IMG/VR virus record: IMGVR_UViG_3300008108_005838
Coordinates: 1 to 36,222 of that record
Reading direction: 5' to 3' (one strand)
DNA: 36,222 nt
From: a virus
In this document: positions 1 to 36,222 of the stretch, piece after piece
Layout: each line of letters opens with the position of its first letter
Numbering within the stretch: position 1 is the first letter of the stretch
The notes under the pieces: model-generated
Seen by the model: the letters and a program-made list of their open reading frames with translations, nothing else
The model's database searches: none
What the model was told of the DNA's origin: nothing
Program-made: the position numbers and the translations under genes

Positions 1-125
1 AGATCGAGGGACTACCCGAACCCCAGGAAGGAGTTTATTACATCGTATCCGGGTTGGTGGCCGCCGCGGCCGCTAAGATAGGTCGCGTGGACTGTTTAGC
101 CCCCCGGGGCATTAGTCCAGGATAA
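1..125 (+). pseudogene. 3'-altered copy of the gene at 594-956, cut by the window edge
   Basis: The fragment reads EIEGLPEPQEGVYYIV then SGLVAAAAAKIGRVDC in frame and is nearly identical to residues 65-105 of the protein at 594-956, with an offset of 786 bases. After VDC the two copies differ by small indels and this copy stops at a TAA (123-125), ending APRGISPG instead of the intact PGGLVRDKSNPG tail. The homologous nucleotides continue untranslated to about 176. It is either a decayed paralogue or one with a shortened C-terminus; the start lies outside the window. Confidence 0.6.
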
Positions 126-220
126 ATCTAACCCTGGGACTGTTTTAGGGTGCCTGTTTTTACAAAAGTCTTAAGTTAGTTATCAGCTATCAGATGTCAA
201 GATTTAATCTTAGAGGTGTT

Positions 221-541
221 ATGCTGTCATTTGAAGAGTTTCAGGGTACCTCAAAAAAAGAATTGCTGTCATTTGAAGAGTTTCAGAGTCACGTTTTAGA
301 GATATTTAATGCCTCTAAAGAGGAGTGTAAGTTTTGCTCTTCTTCTTATCATTTCTTGGCATTAATTAATTACACTGGCTGCCAGTGGTTATTTTTTACA
401 GTCAAATACTCAATAGACCCTGACGCTTGCAGTTATGGCCGTTGGAGTGTCGTAAAAGAAAAAGACAAAGGTTCGGATTCTTTAGTAGAAGCAATAGAAA
501 TTGTTTCGCAAAAAACAGAAATTGCTGTTTTTAAAAAATAG
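221..541 (+). CDS. Hypothetical protein, FEEFQ-repeat paralogue 1
   Basis: A small protein of about 106 residues, not recognised. Its N-terminus carries the heptad LSFEEFQ twice, encoded by a 21-nt direct repeat (224-244 and 266-286). The body ends in an acidic/basic tail (EKDKG...FKK) and has aromatic pairs and cysteines (EECKFC). I prefer the ATG at 221 over the upstream in-frame ATG at 194, because 221 follows a TTAGAGGTG ribosome site and gives the same N-terminus as the paralogue at 996. TTATCAG-type repeats lie just upstream (about 178-195). It belongs to a duplicated two-gene unit with the 594 gene. Confidence 0.6.
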   Translation: MLSFEEFQGTSKKELLSFEEFQSHVLEIFNASKEECKFCSSSYHFLALINYTGCQWLFFTVKYSIDPDACSYGRWSVVKEKDKGSDSLVEAIEIVSQKTEIAVFKK

Positions 542-593
542 AAAAGTAATTAGTTATCAGTTATCAGCTAACAATTATTTAGGAGTCAAAAGA

Positions 594-956
594 ATGGTCG
601 TTAACGCCACGCCTGATGTAATCACCCTCGTCTCTAGACAGGGGGTCGAGCAAGACTCCAAGAACCAGTTTCTCGCTGAAACTGTTGAAATTCTCAAAGA
701 GATCCCTCCGTCGGGGATTCTCCCACGAGTTTCAATAGTCACGGGGGAAATCGATGGTATTGCCATCGAGTCCATTGTTTACGGAGAGATCGAGGGACTA
801 CCCGAACCCCAGGAAGGGGTTTATTACATCGTGTTAGGGTTGGTGGCCGCCGCGGCCGCTAAGATAGGTCGCGTGGACTGCCTTACCCCTGGAGGGTTAG
901 TCCGGGATAAATCTAACCCTGGGACTGTAGGGTACCTGTTTTTACAAAAGCTCTAG
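594..956 (+). CDS. Small conserved protein with PEPQEGVYYIV motif
   Basis: A 120-residue protein. The start at 594 follows a good AGGAGTCAAA site; the reading frame is open further upstream (501) but that part is intergenic repeat. The order of motifs (N-terminal PDVITLVSRQG, central GEIEGLPEPQEGVYYIV, small-residue run VAAAAAK, then RVDCLTPGG and VRDKSN, ending GYLFLQKL) resembles a family of small proteins found in bacteria and phages with a P.G..YIVS..V...A....D...PG..VRD pattern. I know no proven function for that family. A truncated copy sits at the window start. Confidence 0.65.
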   Translation: MVVNATPDVITLVSRQGVEQDSKNQFLAETVEILKEIPPSGILPRVSIVTGEIDGIAIESIVYGEIEGLPEPQEGVYYIVLGLVAAAAAKIGRVDCLTPGGLVRDKSNPGTVGYLFLQKL

Positions 957-995
957 ATTGGTTATCAGCAATCAGATAATAGAGGCTATGTTGTC

Positions 996-1361
996 ATGTT
1001 GTCATATGAAGAGTTTCAGAATAGCGTATCAGCAGAGAAACAACTGCTGTCATTTGAAGAGTTTCAGAGTCACGTTTTAAAGGTATTTAATGCCTCTGAA
1101 GAAGAATGTGATTTCTCTAATTTTTCATATGCCTTCTACGCAGAAGTCAGCTACCAAAAATACCAGTGGTTACAGTTTGTGGTTAGATACATAACAGACT
1201 CTGAAAGCTGTTATTATGGCCGCTGGATTTGTGTTAAAAGATACGACAAGGCCTGTAAGACTATTTCGGATTCCTTAAATCAAGGAATAAAGGCCCTTGA
1301 GCGGCAGACAGAGGAAAGCATCAAAGAAGAGATTGATGTTTTTAAACGCTTAGAGAAGTAA
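996..1361 (+). CDS. Hypothetical protein, FEEFQ-repeat paralogue 2
   Basis: A 121-residue paralogue of the protein at 221-541. It shares LSFEEFQSHVLKVFNAS followed by an EEC motif, and YGRW..VK in the C-terminal half. It again carries two FEEFQ heptads at the N-terminus (LSYEEFQ and LSFEEFQ), so the internal heptad duplication predates the gene duplication. The start at 996 is weakly supported: AGAGG lies about 10 bases upstream, and an out-of-frame ATG occurs at 988. Function unknown. Confidence 0.6.
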   Translation: MLSYEEFQNSVSAEKQLLSFEEFQSHVLKVFNASEEECDFSNFSYAFYAEVSYQKYQWLQFVVRYITDSESCYYGRWICVKRYDKACKTISDSLNQGIKALERQTEESIKEEIDVFKRLEK

Positions 1362-1391
1362 TCGGTTAGTAAAACCTATCAGGAGTAAAAA

Positions 1392-1577
1392 ATGAGCCTC
1401 TGCTTATCCTGCTCCCGTCGTAAAGATCAAGACCCATGTATGGGTCAATTCAGTGACGGGCACTACTACTGGTGGACCCCAGTAGTCCAGTCCGAATTGG
1501 AGAAGGTACCGTCTTGGGTACGGGATAAAGAAGTCTATTCTGTCAAAGAGTGCTTCCGATGGAAAGAAAACCCTTAA
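1392..1577 (+). CDS. Small cysteine-containing protein
   Basis: A 61-residue protein starting behind a consensus AGGAGTAAAAA site. The N-terminus has CLSC followed by SRRKDQDPC, a possible metal-binding cluster (three Cys in 15 residues); the rest is rich in Trp/Tyr (YYWW). It is the last gene of the cassette-type block; its 3' end overlaps the start of the next gene, where the GGCC-rich phage-type composition begins. Not recognised. Confidence 0.55.
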   Translation: MSLCLSCSRRKDQDPCMGQFSDGHYYWWTPVVQSELEKVPSWVRDKEVYSVKECFRWKENP

Positions 1578-2158
1578 GTGCCTTAATGCTATGTGCAATG
1601 GCACTGGTCGGCGTAGCTGCATTCGCTGACGTAGCATCTAACCTATCGAAGGCAAGGCCTTCCGTATGTAGTGCTAATAGTGACAAGGTAGTAGATAGAG
1701 TTCGGGTGGTCGCATTCACCGATCCCTTGCTTGCCTCTAATAAGAGAGGCTGTTATGTATATGTGCCCTTAGATGGGCCCCCGCCTGAGATAGGCGAGTG
1801 GTTAACTATACAAGGTGATATAGAGAATGGTGAGTTAAAGGGCACTTATAACCGTACTTATCTAGACTACGATAGTGTGAGTAGCCCTAGGCTCAAGAAG
1901 CGGTTCCTCAGAATAGAGGAGCCCTTACGGGAGACCGAGCCTGGTTCTGGTTACTATGCTATAACTAACCTAAGTCTAAAAATAGATGCGCTCGACGTGC
2001 GGGCCATCAATCATGCGTTACAACACGGCGGTGTCGTATATGCCATCATCGAATGGGACGAGGGCATAGTTCATACTATGACCTTCGTTGACGAGACCGA
2101 GTTCAATGAGGCCATAAAACGTGCTAGATACAGTGCTCGCCCTTATACTAGGGAATAG
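1559..2158 (+). CDS. Secreted or membrane-anchored hypothetical protein
   Basis: About 199 residues. The N-terminus looks like a signal peptide: MERK, then the hydrophobic stretch LSALMLCAMALVGVAAFA, so export is likely. The mature part has four Cys-free segments, a pair of cysteines early (SVC, RGC) and many beta-type segments (VVYAIIEWDE, MTFVDETEF); no family is recognised. A GTG at 1550 is an alternative start three codons earlier. It overlaps the preceding gene by 19 bases and the following one by 38, which suggests a translationally coupled operon. Confidence 0.6.
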   Translation: MERKPLSALMLCAMALVGVAAFADVASNLSKARPSVCSANSDKVVDRVRVVAFTDPLLASNKRGCYVYVPLDGPPPEIGEWLTIQGDIENGELKGTYNRTYLDYDSVSSPRLKKRFLRIEEPLRETEPGSGYYAITNLSLKIDALDVRAINHALQHGGVVYAIIEWDEGIVHTMTFVDETEFNEAIKRARYSARPYTRE

Positions 2159-2429
2159 GCCCCCGCCCATACCAGTGGGCCTATGCGATATAAGGCGCCA
2201 TAATGGCTCCTACGTGACAATTGAGAAGGCCTGGGCTAAGAGCACTACATACTCTAACCCTCTCCTACCCAACCATGCCTACGTCCTCCTATACGAGGGT
2301 GCGGGCACTAGCAGGTGCAGTATACTTATCCTGGCTAGGGGAGTACGCAGCGGTAGGTTTATACAAGTAACGGGTAACGTTAGTAACGGCACGTTAATTA
2401 ACGTTACCATCATTACCTTAAATGGGTAA
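2121..2429 (+). CDS. Hypothetical protein
   Basis: About 102 residues from a GTG start, overlapping the preceding gene by 38 bases; a second GTG at 2133 would shorten it by four residues. The N-terminus is hydrophobic (LDTVLALILG), the remainder is beta-rich with a Gly/Asn/Val C-terminus (GNVSNGTLINVTI). It may be a small OB-like or extracytoplasmic protein, but no family can be named. It is followed after five bases by the membrane protein gene, consistent with one transcript. Confidence 0.5.
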   Translation: MLDTVLALILGNRPPPIPVGLCDIRRHNGSYVTIEKAWAKSTTYSNPLLPNHAYVLLYEGAGTSRCSILILARGVRSGRFIQVTGNVSNGTLINVTIITLNG

Positions 2430-2434
2430 GTCAC

Positions 2435-3478
2435 ATGACAATCGTATTAGCGTTGATGGCCCTCATAGTATCTCTGATACCATATCTTAGTATCGAGATA
2501 CTGCTAATGGCCCTTATGCCGCTGATAAGCGGTGATAACGCGATGGGCGTATTAGCTATAGTGATAGTTGGCACTATCACCAGTGAGGCCCGCATGAGTA
2601 ACCCGGCCTTCACTGGTATGCGAGTAGTTACCGCCACTAGCGGATATGACGCATCGGCCTCGCTGCTAATACGAATCACCAGCCTAATTGGGGGCATAGT
2701 AGCCAGTCTAGGCATAATAGTTATGGACCAATACCTCGGTGTATCTCATATGTGGATAACGCCATTAATGATGGCCATCTTCATATTAGTGCAGTGCTGG
2801 AGCCGCGCCGAGATGGTAGGTCTAGCCGTTATCACGGCTATCTTCCTATGGTTCCTGCATAGTCAGCCCCACGCTACTACCATCCTGGGTATGGGGGGCT
2901 ACGTTATGGCCAGCCTAATATGCCCCGCTAGACGTAAGACTGGGGACTGTGAGACCAGCAATGCACTGAGCATCGCTATGTCGCTAGGACCATTCCTCGC
3001 TATTGGGTTACCTGTAGCCGCAGCCGCCCCCGATGGTAAGACTGAATCTTATCTCGAGGCCGTTGTGCGGGGCATATCATTGGGACTAGTCATGTTAGGT
3101 AATAGTAGCGGGCGAGATGCCATGAGCTCCTACCTGGCCCTAACGGATGTAAACCAATTCCATTGGCCCGCCTTCGTCGGCGCAGTAGTGTTACTGACGC
3201 CCCTATTCTTATCAGCCTATTGGCTGACCATCTGGATGATAAGGAGCCCCATGTGGCAACGTTGGTTACACGCCGGCCCCACTCGCCTTATCAATCTAGG
3301 TGTAACGGCGGCCGCGCTGGTCGTGTTGATGGCATCGGCTCACGTTAGTATTCTATTCCTACCGGGGGCCGTATGTCTAGGACTGATGTATATGGTAGGG
3401 GAGATATCAGGGATAGATAAGATGCTACCCTTCCCCATACTAATAGTCGTCAGTTATATAAGCCAATGGGGCTCCTAG
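2435..3478 (+). CDS. Multi-pass integral membrane protein
   Basis: A 347-residue protein made almost wholly of hydrophobic segments; about nine to ten membrane spans can be counted (for example residues 2-30, 34-50, 80-100, 108-150, 177-200, 236-260, 286-312, 315-345). Charged residues cluster in a loop near residues 160-175 (PARRKTGDCETSN). No transporter signature is recognised. The start ATG lies five bases after the previous stop. Codons for Ile are largely ATA/ATC and GGCC occurs about 13 times in about 1 kb, unlike the guest regions. A membrane protein of this size is unusual for a phage; it could act in envelope modification or in transport. Confidence 0.65.
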   Translation: MTIVLALMALIVSLIPYLSIEILLMALMPLISGDNAMGVLAIVIVGTITSEARMSNPAFTGMRVVTATSGYDASASLLIRITSLIGGIVASLGIIVMDQYLGVSHMWITPLMMAIFILVQCWSRAEMVGLAVITAIFLWFLHSQPHATTILGMGGYVMASLICPARRKTGDCETSNALSIAMSLGPFLAIGLPVAAAAPDGKTESYLEAVVRGISLGLVMLGNSSGRDAMSSYLALTDVNQFHWPAFVGAVVLLTPLFLSAYWLTIWMIRSPMWQRWLHAGPTRLINLGVTAAALVVLMASAHVSILFLPGAVCLGLMYMVGEISGIDKMLPFPILIVVSYISQWGS

Positions 3479-3488
3479 TATCCCATTG

Positions 3489-3520
3489 TCGATGCCCCAG
3501 TGGGGCACTAGGGGCATCGA
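3489..3520 (+). terminator. GC-rich stem-loop after the membrane protein gene
   Basis: TCGATGCCCC (3489-3498) pairs perfectly with GGGGCATCGA (3511-3520) around a 12-base loop, and an alternative CCCC-AGT-GGGG hairpin is nested in it. It sits 11 bases after the stop of the membrane protein gene. There is no T-run, so it may be a weak terminator or a processing/stability hairpin. Confidence 0.45.
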
Positions 3521-3581
3521 CTGCGGCCTAATCGGCGGCACTGGGTGTACCCATCCATTAACCACACCATGGGAGAGCTAT

Positions 3582-3815
3582 ATGGAGCCTATAGAATTAG
3601 ATGCGCGTCACGTAGCGTATCTATCACTGTTCATGTTCATGGTGGCCGTGCTGGTCATCACACATAGTGTAGCGGTACTAGTAATCGTAGCATTCCTGGC
3701 CCGCGCGCTCTATCTATCGAGCTCCAAGCGGAGCAATGCGCGTATCATACTATCACCTAATGGTGTAGAGAGTCGAGTAGGTAACTCAATTTACTGGGGG
3801 GTAGGGAATGTCTGA
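3582..3815 (+). CDS. Small two-span membrane protein
   Basis: A 77-residue protein starting at 3582 behind GGGAG; a longer frame (from 3486) would run through the hairpin and is less likely. Residues about 10-50 form one long or two short membrane helices (YLSLFMFMVAVLVI, then AVLVIVAFLARALYL), followed by a basic cytoplasmic tail (SSSKRSNAR). The stop overlaps the next start (ATG at 3808). It may be holin-like in size and topology, but nothing specific supports that. Confidence 0.55.
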   Translation: MEPIELDARHVAYLSLFMFMVAVLVITHSVAVLVIVAFLARALYLSSSKRSNARIILSPNGVESRVGNSIYWGVGNV

Positions 3816-3984
3816 TTATCCAATCGATCTGTATAGCCTGGAAATTAAACCACGCCATCGAGAGCTGGTGGTCAGAGTGCGCGAGGCACGACCGCAGATG
3901 AGGAAGGCCCCCGCAGGGGGGACGAGTCGTCAAGTCTGGCCGTATCACGGAGCCCGTCGCATAGAAGAGTGGCCGCACTACTAA
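3808..3984 (+). CDS. Short basic protein
   Basis: A 58-residue frame, MSDYPIDLYSLEIKPRHREL onward, ending RRIEEWPHY. It starts behind a purine-rich GGGGGGTAGGGA site and overlaps the previous gene by eight bases, the usual spacing for coupled phage genes. It is rich in Arg (about 11) and Pro and may bind nucleic acid. No family recognised. The minus-strand frame over the same bases is taken as a shadow. Confidence 0.5.
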   Translation: MSDYPIDLYSLEIKPRHRELVVRVREARPQMRKAPAGGTSRQVWPYHGARRIEEWPHY

Positions 3985-4022
3985 GAGACCCCAATCAATT
4001 AACCAACTAACCGAGGTATATT

Positions 4023-4547
4023 ATGAAACTCAAGATCAAATTGACGCGCAGCAACGCAACCCGGCAAGTAACACTTACTACTAGCCCTAAGAATGGCAAC
4101 ACGGTGCTAACCGGCACCGTGGTAGACGCTAGTAATTATCAGTTGAACCTGTCAGATGGTAGCCTCGTTGATGTCAGTGAGCGGGCCATTGGGCTGACTG
4201 TTAATCTAGTATTCAGACCACAAGATACTGATACTATAGCCAATCACATAGCTGATGGTTACCGTATCCATGGGAATGGCAGTCCATTCATCACAATGGT
4301 GATTGATTGTAAAACTAAGAAGCCCGCAGCCGGGGGCAATATAATCATCATGGGGGACGACATTGCGTCAATTGACTATGAAGCATGGAATGACGATACT
4401 TTCGTGAATGAGCGCGAGCTAGATATGCTCTTCAATAAGGAGGCAGAAACTAAGGGGGCAAGTGGAGCAGCGCGTGAAGCAAGTGCTCCTACTTCAGGTG
4501 CTCCCAACTGGTTCAGCCGTAAGGTAACTCTCCAAGAGAGACTCTAA
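4023..4547 (+). CDS. Hypothetical protein, tandem paralogue A
   Basis: A 174-residue protein starting about 12 bases after a CCGAGG site. Domain layout: a basic beta-rich N-terminus (MKLKIKLTRSN, RQVTLTT), a central segment with DVSERA..GLTVNLVF, then IADGYRIHGN.SPFI.MVI, an acidic stretch and a low-complexity Ala/Ser/Gly tail (KGASGAAREASAPTSGAP). It is about 60% identical to the gene at 4654, including conserved downstream bases, so the pair arose by tandem duplication (offset about 631 bases). Function unknown. Confidence 0.6.
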   Translation: MKLKIKLTRSNATRQVTLTTSPKNGNTVLTGTVVDASNYQLNLSDGSLVDVSERAIGLTVNLVFRPQDTDTIANHIADGYRIHGNGSPFITMVIDCKTKKPAAGGNIIIMGDDIASIDYEAWNDDTFVNERELDMLFNKEAETKGASGAAREASAPTSGAPNWFSRKVTLQERL

Positions 4548-4603
4548 TAGAGAGCTAGAGTATAAATTACACGGCCTGCCGCGGGGAAGAATGGTCGCAA
4601 GGA

Positions 4604-4622
4604 CCCTCTACCTAGTAGAGGG
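4604..4622 (+). terminator. Hairpin between the two paralogues
   Basis: CCCTCTA (4604-4610) pairs with TAGAGGG (4616-4622) around CCTAG. It lies between the two duplicated genes and is absent in this form after the second copy. No T-run follows, so intrinsic termination is uncertain. Confidence 0.35.
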
Positions 4623-4653
4623 TTACCCCATCAAATAATTAAGTAGGACTGCC

Positions 4654-5160
4654 ATGAAACCAAGAATGAAACTAAGAATCAAATTAACCCGTTCGAATGA
4701 AACCAAACAAGTTACATTTACGACTAGCCGCAGCGGCAATGCCGTGTTAACTGGAACTTGCGTTGAAGCGCAAGACTATCATTTGAAGTTAGCAAACGGC
4801 CGTTCTATCGACGTCAGTGAACGGGCCACTGGGCTAACTGTCAACCTAGTGTTCCCGCATAGCAATTATATAGCCAAGGACATAGCCGATGGCTACAAGA
4901 TGTATGGGAATAATAGCCCATTCATTGTAATGGTGATTGAATGTAAAACCAAAAAACCCACGGCTGAGGGTAATATCATAATCATGGAGGACGACATTGA
5001 CTCCGTTTATTATGAGGCCTGGAGTAGTGATGACACCCTTGTGAATGAGGAAGAGATAAATAGGCTCTTCAATAAGAAGGCAGGAACTAAGGGAGCAAGT
5101 GGAGCAGCGTATGAAGCAAGTGCTCCCGACTGTTTCAACCATGTAACTCTCCAGTACTAA
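4654..5160 (+). CDS. Hypothetical protein, tandem paralogue B
   Basis: A 168-residue paralogue of the protein at 4023-4547. Conserved blocks: KLTRSN, DVSERATGLTVNLVF, IADGY, SPFIVMVIECKTKKP, NIIIM.DD, YEAW, and the KGASGAA.EASAP tail. It has five extra residues at the N-terminus (MKPRM); a second ATG at 4666 would give the same start as paralogue A. Both genes are followed by ATAGAGAACTAGAG-like bases, showing the duplication included flanking DNA. Confidence 0.6.
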   Translation: MKPRMKLRIKLTRSNETKQVTFTTSRSGNAVLTGTCVEAQDYHLKLANGRSIDVSERATGLTVNLVFPHSNYIAKDIADGYKMYGNNSPFIVMVIECKTKKPTAEGNIIIMEDDIDSVYYEAWSSDDTLVNEEEINRLFNKKAGTKGASGAAYEASAPDCFNHVTLQY

Positions 5161-5248
5161 TAGAGAACTAGAGTAGCCTAGCTATAAATTACTTGGCCCG
5201 CGGCTACTAGCGGGTCAACCCCGCCCATAGCAGAGGGCGTGTAATACA

Positions 5249-5659
5249 TTGAGTAAACTAAACACAGCACTAGAGGTAATAGCAGAATGGTTAGAGGAGT
5301 ATGGCCCGGCCCATCTCCCCATTCTAATGCGATACGCCTTACTAGAGAGATACACATTAACGAAGGCCCGAGAGATGGGGCACGATATTAATATATGTAC
5401 GACAGCGTTCAAGAGCCTATGGACAGAGGCCAATGATGAAGGTATACAGATAGCGAGATTACTGAGGAGGTATCTAGAGGGAGGAGGGGAAGTAGAATAC
5501 TTCCGAGAGAGGCCCGACTTAGTAGAAGCGATGAGCTGTTTCATGGCCCTAGGGGACATAGAGTTTTACAGAGAGTTAGACGATAAGATAATGAAGGCTG
5601 CTACAGAGAGAGCAGCGCGGGCCAGCAGTACAAGACTAAATAAATCATATGCAAACTAA
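5249..5659 (+). CDS. Helical hypothetical protein
   Basis: About 136 residues from a TTG start; no ATG occurs in frame before residue 27. The sequence is acidic and helical (NTALEVIAEWLEEYGPAHL, LRRYLEGGGEVEYFRERP, ELDDKIMKAATERAARAS). It overlaps the next gene by 11 bases. No known fold is recognised; size and character would fit a small regulatory or adaptor protein. Confidence 0.5.
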   Translation: MSKLNTALEVIAEWLEEYGPAHLPILMRYALLERYTLTKAREMGHDINICTTAFKSLWTEANDEGIQIARLLRRYLEGGGEVEYFRERPDLVEAMSCFMALGDIEFYRELDDKIMKAATERAARASSTRLNKSYAN

Positions 5660-5888
5660 ATATACAATACGAGCCACAGACGGTAGATACCTGGCCCCCA
5701 TTACTATAGAGGAGGCAGAGGAGCTAGAGAGGAGCGGTATAATCAGGCCAGATGGAGAGGGGGGTTACATGATGGTGGCAGACAGCGCGTTTGCCGTCAG
5801 TCAGTACGTGATCTATGATTGTCAGCGGCTATGTGATGACCTATTCGAGGAGGGGCCCGTCGTAATTGAGAGAACAGCTTCAAGATAG
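5649..5888 (+). CDS. Hypothetical small acidic protein
   Basis: A 79-residue protein from ATG at 5649, overlapping the end of the preceding gene by 11 bases. It has a beta-type N-terminus (TKYTIRATDGRYLAPIT), an EEAEELERSGII helix and a C-terminal CQRLCDDLFEEGPVV segment. Not recognised. It converges on the minus-strand HNH gene, with only 15 bases between the stop codons and no clear terminator. Confidence 0.5.
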   Translation: MQTKYTIRATDGRYLAPITIEEAEELERSGIIRPDGEGGYMMVADSAFAVSQYVIYDCQRLCDDLFEEGPVVIERTASR

Positions 5889-5903
5889 GTGCGTGCAACA
5901 GCA

Positions 5904-6590
5904 TCACGCGCAGGCGGCCTGCTCCCTCCGGAAGATATCAAGTAGGGGGTCGATAGTAGATCTAAGGCCGGCCAAGAGATGACGAGCTGCATCAGTAGGT
6001 AGGCCCCGCCACCAGCGCTGCACCCTCTCCTGAGCCCAATCGAGGCCCAATCGCGTCATAGTGCGCTGTAGTGTGCGCTCGAGCAGGTGGGTGAACTGAG
6101 CGAGGGGGCGTATATCACCGCTATCGGTACCGTAGTGCACTACCCACTGAGCGGGGTCAGCGATAACCTCAGGATTCTGAGTAGCGTGGGCCAGAAGCTT
6201 ATTCTCGATGGGGCTCACGTACCAGAGATTACCATAGTCGTTGTTAGAGGTATCACCATCGAGGTGATGTACTTCCATGAGGCCCGCGCGGCAGACCTCA
6301 CCACGGCGTTCTCGTCTCCAACCAGCGGCGGGCCGCCTATCAATGTAGAGGACTATCTGGTGAACATATACCAGCTCCTTACGGAGGTTAGTGCAGTGGA
6401 ACGCGAAGAAGCGACAGTGCTCGAGGTAATCGAATAGCCGCTTATTCTCCTTAGCGAGGACGTACTGGTAGCCACTGGCATTGGTGTGAATAGTGGCAGC
6501 CGCGAGATAGCGGCGGGCCCCACCTAGCATAATATGCATGGCGTGGTAAGATGGGCGAGGTTCGAATCCGCTACTTGATTTTGTTTCCAT
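5904..6590 (-). CDS. HNH endonuclease, homing-type
   Basis: A 228-residue protein. The HNH core is visible at about residues 75-140: LVYVHQIVLYIDRR, then MEVHHLDGDTSNNDYGNLWY with the His-His-Leu-Asp-Gly and Asn-Asn-x-Asn-Leu signatures, and SPIENK. This is the arrangement of phage HNH homing endonucleases, which cut DNA and mobilise themselves. The start at 6590 is supported by a GGAGG three bases upstream on the minus strand. It is the only minus-strand gene in the first 10 kb and stands between an operon and a noncoding zone, as free-standing homing nucleases often do. Confidence 0.8.
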   Translation of the reverse strand: METKSSSGFEPRPSYHAMHIMLGGARRYLAAATIHTNASGYQYVLAKENKRLFDYLEHCRFFAFHCTNLRKELVYVHQIVLYIDRRPAAGWRRERRGEVCRAGLMEVHHLDGDTSNNDYGNLWYVSPIENKLLAHATQNPEVIADPAQWVVHYGTDSGDIRPLAQFTHLLERTLQRTMTRLGLDWAQERVQRWWRGLPTDAARHLLAGLRSTIDPLLDIFRREQAACA

Positions 6591-6610
6591 GTGCCTCCAT
6601 GTGCTATAAT
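6581..6610 (+). promoter_or_regulatory. Candidate sigma-70-type promoter reading into the stem-loop zone
   Basis: TTGTTT (6581-6586), an 18-base spacer and TATAAT (6605-6610). The decamer GTGCTATAAT matches the -10 region of the minus-strand promoter at 8465-8493 base for base. No convincing gene follows; the first structured elements begin at 6666, so it likely drives a noncoding RNA. Confidence 0.55.
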
Positions 6611-6665
6611 AGAGAGGTTTCTATGTGTAATTATGCCGGGCAGCCCCCACGAGATAGGCTCCCGG

Positions 6666-6875
6666 CATTTACTTATCCCTGCGGCCGGCCCCTCCTCGAT
6701 CCCCCCCTCCATCGGAGGCCGGGGAAGGGGGAAGGGGGGCCCCAGGGATAAGTAAATGAAAATGCCCTACAGATGCATATCCCCCCTCCATCGGAGGCCG
6801 GGACGCCATCTATAGGGCATTTGATTATCCGTTGATCGCGGGTCCCCCCCTCCATCGGAGGCCGGGGTCGCAATC
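6666..6875 (+). ncRNA. Three tandem stem-loops with a shared apical motif
   Basis: Three consecutive inverted repeats carry the same apical hairpin (CCCCCTCC-ATC-GGAGGCCGGG; copies at 6702-6724, 6781-6802, 6844-6866) on three different outer stems. Stem 1: 16 perfect pairs, 6666-6681 with 6743-6758. Stem 2: AAATGCCCTA (6760-6769) with TAGGGCATTT (6813-6822), extended inward by AGATG/CATCT. Stem 3: GATCGCG (6834-6840) with CGCAATC (6869-6875). Different stems holding a constant top is what is expected when an RNA or DNA structure, not a sequence, is maintained. The promoter at 6581-6610 points into it. Confidence 0.55.
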
Positions 6876-6890
6876 TAGGGATAGGTTCAA

Positions 6891-6950
6891 CCTACTGGCC
6901 AGATATTCAGTAGGTCTAGATCATGCTCACTGGCCAGATATTCAGTGAGC
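6891..6950 (+). ncRNA. Twin hairpins with identical loop and covarying stems
   Basis: Hairpin 1: CCTACTG (6891-6897) with CAGTAGG (6908-6914). Hairpin 2: GCTCACTG (6925-6932) with CAGTGAGC (6943-6950). The inner part ACTGGCCAGATATTCAGT is the same in both, while the outer pairs differ and still match. They directly follow the three stem-loops and may belong to the same transcript. Confidence 0.5.
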
Positions 6951-6959
6951 ACTAGCATA

Positions 6960-7709
6960 TATACATTATACATCAAAATTATCGTCGTGGCAATAATGCC
7001 GATGTACTAATTAACGAGGAAGGCCCGGGCTCTAGGAGGTAATTACCGTTACCTAGTACAACCCTCGATGGCCATAAGTGGTGCTATCTGGGCACCGGCC
7101 GCATCTCTGTGAAGGGGGGGTGATTATTAAGACTAATTTTGTGGATATGCTAGCAAGATGGGCCTAAATAGTCTAGCAGCCGCACCTCTATAATCCAATA
7201 CATCCATTATACCACGCCGCTGCAGTGGTGTCAACCCCAACATTGAGGATACAGTCAACTAACATAAGGCCCGCGGTATAACGGTACGCGGCCGGTGTAG
7301 CTCAGTATTGAGGCCATACTGTCACGATGGTGGGCCCTGCTACGGTATAAGGAACCGGTGTAGCTCAGCTCAACTACTGTCATATACTAATGCATATGGG
7401 GCCCGCGATGTTATAACACAGTGGGCCCTGCGGTAGAGGGGGGCCCGCCTGATTATAGAGCGGCCCTCCCTCCTCGTGGACTATCAATATAAGGAAGACA
7501 AGGACAGGACGACTGAACTATGTTGATCGTGTAGGTATTACCGCCAACCCTTCCGTGGTGGCCCCCCTCCTTATAACCACTCCCATAAGGGTGAGGGGCA
7601 GAGCAGGTATAGAACAGGGACTATCCGCGGGCCCCAATGAGAATAATGGACACAATAGTGCCATACGATAGTCTAGGCGGCCAAATAATAGTATATATAT
7701 GCCAATATA
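6960..7709. other. Noncoding stretch with degenerate repeats
   Basis: No credible gene is seen in these 750 bases. The stretch is rich in GGGCCC/GGCCCGC words. It contains short palindromes (for example GGTAATTACC near 7038) and, at about 7240-7440, a set of degenerate tandem repeats listed separately. It could hold more of the structured noncoding RNA that starts at 6610, or decayed tRNA genes. Confidence 0.4.
7240..7440 (+). repeat. Degenerate tandem repeats with tRNA-like pieces
   Basis: Two copies of CCGGTGTAGCTCAG (about 7291-7304 and 7363-7376) are each followed by a CTACTGTCA or ATACTGTCA segment and a GGGCCC/GGCCCGC plus GGTATAA or GTTATAA segment; a third, weaker unit precedes them (ATTGAGGATACAGTCA). 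GTAGCTCAG resembles a tRNA D-arm and CTGTCAC a tRNA-Asp anticodon loop, but no T-arm and no 3' acceptor strand can be paired. They look like decayed tRNA genes or tRNA-like repeats. Confidence 0.3.
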
Positions 7710-7913
7710 ATGGAACAGCTGATGAATAATGAGAGTAATGAGCTAGATTACGCTAAGGAGCGATTAGATACACCTGGGCGCCTATCAATTACAGTGAGGG
7801 GGCGCTCCTATTACTACCCAGCCCGTAAGAGGTGGCGGGCCAGAGGAAGCAATAAAGAATATAATTCACACTCTATCGACCACCTAGTAAAGTTCCTCTC
7901 CAAATACACTTAA
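7710..7913 (+). CDS. Small protein, YYYP/RWRA paralogue 1
   Basis: A 67-residue protein: N-terminal MNNESNELDYAKERLD, central VRGRSYYYPARKRWRARGSN, C-terminal KEYNSHSIDHLVKFLSKYT. It is clearly paralogous to the gene at 8510-8740. The basic/aromatic core (YYYP.R.RWRA.GSNKEY) could form a small nucleic-acid-binding unit. No good ribosome site is seen before the ATG. The stop TAA is the first bases of a long inverted repeat. Confidence 0.55.
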   Translation: MEQLMNNESNELDYAKERLDTPGRLSITVRGRSYYYPARKRWRARGSNKEYNSHSIDHLVKFLSKYT

Positions 7914-8042
7914 TTAACTAACGGCCCGCCACAGGCCCACAACAGCTAATCAGAGGGGGCCGTTAGTTAATTAGTAGGGCCCATCCTGGAGTTTCAATCC
8001 CTAGTAGGGATTAAGTTAGCTGTTGTGGGCCTGTGGCGGGCC
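7911..8042. repeat. Interlocked long inverted repeats
   Basis: Two perfect inverted repeats overlap. Arm pair A: 16 bases, 7911-7926 with 7958-7973. Arm pair B: 27 bases, 7923-7949 with 8016-8042. Because the 3' arm of A lies inside the loop of B and both use 7923-7926, the RNA could form a pseudoknot or switch between structures. A CRISPR-repeat-like hairpin (7991-8027) lies in the loop of B. No target-site duplication flanks the pair, so a transposon end is less likely. Confidence 0.6.
7991..8027 (-). CRISPR. Solitary CRISPR-repeat-like unit
   Basis: On the minus strand the unit reads ...AGCTAACTTAA then TCCCTACTAGGGATTGAAAC. TCCCTA-n-TAGGGATTGAAAC is the 3' half, including hairpin and ATTGAAAC tag, of a widespread cyanobacterial CRISPR repeat type; total length (about 36) also fits. 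Only one copy exists here, with no spacer array and no cas genes. It lies downstream of a strong minus-strand promoter in the orientation that would yield a crRNA-like tag. Compare solitary repeat units and RNA anti-CRISPRs known from phages. Confidence 0.45.
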
Positions 8043-8464
8043 CCCCCGCGTTATCGGGGAGGCCAATAATTTATTGGTTACAGCGTCTAATAAACAACTT
8101 CACCCAATTGGGGGAATCGCCAAGGGCGGTTTATATGTCATCCTGAGGAGAGGATAGGCCTAACTCCCTTACGGGAGTCCCTCCCCCCAGTCGGTCGCTG
8201 CTCCGTGGCTCTCATTACCTGCGTGCGCTGCCCCCTCCCGCCTGCAAGGGGTCATCCCCTCCGCCCCGTGTGGGGCCACATACCTATCGGTATGCCGTTT
8301 GACTTACCTGCCATCATCACCTTATCGATGGTAGGTGGGTGTCGGGTACCCAGGTGGTAGTGAGGCAGTCCTGGCCTCATTCCCTTCGTGCTCTCGTGAG
8401 TTAGGGGCACGGCGTACGCAGTATAAAGCTTCGCCTTACGTCTGCAGATGTTACACATGCGTGT

Positions 8465-8493
8465 ATTATAGCACAGGGCCCCCACCCTGTCAA
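8465..8493 (-). promoter_or_regulatory. Consensus sigma-70-type promoter on the minus strand
   Basis: Read on the minus strand, TTGACA (8488-8493) is followed by exactly 17 bases and TATAAT (8465-8470). Both hexamers match the bacterial consensus perfectly. It lies back to back with the gene at 8510. Its -10 neighbourhood, GTGCTATAAT, is shared with the plus-strand promoter at 6601-6610. Confidence 0.75.
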
Positions 8494-8509
8494 TACCCTA
8501 TTAATTAAA

Positions 8510-8740
8510 ATGGATGAGCCCATGAATAATGAAAACTTCCCTGAGTTTGATCACGCTAAGGAGTGCCTAGATAAACACGGCATTAAATGGTCCTCTGTTG
8601 GTAATGGGTCCCTACTCATTAACGTTAAGGGCCGCTTCTACTACTACTATCCGACGCGTAACCGCTGGCGGGCCAAGGGCTCGAATAAGGAATATAGTAT
8701 CCGTTCCATTGATTATCTAATAGAGCTTCTAAGTAAATAA
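8510..8740 (+). CDS. Small protein, YYYP/RWRA paralogue 2
   Basis: A 76-residue paralogue of the protein at 7710-7913. Shared: MNNEN..E.D.AKE.LD, KGR.YYYYPTRNRWRAKGSN, KEYS..SIDYLIELLSK. It has an extra segment KWSSVGNGSLLIN that makes the middle domain more complete. The two paralogues flank the structured minus-strand RNA candidate. Function unknown; a small RNA- or DNA-binding role is only a guess from the basic/aromatic core. Confidence 0.6.
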   Translation: MDEPMNNENFPEFDHAKECLDKHGIKWSSVGNGSLLINVKGRFYYYYPTRNRWRAKGSNKEYSIRSIDYLIELLSK

Positions 8741-8746
8741 CCGTCA

Positions 8747-8941
8747 TTGATTAACCTGAGCATAAACAACGTAGATATCAAGGCGCGCCACATTAACTCA
8801 GACTTATTCTGCTGTGTAGACGACTTACAGCGACTATGTGCTGCGGGCCCGGCCGATTACAGTAACAGTGCCTTATACTATCGTGTAGAAGACGCACAGC
8901 TGCTATACGCGGGCCAGACTAATTTCACTGTGGGAGCGTAG
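8747..8941 (+). CDS. Hypothetical small protein
   Basis: A frame of 64 residues from a TTG start six bases after the previous stop. The sequence begins MINLSINNVDIKARHINSDL and continues FCCVDDLQRL. The pattern of short strands then D-L-x-R-L helix loosely recalls the start of KilA-N/BRO-type DNA-binding domains, but the protein ends early (NFTVGA). It may be a fragment. It shares AUA/GGCC-rich composition with its neighbours. Confidence 0.4.
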   Translation: MINLSINNVDIKARHINSDLFCCVDDLQRLCAAGPADYSNSALYYRVEDAQLLYAGQTNFTVGA

Positions 8942-9236
8942 CGCTGAGCTACGTAATAGATACCAGTGTAGAAGCATACGGTGAATTCGAGCCTAACGCA
9001 GTTGTGATTAGTTCAAGAACGAGAAGATCAAGGTCAATAGCGTGATAAGCTACCGTGTAGAGTTATAGTGCGGGCCCGCACTATCCATGGCCCTCGAGCA
9101 AGTAATAGCTCAATATGAGGGGTGATAAGCCCGCGGGCCACTACTACGGGTTAGGGGCCTTAGCACAAGCGAGGCCTCCCATAGGAGCACCTACTAAATA
9201 ATAGACTATGAGACCACAGCTACGGTCTCCCAATAA
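8942..9236. other. Noncoding stretch with a perfect 20-bp palindrome
   Basis: No gene is seen before the tRNA. The main structure is the perfect palindrome ATAGTGCGGGCCCGCACTAT at 9065-9084. GAGACCACAGCTACGGTCTC (9210-9229), just before the tRNA, is a smaller inverted repeat (GAGACC/GGTCTC) that may act in tRNA processing or termination. Confidence 0.45.
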
Positions 9237-9309
9237 GCAGAATTGGCCGATTGGTATAGGCACCGTCCTCATAAGACGGCTTAAAGTGGTTCGATTCCGC
9301 TATTCTGCA
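9237..9309 (+). tRNA. tRNA with CAU anticodon (Ile2 for AUA codons, or Met)
   Basis: A full cloverleaf can be folded: acceptor GCAGAAT/ATTCTGC plus discriminator A at 9309; D-arm GCCGATTGGTATAGGC; anticodon stem CCGTC/GACGG (9263-9267, 9275-9279) with loop CTCATAA and anticodon CAT at 9270-9272; T-arm AGTGG-TTCGATT-CCGCT. CCA is not encoded. CAU can be elongator Met or, after lysidine modification, Ile reading AUA. The phage-type genes here use AUA heavily, which favours the Ile2 reading, but the sequence alone does not decide. Confidence 0.85.
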
Positions 9310-9711
9310 TACAGCGTTAGGGCAAAACCCACAACGCTATATAAGAATAGTTTATCAATGACTATCAAAGTGCCATTCTACCCCCTGAGACAAACCTATT
9401 AACTATTGATTGTAATCTATGCTAGCGTCACTTAGTATATAGTGTAGTATTGTATATTGATAAGTTATACTTATCAATTAAATATTCCACAGCTTCTCTC
9501 ACCTCAGATAAATATGCCCATAACATACAGTTAGAGTATGTAACAATTCAAACAATAATAATTGTGGTTTTTAATACAGCGATGAAAATACGGCAAATAT
9601 CGCCATATTTAACCATATTTAAATAAACATTAAGCTATCAAATGCGAGCCAGAGAGATAGACAAGAGTAAGTAGTAGGGAGTCCCCACTTAATTATTAAG
9701 GAGATAATTGC
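9310..9711. other. AT-rich noncoding stretch with hairpins
   Basis: After the tRNA, AGCGTT (9313-9318) pairs with AACGCT (9333-9338) with an inner GGG/CCC, a likely tRNA-transcript terminator or processing stem. A second hairpin is TTGATAAGT (9457-9465) with ACTTATCAA (9469-9477). The rest (about 9400-9640) is markedly AT-rich with no gene; it could hold a promoter or origin-like element, but no repeated binding boxes stand out. Confidence 0.4.
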
Positions 9712-9924
9712 ATGTCAATAACAGTATTAGCATTAAATGCAGTCTTTACCGTGTACATAGTATTCCTGATGTATCTAATTCCTAAAGTAGGGCCCCGCGA
9801 TAGATGGGGCCTTGTCGCGTTAATATACGTCATAGCGCTGGTATGGGTATCAATCATGTCTGCTGGAGAGCCCGCCGACGATACATGTAGTAGTGTGTTA
9901 CACTACTCTACATCTAGGCTATAA
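9712..9924 (+). CDS. Small two-span membrane protein
   Basis: A 70-residue protein with a strong ribosome site (AAGGAGATAA, seven bases before ATG). Residues 5-27 (VLALNAVFTVYIVFLMYLI) and 32-52 (WGLVALIYVIALVWVSIM) are membrane helices separated by KVGPRDR; a polar tail with one Cys follows. Holin- or spanin-like size and topology, but no specific signature. It starts a small group of tRNA-linked genes. Confidence 0.65.
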   Translation: MSITVLALNAVFTVYIVFLMYLIPKVGPRDRWGLVALIYVIALVWVSIMSAGEPADDTCSSVLHYSTSRL

Positions 9925-9954
9925 CACTGTAGACTTAATAGTTGTAGTATATAG

Positions 9955-9994
9955 AACGAGGCCCGCGCCATAATAACGAGGCCCGCGCCACAAT
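9955..9994 (+). repeat. Two tandem 20-bp repeats
   Basis: AACGAGGCCCGCGCCATAAT (9955-9974) is directly repeated at 9975-9994 with one change (T to C). It contains the GGCCCGC word that is common in the phage-type regions. It lies upstream of a tRNA-end remnant and may be a replication slippage product. Confidence 0.65.
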
Positions 9995-10036
9995 AAGGAT
10001 AGGTAGAATGATGTAACCGACTCCACTATCCTGCAT
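9994..10036 (+). pseudogene. tRNA 3'-end remnant
   Basis: ACTCCACTATCCTGCATAC (about 10020-10038) matches the 3' end of the tRNA at 10253-10325 (CCCGCTATCCTGCAT). An AGGATAG at about 9996-10002 could pair with CTATCCT, but the D- and anticodon arms are missing. It looks like a deletion derivative of a tRNA gene, or a copy of the tRNA end such as site-specific recombination leaves behind. Confidence 0.35.
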
Positions 10037-10073
10037 ACGGTAAACCTTATAGAGGATTAAACTCAGGAGGAAG

Positions 10074-10205
10074 ATGGTGATTTTATTGCTTTCGCAGATT
10101 GGTGGATTAATCTTCCTTGTAATTTTGCTTAACAGGCTGTTACATAGTTTCTATGTAGCGGCGTGGGACAGGAATACAAAGAGGTTAATCAGAAAGGGTA
10201 AGTAA
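10074..10205 (+). CDS. Single-span membrane micro-protein
   Basis: A 43-residue protein, MVILLLSQIGGLIFLVILLN then RLLHSFYVAAWDRNTKRLIRKGK. It has one long N-terminal membrane helix and a basic C-terminal tail. The AGGAGG ribosome site five bases before the ATG is one of the strongest in the window, which is the main support for this short gene. Function unknown; small membrane peptides of this kind occur in phage lysis or superinfection-exclusion systems. Confidence 0.6.
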   Translation: MVILLLSQIGGLIFLVILLNRLLHSFYVAAWDRNTKRLIRKGK

Positions 10206-10252
10206 CGGGCATACTAGATAAACGCGGCCCCCCAGTTAGGGTCGCACCACAA

Positions 10253-10325
10253 GCAGGATTGGCCGATAGGTGGAGGCACCGTCCTCATAAGACGGCTTAG
10301 AGCGGTTCGATCCCGCTATCCTGCA
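10253..10325 (+). tRNA. Second tRNA with CAU anticodon
   Basis: Nearly the same molecule as the tRNA at 9237. Acceptor GCAGGAT/ATCCTGC, discriminator A at 10325; D-arm GCCGATAGGTGGAGGC; anticodon stem CCGTC/GACGG with loop CTCATAA, anticodon at 10286-10288; T-arm AGCGG-TTCGATC-CCGCT, fully paired. Differences from the first copy change both sides of stems (GAAT/ATTC to GGAT/ATCC), so both are folded under selection. No CCA is encoded. Confidence 0.87.
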
Positions 10326-10383
10326 TTCAGAATTAATATAGGCCCCCCCATTAGGGATACAATCTACAATACTAAGGAGAGCT

Positions 10384-10674
10384 ATGAAAGTATTAACCTC
10401 TTACGCCTTATATCCATCACCAGACGAACAGATCAACATTAAGAAGTACGCGTGCTTCACAAAGCACATCATCAGCGTAGAGATTAATATGGTGATGTGG
10501 CCCAATAATGAGGCCCGCAGTGCCCAGCTGATGAGATACCTGTTCGACACACTGAAGCTACAGTATACAGAACACGAGGATGGGTTTATGATCAGATTGC
10601 ATAAGTTAGTATATACTGATGGCTCTACGGCACTAATAGTGCCAACGGCATATACAGATAAACTACTACGTTGA
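10384..10674 (+). CDS. Hypothetical protein
   Basis: A 96-residue protein with a good ribosome site (AAGGAGAGCT then ATG). It looks like a compact alpha/beta protein: KVLTSYALYPSPDEQINIKK, a strand IISVEINMVMW, a helix SAQLMRYLFDTLKLQ, a strand GFMIRLHKLVY. No family recognised. It converges with the minus-strand gene at 10793 on a shared terminator. Confidence 0.6.
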   Translation: MKVLTSYALYPSPDEQINIKKYACFTKHIISVEINMVMWPNNEARSAQLMRYLFDTLKLQYTEHEDGFMIRLHKLVYTDGSTALIVPTAYTDKLLR

Positions 10675-10748
10675 TAAGAGGCGTGTATACGGCACAGTAT
10701 AGTATATCACGAGGGGCCCGCCTCACTCTCAACTACATACAATCAATC

Positions 10749-10778
10749 CCCTCCCTCCCTGCCAGCAGGGAGGGAGGG
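10749..10778. terminator. Bidirectional terminator hairpin
   Basis: CCCTCCCTCCCTG (10749-10761) pairs perfectly with CAGGGAGGGAGGG (10766-10778) around CCAG. It lies exactly between two converging genes (stops at 10674 and 10793), so it can serve both strands, although T-runs are weak on either side. Confidence 0.65.
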
Positions 10779-10792
10779 ATATCAATAGCCAA

Positions 10793-11719
10793 TCAGCTCC
10801 ATAAGCGGGGTAGCATCTCCTTGCACTTATGTATATACCAATGACCTTCAGCAGGAGTGTTATCTAGTGCTTCTTGGAATAGCATATCGCGCAACTGTCG
10901 TACAGTCATAAATGAAACAGGCTCGTGCAATAGACGTTGTGCTTGAGGGGTAATGCTGGGCCCCACAAATATGAACTCAACTGGCGTGTCGAAGTGGTTA
11001 GTGGCCAGTTCTATATAACCCTTATCAGCTATAGTAGATACTACGTCCTCTACGCCAATAGGGTTAATCTTAATCTCAATGACCTGTGTCTTACCATTAC
11101 TAGAACGGCATAGATCAAAGCGACGAGTGCGGGCCCGACTCTCTAGTGTGTTGATTACTGTTAACTCCCTAGTGAAGGGGTTAGTAGTATAACTAGCTAA
11201 TAATACTAGATCCATCTGTATCTCAAGCTCAGAGTTATAAGTGGGGCCTACGTTACGTATAGATGGTGCAGGTATTGTCTTACTTCCCTCTACACTGCGA
11301 GAGAGAGTGGGGCCCAGCCTAATGTTATTATAGAGAGCTATGCGCCCATAAGCCGCTGTCCAATTACATACCCATAAGTGATTATTATAGTAATTGACAT
11401 CGTAATAAGTATATAGTGCTCTTTGAAATAGTTTAATAGCTACAGCATCTAATTTAATCAAACGCGGTTTAGGTAGGCCAGGTTTATCTGCCCAGGCGCG
11501 CACAATAGGGTTAAATAAGTTCCTGACATTGCTAACCGACATCTTGAGTCTTTGCGCTATTTCAGGCATTAAGAAGTAAGCATCTTTACCGTCTCTATCA
11601 GGTACCCAGGTAAGTTCGTATTCATCAACCCAATGAACTAATTGATCTAGTATAGGGCCCGCGCAATTAGGGTACTCCTTAAGTATGGCCGTAGATAAAT
11701 CTGGTAGTGCAACTGGCAT
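10793..11719 (-). CDS. PD-(D/E)XK-like nuclease with N-terminal helix-turn-helix
   Basis: A 308-residue protein. Residues about 25-80 look like a winged helix-turn-helix (YFLMPEIAQRLKMSVSNVRN). In the C-terminal half, residues about 165-230 contain RRFDLCRSS..GKTQVIEIKINPIG, matching D-x(n)-(E)xK of the PD-(D/E)XK nuclease fold, with a preceding Glu (SELEIQMDLVLLASY) that may complete the site. Such proteins occur as phage and plasmid nucleases, Holliday-junction resolvases or restriction-like enzymes. Which of these is meant cannot be told. It is transcribed alone from about 11750. Confidence 0.5.
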   Translation of the reverse strand: MPVALPDLSTAILKEYPNCAGPILDQLVHWVDEYELTWVPDRDGKDAYFLMPEIAQRLKMSVSNVRNLFNPIVRAWADKPGLPKPRLIKLDAVAIKLFQRALYTYYDVNYYNNHLWVCNWTAAYGRIALYNNIRLGPTLSRSVEGSKTIPAPSIRNVGPTYNSELEIQMDLVLLASYTTNPFTRELTVINTLESRARTRRFDLCRSSNGKTQVIEIKINPIGVEDVVSTIADKGYIELATNHFDTPVEFIFVGPSITPQAQRLLHEPVSFMTVRQLRDMLFQEALDNTPAEGHWYIHKCKEMLPRLWS

Positions 11720-11761
11720 ATTTAAATTCTAAAGTAACTATTCTAATAATAGCATACAACT

Positions 11762-11797
11762 ATTAATAGCACACGAGTCAATTTGTGTGCTATTAAT
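11762..11797. promoter_or_regulatory. 13-bp inverted repeat, possible operator
   Basis: ATTAATAGCACAC (11762-11774) and GTGTGCTATTAAT (11785-11797) are perfect inverse copies with a 10-base spacer. The position, about 45-80 bases upstream of the start of the minus-strand gene 10793-11719, fits an operator or autoregulatory site; that gene has a helix-turn-helix candidate. Confidence 0.5.
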
Positions 11798-11917
11798 TAA
11801 ACAGATAGTTACTCTATAATCTTCCTATGCGGCTGTATGATTAGCATTCATTATATCAAGCATTCTATCTGCTTCTAGAATATCACTCTACTGCTCGCTG
11901 TTTAGAAGCATGCACTG

Positions 11918-11955
11918 ACACTCCCCGTCTTTTTAGAGCGGGGATTCTTGGTTCA
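11918..11955 (-). mobile_element. Possible right-end/reRNA remnant of an IS200/IS605-type TnpB element
   Basis: On the minus strand: CCAAGAATCCCCGCTCTAAA, then AAGACGGGGAGTGTCAGTGC. A GAATCCCCG..CGGGGAGTGTCA hairpin is the usual right end of cyanobacterial tnpB elements, where it is also the scaffold of the guide RNA. No TnpB reading frame remains upstream on that strand (12000-12120), so this would be a solo end. Confidence 0.4.
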
Positions 11956-12119
11956 CAGAGATTACTTGCTTAGACAGAATTGCTTCTGAAAAAGTAGAGA
12001 AGGCGCGTTTTTGATTTGCAGAAAGTACCTTTTTATCAATCCTCTAACCCTGAGATTGTCACCAGCTATATCATGTCTTCTGGATTAAGTGGATGGGATG
12101 ATATTTAAAATTAGATACA

Positions 12120-12902
12120 TTACACCCAATTACTAGGTAAAGGTCGAGTCGTCCTAAAAGGATGATTTGTAGGAAGCCGCGAACCTATTCCCGCTTCCCA
12201 GGCGAAATGCCCTTCAAGGACTTGCCTTCTAGTAGCACTCAAATCACTAGGTACAATAAATACTGTCGCTTTCAAAACAGGATTGTATCGAGTAAAGAGA
12301 GTACTAGCTCCTATTATTAGAGGGCTGGTTCCTAGATTAGTCCTTAATGTTTGGGTGAAAGAAAAAAGTCCGTCCGCAGCACCATTCCCCCAAGATTCGA
12401 TTCTATTATTAGTAATTGTGGCTACAAAAAGGTGAGTTTCATTCAAAGAATAACTCACGGCTCCACTGCCATCATAATTAGGTTGTCCACTCGTACTCGT
12501 GCAATAAATCGCACTTCTTAAGTTATTTTTGATTAATAAAGTATACCCAGCGGTAATACCGGATACATCTCCATAAAAATCTAGCAAAGAACTATAAGGC
12601 ACATAACTTGAAGCCCGAAAGAGGACAAATATCGTGAGTGGGTATTGATAAGCCCATGCTTCAGGAATCCTTTGCAAACGATCATTTACCCCATCAAAAG
12701 ATAAACTTCCTCGGCTATTAATTCCGTTTGACAAAAAACTTGGACGAAAATTAACAAAGCCGCCAGAAAAATTTCTGCCAAATCCACTTTTGTCCGCCCA
12801 GATTCCATTTGAATAAGTAGCTGAATCAAATCCATCTAGCCACAGCAAAGGACTGGCTATAAGAGGATTAAATAACTGAGGACTGGCATCAATTATTAGC
12901 AT
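12120..12902 (-). CDS. Tail-fibre-type protein with concanavalin/LamG-like domain
   Basis: A 260-residue protein. The N-terminus PLLWLDGFDSATYS..G..DKSGFGRNF and SLSFDGVNDRLQRIP, followed by LTIFVLFRASS and VFIVPSDLSATRRQVLEGHF, is the typical series of a jelly-roll (concanavalin-like, LamG-type) domain as found in phage tail fibres and bacterial surface proteins. The C-terminus WEAGIGSRLPTNHPFRTTRP is characteristic of these. It is the last gene of a minus-strand block and likely carries the receptor- or sugar-binding part. Confidence 0.7.
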   Translation of the reverse strand: MLIIDASPQLFNPLIASPLLWLDGFDSATYSNGIWADKSGFGRNFSGGFVNFRPSFLSNGINSRGSLSFDGVNDRLQRIPEAWAYQYPLTIFVLFRASSYVPYSSLLDFYGDVSGITAGYTLLIKNNLRSAIYCTSTSGQPNYDGSGAVSYSLNETHLFVATITNNRIESWGNGAADGLFSFTQTLRTNLGTSPLIIGASTLFTRYNPVLKATVFIVPSDLSATRRQVLEGHFAWEAGIGSRLPTNHPFRTTRPLPSNWV

Positions 12903-12904
12903 AG

Positions 12905-13336
12905 CTAGTTAAAAAGTGCTGTTATTTTAAGGATATCTTGACTTAACAATTGAGATAACAAATTGTCGTCATTGAATTGTTCTGTCACTGCTTGTAAAAT
13001 TGCCGATTCAGCAATCGGATTTAATTTCCCTTCATTATCAACAGAAACCGCAAGTCTTGGGGTTTCTCCGAACACAGCGGCGGTCATGCCTAACTTAGCT
13101 ACATTTAACTTAACATAAGGATTAAAAACGATCATTTCTGACAAAATCCTTTTGTAAACATAAACCTTGACGGATTGATCATTAATCAAGCTAGGCTTAA
13201 TCTGGCTATCAAAGAAAGCTTGATTAGTTGATACTTCATTAAAAGTCCCAGCTACATTTGTTAAAGCAATTTGGTATCTTTCCAAATAATCAGGGCTATT
13301 TAAAAATAAACTTTGAGCGGTCAAGCTATTAGACAT
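12905..13336 (-). CDS. Hypothetical protein in the tail-fibre block
   Basis: A 143-residue helical protein with two bases between its stop and the start of the 12120-12902 gene, so certainly the same operon. Sequence: SNSLTAQSLFLNSPDYLERY, Phe/Asn-rich segments, then AVTEQFNDDNLLSQLLSQDI. The context suggests a tail-associated or chaperone-like role; no motif proves it. Confidence 0.6.
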   Translation of the reverse strand: MSNSLTAQSLFLNSPDYLERYQIALTNVAGTFNEVSTNQAFFDSQIKPSLINDQSVKVYVYKRILSEMIVFNPYVKLNVAKLGMTAAVFGETPRLAVSVDNEGKLNPIAESAILQAVTEQFNDDNLLSQLLSQDILKITALFN

Positions 13337-13338
13337 AA

Positions 13339-13839
13339 TTATCCTCGTGAATATTCAAATGTTAAGCCAACGTCAACGGGTCCACTTGTAAAAGAAGCAA
13401 ATTCGATTCGTATCTGTTGAGCAGCAGTGATTAATTGCCCATTACCACTAACTGAATGATTCGTAGGGCTTGTCGTGATCGTTCTGCTGCCTAATCCCGG
13501 AATCGTAGTAAAACTCGCCCCACTACCAAAAAGCAGGTTAACTACAGCACTTCCGCTAGATCCTGTTAAAGTATTTTGAGCGTTTACAATCCTCAGTAAC
13601 GTTATATTCTCCGTGTAAAAAATAGGCAAAGTAATGGCCACACTGCCAGTGTTTGCACCTCGCAATAAAAAAGGTTCTCGCTGAATGCGTGCATCTCCAT
13701 CGTTTAGTTTGTGAGCAACGCTACCAGTTTGATCACTACAAAATAAATCAAACCCGTCACCCGTTCTGACAAAATAAAGAGTATTTGCTTGTAACGCGGG
13801 CAAACTGCTGATTACTTTTTGTGCTCTAAATTCACTCAT
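13339..13839 (-). CDS. Tail-fibre-like protein, short form
   Basis: A 166-residue protein. The N-terminus FRAQKVISSLPALQANTLYF plus VRTGDGFDLFCSDQTG is a common opening of phage tail-fibre and neck proteins and is shared in pattern with the next gene upstream (LQPYAIYFVAP..VEIYVSDATG). The rest is beta-rich and Ser/Thr/Gly-rich, as expected of a fibre. It is two bases from its neighbours on both sides. Confidence 0.65.
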   Translation of the reverse strand: MSEFRAQKVISSLPALQANTLYFVRTGDGFDLFCSDQTGSVAHKLNDGDARIQREPFLLRGANTGSVAITLPIFYTENITLLRIVNAQNTLTGSSGSAVVNLLFGSGASFTTIPGLGSRTITTSPTNHSVSGNGQLITAAQQIRIEFASFTSGPVDVGLTFEYSRG

Positions 13840-13840
13840 C

Positions 13841-14413
13841 TTACCAAGCTACACTATTCCAGCCTGTTGTAGGAAGCAAATTGCTATAAGTTAACAAGCC
13901 ATTAGCATTTTCCCCAATTTTATCAAGCTGAGTTTTATTGGTATGGGTATGGCTATTACTCACGGCCGCATCAATAGCAGAAGCCGAGCTAGTTGGTCGA
14001 CCTTGAATATTTGCCCACTGCAAAACTAAATCCATTGATTCAGCTTCGTTTAATTTAATCCAAGAAGTCGTAGAAAATCGGTACAAATAAGTGGCTGCAC
14101 CACTTGTTACTGTGGAATCTCCAGTTGCATTTAACACTAAAACCTGAGTGTCTCTGGTGAGTGTCGAAGCTAAAGCATTTCTTGCTGCTATATCAGCTAC
14201 GACTGGCATTTCCCCGCCTAAACCAGAAATCGAAGCGTTAATTAATGCCTGAATATCAGTGTCAGTGAGAACTCTTTTGGCAGAAGAGCCAGTAGCATCG
14301 GAAACGTAAATTTCGACATAATTCGGCTTTGATGCCGGAGCTACAAAATATATCGCATAAGGCTGAAGAGTTCCAGGGAGTGCCGTTTCTCGAAATGCTT
14401 TAAAAGTTGTCAT
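13841..14413 (-). CDS. Tail-fibre protein with collar-type N-terminus
   Basis: A 190-residue protein. It has the same N-terminal unit as the preceding gene (YAIYFVAPASKPNYVEIYVSDATG), then VADIAARNALASTLTRDTQVLVLNATG (a segment very common in phage tail fibres), YLYRFSTTSWIKLNEAES, and the HTHTNKTQLDKIGENANG segment typical of fibre proteins near their C-terminus. It ends NSVAW; neighbours end NSTNW and SNWV, suggesting related C-termini. Confidence 0.75.
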   Translation of the reverse strand: MTTFKAFRETALPGTLQPYAIYFVAPASKPNYVEIYVSDATGSSAKRVLTDTDIQALINASISGLGGEMPVVADIAARNALASTLTRDTQVLVLNATGDSTVTSGAATYLYRFSTTSWIKLNEAESMDLVLQWANIQGRPTSSASAIDAAVSNSHTHTNKTQLDKIGENANGLLTYSNLLPTTGWNSVAW

Positions 14414-14418
14414 AAATT

Positions 14419-14877
14419 CTACCAGTTAGTGCTATTCCATTGTTTTTTTAAGCTTTCTAGCCAGTCTTGTTCAGTTCCAACAAAACCGTTGCTCAGGGCT
14501 ACTTGATAAGCGGATAGCCCAATAGGGCCCTGTAGTTGTCCGCCATTAATCCACTCTATACCCGACCAAGTGTAAAGAATACCTTGAATTAGGTAACCAT
14601 GTCCTATAGAGGGGTTAGTAGGCAGATCGCCTGCAGAATTAAGATTACCTTTAATTAATAGAGGCGGACCAGGCGGGCCAGGAGGAACATCTTTAAGCAC
14701 TAATGCACTTAGTCGCTGTTCTCCCTGAAGGCTACCTATCTTGTCACGTATACCAATAGCACTAGCAGCCTCTGATAGATTACCTCCATCTACAGCGATG
14801 AGGTCGCTGGGCGTATCCGTTATTACTATAGTAATTGGTGGGCTCATAAGAGACATCGTTGATTGTAATTTACACAT
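14419..14877 (-). CDS. Tail-fibre protein with collagen-like segment
   Basis: Up to 152 residues; in-frame ATGs at 14856 and 14847 give a shorter start (MSPPITIVITDTPSDLIA) and cannot be ruled out. It holds a short collagen-like run PPGPPGPP, then GYLIQGILYTWSG.EWING and the tail-fibre repeat GLSAYQVALSNGFVGTEQDW followed by LESLKKQW. These are standard phage fibre parts. It is the first gene of the minus-strand block. GGCC words appear again in its 5' half, so it may be the junction between phage and guest DNA. Confidence 0.75.
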   Translation of the reverse strand: MCKLQSTMSLMSPPITIVITDTPSDLIAVDGGNLSEAASAIGIRDKIGSLQGEQRLSALVLKDVPPGPPGPPLLIKGNLNSAGDLPTNPSIGHGYLIQGILYTWSGIEWINGGQLQGPIGLSAYQVALSNGFVGTEQDWLESLKKQWNSTNW

Positions 14878-14925
14878 ACAGGATTAGGCAGGTATTAGGC
14901 AGGCACGCACTAACTAAAACTATGC

Positions 14926-15201
14926 GTGGCTAGTTTTATAACAAAGGCTATTCACACAAAACACGGTCATAATATGACTGACGTTCTAGATTACACCACT
15001 ATCTATGTTTCAGAGCTAGTTATGGTTCCTGCGGGAGGTTTAGCTCGTGGCATCCACGACACACTCTACAGCGTGACGGCTTTAGTTGATTTGTCTCTAG
15101 AGTTGCCGACGGCGAAAGAGATATACGATGCTTACAAACACAATAACGCTCATTTCAGCGTAGAGGCTATAAAAGGTGGCTATCACTTTTACAGCATTTA
15201 G
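14926..15201 (+). CDS. Hypothetical protein
   Basis: About 91 residues from GTG at 14926; an in-frame ATG at 14974 would remove 16 residues (MTDVLDYTTIYVSELVM). The C-terminal part EIYDAYKHNNAHFSVEAIKGGYHFYSI is mixed alpha/beta. Not recognised. It diverges from the tail-fibre block with about 50 bases between and ends at a clear terminator. Confidence 0.45.
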   Translation: MASFITKAIHTKHGHNMTDVLDYTTIYVSELVMVPAGGLARGIHDTLYSVTALVDLSLELPTAKEIYDAYKHNNAHFSVEAIKGGYHFYSI

Positions 15202-15218
15202 TAACAAGCAATTAAGTC

Positions 15219-15242
15219 AAAACGGGAATAATTTCCCGTTTT
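15219..15242 (+). terminator. Intrinsic terminator
   Basis: AAAACGGGAA (15219-15228) and TTCCCGTTTT (15233-15242) form a 10-bp stem with loop TAAT; the 3' arm ends in a T-run. It lies 17 bases after the stop of the 14926-15201 gene. Confidence 0.75.
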
Positions 15243-15269
15243 ATGTTAACACTAGCATTAACAAAGATT

Positions 15270-15836
15270 ATGAACATATACAAAAGATTGGGCGCAAAAA
15301 CGGTATCGTTAGCTAATATGTGGAACGCAAAACCTCCTTTTATCGGGGAAGACGGTAATCCCTGTGAAAAAACTATAAAATGGGCATTAAGCAAACAAGG
15401 TTTTGTCGATACAGATAATATTAAGTTTGATTCTTGGTGTTCTTTAAAAGATGTCTGGACGGATTCTGTTGTCGCTGTCGTTCCTGCTACGGCTACTAGA
15501 AATGAAGAAACGATCTACTTGCATCCTAGTCTTAGCGGTATCTTAGGGGAGTTTTACGCTGAATGTTGCCGGGTCGATAGTCAAGAAATTATTATCGGAC
15601 CATATCAACCACATCAAATAGAAAAAGCTTTTGATGACTGCATAGAAAAAGCGCAAGATGTACTTGAGTACATCAAAAGTAAGTGTATTTATACCAAAGG
15701 TGCTAATCTTGATAAAAGATTTACTTTTTTACATGATGATGGCTGGTATTGCGATGGTATAAAAGTTGTTTTTTTGCCTGTTAATTTTAATTGTCTTCCA
15801 TCAATTAAAGGATTTTTCTTTTTACCTCAAGAGTGA
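15270..15836 (+). CDS. Hypothetical protein
   Basis: 188 residues from ATG at 15270; an earlier ATG at 15243 lies inside the terminator T-run and is less likely. Contains SLANMWNAKPPFIGEDGNPC, a Cys-containing middle (GEFYAECCRVDSQEIIIG) and a C-terminus rich in Phe (LPSIKGFFFLPQE). No family recognised. AT-rich guest-type composition. Confidence 0.5.
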   Translation: MNIYKRLGAKTVSLANMWNAKPPFIGEDGNPCEKTIKWALSKQGFVDTDNIKFDSWCSLKDVWTDSVVAVVPATATRNEETIYLHPSLSGILGEFYAECCRVDSQEIIIGPYQPHQIEKAFDDCIEKAQDVLEYIKSKCIYTKGANLDKRFTFLHDDGWYCDGIKVVFLPVNFNCLPSIKGFFFLPQE

Positions 15837-15859
15837 TTTGCAACTTTATAATCTTAATT

Positions 15860-16033
15860 ATGTTTCTTAGATCAGAAGATTTTGAAGTTTTAAAATCTTC
15901 TGTCTTAAATATTGTTAAGTTACAAGATCACTCTCTATCAGACGTACCGCTGACAAGAATAGCTTTAATCTGTGATAAGCATCCTGAGATAATCAAAAAG
16001 CAAGGGATTAACAGAAATAATTCTCTCAAATAG
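15860..16033 (+). CDS. Hypothetical small protein
   Basis: 57 residues from ATG at 15860 (MFLRSEDFEVLKSSVLNIVK). The frame is open from a GTG that overlaps the previous stop (15833), which would add a hydrophobic lead. No strong ribosome site. Possibly a small helical partner of the previous gene. Confidence 0.4.
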   Translation: MFLRSEDFEVLKSSVLNIVKLQDHSLSDVPLTRIALICDKHPEIIKKQGINRNNSLK

Positions 16034-16099
16034 TTGATATTTCTGGGAGAATATCGTAAGACAGGATCAAGTAAACAAACACACAAGAGGTAACAAGAC

Positions 16100-16618
16100 A
16101 TGACTTCTATTAATTTTTACGAAAGAACGACGCTTATCAAGCGTATCGAAAACAATCTCAATGAAATTAACCAAAGATATTTTGAGGGAGGCCACGTGAT
16201 ATTATCAGTGACTGATAACGGTGATTACCTCACTGTCAAAAAACAAGGTGTTTACTTAGCAGGTTATGATACTCAAAAGCTTTTTGACGCTCTAGAAGAT
16301 TTTAGTGAAGAAGTTCGGGAGTTTCTTTTTCCTTATGACCTGTGGGACTATTTAGATTATTGCAAGTACACGCCAGAAAATCAGGAATCTGACAATAAAT
16401 TAAAAACCGATGATGAATTATCGCTCTCTGACAGTGTCGATATGCTGCTGAGTAAACCTGAACCTGTACCTATAGATGAATCTTCTGGACTGCATGATTG
16501 GACTGTTAGTTTAATACGCCACTCACAAACTATACATACCAAAGCTTCTACCTTAAGCAAATTAGTTGAGGAACTAGAAACAAAAAATGAAATTCTGGAG
16601 AAAAAAATCAAGAATTAG
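16100..16618 (+). CDS. Coiled-coil protein, first frame (frameshifted gene)
   Basis: 172 residues, MTSINFYERTTLIKRIENNL onward, with AAGAGGTAACAAG before the ATG. The C-terminus (TLSKLVEELETKNEILEKKI) is the start of a coiled coil, and the frame stops at 16616 just after a run of seven A (16601-16607). In the -1 frame the coiled coil goes on without a break to 16797 (NQELEQSKEYNEAWIGNLKQ ...). So either one base was lost from the A-run, or a programmed -1 shift or slippage makes a protein of about 230 residues. Function unknown; it stands just before the FGE array. Confidence 0.6.
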   Translation: MTSINFYERTTLIKRIENNLNEINQRYFEGGHVILSVTDNGDYLTVKKQGVYLAGYDTQKLFDALEDFSEEVREFLFPYDLWDYLDYCKYTPENQESDNKLKTDDELSLSDSVDMLLSKPEPVPIDESSGLHDWTVSLIRHSQTIHTKASTLSKLVEELETKNEILEKKIKN

Positions 16619-16797
16619 AGCAGAGCAAAGAATACAACGAAGCATGGATTGGCAACTTAAAACAAAAAGTTCACGATTTAGAATCCTCGGTTTGGCTACT
16701 GCAACAGGAAAATAAGCGACTAAAAAATGAATCAGAGGAATGGAAAGAGCATTTTATGGATATTTATGGCTTTGCTGACAGTATAGAAATTAGTTAG
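16619..16797 (+). other. Coiled-coil continuation in the -1 frame
   Basis: Read in the -1 frame after the A7 run, about 60 codons are open and coding-like: EQSKEYNEAWIGNLKQKVHD, then SSVWLLQQENKRLKNESEEW, then KEHFMDIYGFADSIEIS and TAG at 16795-16797. The leucine-type heptads continue those of the upstream frame. Confidence 0.55.
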
Positions 16798-16853
16798 ATG
16801 CCAGTTTCCAGTTATCAGTTATCATCCATCAAAAACAAAACTAGGAGTAAGAA

Positions 16854-17414
16854 ATGACAATTAAAATTGAAATGGTAGAGGTACCACCAAGTCAGGATCA
16901 AAAAATCAGTAGTTTTGCGATTGGTAAATATCCAGTGACTCAGGAACAATATGAAGCAGTAATGGGAACCAATCCCTCTTGGTTTCAAGACAATCCTCAA
17001 AATCCAGTGGAAAGTGTAAGTTGGAACAATGCCCAAGTTTTTTGTCAGAAATTGAGTGAAATGACCGGCAAAACTTATCGCTTACCGACAGAAGCGGAAT
17101 GGGAGTATGCTTGCCGTGCGGGAACTGATACTGTCTATTATTTTGGTAATGATGCTAATCAATTAGGAGATTACGCTTGGTATTGGGGAAATTCTCAGGA
17201 AACAACCCATCCTGTAGGGCAAAAATTACCTAATGCTTGGGGACTCTATGATATGCACGGCAATATTGAGGAGTGGTGCCAAGAAGTTGTGCTGCGGGGC
17301 GGTTCCTGGGCCGACTTTCCTAATAACTGCCGTACCGCGATTCGCGACTTCTTTAACGTCCGCCGCAACGACAACTTCAACGCTTACGGTTTTCGGGTAG
17401 TTTGTGATAATTAG
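16854..17414 (+). CDS. Hypervariable FGE-sulfatase/C-type-lectin-fold protein 1 (DGR target)
   Basis: 186 residues, starting behind CTAGGAGTAAGAA. Core of the formylglycine-generating-enzyme family: GKYPVTQEQYEAVMGTNPSW, NPVESVSWNNAQVFC, YRLPTEAEWEYACRAGT, HPVGQKLPNAWGLYDMHGN and EEWC, ending RGGSW...GFRVVCDN. In enzymes of this family the C-terminal loop holds the active site; here it is the variable region (17295-17411) with NNC/NNT codons, so it is more likely a diversified binding protein than an enzyme. The first of seven such genes in tandem. Confidence 0.85.
   Translation: MTIKIEMVEVPPSQDQKISSFAIGKYPVTQEQYEAVMGTNPSWFQDNPQNPVESVSWNNAQVFCQKLSEMTGKTYRLPTEAEWEYACRAGTDTVYYFGNDANQLGDYAWYWGNSQETTHPVGQKLPNAWGLYDMHGNIEEWCQEVVLRGGSWADFPNNCRTAIRDFFNVRRNDNFNAYGFRVVCDN
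17295..17411 (+). other. DGR-type variable region 1
   Basis: After the constant CGG GGC GGT TCC TGG, the codons read GCC GAC TTT CCT AAT AAC TGC; later codons include AAC GTC, AAC GAC AAC TTC. Third bases are C or T as in the sister genes, while first and second bases differ. It ends in the constant GGTTTTCGGGTAGT. Confidence 0.75.
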
Positions 17415-17458
17415 TTACTAATCAATTATTTATCAGTTATATCTTAGGAGTAAAAATA

Positions 17459-18016
17459 ATGATTAAAATTGAAATGGTAGAGATACCATCAAGTCAGGAT
17501 CAAGGAATTAGTAGTTTTGCGATTGGGAAATATCCAATTACTCAGGCGCAATATGAAGCAGTAATGGGAAACAATCCCTCTCGGTTTCAAAACAATCCCC
17601 AAAATCCGGTAGAAAAGGTTAGTTGGAATGATGCTCAAGCCTTTTGCCAAAAATTGAGTCAAATAACCGGGAAAACCTATCGCCTCCCCACAGAAGCGGA
17701 ATGGGAGTATGCTTGTCGTGCAGGGACTACTACTCGCTTTTATTTCGGTGATGATGCTAATCAATTAGAAGATTACGCTTGGTATTACGCAAATTCTCAG
17801 GGGACAACTCATTCTGTGGGACAGAAAAAACCCAATGCTTGGGGACTTTATGACATGAGCGGCAATGTTTGGGAGTGGTGCGAAGACGGCGTGAATCGGG
17901 GGGGTTCTTGGTACAGCGATCCTGATCTCTGCCGTTCCGCTTACTGCCATTACGACAACTATCGCCGCGACTACCAAAACAACAATCTCGGTTTTCGGGT
18001 AGTCTGTGACAATTAG
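17459..18016 (+). CDS. Hypervariable FGE-sulfatase-fold protein 2 (DGR target)
   Basis: 185 residues, about 75% identical to protein 1 outside the variable region. Starts behind TTAGGAGTAAAAATA. Same blocks: GKYPITQAQYEAVMG, NPVEKVSWNDAQAFC, YRLPTEAEWEYACRAGTTT, NAWGLYDMSGNVWEWCEDG and a variable tail RGGSWYSDPDLCRSAYCHYD...LGFRVVCDN. The tail is Tyr/Asp/Asn-rich, as in binding surfaces created by adenine mutagenesis (AAY codons turning into TAY, GAY, AGY). Confidence 0.85.
   Translation: MIKIEMVEIPSSQDQGISSFAIGKYPITQAQYEAVMGNNPSRFQNNPQNPVEKVSWNDAQAFCQKLSQITGKTYRLPTEAEWEYACRAGTTTRFYFGDDANQLEDYAWYYANSQGTTHSVGQKKPNAWGLYDMSGNVWEWCEDGVNRGGSWYSDPDLCRSAYCHYDNYRRDYQNNNLGFRVVCDN
17897..18013 (+). 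other. DGR-type variable region 2
   Basis: Codons after GGG GGT TCT TGG: TAC AGC GAT CCT GAT CTC TGC CGT TCC. The later part is TAC TGC CAT TAC GAC AAC TAT. Every changed codon keeps C or T in the third position. Confidence 0.75.
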
Positions 18017-18045
18017 TCAATTATTAGTTATCAGCAGTAAAAATA

Positions 18046-18336
18046 ATGATCATTCAACAAGTCACTTTTCTCGCTAAAGACTTTGACGATACTGAATATC
18101 AATTTAGTGGCACCCTGTTTCCTAATGGTGCTGTAATGGTATCTTACGCTCACACAAACGACGGTTGGTTTGAGAGTCTTGAAAGTGTTGACGCTTGTGG
18201 AAATGCAAGTGTAGTCAATTGGGAACTAGGGAAAAAGTCTAGAATGTCAAGGGCTTCTGTAAGAGAATCCCTAAAAGGTGCTGTGCGAGAATTTGGATCG
18301 GACAAAGGCACAAAAAAAGGATTTAAGTTGCTTTGA
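18046..18336 (+). CDS. Hypothetical cassette protein
   Basis: 96 residues between two FGE genes, with the array leader (TTATCAGCAGTAAAAATA then ATG). Sequence MIIQQVTFLAKDFDDTEYQF, GTLFPNGAVMVSYAHTNDGW, then a basic tail KKSRMSRASVRESLKGAVRE. Beta-rich start and basic helical end. No family recognised. Confidence 0.5.
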   Translation: MIIQQVTFLAKDFDDTEYQFSGTLFPNGAVMVSYAHTNDGWFESLESVDACGNASVVNWELGKKSRMSRASVRESLKGAVREFGSDKGTKKGFKLL

Positions 18337-18394
18337 TTATCTTTTAGCGTCAGTTGGTTATTAGTTATCAGTAAAAACAAAGCTAGGAGTAAAA

Positions 18395-19168
18395 ATGATG
18401 ATTAAAATTGAAATGGTAGAGGTACCATCAAGTCAGGATCAAAAAATCGGTAGTTTTGAGATTGGTAAATATCCAGTGACTCAGGAGCAATATCAGGCGG
18501 TAATGGGAGTTAATCCATCTTATTTTCAAGGTAATCCGCAAAATCCAGTAGAAATGGTTAGTTGGGAAGACGCTCAAGCCTTTTGCATAAAATTAAATGG
18601 AGTGACTAGCCATAAGTATCGTCTCCCTACACAAGAGGAATGGGAATATGCCTGTCGTGCTGGGACTACTACTGACTATTATTTCGGAGATGATGCTAAT
18701 CAATTAGGAGATTACGCCTGGTACGAAGACAACTCTGGGCTGATAACCTATCCTGTAGGCGCAGCAAAATCACCTAATGCTTGGCTGATAACCCATCCTG
18801 TAGGGCAAAAATTACCTAATGCTTGGGGACTCTATGACATGATTGGCAACGTCTGGGAATGGTGTGAAGATGGTTGTCTGCGGGGCGGTTCCTGGAACGA
18901 CCTTCCTTATTTATGCCGTTCCGCGAATCGCGACAGCAGCCCTCCCAGCGGGCTCCGCTTCAACAATGGCGGTTTTCGGGTAGTACAAACTATTAGACCA
19001 ACACTATTAGCTGAAGAGATGTGGGAAGCGCAGTTACCTGAACCGTATAAAGATATGATTTTATCTGAAGTAGTAGAATATCTAGAGACTATGCAGACTA
19101 AAGAGGAAAAAGAGAAGTTTATAACTGCTATATACTGGTCAGGGTTTCAAGCGTGTCTGGATGATTAA
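18395..19168 (+). CDS. Hypervariable FGE-sulfatase-fold protein 3 with C-terminal extension
   Basis: 257 residues. The FGE core is as in proteins 1 and 2, with an internal duplication of about 20 residues (LITYPVGAAKSPNAW and LITHPVGQKLPNAW). The variable region (18881-18985) has the Cys..Arg..Asn/Asp/Ser pattern (LCRSANRDSSPPSGLRFNNG). Unlike most sisters, the frame does not stop after GFRVV: it runs on through QTIRPTLLAEEMWEAQLPEP into an acidic helical tail (EVVEYLETMQTKEEKEKFIT) that protein 4 shares. The tail may be an adaptor or oligomerisation segment. Confidence 0.85.
   Translation: MMIKIEMVEVPSSQDQKIGSFEIGKYPVTQEQYQAVMGVNPSYFQGNPQNPVEMVSWEDAQAFCIKLNGVTSHKYRLPTQEEWEYACRAGTTTDYYFGDDANQLGDYAWYEDNSGLITYPVGAAKSPNAWLITHPVGQKLPNAWGLYDMIGNVWEWCEDGCLRGGSWNDLPYLCRSANRDSSPPSGLRFNNGGFRVVQTIRPTLLAEEMWEAQLPEPYKDMILSEVVEYLETMQTKEEKEKFITAIYWSGFQACLDD
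18881..18985 (+). other. DGR-type variable region 3
   Basis: Codons after TGG: AAC GAC CTT CCT TAT TTA TGC CGT TCC GCG AAT CGC GAC AGC AGC. AAC, AAT and AGC codons at these places are close to what the template would be expected to hold. Confidence 0.75.
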
Positions 19169-19239
19169 GATGATTAGGGTAGGGCCCCTCCCAAAAAGTT
19201 AGCTATCAGTTGTTAAAATAAAGCACTTAGGAGTAAGAA

Positions 19240-19947
19240 ATGGCAATTAAAATGGTAGAGATACCAGCGAGTCAAGAAATTAAAAGTTTTAGGATTGGCA
19301 AATATCCAGTGACTCAGGTACAATATCAGGCGGTAATGGGAGTTAATCCATCTTATTTTCAAGGTAATCCTCAAAATCCAGTAGAAAATGTCAGCTATGA
19401 TGATGCTGAAACTTTTTGCCAGAAATTAAGTAAAGCAACAGGGAAACAATATCGCTTACCAACGGAGGCTGAATGGGAATATGCCTATCGTGCGGGGACA
19501 ACTAGCGACTATTATGGAGATTATGCTTGGTATAAAGGAAATTCTCAGCAGACAACTCATCCTGTAGGACAGAAGAAGCCCAATGCTTGGGGACTTTATG
19601 ATATGCGCGGCAACGTCTGGGAATGGTGCCAGCAGGTTGTAATACGAGGCGGTTCCTACTGCACCGATCCTCTTAACTTCCGTTCGTTTCGCATCGACTA
19701 CATACGCCGCGGCAGCCGCTACGACAGTATCGGTTTTCGAGTGGCAGAAACTATTAGACCAATACTATTAGCTGAGGAGATGTGGGAAGCACAGTTGCCT
19801 GAACCGTATAAAGACATGATTTTATTTGAAGTAATAGAATACCTAGAGAATCTACAGACTAAAGAGGAAAAAGGAAAGCTTCTGACCGCTATATACTGGT
19901 CTGGTTTTCAAACGTCTCTGGATCACATAGATGATTACAGTTCTTAA
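19240..19947 (+). CDS. Hypervariable FGE-sulfatase-fold protein 4 with C-terminal extension
   Basis: 235 residues; starts behind TTAGGAGTAAGAA. Core blocks GKYPVTQVQYQAVMG, NPVENVSYDDAETFC, YRLPTEAEWEYAYRAGT, NAWGLYDMRGNVWEWC; a shorter loop after RAGT (SDYYGDYAWYKGN). The variable tail RGGSYCTDPLNFRSFRIDYI...SIGFRVAETIRP lacks the usual Cys after the Pro. The extension LLAEEMWEAQLPEPYKDMIL and following helix match protein 3, including IYWSGFQ. Confidence 0.85.
   Translation: MAIKMVEIPASQEIKSFRIGKYPVTQVQYQAVMGVNPSYFQGNPQNPVENVSYDDAETFCQKLSKATGKQYRLPTEAEWEYAYRAGTTSDYYGDYAWYKGNSQQTTHPVGQKKPNAWGLYDMRGNVWEWCQQVVIRGGSYCTDPLNFRSFRIDYIRRGSRYDSIGFRVAETIRPILLAEEMWEAQLPEPYKDMILFEVIEYLENLQTKEEKGKLLTAIYWSGFQTSLDHIDDYSS
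19645..19743 (+). other. DGR-type variable region 4
   Basis: Codons after GGC GGT TCC: TAC TGC ACC GAT CCT CTT AAC TTC. NNC/NNT pattern kept; later GGC AGC CGC TAC GAC AGT ATC. Confidence 0.7.
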
Positions 19948-20007
19948 CTCTGCGTTCGCTTGGCTATCAGCTATTAGTTGTCAACTAACAATTATTTAGA
20001 AGCAAAA

Positions 20008-20655
20008 ATGAGTGATACAGATTTTATTCGAGAAGTTGAAGAACTGCATCTGCGTCTTGCTGATGCAGATACAGATGATCTGGTTGAATTAGCTAAACTT
20101 GCGGGTTTGGACCCTAAACTCGCAATTCAGATTGAAATGGTAAAAGTTCCTGACGCAACTTTTGCAATAGGAAAATATCCAGTGACTCAGGCACAATATG
20201 AAGCGGTAATAGGAACTAATCCTTCCCACTTTCAAGGCAATCCTCAGAATCCAGTGGAAAGTGTTAGTTATAACAATGCCATAGCTTTTTGTCAAGAACT
20301 AAGTCAAGTGACTGGTAAGAATTACCGCTTACCCACAGAATCAGAGTGGGAATATGCTTGCCGCGCGGGGACTACTACTCGCTGGTATTTTGGTAATAAT
20401 TATCGCCAATCAGGAGATTACGCTTGGTATGGTGGAAATTCTGAAGACACAACTCATCCTGTAGGACAAAAATTACCTAATGCTTGGGGATTATACGATA
20501 TGAGTGGCAATGTTTACGAATGGTGTCAAAGTGAAATACTACGGGGTGGCTCCTATCTATCCCATGATGGATGTTGCGACTCTACGTTTTGCATAAACTC
20601 TTTCGGTGACTTCAAATACTGCACTAATGGTTTTCGGGTAGTCTGTGACAATTAG
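20008..20655 (+). CDS. Hypervariable FGE-sulfatase-fold protein 5 with acidic N-terminal extension
   Basis: 215 residues from ATG at 20008 (TTAGAAGCAAAA leader); the longer frame from 19978 reads into repeat DNA. An acidic helical N-terminus of about 40 residues (SDTDFIREVEELHLRLADAD, TDDLVELAKLAGLDPKLA) precedes the FGE core. The tail RGGSYLSHDGCCDSTFCINS..TNGFRVVCDN is the most divergent variable region, with four Cys. The N-terminal extension could anchor the protein to a partner. Confidence 0.82.
   Translation: MSDTDFIREVEELHLRLADADTDDLVELAKLAGLDPKLAIQIEMVKVPDATFAIGKYPVTQAQYEAVIGTNPSHFQGNPQNPVESVSYNNAIAFCQELSQVTGKNYRLPTESEWEYACRAGTTTRWYFGNNYRQSGDYAWYGGNSEDTTHPVGQKLPNAWGLYDMSGNVYEWCQSEILRGGSYLSHDGCCDSTFCINSFGDFKYCTNGFRVVCDN
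20542..20652 (+). other. DGR-type variable region 5
   Basis: The codons TAT CTA TCC CAT GAT GGA TGT TGC GAC TCT keep C/T third bases except CTA and GGA. The greater divergence hints at older or drift-altered sequence. Confidence 0.65.
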
Positions 20656-20723
20656 CAACTAATCAATTAATTATCAGTTATCAGTTATTAGTTGCTATCA
20701 ACAACTTAACAGGAGTAAAAAAT

Positions 20724-20912
20724 ATGTTGCAGGATATAGCTCATTATCGACTAAGTTTTTTGAAAATGACCGAATTAAGAAAATTAGCATCTGAATATGG
20801 ACTTCCAACACAACGATGGAATCGGACAATTTTAATTGCCGAACTTAGCAAGGTTATAGACTGGACGACACTGCCAAAACCTAAAACAACAGTTGACTGG
20901 TTTAAATTTTAG
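20724..20912 (+). CDS. SAP-like small protein, copy 1
   Basis: 62 residues; CAGGAGTAAAAAAT leader. KMTELRKLASEYGLPTQRWN then RTILIAELSKVI has the helix-helix spacing of a SAP/Rho-N-type DNA- or RNA-binding motif (L..LR..A...G.......K..LI..L). It is almost identical to 21507-21695, with its downstream leader, as part of a duplicated block (offset 783 bases). Confidence 0.6.
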   Translation: MLQDIAHYRLSFLKMTELRKLASEYGLPTQRWNRTILIAELSKVIDWTTLPKPKTTVDWFKF

Positions 20913-20962
20913 TTATCAGTAGTTAGTTATCATCCGTCAAAAACAAAATACTTAGGAGTAAA

Positions 20963-21418
20963 ATGACAATTATAGGAACTAATCCTTCCCATTTTCAAGG
21001 CAATCCTCAGAATCCAGTGGAAAGTGTTAGTTATGATGATGCTCAAGTTTTTTGTCAAAAATTAAGTCAAATAACAGGAAAAACCTATCGCCTACCGACG
21101 GAAGCGGAATGGGAATATGCCTGTCGTGCAGGAACTACTACTAAGTATTATTTCGGTGATGATGTCAATCAGTTAGAAGATTACGCTTGGTATTGCGGAA
21201 ATTCTGAGGGTACAACTCATCCCGTAGGATTAAAGCTATCCAATGCCTGGGGATTGTACGATATGCACGGTAACGTTTGGGAATGGTGTATTGATAAGTG
21301 TCTGCGGGGCGGTTCCTGGGGCGACATTCCTTATTTCTGCCGTTCCGTGATTAGCGATGACTTCGGCCACGGCGACAGCCTCAACACTCTCGGTTTTCGG
21401 GTAGTCTGTGACAATTAG
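20963..21418 (+). CDS. Hypervariable FGE-sulfatase-fold protein 6, N-terminally shortened
   Basis: 151 residues behind TTAGGAGTAAA. It begins MTIIGTNPSHFQGNPQNPVE, so the first strand block (GKYPVTQ.QYEAVMG, about 40 residues) is missing: the usual start ATGACAATT was joined to the middle of the gene by deletion. The remaining core and variable tail (RGGSWGDIPYFCRSVISDDF...TLGFRVVCDN) are intact and in frame. Folding without the first block is uncertain. Confidence 0.75.
   Translation: MTIIGTNPSHFQGNPQNPVESVSYDDAQVFCQKLSQITGKTYRLPTEAEWEYACRAGTTTKYYFGDDVNQLEDYAWYCGNSEGTTHPVGLKLSNAWGLYDMHGNVWEWCIDKCLRGGSWGDIPYFCRSVISDDFGHGDSLNTLGFRVVCDN
21305..21415 (+). other. DGR-type variable region 6
   Basis: Codons after TGG: GGC GAC ATT CCT TAT TTC TGC CGT TCC GTG ATT AGC GAT GAC TTC GGC CAC GGC GAC. 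Third bases of the variable codons are C or T. Confidence 0.75.
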
Positions 21419-21433
21419 TTACTAATCAGTTAT

Positions 21434-21475
21434 TTATCAGTTATCAGTTATCAGTTATCAGTTATCAGTTATCAG
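21434..21475 (+). repeat. TTATCAG heptanucleotide tandem repeat
   Basis: Six perfect tandem copies of TTATCAG. Shorter runs of the same heptad occur in most gaps of the array (for example 553-567, 16810-16824, 20670-20690, 22955-22965, 23675-23690, 25093-25116). Short tandem repeats of 7 bases are known from cyanobacterial genomes. Confidence 0.85.
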
Positions 21476-21506
21476 TTATTATCGACAAATCAACAAGAGT
21501 AAAAAT

Positions 21507-21695
21507 ATGTTGCAGGATATAGCTCATTATCGACTAAGTTTCCTAAAAATGACCGAATTAAGAAAATTAGCATATGAATACAGGATTCCAAAACAACAAT
21601 GGAATCGAACGATTTTAATTGCCGAACTTAGCAAGGTTATCGACTGGACGACACTGCCAAAACCTAAAACAACAGTTGACTGGTTTAAATTTTAG
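21507..21695 (+). CDS. SAP-like small protein, copy 2
   Basis: 62 residues, differing from copy 1 at only a few places (AYEYRIPKQQWN for ASEYGLPTQRWN). The C-terminus (WTTLPKPKTTVDWFKF) and the following 60 bases are identical to copy 1, so the block SAP gene + leader + truncated FGE gene was duplicated recently. Confidence 0.6.
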   Translation: MLQDIAHYRLSFLKMTELRKLAYEYRIPKQQWNRTILIAELSKVIDWTTLPKPKTTVDWFKF

Positions 21696-21745
21696 TTATC
21701 AGTAGTTAGTTATCATCCGTCAAAAACAAAATACTTAGGAGTAAA

Positions 21746-22172
21746 ATGACAATTAGGTAATCCTCAGAATCCAGTAGAACAAGTTAGCTATAACGACGCT
21801 ATAGTTTTTTGTCAAGAACTAAGTCAAGTAACTGGTAAGAATTACCGCTTACCGACGGAATCAGAGTGGGAGTATGCTTGTCGGGCAAACACAACTACTG
21901 GTTGGTATTTCGGCAATATTTATCATCAGTTAGAAGATTACGCTTGGTATTTCGACAATTCTCAGGGAACAACCCATCCTGTAGGGCAAAAAAGGCCTAA
22001 TACTTGGGGACTGTACGATATGCACGGTAATGTCTGGGAATGGTGTGAAGAAGGTTTTATGCGGGGCGGTTCTTGGGGCAACTATCCTACTTACTGCCAA
22101 TCCGCAAGTCGCGGCAACGTCAACGGCCGCGACAGCCTCAACACTCTTGGCTTTCGGGTAGTCTGTGATTAA
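21746..22172 (+). pseudogene. Broken FGE-sulfatase-fold gene 7 with intact variable region
   Basis: The leader and ATGACAATT are as in gene 6, but then TAGGTAA stops the frame after four codons. From 21756 another frame is open to TAA at 22170: GNPQNPVEQVSYNDAIVFCQ, YRLPTESEWEYACRANTTTG, NTWGLYDMHGNVWEWCEEG, MRGGSWGNYPTYCQSASRGN...GFRVVCD. Compared with gene 6 about 27 bases were deleted out of frame. The variable tail is well preserved, so the loss may be recent, or the gene may act as a donor. Confidence 0.7.
22062..22169 (+). other. DGR-type variable region 7
   Basis: Codons after TGG: GGC AAC TAT CCT ACT TAC TGC CAA TCC GCA AGT CGC GGC AAC GTC AAC GGC CGC GAC AGC. NNC/NNT pattern as in the others. 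Confidence 0.72.
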
Positions 22173-22219
22173 TCAATCAGTTATCAGCAATTAGTAAAAA
22201 CTATTAGGAGTTAGGTGTC

Positions 22220-22423
22220 ATGTGTATTCATATTGAATGGAGTGAAATGGGAGAATATAACCTACCTGTAATACCTTACAATACTTGCAGAGACTTAAAG
22301 CTTTCTGACATGATAGATTATCTAAATTATTTAGATAATCTTCAAAAAGAAAGGTTTTTAAATTGCTTGTATAATTACGCTTCAACTATTGGTTTAAATT
22401 TAGCATCTATCATTTACCAATAA
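22220..22423 (+). CDS. Hypothetical cassette protein
   Basis: 67 residues after TTAGGAGTTAGGTGTC. Sequence SEMGEYNLPVIPYNTCRDLK, then LSDMIDYLNYLDNLQKERFL. The acidic helix resembles the C-terminal extension of FGE proteins 3 and 4 (EVVEYLETMQTKEEKEKF), including the L/Y spacing, so it may be a stand-alone version of that partner segment. Confidence 0.5.
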   Translation: MCIHIEWSEMGEYNLPVIPYNTCRDLKLSDMIDYLNYLDNLQKERFLNCLYNYASTIGLNLASIIYQ

Positions 22424-22447
22424 AATAAATTATTCAGGAGTAAAGCA

Positions 22448-22945
22448 ATGACAATGATAGACATAGGACAATTTCCTAAGATTAACTCGGAACCGCAAGA
22501 ATTTAAGCTGGACTGGTACGAAACAAAGTTAATTTATCCGTTTCGATATTCAGAGGGTATTCATTATTTTATCCAAAAGGATCAAGGATGGATAATAGAT
22601 GAAATCGCTAAATGGGTGAAGGAAAATCATTTTAAGGAAGACTTTCCCTCAATTATCGACTGGAAATTAAAAGTAACTTATCAAAACTTTAGAGATCGTA
22701 TTCCTTGGGAGAATCCAAATCATTCAGCTACATTAACGTGCGAAAATCGCCAAAATGCCACGTTTAAATTTGCATACATGACAGTATTTCCAAATACTAA
22801 TATTGAGCTATATTACAACGGTGATCGTATAGATGAAGTTGACTTTTGTTTATTTGATATGGCCGATCCTTTTAAAACAGAATTAATGCTTGAAGAAGAA
22901 TGGGTATATTTACTTGGCATTGCATCTTTTTTATTTGGTAGGTAA
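22448..22945 (+). CDS. DUF6876-like protein
   Basis: 165 residues behind CAGGAGTAAAGCA. The middle LIYPFRYSEGIHYFIQKDQG then WIIDEIAKWVKEN and DWKLKV follows the pattern of a family often annotated DUF6876 (YTEG..YL....WLID.I......F..W.L.V), found in cyanobacteria and phages; its function is unknown to me. The C-terminus ends in a Phe-rich helix. Confidence 0.5.
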   Translation: MTMIDIGQFPKINSEPQEFKLDWYETKLIYPFRYSEGIHYFIQKDQGWIIDEIAKWVKENHFKEDFPSIIDWKLKVTYQNFRDRIPWENPNHSATLTCENRQNATFKFAYMTVFPNTNIELYYNGDRIDEVDFCLFDMADPFKTELMLEEEWVYLLGIASFLFGR

Positions 22946-23004
22946 TTAGTTACCAGTTATCAGTTAGTATTTTCAACCAAACCTAGTTGCGCTAATTAAC
23001 AACC

Positions 23005-23163
23005 ATGAATATTATTTCTACTGTCATTTTATCTATTGTAAGTATTGTAATATTCACAATACTTATGCTAACTGTTACTTGTATTATGTTTTATACAATG
23101 GGCTTTTTTCTTGGGTTTATTGAAGCTCTTGAAGATTTTATCAATACTCGAAAAAATAAATAA
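23005..23163 (+). CDS. Small membrane protein
   Basis: 52 residues: MNIISTVILSIVSIVIFTIL, then MLTVTCIMFYTMGFFLGF and a short charged tail EALEDFINTRKNK. One or two membrane helices. It lacks the AGGAGTAAA leader its neighbours have, so translation is less sure. The next cassette begins right after its stop. Confidence 0.45.
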   Translation: MNIISTVILSIVSIVIFTILMLTVTCIMFYTMGFFLGFIEALEDFINTRKNK

Positions 23164-23179
23164 CCACAGGAGTAAATTA

Positions 23180-23437
23180 ATGTCTATGTTCCCAGTTTTC
23201 AAAATAACCAAGATGCTTCAATCCCCAAAAAATGACATCACGGATTTTATCTTTTTAGGGCAACAATATCGATTAATAGCAAGGCCAATAAAATATTGGA
23301 GGCGTTTTCCGTGGTTTCGTGGTCAGCGTTTCCTTTATCAGTGTCCGTGGTTAACTTTTTTTTCTTTTCCTAGCGTACATCCTAGCGTTTTCCTGGACGA
23401 TGAAAGTAATTTATCAATAGCTAATAAAAACTATTAG
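23180..23437 (+). CDS. Hypothetical cassette protein
   Basis: 85 residues from ATG at 23180 behind CACAGGAGTAAATTA (the open frame from 23111 runs through the preceding gene). Rich in aromatic residues and Arg: RLIARPIKYWRRFPWFRGQR, LYQCPWLTFFSFPSVHPSVF. Not recognised. Confidence 0.5.
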   Translation: MSMFPVFKITKMLQSPKNDITDFIFLGQQYRLIARPIKYWRRFPWFRGQRFLYQCPWLTFFSFPSVHPSVFLDDESNLSIANKNY

Positions 23438-23447
23438 GAGTAGATTA

Positions 23448-23609
23448 ATGACACATCAGGAAGAATTAATGAAAGATTGGAGTTTAGAGTGACAAGTTAA
23501 AGCTTTATCTATCGTGGCTACTAATTTACGTCTTTTCATGAAATATAACCCAGAAGAGTTAATGGCATTAAGACAAGGTAACCAAGATGCTTTTGACCTT
23601 TTGCATTAA
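23448..23609 (+). pseudogene. Cassette gene with in-frame TGA
   Basis: From ATG at 23448 (TTAGGAGTAGATTA leader) the frame reads MTHQEELMKDWSLE, TGA (23490-23492), then QVKALSIVATNLRLFMKYNP and EELMALRQGNQDAFDLLH, TAA. The two parts look like one helical protein of about 53 residues with a nonsense change, perhaps Trp to stop. Confidence 0.5.
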
Positions 23610-23720
23610 TAATGATGGATCAAGCAGATGAGATAATAAAAAGGACAGTTGATAAATGCTAATAGTTTAATTTTGGTTATCAGTTATCAGCAAAAACCAA
23701 CACAATTAGGGAGTAAACCA

Positions 23721-24119
23721 ATGAACCTTAGCCAGAATTATGAAGAGCGACTGTACAAAATTATAGTTCGAGATAAATATCTCGAATTATCTCTTGAGAC
23801 ACAAGATTGGATCGATAATTTATTGAAAGCATCTGAAACCAGCCAAGTAACTAATGAGATATTAATCTGGTGGTGGAAAGGGGATATACAAAAAGGAAAC
23901 ATCGCGTACTTATCCGATGATAAATGGAATCTTTCTTTTCTTAATCAGTTTAAATTTTGGGTTATAACTGTTCTTATGCCTATATGTACAGGAGTTACTA
24001 TTCCTTCTCCTCTTAGAAAAGACTTTGATCTTTTCAGAAAAGCTTTAACACTAGCGTCAATTTTTCTAGTAGAAAAAGGCTGGTATGAGGAAATAATCAA
24101 CAATACAACTAAAGAGTAA
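23721..24119 (+). CDS. Hypothetical protein, WWWKGD/TGVT.P family member 1
   Basis: 132 residues from ATG at 23721 (GGGAGTAAACCA); the frame from 23649 includes repeat DNA. Blocks: YLELSLETQDWIDNLLKASE, ILIWWWKGDIQ, a hydrophobic stretch ending LMPICTGVTIPSPLRKD and LTLASIFLVEKGWYEE. First of three tandem paralogues. A possible membrane-associated helix lies in the middle. Function unknown. Confidence 0.6.
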   Translation: MNLSQNYEERLYKIIVRDKYLELSLETQDWIDNLLKASETSQVTNEILIWWWKGDIQKGNIAYLSDDKWNLSFLNQFKFWVITVLMPICTGVTIPSPLRKDFDLFRKALTLASIFLVEKGWYEEIINNTTKE

Positions 24120-24175
24120 AACTGGGACTACATAAAGTAAAACAAACAAAAATAACCTAAAACAGGAGTAAACCA

Positions 24176-24613
24176 ATGAACATTAACATTAATCCTCAAT
24201 TCAAAGATCGACTATTCAAGCTCATGATTAAAAATAAGTATCTTGAGCTATCCCTTGAGTCACGAGATTGGATCAATGATTTGTTAAAAGCATCTCAAAC
24301 TAACCAAGTAACTAATAATATACTAATCTGGTGGTGGAAAGGAGATATACAGCAAGGGCACATCTATCCGTATTTATCTAGTGACAAGTGTAATCTTTCC
24401 TTTCTTAACCAGTTTATACTTTGGTGTTTTACAACTATTATTATGCCTGTGTGTACAGGAGTTACTGTTCCCCCTTCTCTCAGAAAATATCCACATATTT
24501 TTAGACAATCTCTGACACTAGCGTCAATCTTTCTAGTAGAAAAAGGCTGGTATGAGGAAATAATAACAATACAATTAATAAAACTGGGACTACATAAAGT
24601 AAAACAGGATTAA
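24176..24613 (+). CDS. Hypothetical protein, WWWKGD/TGVT.P family member 2
   Basis: 145 residues behind CAGGAGTAAACCA, about 70% identical to member 1: YLELSLESRDWINDLLKASQ, ILIWWWKGDIQQGH, MPVCTGVTVPPSLRK, LTLASIFLVEKGWYEE. The last 15 residues (IQLIKLGLHKVKQD) come from a frameshifted reading of DNA that in member 1 is noncoding (ACTGGGACTACATAAAG), so its end is altered. Confidence 0.6.
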   Translation: MNININPQFKDRLFKLMIKNKYLELSLESRDWINDLLKASQTNQVTNNILIWWWKGDIQQGHIYPYLSSDKCNLSFLNQFILWCFTTIIMPVCTGVTVPPSLRKYPHIFRQSLTLASIFLVEKGWYEEIITIQLIKLGLHKVKQD

Positions 24614-24617
24614 ACCA

Positions 24618-25046
24618 ATGGACATTCAGCGCGCAATGCAAGTTCGGAAACAATATGATAGCTTACCTACCGAGGCTAAACAATACGTTGATGCTTTAGT
24701 ATTAGAAGCAAAACAGAATCCTAAGTCAAAATACTTAGAACAATTCTATGAAGCCTCAATTAAAGACAGTGTAATGGATACATTCGTACAATTAAAATAC
24801 AATGATGTCAATGATGCTAATGATGTCAAAAAAGATTGGATTTTGTTTGTAGCTTTTAAAGCTTGGTTATTTGTTGTCACATTTTTAACAGGCGTTTCTA
24901 CCCCTAAACAATTGAAAAAAGATGCTAACTTGTTTATGCTTTCTATAGCAGTAGCCTCTAATTTTGTAGTAGAGGGAGACTATAAAGAAAGGTACGGAAC
25001 GTCACATATCTGGGGACTAACTTACAATCCTAATATACCTAACTAA
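24618..25046 (+). CDS. Hypothetical protein, WWWKGD/TGVT.P family member 3
   Basis: 142 residues behind CAGGATTAAACCA. More distant: PTEAKQYVDALVLEAKQNPK, a middle hydrophobic WLFVVTFLTGVSTPKQLKKD and SIAVASNFVVEGDYKERYG. The 3' end of the gene (from about 25030) lies in a 72-bp sequence that also forms the 5' end of the phage-type gene at 27414, so the last residues (NIPN) derive from a junction. Confidence 0.58.
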   Translation: MDIQRAMQVRKQYDSLPTEAKQYVDALVLEAKQNPKSKYLEQFYEASIKDSVMDTFVQLKYNDVNDANDVKKDWILFVAFKAWLFVVTFLTGVSTPKQLKKDANLFMLSIAVASNFVVEGDYKERYGTSHIWGLTYNPNIPN

Positions 25047-25101
25047 AACATTGCAGATATCCAGCATTATATGGGGAGCCACAGACTACCAGTTCTTATC
25101 A
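25030..25101 (+). repeat. 72-bp direct repeat, left copy (copy of the 5' end of gene 27414)
   Basis: These 72 bases match 27411-27482 without gaps and with 10 differences. In the right copy this is the start of a phage-type gene (ATGTACCTAGCTAAAACATC); in the left copy the ATG has become ATA. The two copies bracket the block that holds both pentapeptide-repeat genes. Confidence 0.8.
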
Positions 25102-25145
25102 GTTATTAGTTATCAGTAATAATAAATAACCATAGGAGTAAATAA

Positions 25146-25847
25146 ATGAGCATTAAACCGCAACTTTTCGAGCAACCGTATATTAAGCCTACTATGAAAC
25201 CTAAAGGCACTATTCGGCTATTTTTAGAAGGTTCAGAAGATGGACTCCAGCGCCTGGCAGATTTACATCAATCGGGGGAATTGCAAGCCTTTCTCAATGT
25301 TAAATCAGACGATATATCCGAAATTGTCGTCGCAAAAGTAGAGTTCACTACAAATGCAAAAGTTATTGAAAAAGCCGAATTAATTAAGGCAATTCGAGAA
25401 GGAACAATTGATAAGACAACTTTACAACAAGTTGATTTAAGTGGGGCTGACCTGAGTGAGGCGATCCTAAGTGGAGCTGACCTGAAAGGGGCTATTCTAA
25501 GTGGGGCTGACCTGAGTTGGGCTATCCTGAGTGATGCTAATTTGAGTAGGGCTGATCTGAATGGGGCTATTCTAAGTGGGGCTGACCTGAGAGGGGCTAA
25601 TCTGAGTAGGGCTACTCTAAGTGGGGCTAAGCTGAATAGTGCTAACCTGTGGGAGGCTGACCTGATTGAGGCTAACCTGATTGAGGCTAACTTGAGTGGG
25701 GCTAACCTGTGGGAGGCTGATCTGAGAGAGGCTGACCTGAGTGGGGCTGATGTTGAAAACGCTATCTTTATCGATGCAACAGGTATTACCTCTAAACAAA
25801 TACAGGATTTAATTCGACGAGGGGCAATTCTATTGCGAGAAAAATAA
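25146..25847 (+). CDS. Pentapeptide-repeat protein 1
   Basis: 233 residues behind ATAGGAGTAAATAA. Residues 1-95 form a unique domain (KGTIRLFLEGSEDGLQRLAD, LHQSGELQAFLN, then helical KAELIKAIREGTIDKTTLQQ). Residues about 98-205 are some 20 pentapeptides of the A(D/N)LS/X type (ADLSGADLSEAILSGADLKG), which fold as a right-handed quadrilateral beta helix. A capping segment follows (IFIDATGITSKQIQDLIRRG). Such proteins can mimic DNA; the real role here is unknown. The frames on the other strand across the repeats are shadows. Confidence 0.88.
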   Translation: MSIKPQLFEQPYIKPTMKPKGTIRLFLEGSEDGLQRLADLHQSGELQAFLNVKSDDISEIVVAKVEFTTNAKVIEKAELIKAIREGTIDKTTLQQVDLSGADLSEAILSGADLKGAILSGADLSWAILSDANLSRADLNGAILSGADLRGANLSRATLSGAKLNSANLWEADLIEANLIEANLSGANLWEADLREADLSGADVENAIFIDATGITSKQIQDLIRRGAILLREK

Positions 25848-25853
25848 CATACA

Positions 25854-25968
25854 GATGCCAACTTGTTTATGAAAGGTATAGCGATAGCCTCTAATTTTGT
25901 AGTAGAGGGGGACTATAAAGAAAGGTACGGAACATCTTACATCTAGGAACTAACTTACAACCCCAACA
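25854..25968 (+). pseudogene. Fragment of family member 3 (gene 24618)
   Basis: About 115 bases matching the 3' part of 24618-25046 (GATGCCAACTTGTTTATG, GTAGTAGAGGGGGACTATAA, AGGTACGGAACATC), with an indel after TTTATG and TGG changed to TAG. It has no start and lies directly after pentapeptide gene 1. Confidence 0.7.
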
Positions 25969-25985
25969 CATGCAAGGAGTAAAAA

Positions 25986-26267
25986 ATGATTAGTTACGGA
26001 GCTACAATAGAAATCAAAAGTGTTTATGTTAATTTACCTAAATCAACAAAAGATTTTATCGCTGATTTAGTCAATGAAGCAAAACAAAAACCACAGTTTT
26101 CAGCATTGCTTAAACATTGTTACAACCGCACTATTGCCAATGGAAAGAATACTAATCTTTTCGCAGTAGCTATTGCAATAGCTTCAATTATATTTGTAGA
26201 AGGAGAGATGTCTTGCGTATATTTTCTTAGCTTAGAATATCTTAATCTAGAAAATCTTAAGGTGTAA
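25986..26267 (+). CDS. Short member of the same family
   Basis: 93 residues behind GCAAGGAGTAAAAA. Related to the protein at 24618: LPKSTKDFIADLVNEAKQKP, AIAIASIIFVEGE; the central hydrophobic TGVS.P segment is lost by deletion. The end MSCVYFLSLEYLNLENLKV is new. Probably a degenerate paralogue that still has an open frame. Confidence 0.5.
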   Translation: MISYGATIEIKSVYVNLPKSTKDFIADLVNEAKQKPQFSALLKHCYNRTIANGKNTNLFAVAIAIASIIFVEGEMSCVYFLSLEYLNLENLKV

Positions 26268-26344
26268 TAAAATAAGAAGTAAAACACATGAGTACAAATT
26301 CAAGAGCCAGAACCAGTTAAACTTCCTCCCAAAGCTAAAGAATT

Positions 26345-27427
26345 ATGAAACTTAAAGGCACTATTCGGTTATTTTTAGAAGGTTCAGAAGAGGGCTTAAA
26401 GCACCTAGCAGATTTACATCAATCGGGGGAATTGCAAGCTCTTCTCAATGAATTTAAATCAGACGATATGCACGAAATTATTGTCACAAAAGTCGAGTTC
26501 ACTACAGATGCAAAAGTTATTGAAGTTATTGAAAAAGACGAATTAATTAAGGCAATTCGAGAGGGAACAATCGATAAGACAACTCTACAACAAGTTGATT
26601 TAAGTGGGGCTAACCTGATTGGGGCTGACCTGAGTAAGGCGGACCTGAGAGAAGCTAAACTGAGTGGAGCTATTCTGAGAGGGGCTAAACTGAGTGAGAC
26701 TAAAATGATTAAGGCTGATCTGAGTGGGGCAGATCTGAGTGAGGCTAACCTGTGGGGGGCTAAATTAAGAAGGGCTGACCTGAGTGGAGCTAAACTAATA
26801 AGAGCTGACCTGAGTGGGGCTGACCTGAGTTGGGCTAAACTGATTAATACTAACCTGAGTGGAGCGGACCTGAGAAGGTCTAACCTGAGAAGGACTGACC
26901 TGAGTTGGGCTGACCTGAGTTGGGCTAAAATGATTGAGGCTAACCTGAGAAGGGCTGACCTGAGTTGGACTAACCTAAGTGGGGCTAAGCTGATTAAGGC
27001 TATCCTGAGTGAAGCGGACCTGAGTGGGGCTATCCTGAGAGGGGCTAATCTGAGAGGGGCTATCCTTAGTGGAGCGGACCTGAGAGAAGCTAAACTGAGT
27101 GAAGCTATCCTGAGTGAAGCTGACCTGAGAGAAGCTAACCTGAGTGGGGCTAAACTGATTAAGGCTATCCTGAGTGATGCTATTCTGAGTGATGCTATTC
27201 TGAGTTGGGCTGATCTGAGTTGGGCTATCCTGAGTGGGGCTGACCTGAATGCAGCTATTCTGATTGAGGCTAACCTAAAAGGGGCTGACCTGAGTAAAGC
27301 TAACCTGAGAGGGGCTGACATTGAAGACGCTATCTTTATCGGTGCAACGGGGATCACCCCTGAACAAGAACAGGATTTAATTCGACGAGGGGCAATTCTA
27401 TTGCGAAATTCTAATGTACCTAGCTAA
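26345..27427 (+). CDS. Pentapeptide-repeat protein 2
   Basis: 360 residues, with the same N-terminal domain as protein 1 (KGTIRLFLEGSEEGLKHLAD, KDELIKAIREGTIDKTTLQQ) and about 45 pentapeptides (ADLSGAKLIRADLSGADLSW), twice as many. Same cap (IFIGATGITPEQEQDLIRRG). The upstream bases 26288-26320 are a frameshifted version of the N-terminal lead of protein 1, so the start has moved to 26345, and no AGGAG site remains. Its stop overlaps the 27414 gene. Confidence 0.87.
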   Translation: MKLKGTIRLFLEGSEEGLKHLADLHQSGELQALLNEFKSDDMHEIIVTKVEFTTDAKVIEVIEKDELIKAIREGTIDKTTLQQVDLSGANLIGADLSKADLREAKLSGAILRGAKLSETKMIKADLSGADLSEANLWGAKLRRADLSGAKLIRADLSGADLSWAKLINTNLSGADLRRSNLRRTDLSWADLSWAKMIEANLRRADLSWTNLSGAKLIKAILSEADLSGAILRGANLRGAILSGADLREAKLSEAILSEADLREANLSGAKLIKAILSDAILSDAILSWADLSWAILSGADLNAAILIEANLKGADLSKANLRGADIEDAIFIGATGITPEQEQDLIRRGAILLRNSNVPS

Positions 27428-27482
27428 AACATCACAGATCTCCGACATTATATGGGGAGCGACAGACTACCAGTTCCTATCA
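27411..27482 (+). repeat. 72-bp direct repeat, right copy
   Basis: Right partner of 25030-25101 (62 of 72 bases identical, no gaps). This copy has the intact ATG of the phage-type gene. Confidence 0.8.
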
Positions 27483-28097
27483 TTATACAAACCTACCCCT
27501 GAGGAAGCAGGCCGCTTTATCCAACTCTGGTTCGAGGATATGGAGCCCCACACTAACTATACGCGGTTACATGCTAGGATGAGTGGTGGTCAGGATAACT
27601 CTAATAAATACTACCTAACTAATGTGCTCGAGTTAGGTATAGCCGCGTGGGGGGCCGACTTCTATAATGATAAGAATTCAGTGGACCAATGGCGTATTCA
27701 CTACTATAGTCCTACTATACGCCGTCTTGTTGAGAGCACCCCTCTCAATATGCCGGGGGGTAATCTACGCTATTATTGTCAGCTGGCTATGATAACTAAC
27801 TCTGAATCCGTTAAAGGAGTATGGGCTCGTCGCACTCAGCATTATCGGCGCGATAGTTATGACCGCCATAACCATGGTGAGTTCGGTATGACTAAGGAAG
27901 AGATGCAATTAGTAGTAGAGAATATAGAGCCTATACTCGAGACAGGCCTGTTGATAAAGTGGGGCGATTACTACTATTGGCCCGGCGCACGAACGCGACA
28001 CTTATTGCTTAATAGCAATAAGGAGCTCCACATCATGGGCAGTGATGCTCTCGAGATAGGTAGACTTAAACAAGGGAGGAGACAAAGTGCAGGATAA
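27414..28097 (+). CDS. Phage-type hypothetical protein
   Basis: 227 residues overlapping the pentapeptide gene by 14 bases. The first 23 codons lie in the 72-bp repeat. Composition changes to AUA/GGCC-rich at once after it. Features: MEPHTNYTRLHARMSGGQDN, WGDYYYWPGARTRHLL, and a helical C-terminus (KEEMQLVVENIEPILETGLL). The C-terminal part may be a winged-helix-type domain; no family recognised. It is the first of a plus-strand phage operon. Confidence 0.55.
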   Translation: MYLAKTSQISDIIWGATDYQFLSLYKPTPEEAGRFIQLWFEDMEPHTNYTRLHARMSGGQDNSNKYYLTNVLELGIAAWGADFYNDKNSVDQWRIHYYSPTIRRLVESTPLNMPGGNLRYYCQLAMITNSESVKGVWARRTQHYRRDSYDRHNHGEFGMTKEEMQLVVENIEPILETGLLIKWGDYYYWPGARTRHLLLNSNKELHIMGSDALEIGRLKQGRRQSAG

Positions 28098-28467
28098 CGC
28101 GATTGATATCGTGAAGACGTAGGCCTATCAGAATCTAGGCCTAGATTCTGATAATAAATTTATTGTAGTTCATGTCAATCGATCTAGTTACGTAGTAAAC
28201 AATAATACTAGAGAAGGCCGGCCTGATGATAATGATGGTGATATGTACTTCCTATCATATATTTATGATGATGTAGATGTCTCTATCTTCCTAGCTACTA
28301 ATGGAGATGTAGTTGTCGCTCGTGATAGAATCGATGAAAAGGGCGACCCCTCTATATTAATCGGCAGTATAGACGATATTATAGATGGTAAGCCTCTCTC
28401 CCCTGCAAGCCAAATTCTCAAAGATCACCATGACCCCAGAACAGATTCAGAGACTACGCGACAATAA
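28087..28467 (+). pseudogene. Phage gene interrupted by in-frame TAG, possible readthrough
   Basis: A GGGAGGAG ribosome site precedes GTG at 28087. The frame reads MQDNAIDIVKT, TAG (28120-28122), and then stays open and coding-like for 115 codons: AYQNLGLDSDNKFIVVHVNR, YFLSYIYDDVDVSIFLATNG, ARDRIDEKGDPSILIGSIDD. A perfect 28-bp palindrome begins three bases after the stop. Either the gene is broken, or the TAG is read through with help from the stem-loop. An internal ATG at 28243 would give a 74-residue product. Confidence 0.55.
28126..28153. repeat. Perfect 28-bp palindrome next to a TAG codon
   Basis: TATCAGAATCTAGG (28126-28139) is followed at once by its inverse CCTAGATTCTGATA (28140-28153). 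As RNA it forms a 12-bp stem with a GGCC loop. It starts three bases after the TAG at 28120-28122. Confidence 0.8.
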
Positions 28468-28678
28468 TTGGATCCTAGATGACCCCCAGGGCGTATCGGA
28501 TAAAGAACTCGATTGGATACAAAGCGTATTGGCCCTTCGAGAATACTACGAGGAGACTGGTAGAGAGTTAACCCAGAGCAATATAGACTGGATTAACACC
28601 TTCCTCCTCTCTAACTACGACGAGGGCGTTGTTGATCCGCCTCCCGAGCAGCTCGAGCTGCCTCAGGAACAAACTTAG
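28430..28678 (+). CDS. Hypothetical protein
   Basis: 82 residues from ATG at 28430 (MTPEQIQRLRDNNWILDDPQ), overlapping the previous frame by 38 bases. The frame is open from 28385, but the later start fits a small helical phage protein better: ELDWIQSVLALREYYEETGR, TQSNIDWINTFLLSNYDEG, acidic tail. Its end overlaps the converging minus-strand gene by 68 bases. Confidence 0.5.
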   Translation: MTPEQIQRLRDNNWILDDPQGVSDKELDWIQSVLALREYYEETGRELTQSNIDWINTFLLSNYDEGVVDPPPEQLELPQEQT

Positions 28679-28847
28679 CAGCCTTGTTAATAACACGCGC
28701 TCTCTCCTGCTTAGTTAGATTACCGTGGCCCCGCAGTTTAATGGCACTCAATGCGCTGCGCTTATCGAATATAGGGAATCTATCCCCCACTGTACCGTAC
28801 TCGGCCCGCGCTTCTGCCGTTACATTGCCCTTCTTAGTTCTCTTCAT
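28611..28847 (-). CDS. DUF6582-like small phage protein
   Basis: 78 residues. The pattern VGDRFPIFDKRSALSAIKLR..GNLTKQERARVINKAAKF matches a widespread phage protein segment (FPI.D..hA..A..L.G.....ER..V...A) that I associate with the DUF6582 group, often near capsid or protease genes. The rest is basic (MKRTKKGN, QQRPRRS). It lies on the other strand between plus-strand genes, and its start is only two bases from the next start, so both promoters would lie inside neighbouring genes. Confidence 0.55.
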   Translation of the reverse strand: MKRTKKGNVTAEARAEYGTVGDRFPIFDKRSALSAIKLRGHGNLTKQERARVINKAAKFVPEAARAAREADQQRPRRS

Positions 28848-28849
28848 AT

Positions 28850-30475
28850 ATGTTGTTGACTAGATATGGTTATGCTGACAGATGGGCGGACCCTAATAGT
28901 AAACCTTCAACTAATGAATTTATACGATATCATCCAGCGTCTAGTAGAATTATCTTGTTTAAACCGCTAGATCGTGCTAAAATTAAATTAAGTGGAGAAT
29001 ATATGCCGTACATCCAAACTAATCTAAAACTCACTATTAGTCAGTATCATTATTTGCGCGAGCTAACAGCTGGCATGGATAGTGATAGTCGGCGTTTATT
29101 CATCCACACGTTTTTGTGCCAGCGCCAGATGCGTGCTAAGTCTGATTACCACGCGTGGAAGGGGGTGCCGTTGCCTCGTAAGAGCTTCATTCACGTCTAC
29201 TGTAGAAATTATAGCTGGGAGAGTGTAGAGCCGTTCATGACGAGGGCCCCCTACTACGTTAAGGAGGGGATCTGCTTCCGCTACCGTATCCACGAGCACA
29301 TCATCAATACCTTCATCGAGAAGGGAGAGGATATACTATTGAGCCCCTCTCGACTACAGGATCAGTGGTTCGTTGATGCAGATGGCCGCCCGCTTCCTAA
29401 GCTTAACAAGCCGCTTAGTAGTGCTCCGCCAACACAGGTTGACTTGGGCTACGGCATCGCATGGCTAATACGACAACGAGATCGGATTGAGCGGACTCGC
29501 GATAGCCTGAGTGATGCCGAGTTGGCTAGTAAACGGGCCCGCTACCTTCACAACCTGAACTGCTATCAGGGTATACTCGAGCGCGTGACGAGTATCGACT
29601 ACTCGAAACGTCAGGCAGAGTATTCGCAGGAACTGACCCAGCCTCACGAGGGGCTCCGCGTGTACGAGAAGGGGGGCGGCCTCCAGGGTGCTAGTCGGAA
29701 CTTCAGAGAGGTGCTGCTAATATCCAGCCCTGTTATTAACTACGACGTCGTCAAGTGCCACGCGACGATTGCCCACCATGAGATGGAGAAGTTAGGCATT
29801 AGCTCCCACCTAGATGAGATGCTATCGGGCCGTGTGAGTTCTCCTGATCCCCTACTATCCGTAGGCACTGTGAAGACAGCCGTGTTGGCAGTAATCAATG
29901 GGGCCCGGCTCGTTAAGCGCCTCAGTAGCCGCCTCACTATACCGCGCCTAGTACTAGAAGAGCCGCTCTTAGCTGATAAGGATGTACCCACTAAGGCGCG
30001 GGCCCTCGCCTGCTTAGTAGGATACCTCAAGGGCATAGCTACCAGCATAGCGAAGTGGTCTAAACTGATACCCAAGCACGAGAAGATAGCCGCAATGTCG
30101 GCCCTACTACAACGTATAGAGGTAGACAGCCTGCGAGATATCCACGACCTCGCATCCAACAACCAGCACGACGGGGCCCTGATTCATAACTCCATCAACA
30201 TCAACGAGGTAGAATCGGGCTACCTTCTCGTGCAACCCAAACCTATCTCCTCCCCAGAACCCGAGGAGTCGGTCACCGTGTGCGGCCGCCAGATAGAGAT
30301 CATACCATTCAACGCAGGGGGCGCCAATATCGCGGACATCATCATGGGAGCGGGTACGCGGCTCCAGGCCACAACGGGATACGGAGCCTGGGCCCCCACC
30401 CCCCATAAGAATACCATTAGTAGATCAGATAGCAGCGCTGATACATCAAATCTCAGCGCTGATGATAGTCAATAG
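28850..30475 (+). CDS. Large protein with palm-polymerase-like motifs, putative replication protein
   Basis: Up to 541 residues. The ATG at 28850 is possible, but the ATG at 29003 behind GTGGAGAA has the better ribosome site and gives 490 residues. Three motifs in order recall single-chain polymerases: SPVINYDVVKCHATIAHHEM (motif A-like Asp), GTVKTAVLAVINGARLVKRL (motif B-like Lys..Asn-Gly) and SNNQHDGALIHNSININ (motif C-like His-Asp-Gly). N-terminal half has an Arg/Tyr-rich region, and the C-terminus is low-complexity (SRSDSSADTSNLSADDSQ). A divergent replicase is my inference; a helicase-type Walker site is absent. Confidence 0.45.
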   Translation: MLLTRYGYADRWADPNSKPSTNEFIRYHPASSRIILFKPLDRAKIKLSGEYMPYIQTNLKLTISQYHYLRELTAGMDSDSRRLFIHTFLCQRQMRAKSDYHAWKGVPLPRKSFIHVYCRNYSWESVEPFMTRAPYYVKEGICFRYRIHEHIINTFIEKGEDILLSPSRLQDQWFVDADGRPLPKLNKPLSSAPPTQVDLGYGIAWLIRQRDRIERTRDSLSDAELASKRARYLHNLNCYQGILERVTSIDYSKRQAEYSQELTQPHEGLRVYEKGGGLQGASRNFREVLLISSPVINYDVVKCHATIAHHEMEKLGISSHLDEMLSGRVSSPDPLLSVGTVKTAVLAVINGARLVKRLSSRLTIPRLVLEEPLLADKDVPTKARALACLVGYLKGIATSIAKWSKLIPKHEKIAAMSALLQRIEVDSLRDIHDLASNNQHDGALIHNSININEVESGYLLVQPKPISSPEPEESVTVCGRQIEIIPFNAGGANIADIIMGAGTRLQATTGYGAWAPTPHKNTISRSDSSADTSNLSADDSQ

Positions 30476-31004
30476 TGCCTATACAAGGGAGGCGTGTGCC
30501 TTGATTCAACAATACAATAACCTACCCATAGAATTTATAGAAGGCTATGTTAGCGCCAAGGATGTTCTCAGAGCCCTCAATCTCTCTGACGATGCCCTAG
30601 GACAGGTCACTAGTCATAACAAGCTTATGAAGAACTCAACAATGGTACTAGAACCAGCTGGTGTATATCAGCTAGTTCTTATCAATGATGAGATAGACTT
30701 CTGGGACTGGTACAGTGATGAAGCATTGGCTGTTGCTAAGGAGTCGATGTTGCGTATGAGTAATTACATGAAAGCTCGTCGTATCCTCAAGGATATTATG
30801 GATGCCCCCGATGCTGTCGATAAGCTGCCCCGCATAACTAATCAATTAATTGCAGCACGAGAGTATAAGGATGGCATAACTAAATATGATGCCAGTCTAT
30901 ATGTATACCAGCAGATAGCAGATAAGTTAAAGGAGCGCGGTCTATATAAATACGAGCACGCGTTAACAGTATGCTACGAGATAGCAGGAGAATATATTGC
31001 TTGA
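30462..31004 (+). CDS. BRO-N-like protein
   Basis: 180 residues overlapping the previous gene by 14 bases. Residues 18-85 fit the BRO N-terminal domain: IEFIEGYVSAKDVLRALNLS, TSHNKLMKNSTMVLEPAGVY then QLVLINDEIDFWDWYSDEAL. BRO proteins bind DNA and act as antirepressors or regulators in phages and large DNA viruses. The C-terminal half (ITKYDASLYVYQQIADKLKE) is helical and not assigned. Confidence 0.5.
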   Translation: MIVNSAYTREACALIQQYNNLPIEFIEGYVSAKDVLRALNLSDDALGQVTSHNKLMKNSTMVLEPAGVYQLVLINDEIDFWDWYSDEALAVAKESMLRMSNYMKARRILKDIMDAPDAVDKLPRITNQLIAAREYKDGITKYDASLYVYQQIADKLKERGLYKYEHALTVCYEIAGEYIA

Positions 31005-31488
31005 GACTGTATTGGCGCTGCCCGCCATTAGACAAGACAGAGCAGCACTACCCTTCGTCTTCCCAGAGTTATCCCTCTATACTCTCCTGAGTATAGAAGA
31101 TGCTATTCCTAACATCACCATAAATGTAGTGGCTACTAGTCCGTGGGCCCAGGGCACACGCTATGGCACTATGTATTGGACTGTTCTAGTAGTGCGTTAT
31201 CAGAACAATCCCTTCTTAGTAGTGGGCCGCCGTTACGTGACAGATGAGCTTAACCCTAACGAAACGGCCCTCCGCTACGTAATAGACCAGGATCTCTATC
31301 GTACGGCTATCAACTACGCACTACAGCAGGAGACGGAGGAGGTAGTCTTTACTAATAAGGAGCGGCCCCTCGATAAGGAGAAGGCCCAGGCTTTTCATCG
31401 TGTAGGTGGTGAGATACGCTTTATAGAGGCAGATGCCCTCAGCTGCACCATTGGGGACATCAATACATTACTTGACATCTTATTATGA
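30997..31488 (+). CDS. Phage-type hypothetical protein
   Basis: 163 residues from TTG at 30997 behind CAGGAGAA, overlapping the preceding gene by eight bases. Mixed alpha/beta: LETVLALPAIRQDRAALPFV, NITINVVATSPWAQGTRYGT, TVLVVRYQNNPFLVVGRRYV. The last 18 codons lie in a 62-bp sequence duplicated at 32477. The stop TGA overlaps the ATG of the inserted FGE gene (ATGA). Confidence 0.55.
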   Translation: MLETVLALPAIRQDRAALPFVFPELSLYTLLSIEDAIPNITINVVATSPWAQGTRYGTMYWTVLVVRYQNNPFLVVGRRYVTDELNPNETALRYVIDQDLYRTAINYALQQETEEVVFTNKERPLDKEKAQAFHRVGGEIRFIEADALSCTIGDINTLLDILL

Positions 31489-31493
31489 AACAT
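31432..31493 (+). repeat. 62-bp direct repeat, left copy
   Basis: Matches 32477-32538 without gaps, with about eight differences. It spans the last codons of gene 30997-31488, the ATGA overlap and the first three codons (ATGAAACAT) of the next gene. The two copies bracket the inserted FGE gene. Confidence 0.85.
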
Positions 31494-32426
31494 CAAAATA
31501 TGCAATCAAAGAGAGTTCCAGTTTCAGTTAAAACGTCGCAAAAGTTAGAATTGTTATCATTTAACTTTGAGGTGGTGGGAGTAAACGCTAAGGGTGAGCA
31601 AATTAGAAAAGAGTCGAAACAGTCCCAATATTTCAGCGAAGATTTGAGCAACGACATCACCTTAGAAATGGTTGCTATCCCGGGGGGAACATTCACGATG
31701 GGTTCACCGCAAGACGAGAAAGATAGTTTTAAGGATGAACGCCCTCAACATGAGGTTACTGTCTCCACCTTTTTCATGGGCAAGTATCCCATCACCCAGG
31801 CACAGTGGAGAGCAATTGCCTCTCGCACAGATTTGAAAGTAGAAAAAGACCTTGATCCTGATCCCTCCCACTTTAAAGATAGGGGGAGATCGTCCACGTG
31901 CTGGGATAGACCCGTAGAACAAGTTGACTGGTACGATGCCGTCGAGTTCTGCACGAGATTATCTAAACTAACGGGGGGGGGGGAATACCGACTTCCCAGT
32001 GAGGCGGAATGGGAGTACGCCTGTCGTGCTGGAACCACCACCTCATTTCACTTTGGGGAAACCATTACCGGGGAATTGGCTAACTATGATGCCAGCAAAA
32101 CCTACGCTGATGAACCCAAAGGAGAATATCGACAACAAACGACTCCCGTGGGACAATTTCCCCCCAATGCCTTCGGTTTGTATGATATGCACGGCAACGT
32201 CTGGGAGTGGTGTGCTGATACTTGGCACGATAACTACGGTGCGCCGACGGATGGCAGTGCCTGGATAAAAAATGGGGATGATAATTGTTCTCCTCGACGG
32301 GGCGGTTCTTGGTTCAGCTATTCCCGTCGCTGTCGTTCTGCTTACCGCAGTAACAGCGACAACCGCCGCAGCCTCAACAGCAGCCTCGGTTTTCGGGTGG
32401 TGTGCAGTTCTGGGAGGACTCTGTAG
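31485..32426 (+). CDS. Hypervariable FGE-sulfatase-fold protein 8, inserted into the phage operon
   Basis: 313 residues, the fullest FGE protein in the window: a leader (MKHQNMQSKRVPVSVKTSQK), then EMVAIPGGTFTMGSPQDEKD, HEVTVSTFFMGKYPITQAQW, YRLPSEAEWEYACRAGTTTS, NAFGLYDMHGNVWEWCADTW, and RRGGSWFSYSRRCRSAYRSN...SLGFRVV. It uses the start codon and first three codons of a phage gene, so it is translated by coupling to the upstream gene. An 11-G run (31973-31983) lies in the coding part (LTGGGEYRLPS). The tail ends CSSGRTL. Confidence 0.9.
   Translation: MKHQNMQSKRVPVSVKTSQKLELLSFNFEVVGVNAKGEQIRKESKQSQYFSEDLSNDITLEMVAIPGGTFTMGSPQDEKDSFKDERPQHEVTVSTFFMGKYPITQAQWRAIASRTDLKVEKDLDPDPSHFKDRGRSSTCWDRPVEQVDWYDAVEFCTRLSKLTGGGEYRLPSEAEWEYACRAGTTTSFHFGETITGELANYDASKTYADEPKGEYRQQTTPVGQFPPNAFGLYDMHGNVWEWCADTWHDNYGAPTDGSAWIKNGDDNCSPRRGGSWFSYSRRCRSAYRSNSDNRRSLNSSLGFRVVCSSGRTL
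31973..31983 (+). repeat. 11-base G homopolymer inside the FGE gene
   Basis: ACGGGGGGGGGGGAATAC encodes T-G-G-G-E. The sister genes have ordinary codons here (for example ACTGGTAAGAATTAC). A slip of one G would break the gene before its variable region. Confidence 0.8.
32298..32405 (+). other. DGR-type variable region 8
   Basis: Codons after GGC GGT TCT TGG: TTC AGC TAT TCC CGT CGC TGT CGT TCT GCT TAC CGC AGT AAC AGC GAC AAC CGC CGC AGC CTC AAC AGC AGC CTC. Nearly all end in C or T. The region ends in GGTTTTCGGGTGGTG. Confidence 0.75.
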
Positions 32427-32476
32427 CAGAAAGGAATTTAACTTAGTGTCAACAGACTTTTAAAAATTAGGTAGCC

Positions 32477-32538
32477 GATGCCCTCAGTTGCACTATTGAG
32501 GGCATCAATACATTACTTGGCACATTACTATGAAACAT
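32477..32538 (+). repeat. 62-bp direct repeat, right copy
   Basis: Right partner of 31432-31493. It encodes DALSCTIEGINTLLGTLL, a second, orphaned end of gene 30997-31488, followed by the ATG of the gene at 32530. Confidence 0.85.
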
Positions 32539-32859
32539 ATACAGGCTATTGATTATTTAGTCAGGCCTGACGAGGCCTCTAATTATAGAATAGTTAGAAA
32601 GAGCATCCACGGTATTAAGATTATTGATACAATGGGCTACACAACCCATCAATTAATATTGCTTGATTTGTTAGATATGCAAACTGTGACTAAAGCCATG
32701 CAAGAAATATACCATAGGTACCCAGATATAGAGCCTCGTATTAAGAATAGTGACTATGCAATGTTATCTTATATATTGTGTGTAATTATGTACAATGTAG
32801 ATGATGTTCCTAGACATATTGGTAACTATCTGAGGCGTTTACGTTATACAACAGACTAA
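32530..32859 (+). CDS. Phage-type helical hypothetical protein
   Basis: 109 residues, MKHIQAIDYLVRPDEASNYR onward, with a helical second half (TKAMQEIYHRYPDIEPRIKN, YAMLSYILCVIMYNVDDVPR). Before the FGE insertion it followed gene 30997-31488 directly with an ATGA overlap. A second, partial copy of its 3' two-thirds follows at 32982. The present end RRLRYTTD may not be the original one. Confidence 0.5.
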   Translation: MKHIQAIDYLVRPDEASNYRIVRKSIHGIKIIDTMGYTTHQLILLDLLDMQTVTKAMQEIYHRYPDIEPRIKNSDYAMLSYILCVIMYNVDDVPRHIGNYLRRLRYTTD

Positions 32860-32981
32860 CCAATTATTTACTTTGAATGTGGGGGTTATCTATATCTATT
32901 AGGCCTTTACTTAATAGACAGTGGGTAGTCTGTCCAAGGGCTTGAATTTCTGTCCGCCCGACAGTATTTGCTTTGTAAACC

Positions 32982-33206
32982 GTGATTAAAGCCATGCAAG
33001 AAATATACTATAGGTACCCAGGTATAGAGTCTCGTATCAAGAAGAGTGAATATACAATGTTATCTTATATATTGTGCGTAATTATGCACAATGTAGATAA
33101 TGTTCCTAGACATATTGATAACTATCTATATCTATACGTTAGTAATCGCTTGAGTAGCATCTACCCTTATCTTCAAAGCCCCTTGACAAAAGAGTCGCAG
33201 CTTTAA
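32982..33206 (+). pseudogene. Partial duplicate of gene 32530
   Basis: Bases 32982-33127 match 32686-32831 without gaps (about 92%). The frame from 32982 (GTGATTAAAGCCATGCAAG) reads IKAMQEIYYRYPGIESRIKK, YTMLSYILCVIMHNVDNVPR and ends YVSNRLSSIYPYLQSPLTKE. This may hold the original C-terminus of the 32530 gene, separated by about 150 bases of new DNA. Confidence 0.6.
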
Positions 33207-33299
33207 GTTGTCACGGGCCTTGAGGTGTTGAAATAAGAATTACTGTCACTAAATAGTTCTTTAGTACTAAATAACCTAGCGAGAATGAGAGGGATCATT

Positions 33300-33713
33300 A
33301 TGTCTTCTGAAGACAAAAGGAAATTATTGTTAGAAAAAGTGTCCTGCGAGGCTCAGTCAAGACTCGCATATTATGACCTGCTTACGCAGGGAGAGGCTTT
33401 TCGCCAACACCTAAAGTCTTTGTCTGACGTCAAGATTGAGGAGATAGATTGGCATTTCTTAAAAGGCTTTTTGTCTTATTCTAGACGCTTATATACTACA
33501 GGCAAAATTAGTAAATCTGCTTATATATCTCTGGTTACTCAAGCTGCCGAATTTTATGCTGAGAAGCTGGTAGAGAGAAAATTGGCAAAAAGCGTTAACT
33601 GTGCAGTCAGCCGGGGGGCGTTAGTCAAATTAATATTTGTGCTAACCTCACTATCAGGCAACTTTCTGTGGTACACAATATCAATCACACAATTGGAGTA
33701 TAGCCATGATTAA
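33300..33713 (+). CDS. Hypothetical protein, guest type
   Basis: 137 residues from ATG at 33300 behind GAGAGGGATC; the ATG at 33285 is an alternative. Helical and basic: SSEDKRKLLLEKVSCEAQSR, EIDWHFLKGFLSYSRRLYTT, EFYAEKLVERKLAKSVNCAV, and a hydrophobic end LIFVLTSLSGNFLWYTISIT. Composition differs from both neighbours' GGCC-rich genes. It overlaps the phosphatase start by eight bases. Confidence 0.5.
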   Translation: MSSEDKRKLLLEKVSCEAQSRLAYYDLLTQGEAFRQHLKSLSDVKIEEIDWHFLKGFLSYSRRLYTTGKISKSAYISLVTQAAEFYAEKLVERKLAKSVNCAVSRGALVKLIFVLTSLSGNFLWYTISITQLEYSHD

Positions 33714-34860
33714 CATGAAGGCTCACACCGTATATATGGTTGTGAGGCCATATACAGAAAAGAAGAAGATATTAATGAGGGCCGCTCAGGAAGTAGGGGC
33801 CCTCTACATAAAGGGCCCCCATCTACTAGAGAATACAATATCGTATCCTAGCTCTCTCTCAGCGCACCACGTGCTAGTAGAAATTAAAAATCAAGAAGAG
33901 GCCGATCAGGTTATAATGGTGGCGGGCTGCCATCACTACGGCGTAGGAGAAATACTATTCAATGCCGAGAGCAGCATAGGGGTTGAGCTCAGTCATTTTA
34001 TAGAACGGCAGGAAGATATAGCGCTTAGTGTAGAGCAAGTGCCCCACTACACTATGAATGATGAGGCCCTAGTAGTAGGGGATATTCATGGTTGTTACGG
34101 CCATCTGCGTGCGCTACTTAGAAAGGCGGGCTTCTTATTTGCAGGGGATGAGATTACTTATTACCCCATGCAATTGGTGCTCAACGGAGACCTAGTAGAT
34201 AAGGGCCCCAACTCTGCTGACGTTATTAAATTCGTGTACTCTAACTTAGGTCACCCTGATTTCAAGGTCGTACTAGGTAATCACGAGCTCTATATTATGC
34301 AGCACATAGATGATGTGAAGCCTAATAGTCGCTTCTTCGATTATCTCACTACAGTTAGGGCTAATCGCATGCAGCGTAATATGTTTAATGCAATCTATAA
34401 AGAGAGTGTGCCCTACCTCGTATCCCGTAGTCGTACCTCTGCTGTTCACCACTCTCCTTGCGACTATAGGTATGTAGGCAAGTCTGACCCTGTCTCTATA
34501 CAAAGACAGATTCACCTACCTAGTATTCGAGGTCAGGCTAATAAGCAGAATACCAGCGTAGACGAAGTATTATACCCGTACTTCAATGGCCAGCCAAACT
34601 GGCCGTTAGTTATTAATGGTCATGTCACTACTAAGCATCCGTTACTAATTAATAACCGCGCCATGATTGATACAGGTGCCTTTCTAGGCTGTTATCTAAC
34701 AGCAGCTCATGTCATGGGCTCTACCTGTCAATTCATATCCACAGAGAGTGTGGACTCCGCGCGTAATTCTATGCGCTTTAATCCCATCGCACCCGCGATG
34801 CAAAATACAAGAAGTAGCGTTAGAAGAAACGTGCCTCATCAGGTTAAAGTTTTAATCTAG
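33706..34860 (+). CDS. Calcineurin-type metallophosphatase with N-terminal extension
   Basis: 384 residues. Residues about 125-330 carry the metallophosphoesterase motifs: VVGDIHGCYGHLRALLRKAG (GDxHG), LVLNGDLVDKGPNSADVIKF (GDxxDRG variant with Lys for Arg), KVVLGNHELYIMQH (GNHE), VINGHVTTKHP (GH) and MIDTGAF. This is the Ser/Thr- or diadenosine-polyphosphatase type seen in phages (lambda phosphatase relatives). The first 120 residues (VYMVVRPYTEKKKILMRAAQ) are not recognised. Phage-type composition. Possible roles: dephosphorylating host proteins or removing signalling nucleotides. Confidence 0.85.
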   Translation: MINMKAHTVYMVVRPYTEKKKILMRAAQEVGALYIKGPHLLENTISYPSSLSAHHVLVEIKNQEEADQVIMVAGCHHYGVGEILFNAESSIGVELSHFIERQEDIALSVEQVPHYTMNDEALVVGDIHGCYGHLRALLRKAGFLFAGDEITYYPMQLVLNGDLVDKGPNSADVIKFVYSNLGHPDFKVVLGNHELYIMQHIDDVKPNSRFFDYLTTVRANRMQRNMFNAIYKESVPYLVSRSRTSAVHHSPCDYRYVGKSDPVSIQRQIHLPSIRGQANKQNTSVDEVLYPYFNGQPNWPLVINGHVTTKHPLLINNRAMIDTGAFLGCYLTAAHVMGSTCQFISTESVDSARNSMRFNPIAPAMQNTRSSVRRNVPHQVKVLI

Positions 34861-34874
34861 GCTCACACGTTGTT

Positions 34875-34913
34875 ATTAATATAGCCCCGCATGGAACGCG
34901 GGGCTATATTAAT
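34875..34913 (+). terminator. Strong terminator after the phosphatase gene
   Basis: ATTAATATAGCCCCGC (34875-34890) pairs perfectly with GCGGGGCTATATTAAT (34898-34913) around ATGGAAC. It follows the stop at 34858-34860 by 14 bases and marks the end of the phage-type operon. Confidence 0.75.
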
Positions 34914-34949
34914 CTATTGCCAAAAGTTTAGTTATTCATTTAGTGGGCA

Positions 34950-35307
34950 TCATTAACCCTGTCCTAAAAGCGACAGAACTTGCCTAGATCAATTTAAGCA
35001 ACGCAATTAAAAACTAGTTCGTTGAGCCGGACATTATAGACCTATGAATGTTAATCGTCACTAACCCCGCCCTAAAAACAGGAGCAAAAAAAATCTGTCA
35101 CTAACCCCACCCTAAAAAGACAGGGCTGGTAATGGTCACTAACTCTACTACATCTCTCAGAGTCACTAGCCCTACCCTATATCTGGAGTGTCACTAACCC
35201 CGCCCTAAAAGGGATATGGCTTGCCTCATTTAGTGGGTGTCATTAGCCCTACCCTAAAGGGACAGGGCTTGCCTTACTTAGTGGGTGTCACTAACCCCGT
35301 CCCTTTT
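34950..35307 (+). repeat. CRISPR-like string of degenerate repeats upstream of isrB
   Basis: The unit GTCACTAACCCCGCCCTAAA recurs in varied form at about 34949, 35057, 35097, 35135 (partial), 35162, 35190, 35239 and 35287; steps within the main run are 40, 38, 27, 28, 49 and 48 bases. Many units continue as a GCCCT-AAAAGGGAC-AGGGC hairpin and CTTGCCTCATTTAGTGGGT. The first unit is followed by a 90-base diverged copy of the omega-RNA 5' part (34981-35040 resembles 35320-35380). They look like repeated ends of the IsrB element. Confidence 0.6.
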
Positions 35308-35502
35308 AGGGTAGGGCTTGCCTAGACCAATTTAGGCGACGCAAGTAGAGACTACCGCATCGAGACACAATCTGGCACAGACTTCCGAATACTTCCCTAG
35401 TTCGGATTACCTCTAAGCTTTATTGGTAAAGCGTTGTTAGACAAGACATCTTGATTGTGTTGCGGGAAGGGACTTTAACTTTACTCTTAAGGATTATCTC
35501 CT
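35239..35502 (+). ncRNA. Omega-RNA (HEARO) of the IsrB element
   Basis: About 260 bases directly upstream of the isrB ATG, with no reading frame. The stretch has stems (CCCTTTTAGGG at 35301-35311 region, TTGCCTAGACC/..., AGCTTTATTGGTAAAGC near 35416-35432) and ends in CTTAAGGATTATCTCCT before ATG. IsrB and IscB nucleases use an RNA encoded here as their scaffold, with the guide taken from the DNA at the 5' border. The 5' limit is uncertain because of the repeats. Confidence 0.6.
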
Positions 35503-36222
35503 ATGCCAAGAGTTCCTGTTATCTCAAAAGACGGAAAGCCGTTAATGCCCACCAAACCCAGTCGGGCCAGACGGTGGATTAAGGAAGGAAAAGCTATCGG
35601 TAAATTCAACGACTTAGATATTTTCTATGTCCAGTTAATCTCCGAGCCTTCCGATAGTAAAACCCAACCGATTGCTATTGGTATTGACCCGGGTAAATTA
35701 TTCTCTGGAATCGGTGTTCAATCTTCTCTTTTCACTCTCTGGAAAGCTCACTTAGAACTTCCTTTTAAAAGAATAAGAGAACGAATGGATAATAGGCGAT
35801 TAATGCGACGGGGCAGAAGGGGACGACGGATCAACCGCCACATTCCTTTTAAGTCACGGGCGCATCGTCAAGAACGATTCTCTAACAGAAGAAAAGCTAA
35901 GTTGGCTCCCTCAATCAGAGCTAATCGTCAACTTGAACTTCGAGTCGTTTCCGAACTAACTAAAATCTATCCAATTACTGACATTTACTTTGAGTATGTC
36001 AAAGCCGATGTTGATTTAACTTCTGGTAGAAAAGGGGCTAAGTCTGGAAAAGGTTTCTCGCCGGTTATGGTTGGACAAAAATGGGCTATTGAGCAACTGT
36101 CTCAGTTTGCAACAGTCCATACTCGCTTTGGTTGGCAAACCTCTAATCTCAGAAAACATTTGCGACTAGAAAAGTCTAAAAATAAAGCAGAACAATCACC
36201 CGAAAGTCATGCTAACGATGGA
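35503..36222 (+). CDS. isrB: IsrB-type RNA-guided nuclease (RuvC without HNH), 5' part
   Basis: The first 240 codons are in the window; the gene runs off the edge. N-terminal PLMP domain (VPVISKDGKPLMPTKPSRAR), RuvC-I GIDPGKLFSGIGVQ, an Arg-rich bridge helix (NRRLMRRGRRGRRINRHIPF), RuvC-II DIYFEYVKADVDL, then directly GFSPVMVGQKWAIEQLSQFA, GWQTSNLRKHLRLEKSKNKA and the RuvC-III-like ESHANDG. In IscB an HNH domain stands between RuvC-II and III; here there is no room for one, as in IsrB, which nicks one DNA strand. AAGGATTATCTCCT gives the ribosome site. Guest-type composition. Confidence 0.8.
   Translation, partial: MPRVPVISKDGKPLMPTKPSRARRWIKEGKAIGKFNDLDIFYVQLISEPSDSKTQPIAIGIDPGKLFSGIGVQSSLFTLWKAHLELPFKRIRERMDNRRLMRRGRRGRRINRHIPFKSRAHRQERFSNRRKAKLAPSIRANRQLELRVVSELTKIYPITDIYFEYVKADVDLTSGRKGAKSGKGFSPVMVGQKWAIEQLSQFATVHTRFGWQTSNLRKHLRLEKSKNKAEQSPESHANDG

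What the first reader, a model, noticed from the sequence alone, without database searches (positions are those of the whole stretch)
31432..32538. Eighth hypervariable gene inserted between 62-bp copies of a phage stop/start junction, taking over its start codon
Bases 31432-31493 and 32477-32538 are gap-free copies, about 87% identical, spanning the end of one phage gene, an ATGA overlap and ATGAAACAT of the next gene. The FGE gene lies exactly between and begins in frame with that ATGAAACAT, so it is translated by coupling to the upstream gene while the downstream gene keeps its own copy of the junction. A single insertion with such a long duplication is not a usual transposon footprint. It looks like a way to add cargo to an operon without breaking it.
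Basis: partly seen in the sequence, partly recalled or inferred. Interest (0 to 1): 0.75.

Follow-up and report, generated by a model that had tools for sequence, protein, structure and literature searches.

The report
Stolen host sensor gene in cyanophage
A virus of the bloom-forming cyanobacterium Microcystis carries the hypervariable half of a host TIR-sensor-like gene, fused to the start codon of one of its own genes, and the repeated 62 bases around it are most likely the trace of a later repair that put the broken neighbour gene back rather than the footprint of the insertion.

Summary
The repeat is real: 31432-31493 and 32477-32538, gap-free, 54/62 identical. The window is a Ma-LMM01-like Microcystis phage. 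Relatives without the FGE gene have one junction copy, and the FGE gene begins in frame at gene B's ATGAAACAT. But a one-step, operon-sparing insertion is not supported. Of 11 distinct FGE-carrying contigs that reach the far border, 3 have two complete copies; the other 8 have gene B cut. Three of those run unbroken from the FGE gene into the 3' end of host aspS, as in Microcystis chromosomes: the insert is a captured host fragment, the FGE half of a TIR-FGE gene. That capture broke gene B; the broken copy survives (about 32974-33127). The second junction copy with intact gene B groups with no-insert phages (96% versus 89%; split support 98/96), so it was probably re-imported from a sibling phage. 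Gene B is not coupled in its new place. Both genes appear constrained. The FGE variable region differs from Microcystis DGR templates mainly at template adenines, yet five complete relatives lack a reverse transcriptase and template. A phage with the diversified sensor half of a host TIR protein, without TIR domain or RT, is the most interesting part.

The parts
30997..31488 (+). Gene A, upstream phage gene (phrog_31619, unknown function); its stop overlaps the next start (ATGA)
   Evidence: present in all relatives
31432..31493 (+). Junction copy 1 (J1): end of gene A + ATGA overlap + ATGAAACAT
31485..31558 (+). 5' part of the FGE gene without a match in Microcystis genomes (about 24 codons, 28-30 in relatives), starting at gene B's former start codon
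31485..32426 (+). FGE-sulfatase (C-type-lectin fold) gene, 313 aa; FGE half of a host TIR-FGE protein, omega about 0.2 between phages
31559..32476 (+). Segment homologous to the Microcystis chromosome (TIR-FGE gene from the TIR/FGE linker on, plus its 3' flank next to aspS)
32298..32401 (+). Variable region of the FGE gene; differs from the host DGR template mainly at template adenines (15/29 A sites, 5/74-76 other sites)
32477..32538 (+). Junction copy 2 (J2); no longer part of a translated upstream gene (TAG directly upstream in A's frame)
32530..32859 (+). Gene B, intact 109 aa, alpha lineage like the no-insert phages; no database family; omega 0.24-0.31
32915..32974 (-). Remnant of an insertion sequence (60 bp, 98% to the end region of the LMM01 transposase gp031)
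   Evidence: (Bdup 55-114 versus L013 370-311)
32974..33127 (+). B', broken older copy of gene B (beta lineage, 5' end missing, CAA to TAA nonsense)
33285..33713 (+). 142-aa ORF present only with B' (T2-T4 arrangements), no family match
33706..34860 (+). Metallophosphoesterase gene, downstream anchor shared with all relatives

Best explanation
Step 1 (well supported): an ancestor of these Microcystis phages captured a host chromosomal fragment: the FGE half of a TIR-FGE gene plus the 3' end of the convergent aspS gene. Its left end was joined just after gene B's start codon, so the new gene is read from ATGAAACAT and coupled to gene A by the ATGA overlap (coupling inferred). Its right end was joined inside gene B, so gene B lost its first part and decayed (beta-B, B'). 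Step 2 (inferred from structure and trees): in the lineage of the window, L022 and L031, recombination with a sibling phage lacking the insert put a [junction + intact B + about 40 bp] segment into the captured aspS remnant. The left join lies at a short near-match (host GGGCAATGCCC, phage GGCCGATGCCC). This made the second junction copy. Step 3: further recombination and deletion gave the other arrangements. The FGE protein is probably a working, TIR-less sensor domain kept by selection. Its binding region carries the signature of diversity-generating retroelement (DGR) mutagenesis and matches host DGR templates. The most likely role, which is inference only, is to interfere with or imitate a host TIR-FGE sensor.
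For: Empty site with a single junction in 6 isolate loci and contig L033. Contigs L023, L026 and L029 keep FGE + aspS 3' flank contiguous (host coordinates to 1812, tail 92-94% identical) as in Microcystis G011, G016, G017; the ORF scan shows aspS and a TIR-FGE gene of 452 aa there, with TIR_2 and FGE domains. J-locus FGE genes (11 of 12) group together, placed among Microcystis genes and apart from the phages' core FGE gp062 (the 11-row fork itself 82/66, a 9-row subset starred 100/98). The aspS-to-B join (GGGTTT|ATTAG) occurs both in T3 and in front of B' in T2/T4. T2 gene B: 96.0% to no-insert phages, 89.3% to B'; alpha|beta split 98.2/96; beta copies share a nonsense codon. FGE body omega 0.15-0.23, T2 B omega 0.24-0.31.
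Against: The T3 contigs are 99.5-99.7% identical over this stretch, so T3 as sampled may have spread recently; its age rests on its 5% divergence from the B' copy. Trees from 62-165 bp are weakly resolved inside the two lineages, and recombination is rampant at the locus (gene A identical in contigs of different type). The first 24-30 codons of the FGE gene have no known source. The exact donor genome was not found (75-90% identity). The functional role is not tested.
Confidence: 0.68

Rival explanations
1. One-step capture with duplication: replication or repair switched from the phage after ATGAAACAT to host FGE DNA and back to the phage 62 bases upstream, giving J1-FGE-J2-B in one event; other arrangements are later decay.
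For: Empty sites have one copy. J2 joins host sequence at a short near-match. T1 contigs keep a J2 remnant with the same join, so this join is old.
Against: T3 contigs and the sequence before B' contain host DNA beyond the J2 join and the same host-to-B join, which would need a second capture from the same host locus. T2 gene B is closer to no-insert phages than to B' of its own genome. J1 and J2 of one genome are not closest to each other.
Confidence: 0.22
2. Old tandem gene duplication: gene B and its junction duplicated first (B and B' exist) and the FGE gene entered between the copies later.
For: A second, partial copy of B does lie downstream.
Against: No relative has two junction copies without the FGE gene. 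B' has no junction and is preceded by aspS sequence in four contigs.
Confidence: 0.05
3. Transposon-type insertion with a long target-site duplication.
For: A gene between direct repeats; an insertion-sequence remnant lies nearby (32915-32974).
Against: No transposase or recombinase domain in the insert; copies only 87% alike; the right border differs between contigs; the IS remnant is outside the insert.
Confidence: 0.03

Closest known systems
Cyanobacterial DGR variable proteins with FGE/CLec domains (Vallota-Eastman et al. 2020, PMC7517822; Dore et al. 2024, PMC10907252)
   Same: FGE domain with a C-terminal variable region differing from a template at adenines; TIR and other effector domains are known N-terminal partners; targets diversified in trans within one bacterial genome are reported.
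   Different: Here the gene is on a phage, lacks its TIR domain, and no RT or template was found in the phage or its complete relatives.
Phage morons / host-derived auxiliary genes of cyanophages
   Same: Extra gene between two phage genes, absent from close relatives, derived from the host.
   Different: No promoter above chance and no terminator; it uses the neighbour's start codon, and its arrival broke that neighbour.
Core FGE gene of Ma-LMM01-like phages (gp062, phrog_18508 'kinase')
   Same: Same family, 71-74% identical protein, also with a DGR-like variable region.
   Different: Separate place in the genome and separate branch in the tree, hence probably another capture.

Membership tests
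DGR (diversity-generating retroelement) variable protein | C-type-lectin/FGE fold domain at the C-terminus | tested here: met
   Pfam FGE-sulfatase 7.8e-60; matches to T. denticola variable protein 2y3c and to chain 5nxl
DGR (diversity-generating retroelement) variable protein | Variable region differing from a template repeat mainly at template adenines | tested here: met
   15/29 A sites versus 5/76 other sites, p about 1e-6; six variable regions of the window together 87/174 versus 40/453
DGR (diversity-generating retroelement) variable protein | RT and template in the same genome | tested here: not met
   No RVT_1 in window, five complete isolates and five contigs; no template core within 3 mismatches in the window, the isolates and one 107-kb contig. 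RT and template are in Microcystis G007, G011, G015, Avd confirmed in G007
DGR (diversity-generating retroelement) variable protein | Ongoing retrohoming into this gene | not testable with these tools
   Would need time series or infection experiments
Phage moron | Inserted gene between adjacent phage genes, absent from relatives | tested here: met
Phage moron | Own promoter and terminator | tested here: inconclusive
   3 promoter-like sites versus 1.9 expected, 0 terminators; consensus scan only
Transposon insertion with target-site duplication | Transposase or recombinase and short exact duplication | tested here: not met

The most novel reading that the evidence does not exclude
Microcystis phages carry a set of FGE genes that are diversified in trans by the host's own DGR during infection. 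The gene at this site is the sensor half of a host TIR-FGE immune protein, kept without its TIR domain as a decoy or dominant-negative partner that blocks a TIR-based response and is continually re-diversified by host machinery.
Probability: 0.2. Interest if true: 0.88.

Novelty: new variant of a known kind. Interest (0 to 1): 0.6.

Why it matters
The locus shows, step by step in natural relatives, how a host gene enters a phage operon, breaks a neighbour, and how the neighbour probably returns from a sibling phage: empty site, capture, restored and decayed forms all exist. It also shows a phage carrying the hypervariable sensor half of a host TIR protein without the machinery that diversifies it. 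That makes two questions directly testable: whether a cell's retroelement can mutate phage genes in trans, and whether phages use such domains against DGR-diversified sensors.

Tried and rejected
Duplicate of the phage's own core FGE gene (gp062): first candidate donor by identity, rejected because the J-locus genes share N-terminal FGE residues and 3' flank with Microcystis genes and fall on another branch. Search for the source of the first 24-30 codons in 12 Microcystis genomes: nothing. DGR reverse transcriptase in the phages: none. Further viral contigs through gene B, the 142-aa ORF and the phosphoesterase: only one extra partial locus. Phage and plasmid collections with the T3 stretch: no isolate phage with the insert. 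Using J1/J2 divergence to date the event: too few sites and too much recombination. The variable regions vary partly by exchange between FGE genes (L025 body groups with other host genes), so the adenine pattern alone does not prove homing inside phages. No structure prediction was run; the fold is clear from Pfam and PDB matches.

Full report
What was checked. The two copies exist as described: 31432-31493 and 32477-32538, no gaps, 8 of 62 positions different. The window is a fragment of a Ma-LMM01-like Microcystis phage: the region matches only Fukuivirus isolates, at about 89% DNA identity. Gene A (30997-31488) is phrog_31619; the FGE gene (31485-32426) has a full FGE-sulfatase domain; gene B (32530-32859) has no family.

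Empty sites. Isolate loci from Ma-LMM01, MaMV-DL01, -CH01, -CH02, -DH01 and -DC and contig L033 have A-junction-B with a single junction and no FGE gene. Gene B is not essential: it is broken in LMM01, MaMV-DC and L033.

Arrangements. A scan of IMG/VR with gene A gave 15 loci. With the isolates they fall into types. T0: no insert. T1 (L019-L021, L024, L025, L030): FGE followed by only about 27 bp of the second junction, then gene B without its 5' part. T2 (window, L022, L031): FGE, complete second junction, intact B, then a broken second B (B') and a 142-aa ORF. T3 (L023, L026, L029): FGE followed without a break by host DNA, then a truncated B, then (in L026 and L029, L023 ends early) B'. T4 (L028): T1 plus B'. 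L027 and L032 end too early; L019-L021 are the same sequence here. So the two-copy form is the minority (3 of 11), and in most FGE+ phages gene B is broken. FGE itself is open in 10 of 12 contigs (early stop in L022, interrupted in L028).

Where the insert comes from. Microcystis genomes carry many FGE genes at 75-85% DNA identity. In three of them (G011, G016, G017) the 3' flank of the FGE gene continues into the end of aspS, and the T3 phages show this same continuous stretch at 92-94%. In G011 the host gene encodes a 452-aa protein, TIR domain plus FGE domain, convergent with aspS. The phage kept the FGE half from the linker on, lost the TIR domain, and replaced it by the start codon of gene B and about 24-30 codons of unknown origin. 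Eleven of twelve J-locus genes group in a protein tree, next to Microcystis genes and apart from the phages' other FGE gene gp062; support for the full group is moderate (82/66).

What made the second junction copy. Three observations favour a later re-import of junction plus gene B. First, the join between host aspS and gene B (GGGTTT|ATTAG) is found in T3 and also in front of B' in T2 and T4, so an ancestor had host DNA running directly into gene B. In the window itself this short aspS piece before B' is missing and an insertion-sequence remnant stands there. Second, gene B exists in two lineages: alpha (T0, T2 B, most T1) and beta (T3 B, all B', L019), split with 98.2/96 support; beta copies share a nonsense codon. 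The intact B of the window is alpha; its broken B' is beta. Third, J1 and J2 of the same genome are no closer to each other than J2 is to T0 junctions. The left join of the imported piece lies at a near-match, host GGGCAATGCCC and phage GGCCGATGCCC. A one-step origin by template switching remains possible, but then the host tail in T3 and before B' needs a second capture from the same locus.

Consequences. FGE is placed to be translated from gene B's start by coupling to A (inferred from the ATGA overlap). Gene B, in its new place, is not coupled to A: A's frame is closed by TAG directly upstream of J2 and no start precedes it. Both FGE (omega 0.15-0.23) and T2 gene B (0.24-0.31) look constrained. 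'Adding cargo without breaking the operon' therefore describes the end state in three contigs, not the mechanism.

Hypervariability. The 3' end of the FGE gene is a DGR-type variable region. Three Microcystis genomes carry an RT and a template: G007 (L195), G011 (L291), G015 (L299); the Avd protein of G007 passes the NCBIfam cut-off. In the window the variable regions differ from the best template at 87 of 174 adenines but 40 of 453 other sites. No RT and no template was found in the window and five complete isolates. FGE domains as diversified sensors of conflict systems, and trans diversification inside one bacterium, are published (PMC10907252; PMC7517822); a metagenome survey states that remote targets are missed (PMC8144416). 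I found no report of phage genes as targets of a host DGR in the papers searched. Whether host machinery rewrites phage genes, or phages only collect rewritten host genes, cannot be told from these data.

Verdict. Observation confirmed. Interpretation partly supported: insertion and start-codon takeover yes; single duplicating insertion and operon-sparing design not supported.

Noticed in passing
window 16854-22165: Array of seven FGE-type genes or fragments; five of them have recognisable DGR-type variable regions (17295, 17897, 18881, 21305, 22062) with changes concentrated at template adenines, though the phages have no RT.
   Followed up: partly
window 20718-20972 and 21501-21755: 255-bp direct repeat, 95% identical, around one FGE gene of the array: tandem duplication of a small ORF plus FGE start.
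   Followed up: no
L195 1-3642; L291; L299; L305: Microcystis DGR loci (Avd, RT, AAC-rich template). G015:C2, which holds L299, appears to be the 43.6-kb plasmid of M. aeruginosa FD4 (same FGE hit coordinates as NZ_CP046974).
   Followed up: partly
window 25360-27430: Two genes made of pentapeptide-type repeats with a 15-bp period.
   Followed up: no
window 35503-36222: Gene with an RRXRR/IscB N-terminal match (NF040563, below its cut-off), running off the window end.
   Followed up: no
window 32915-32974: 60-bp insertion-sequence remnant, 98% to the LMM01 transposase gp031 region, sitting where other phages have aspS sequence before B'.
   Followed up: partly
L028 6633-7148: About 517-bp insertion breaking the J-locus FGE gene; origin not examined.
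   Followed up: no
L025 (3300034023_001015): J-locus FGE gene whose middle groups with other Microcystis FGE genes: exchange with a second host gene after capture.
   Followed up: partly
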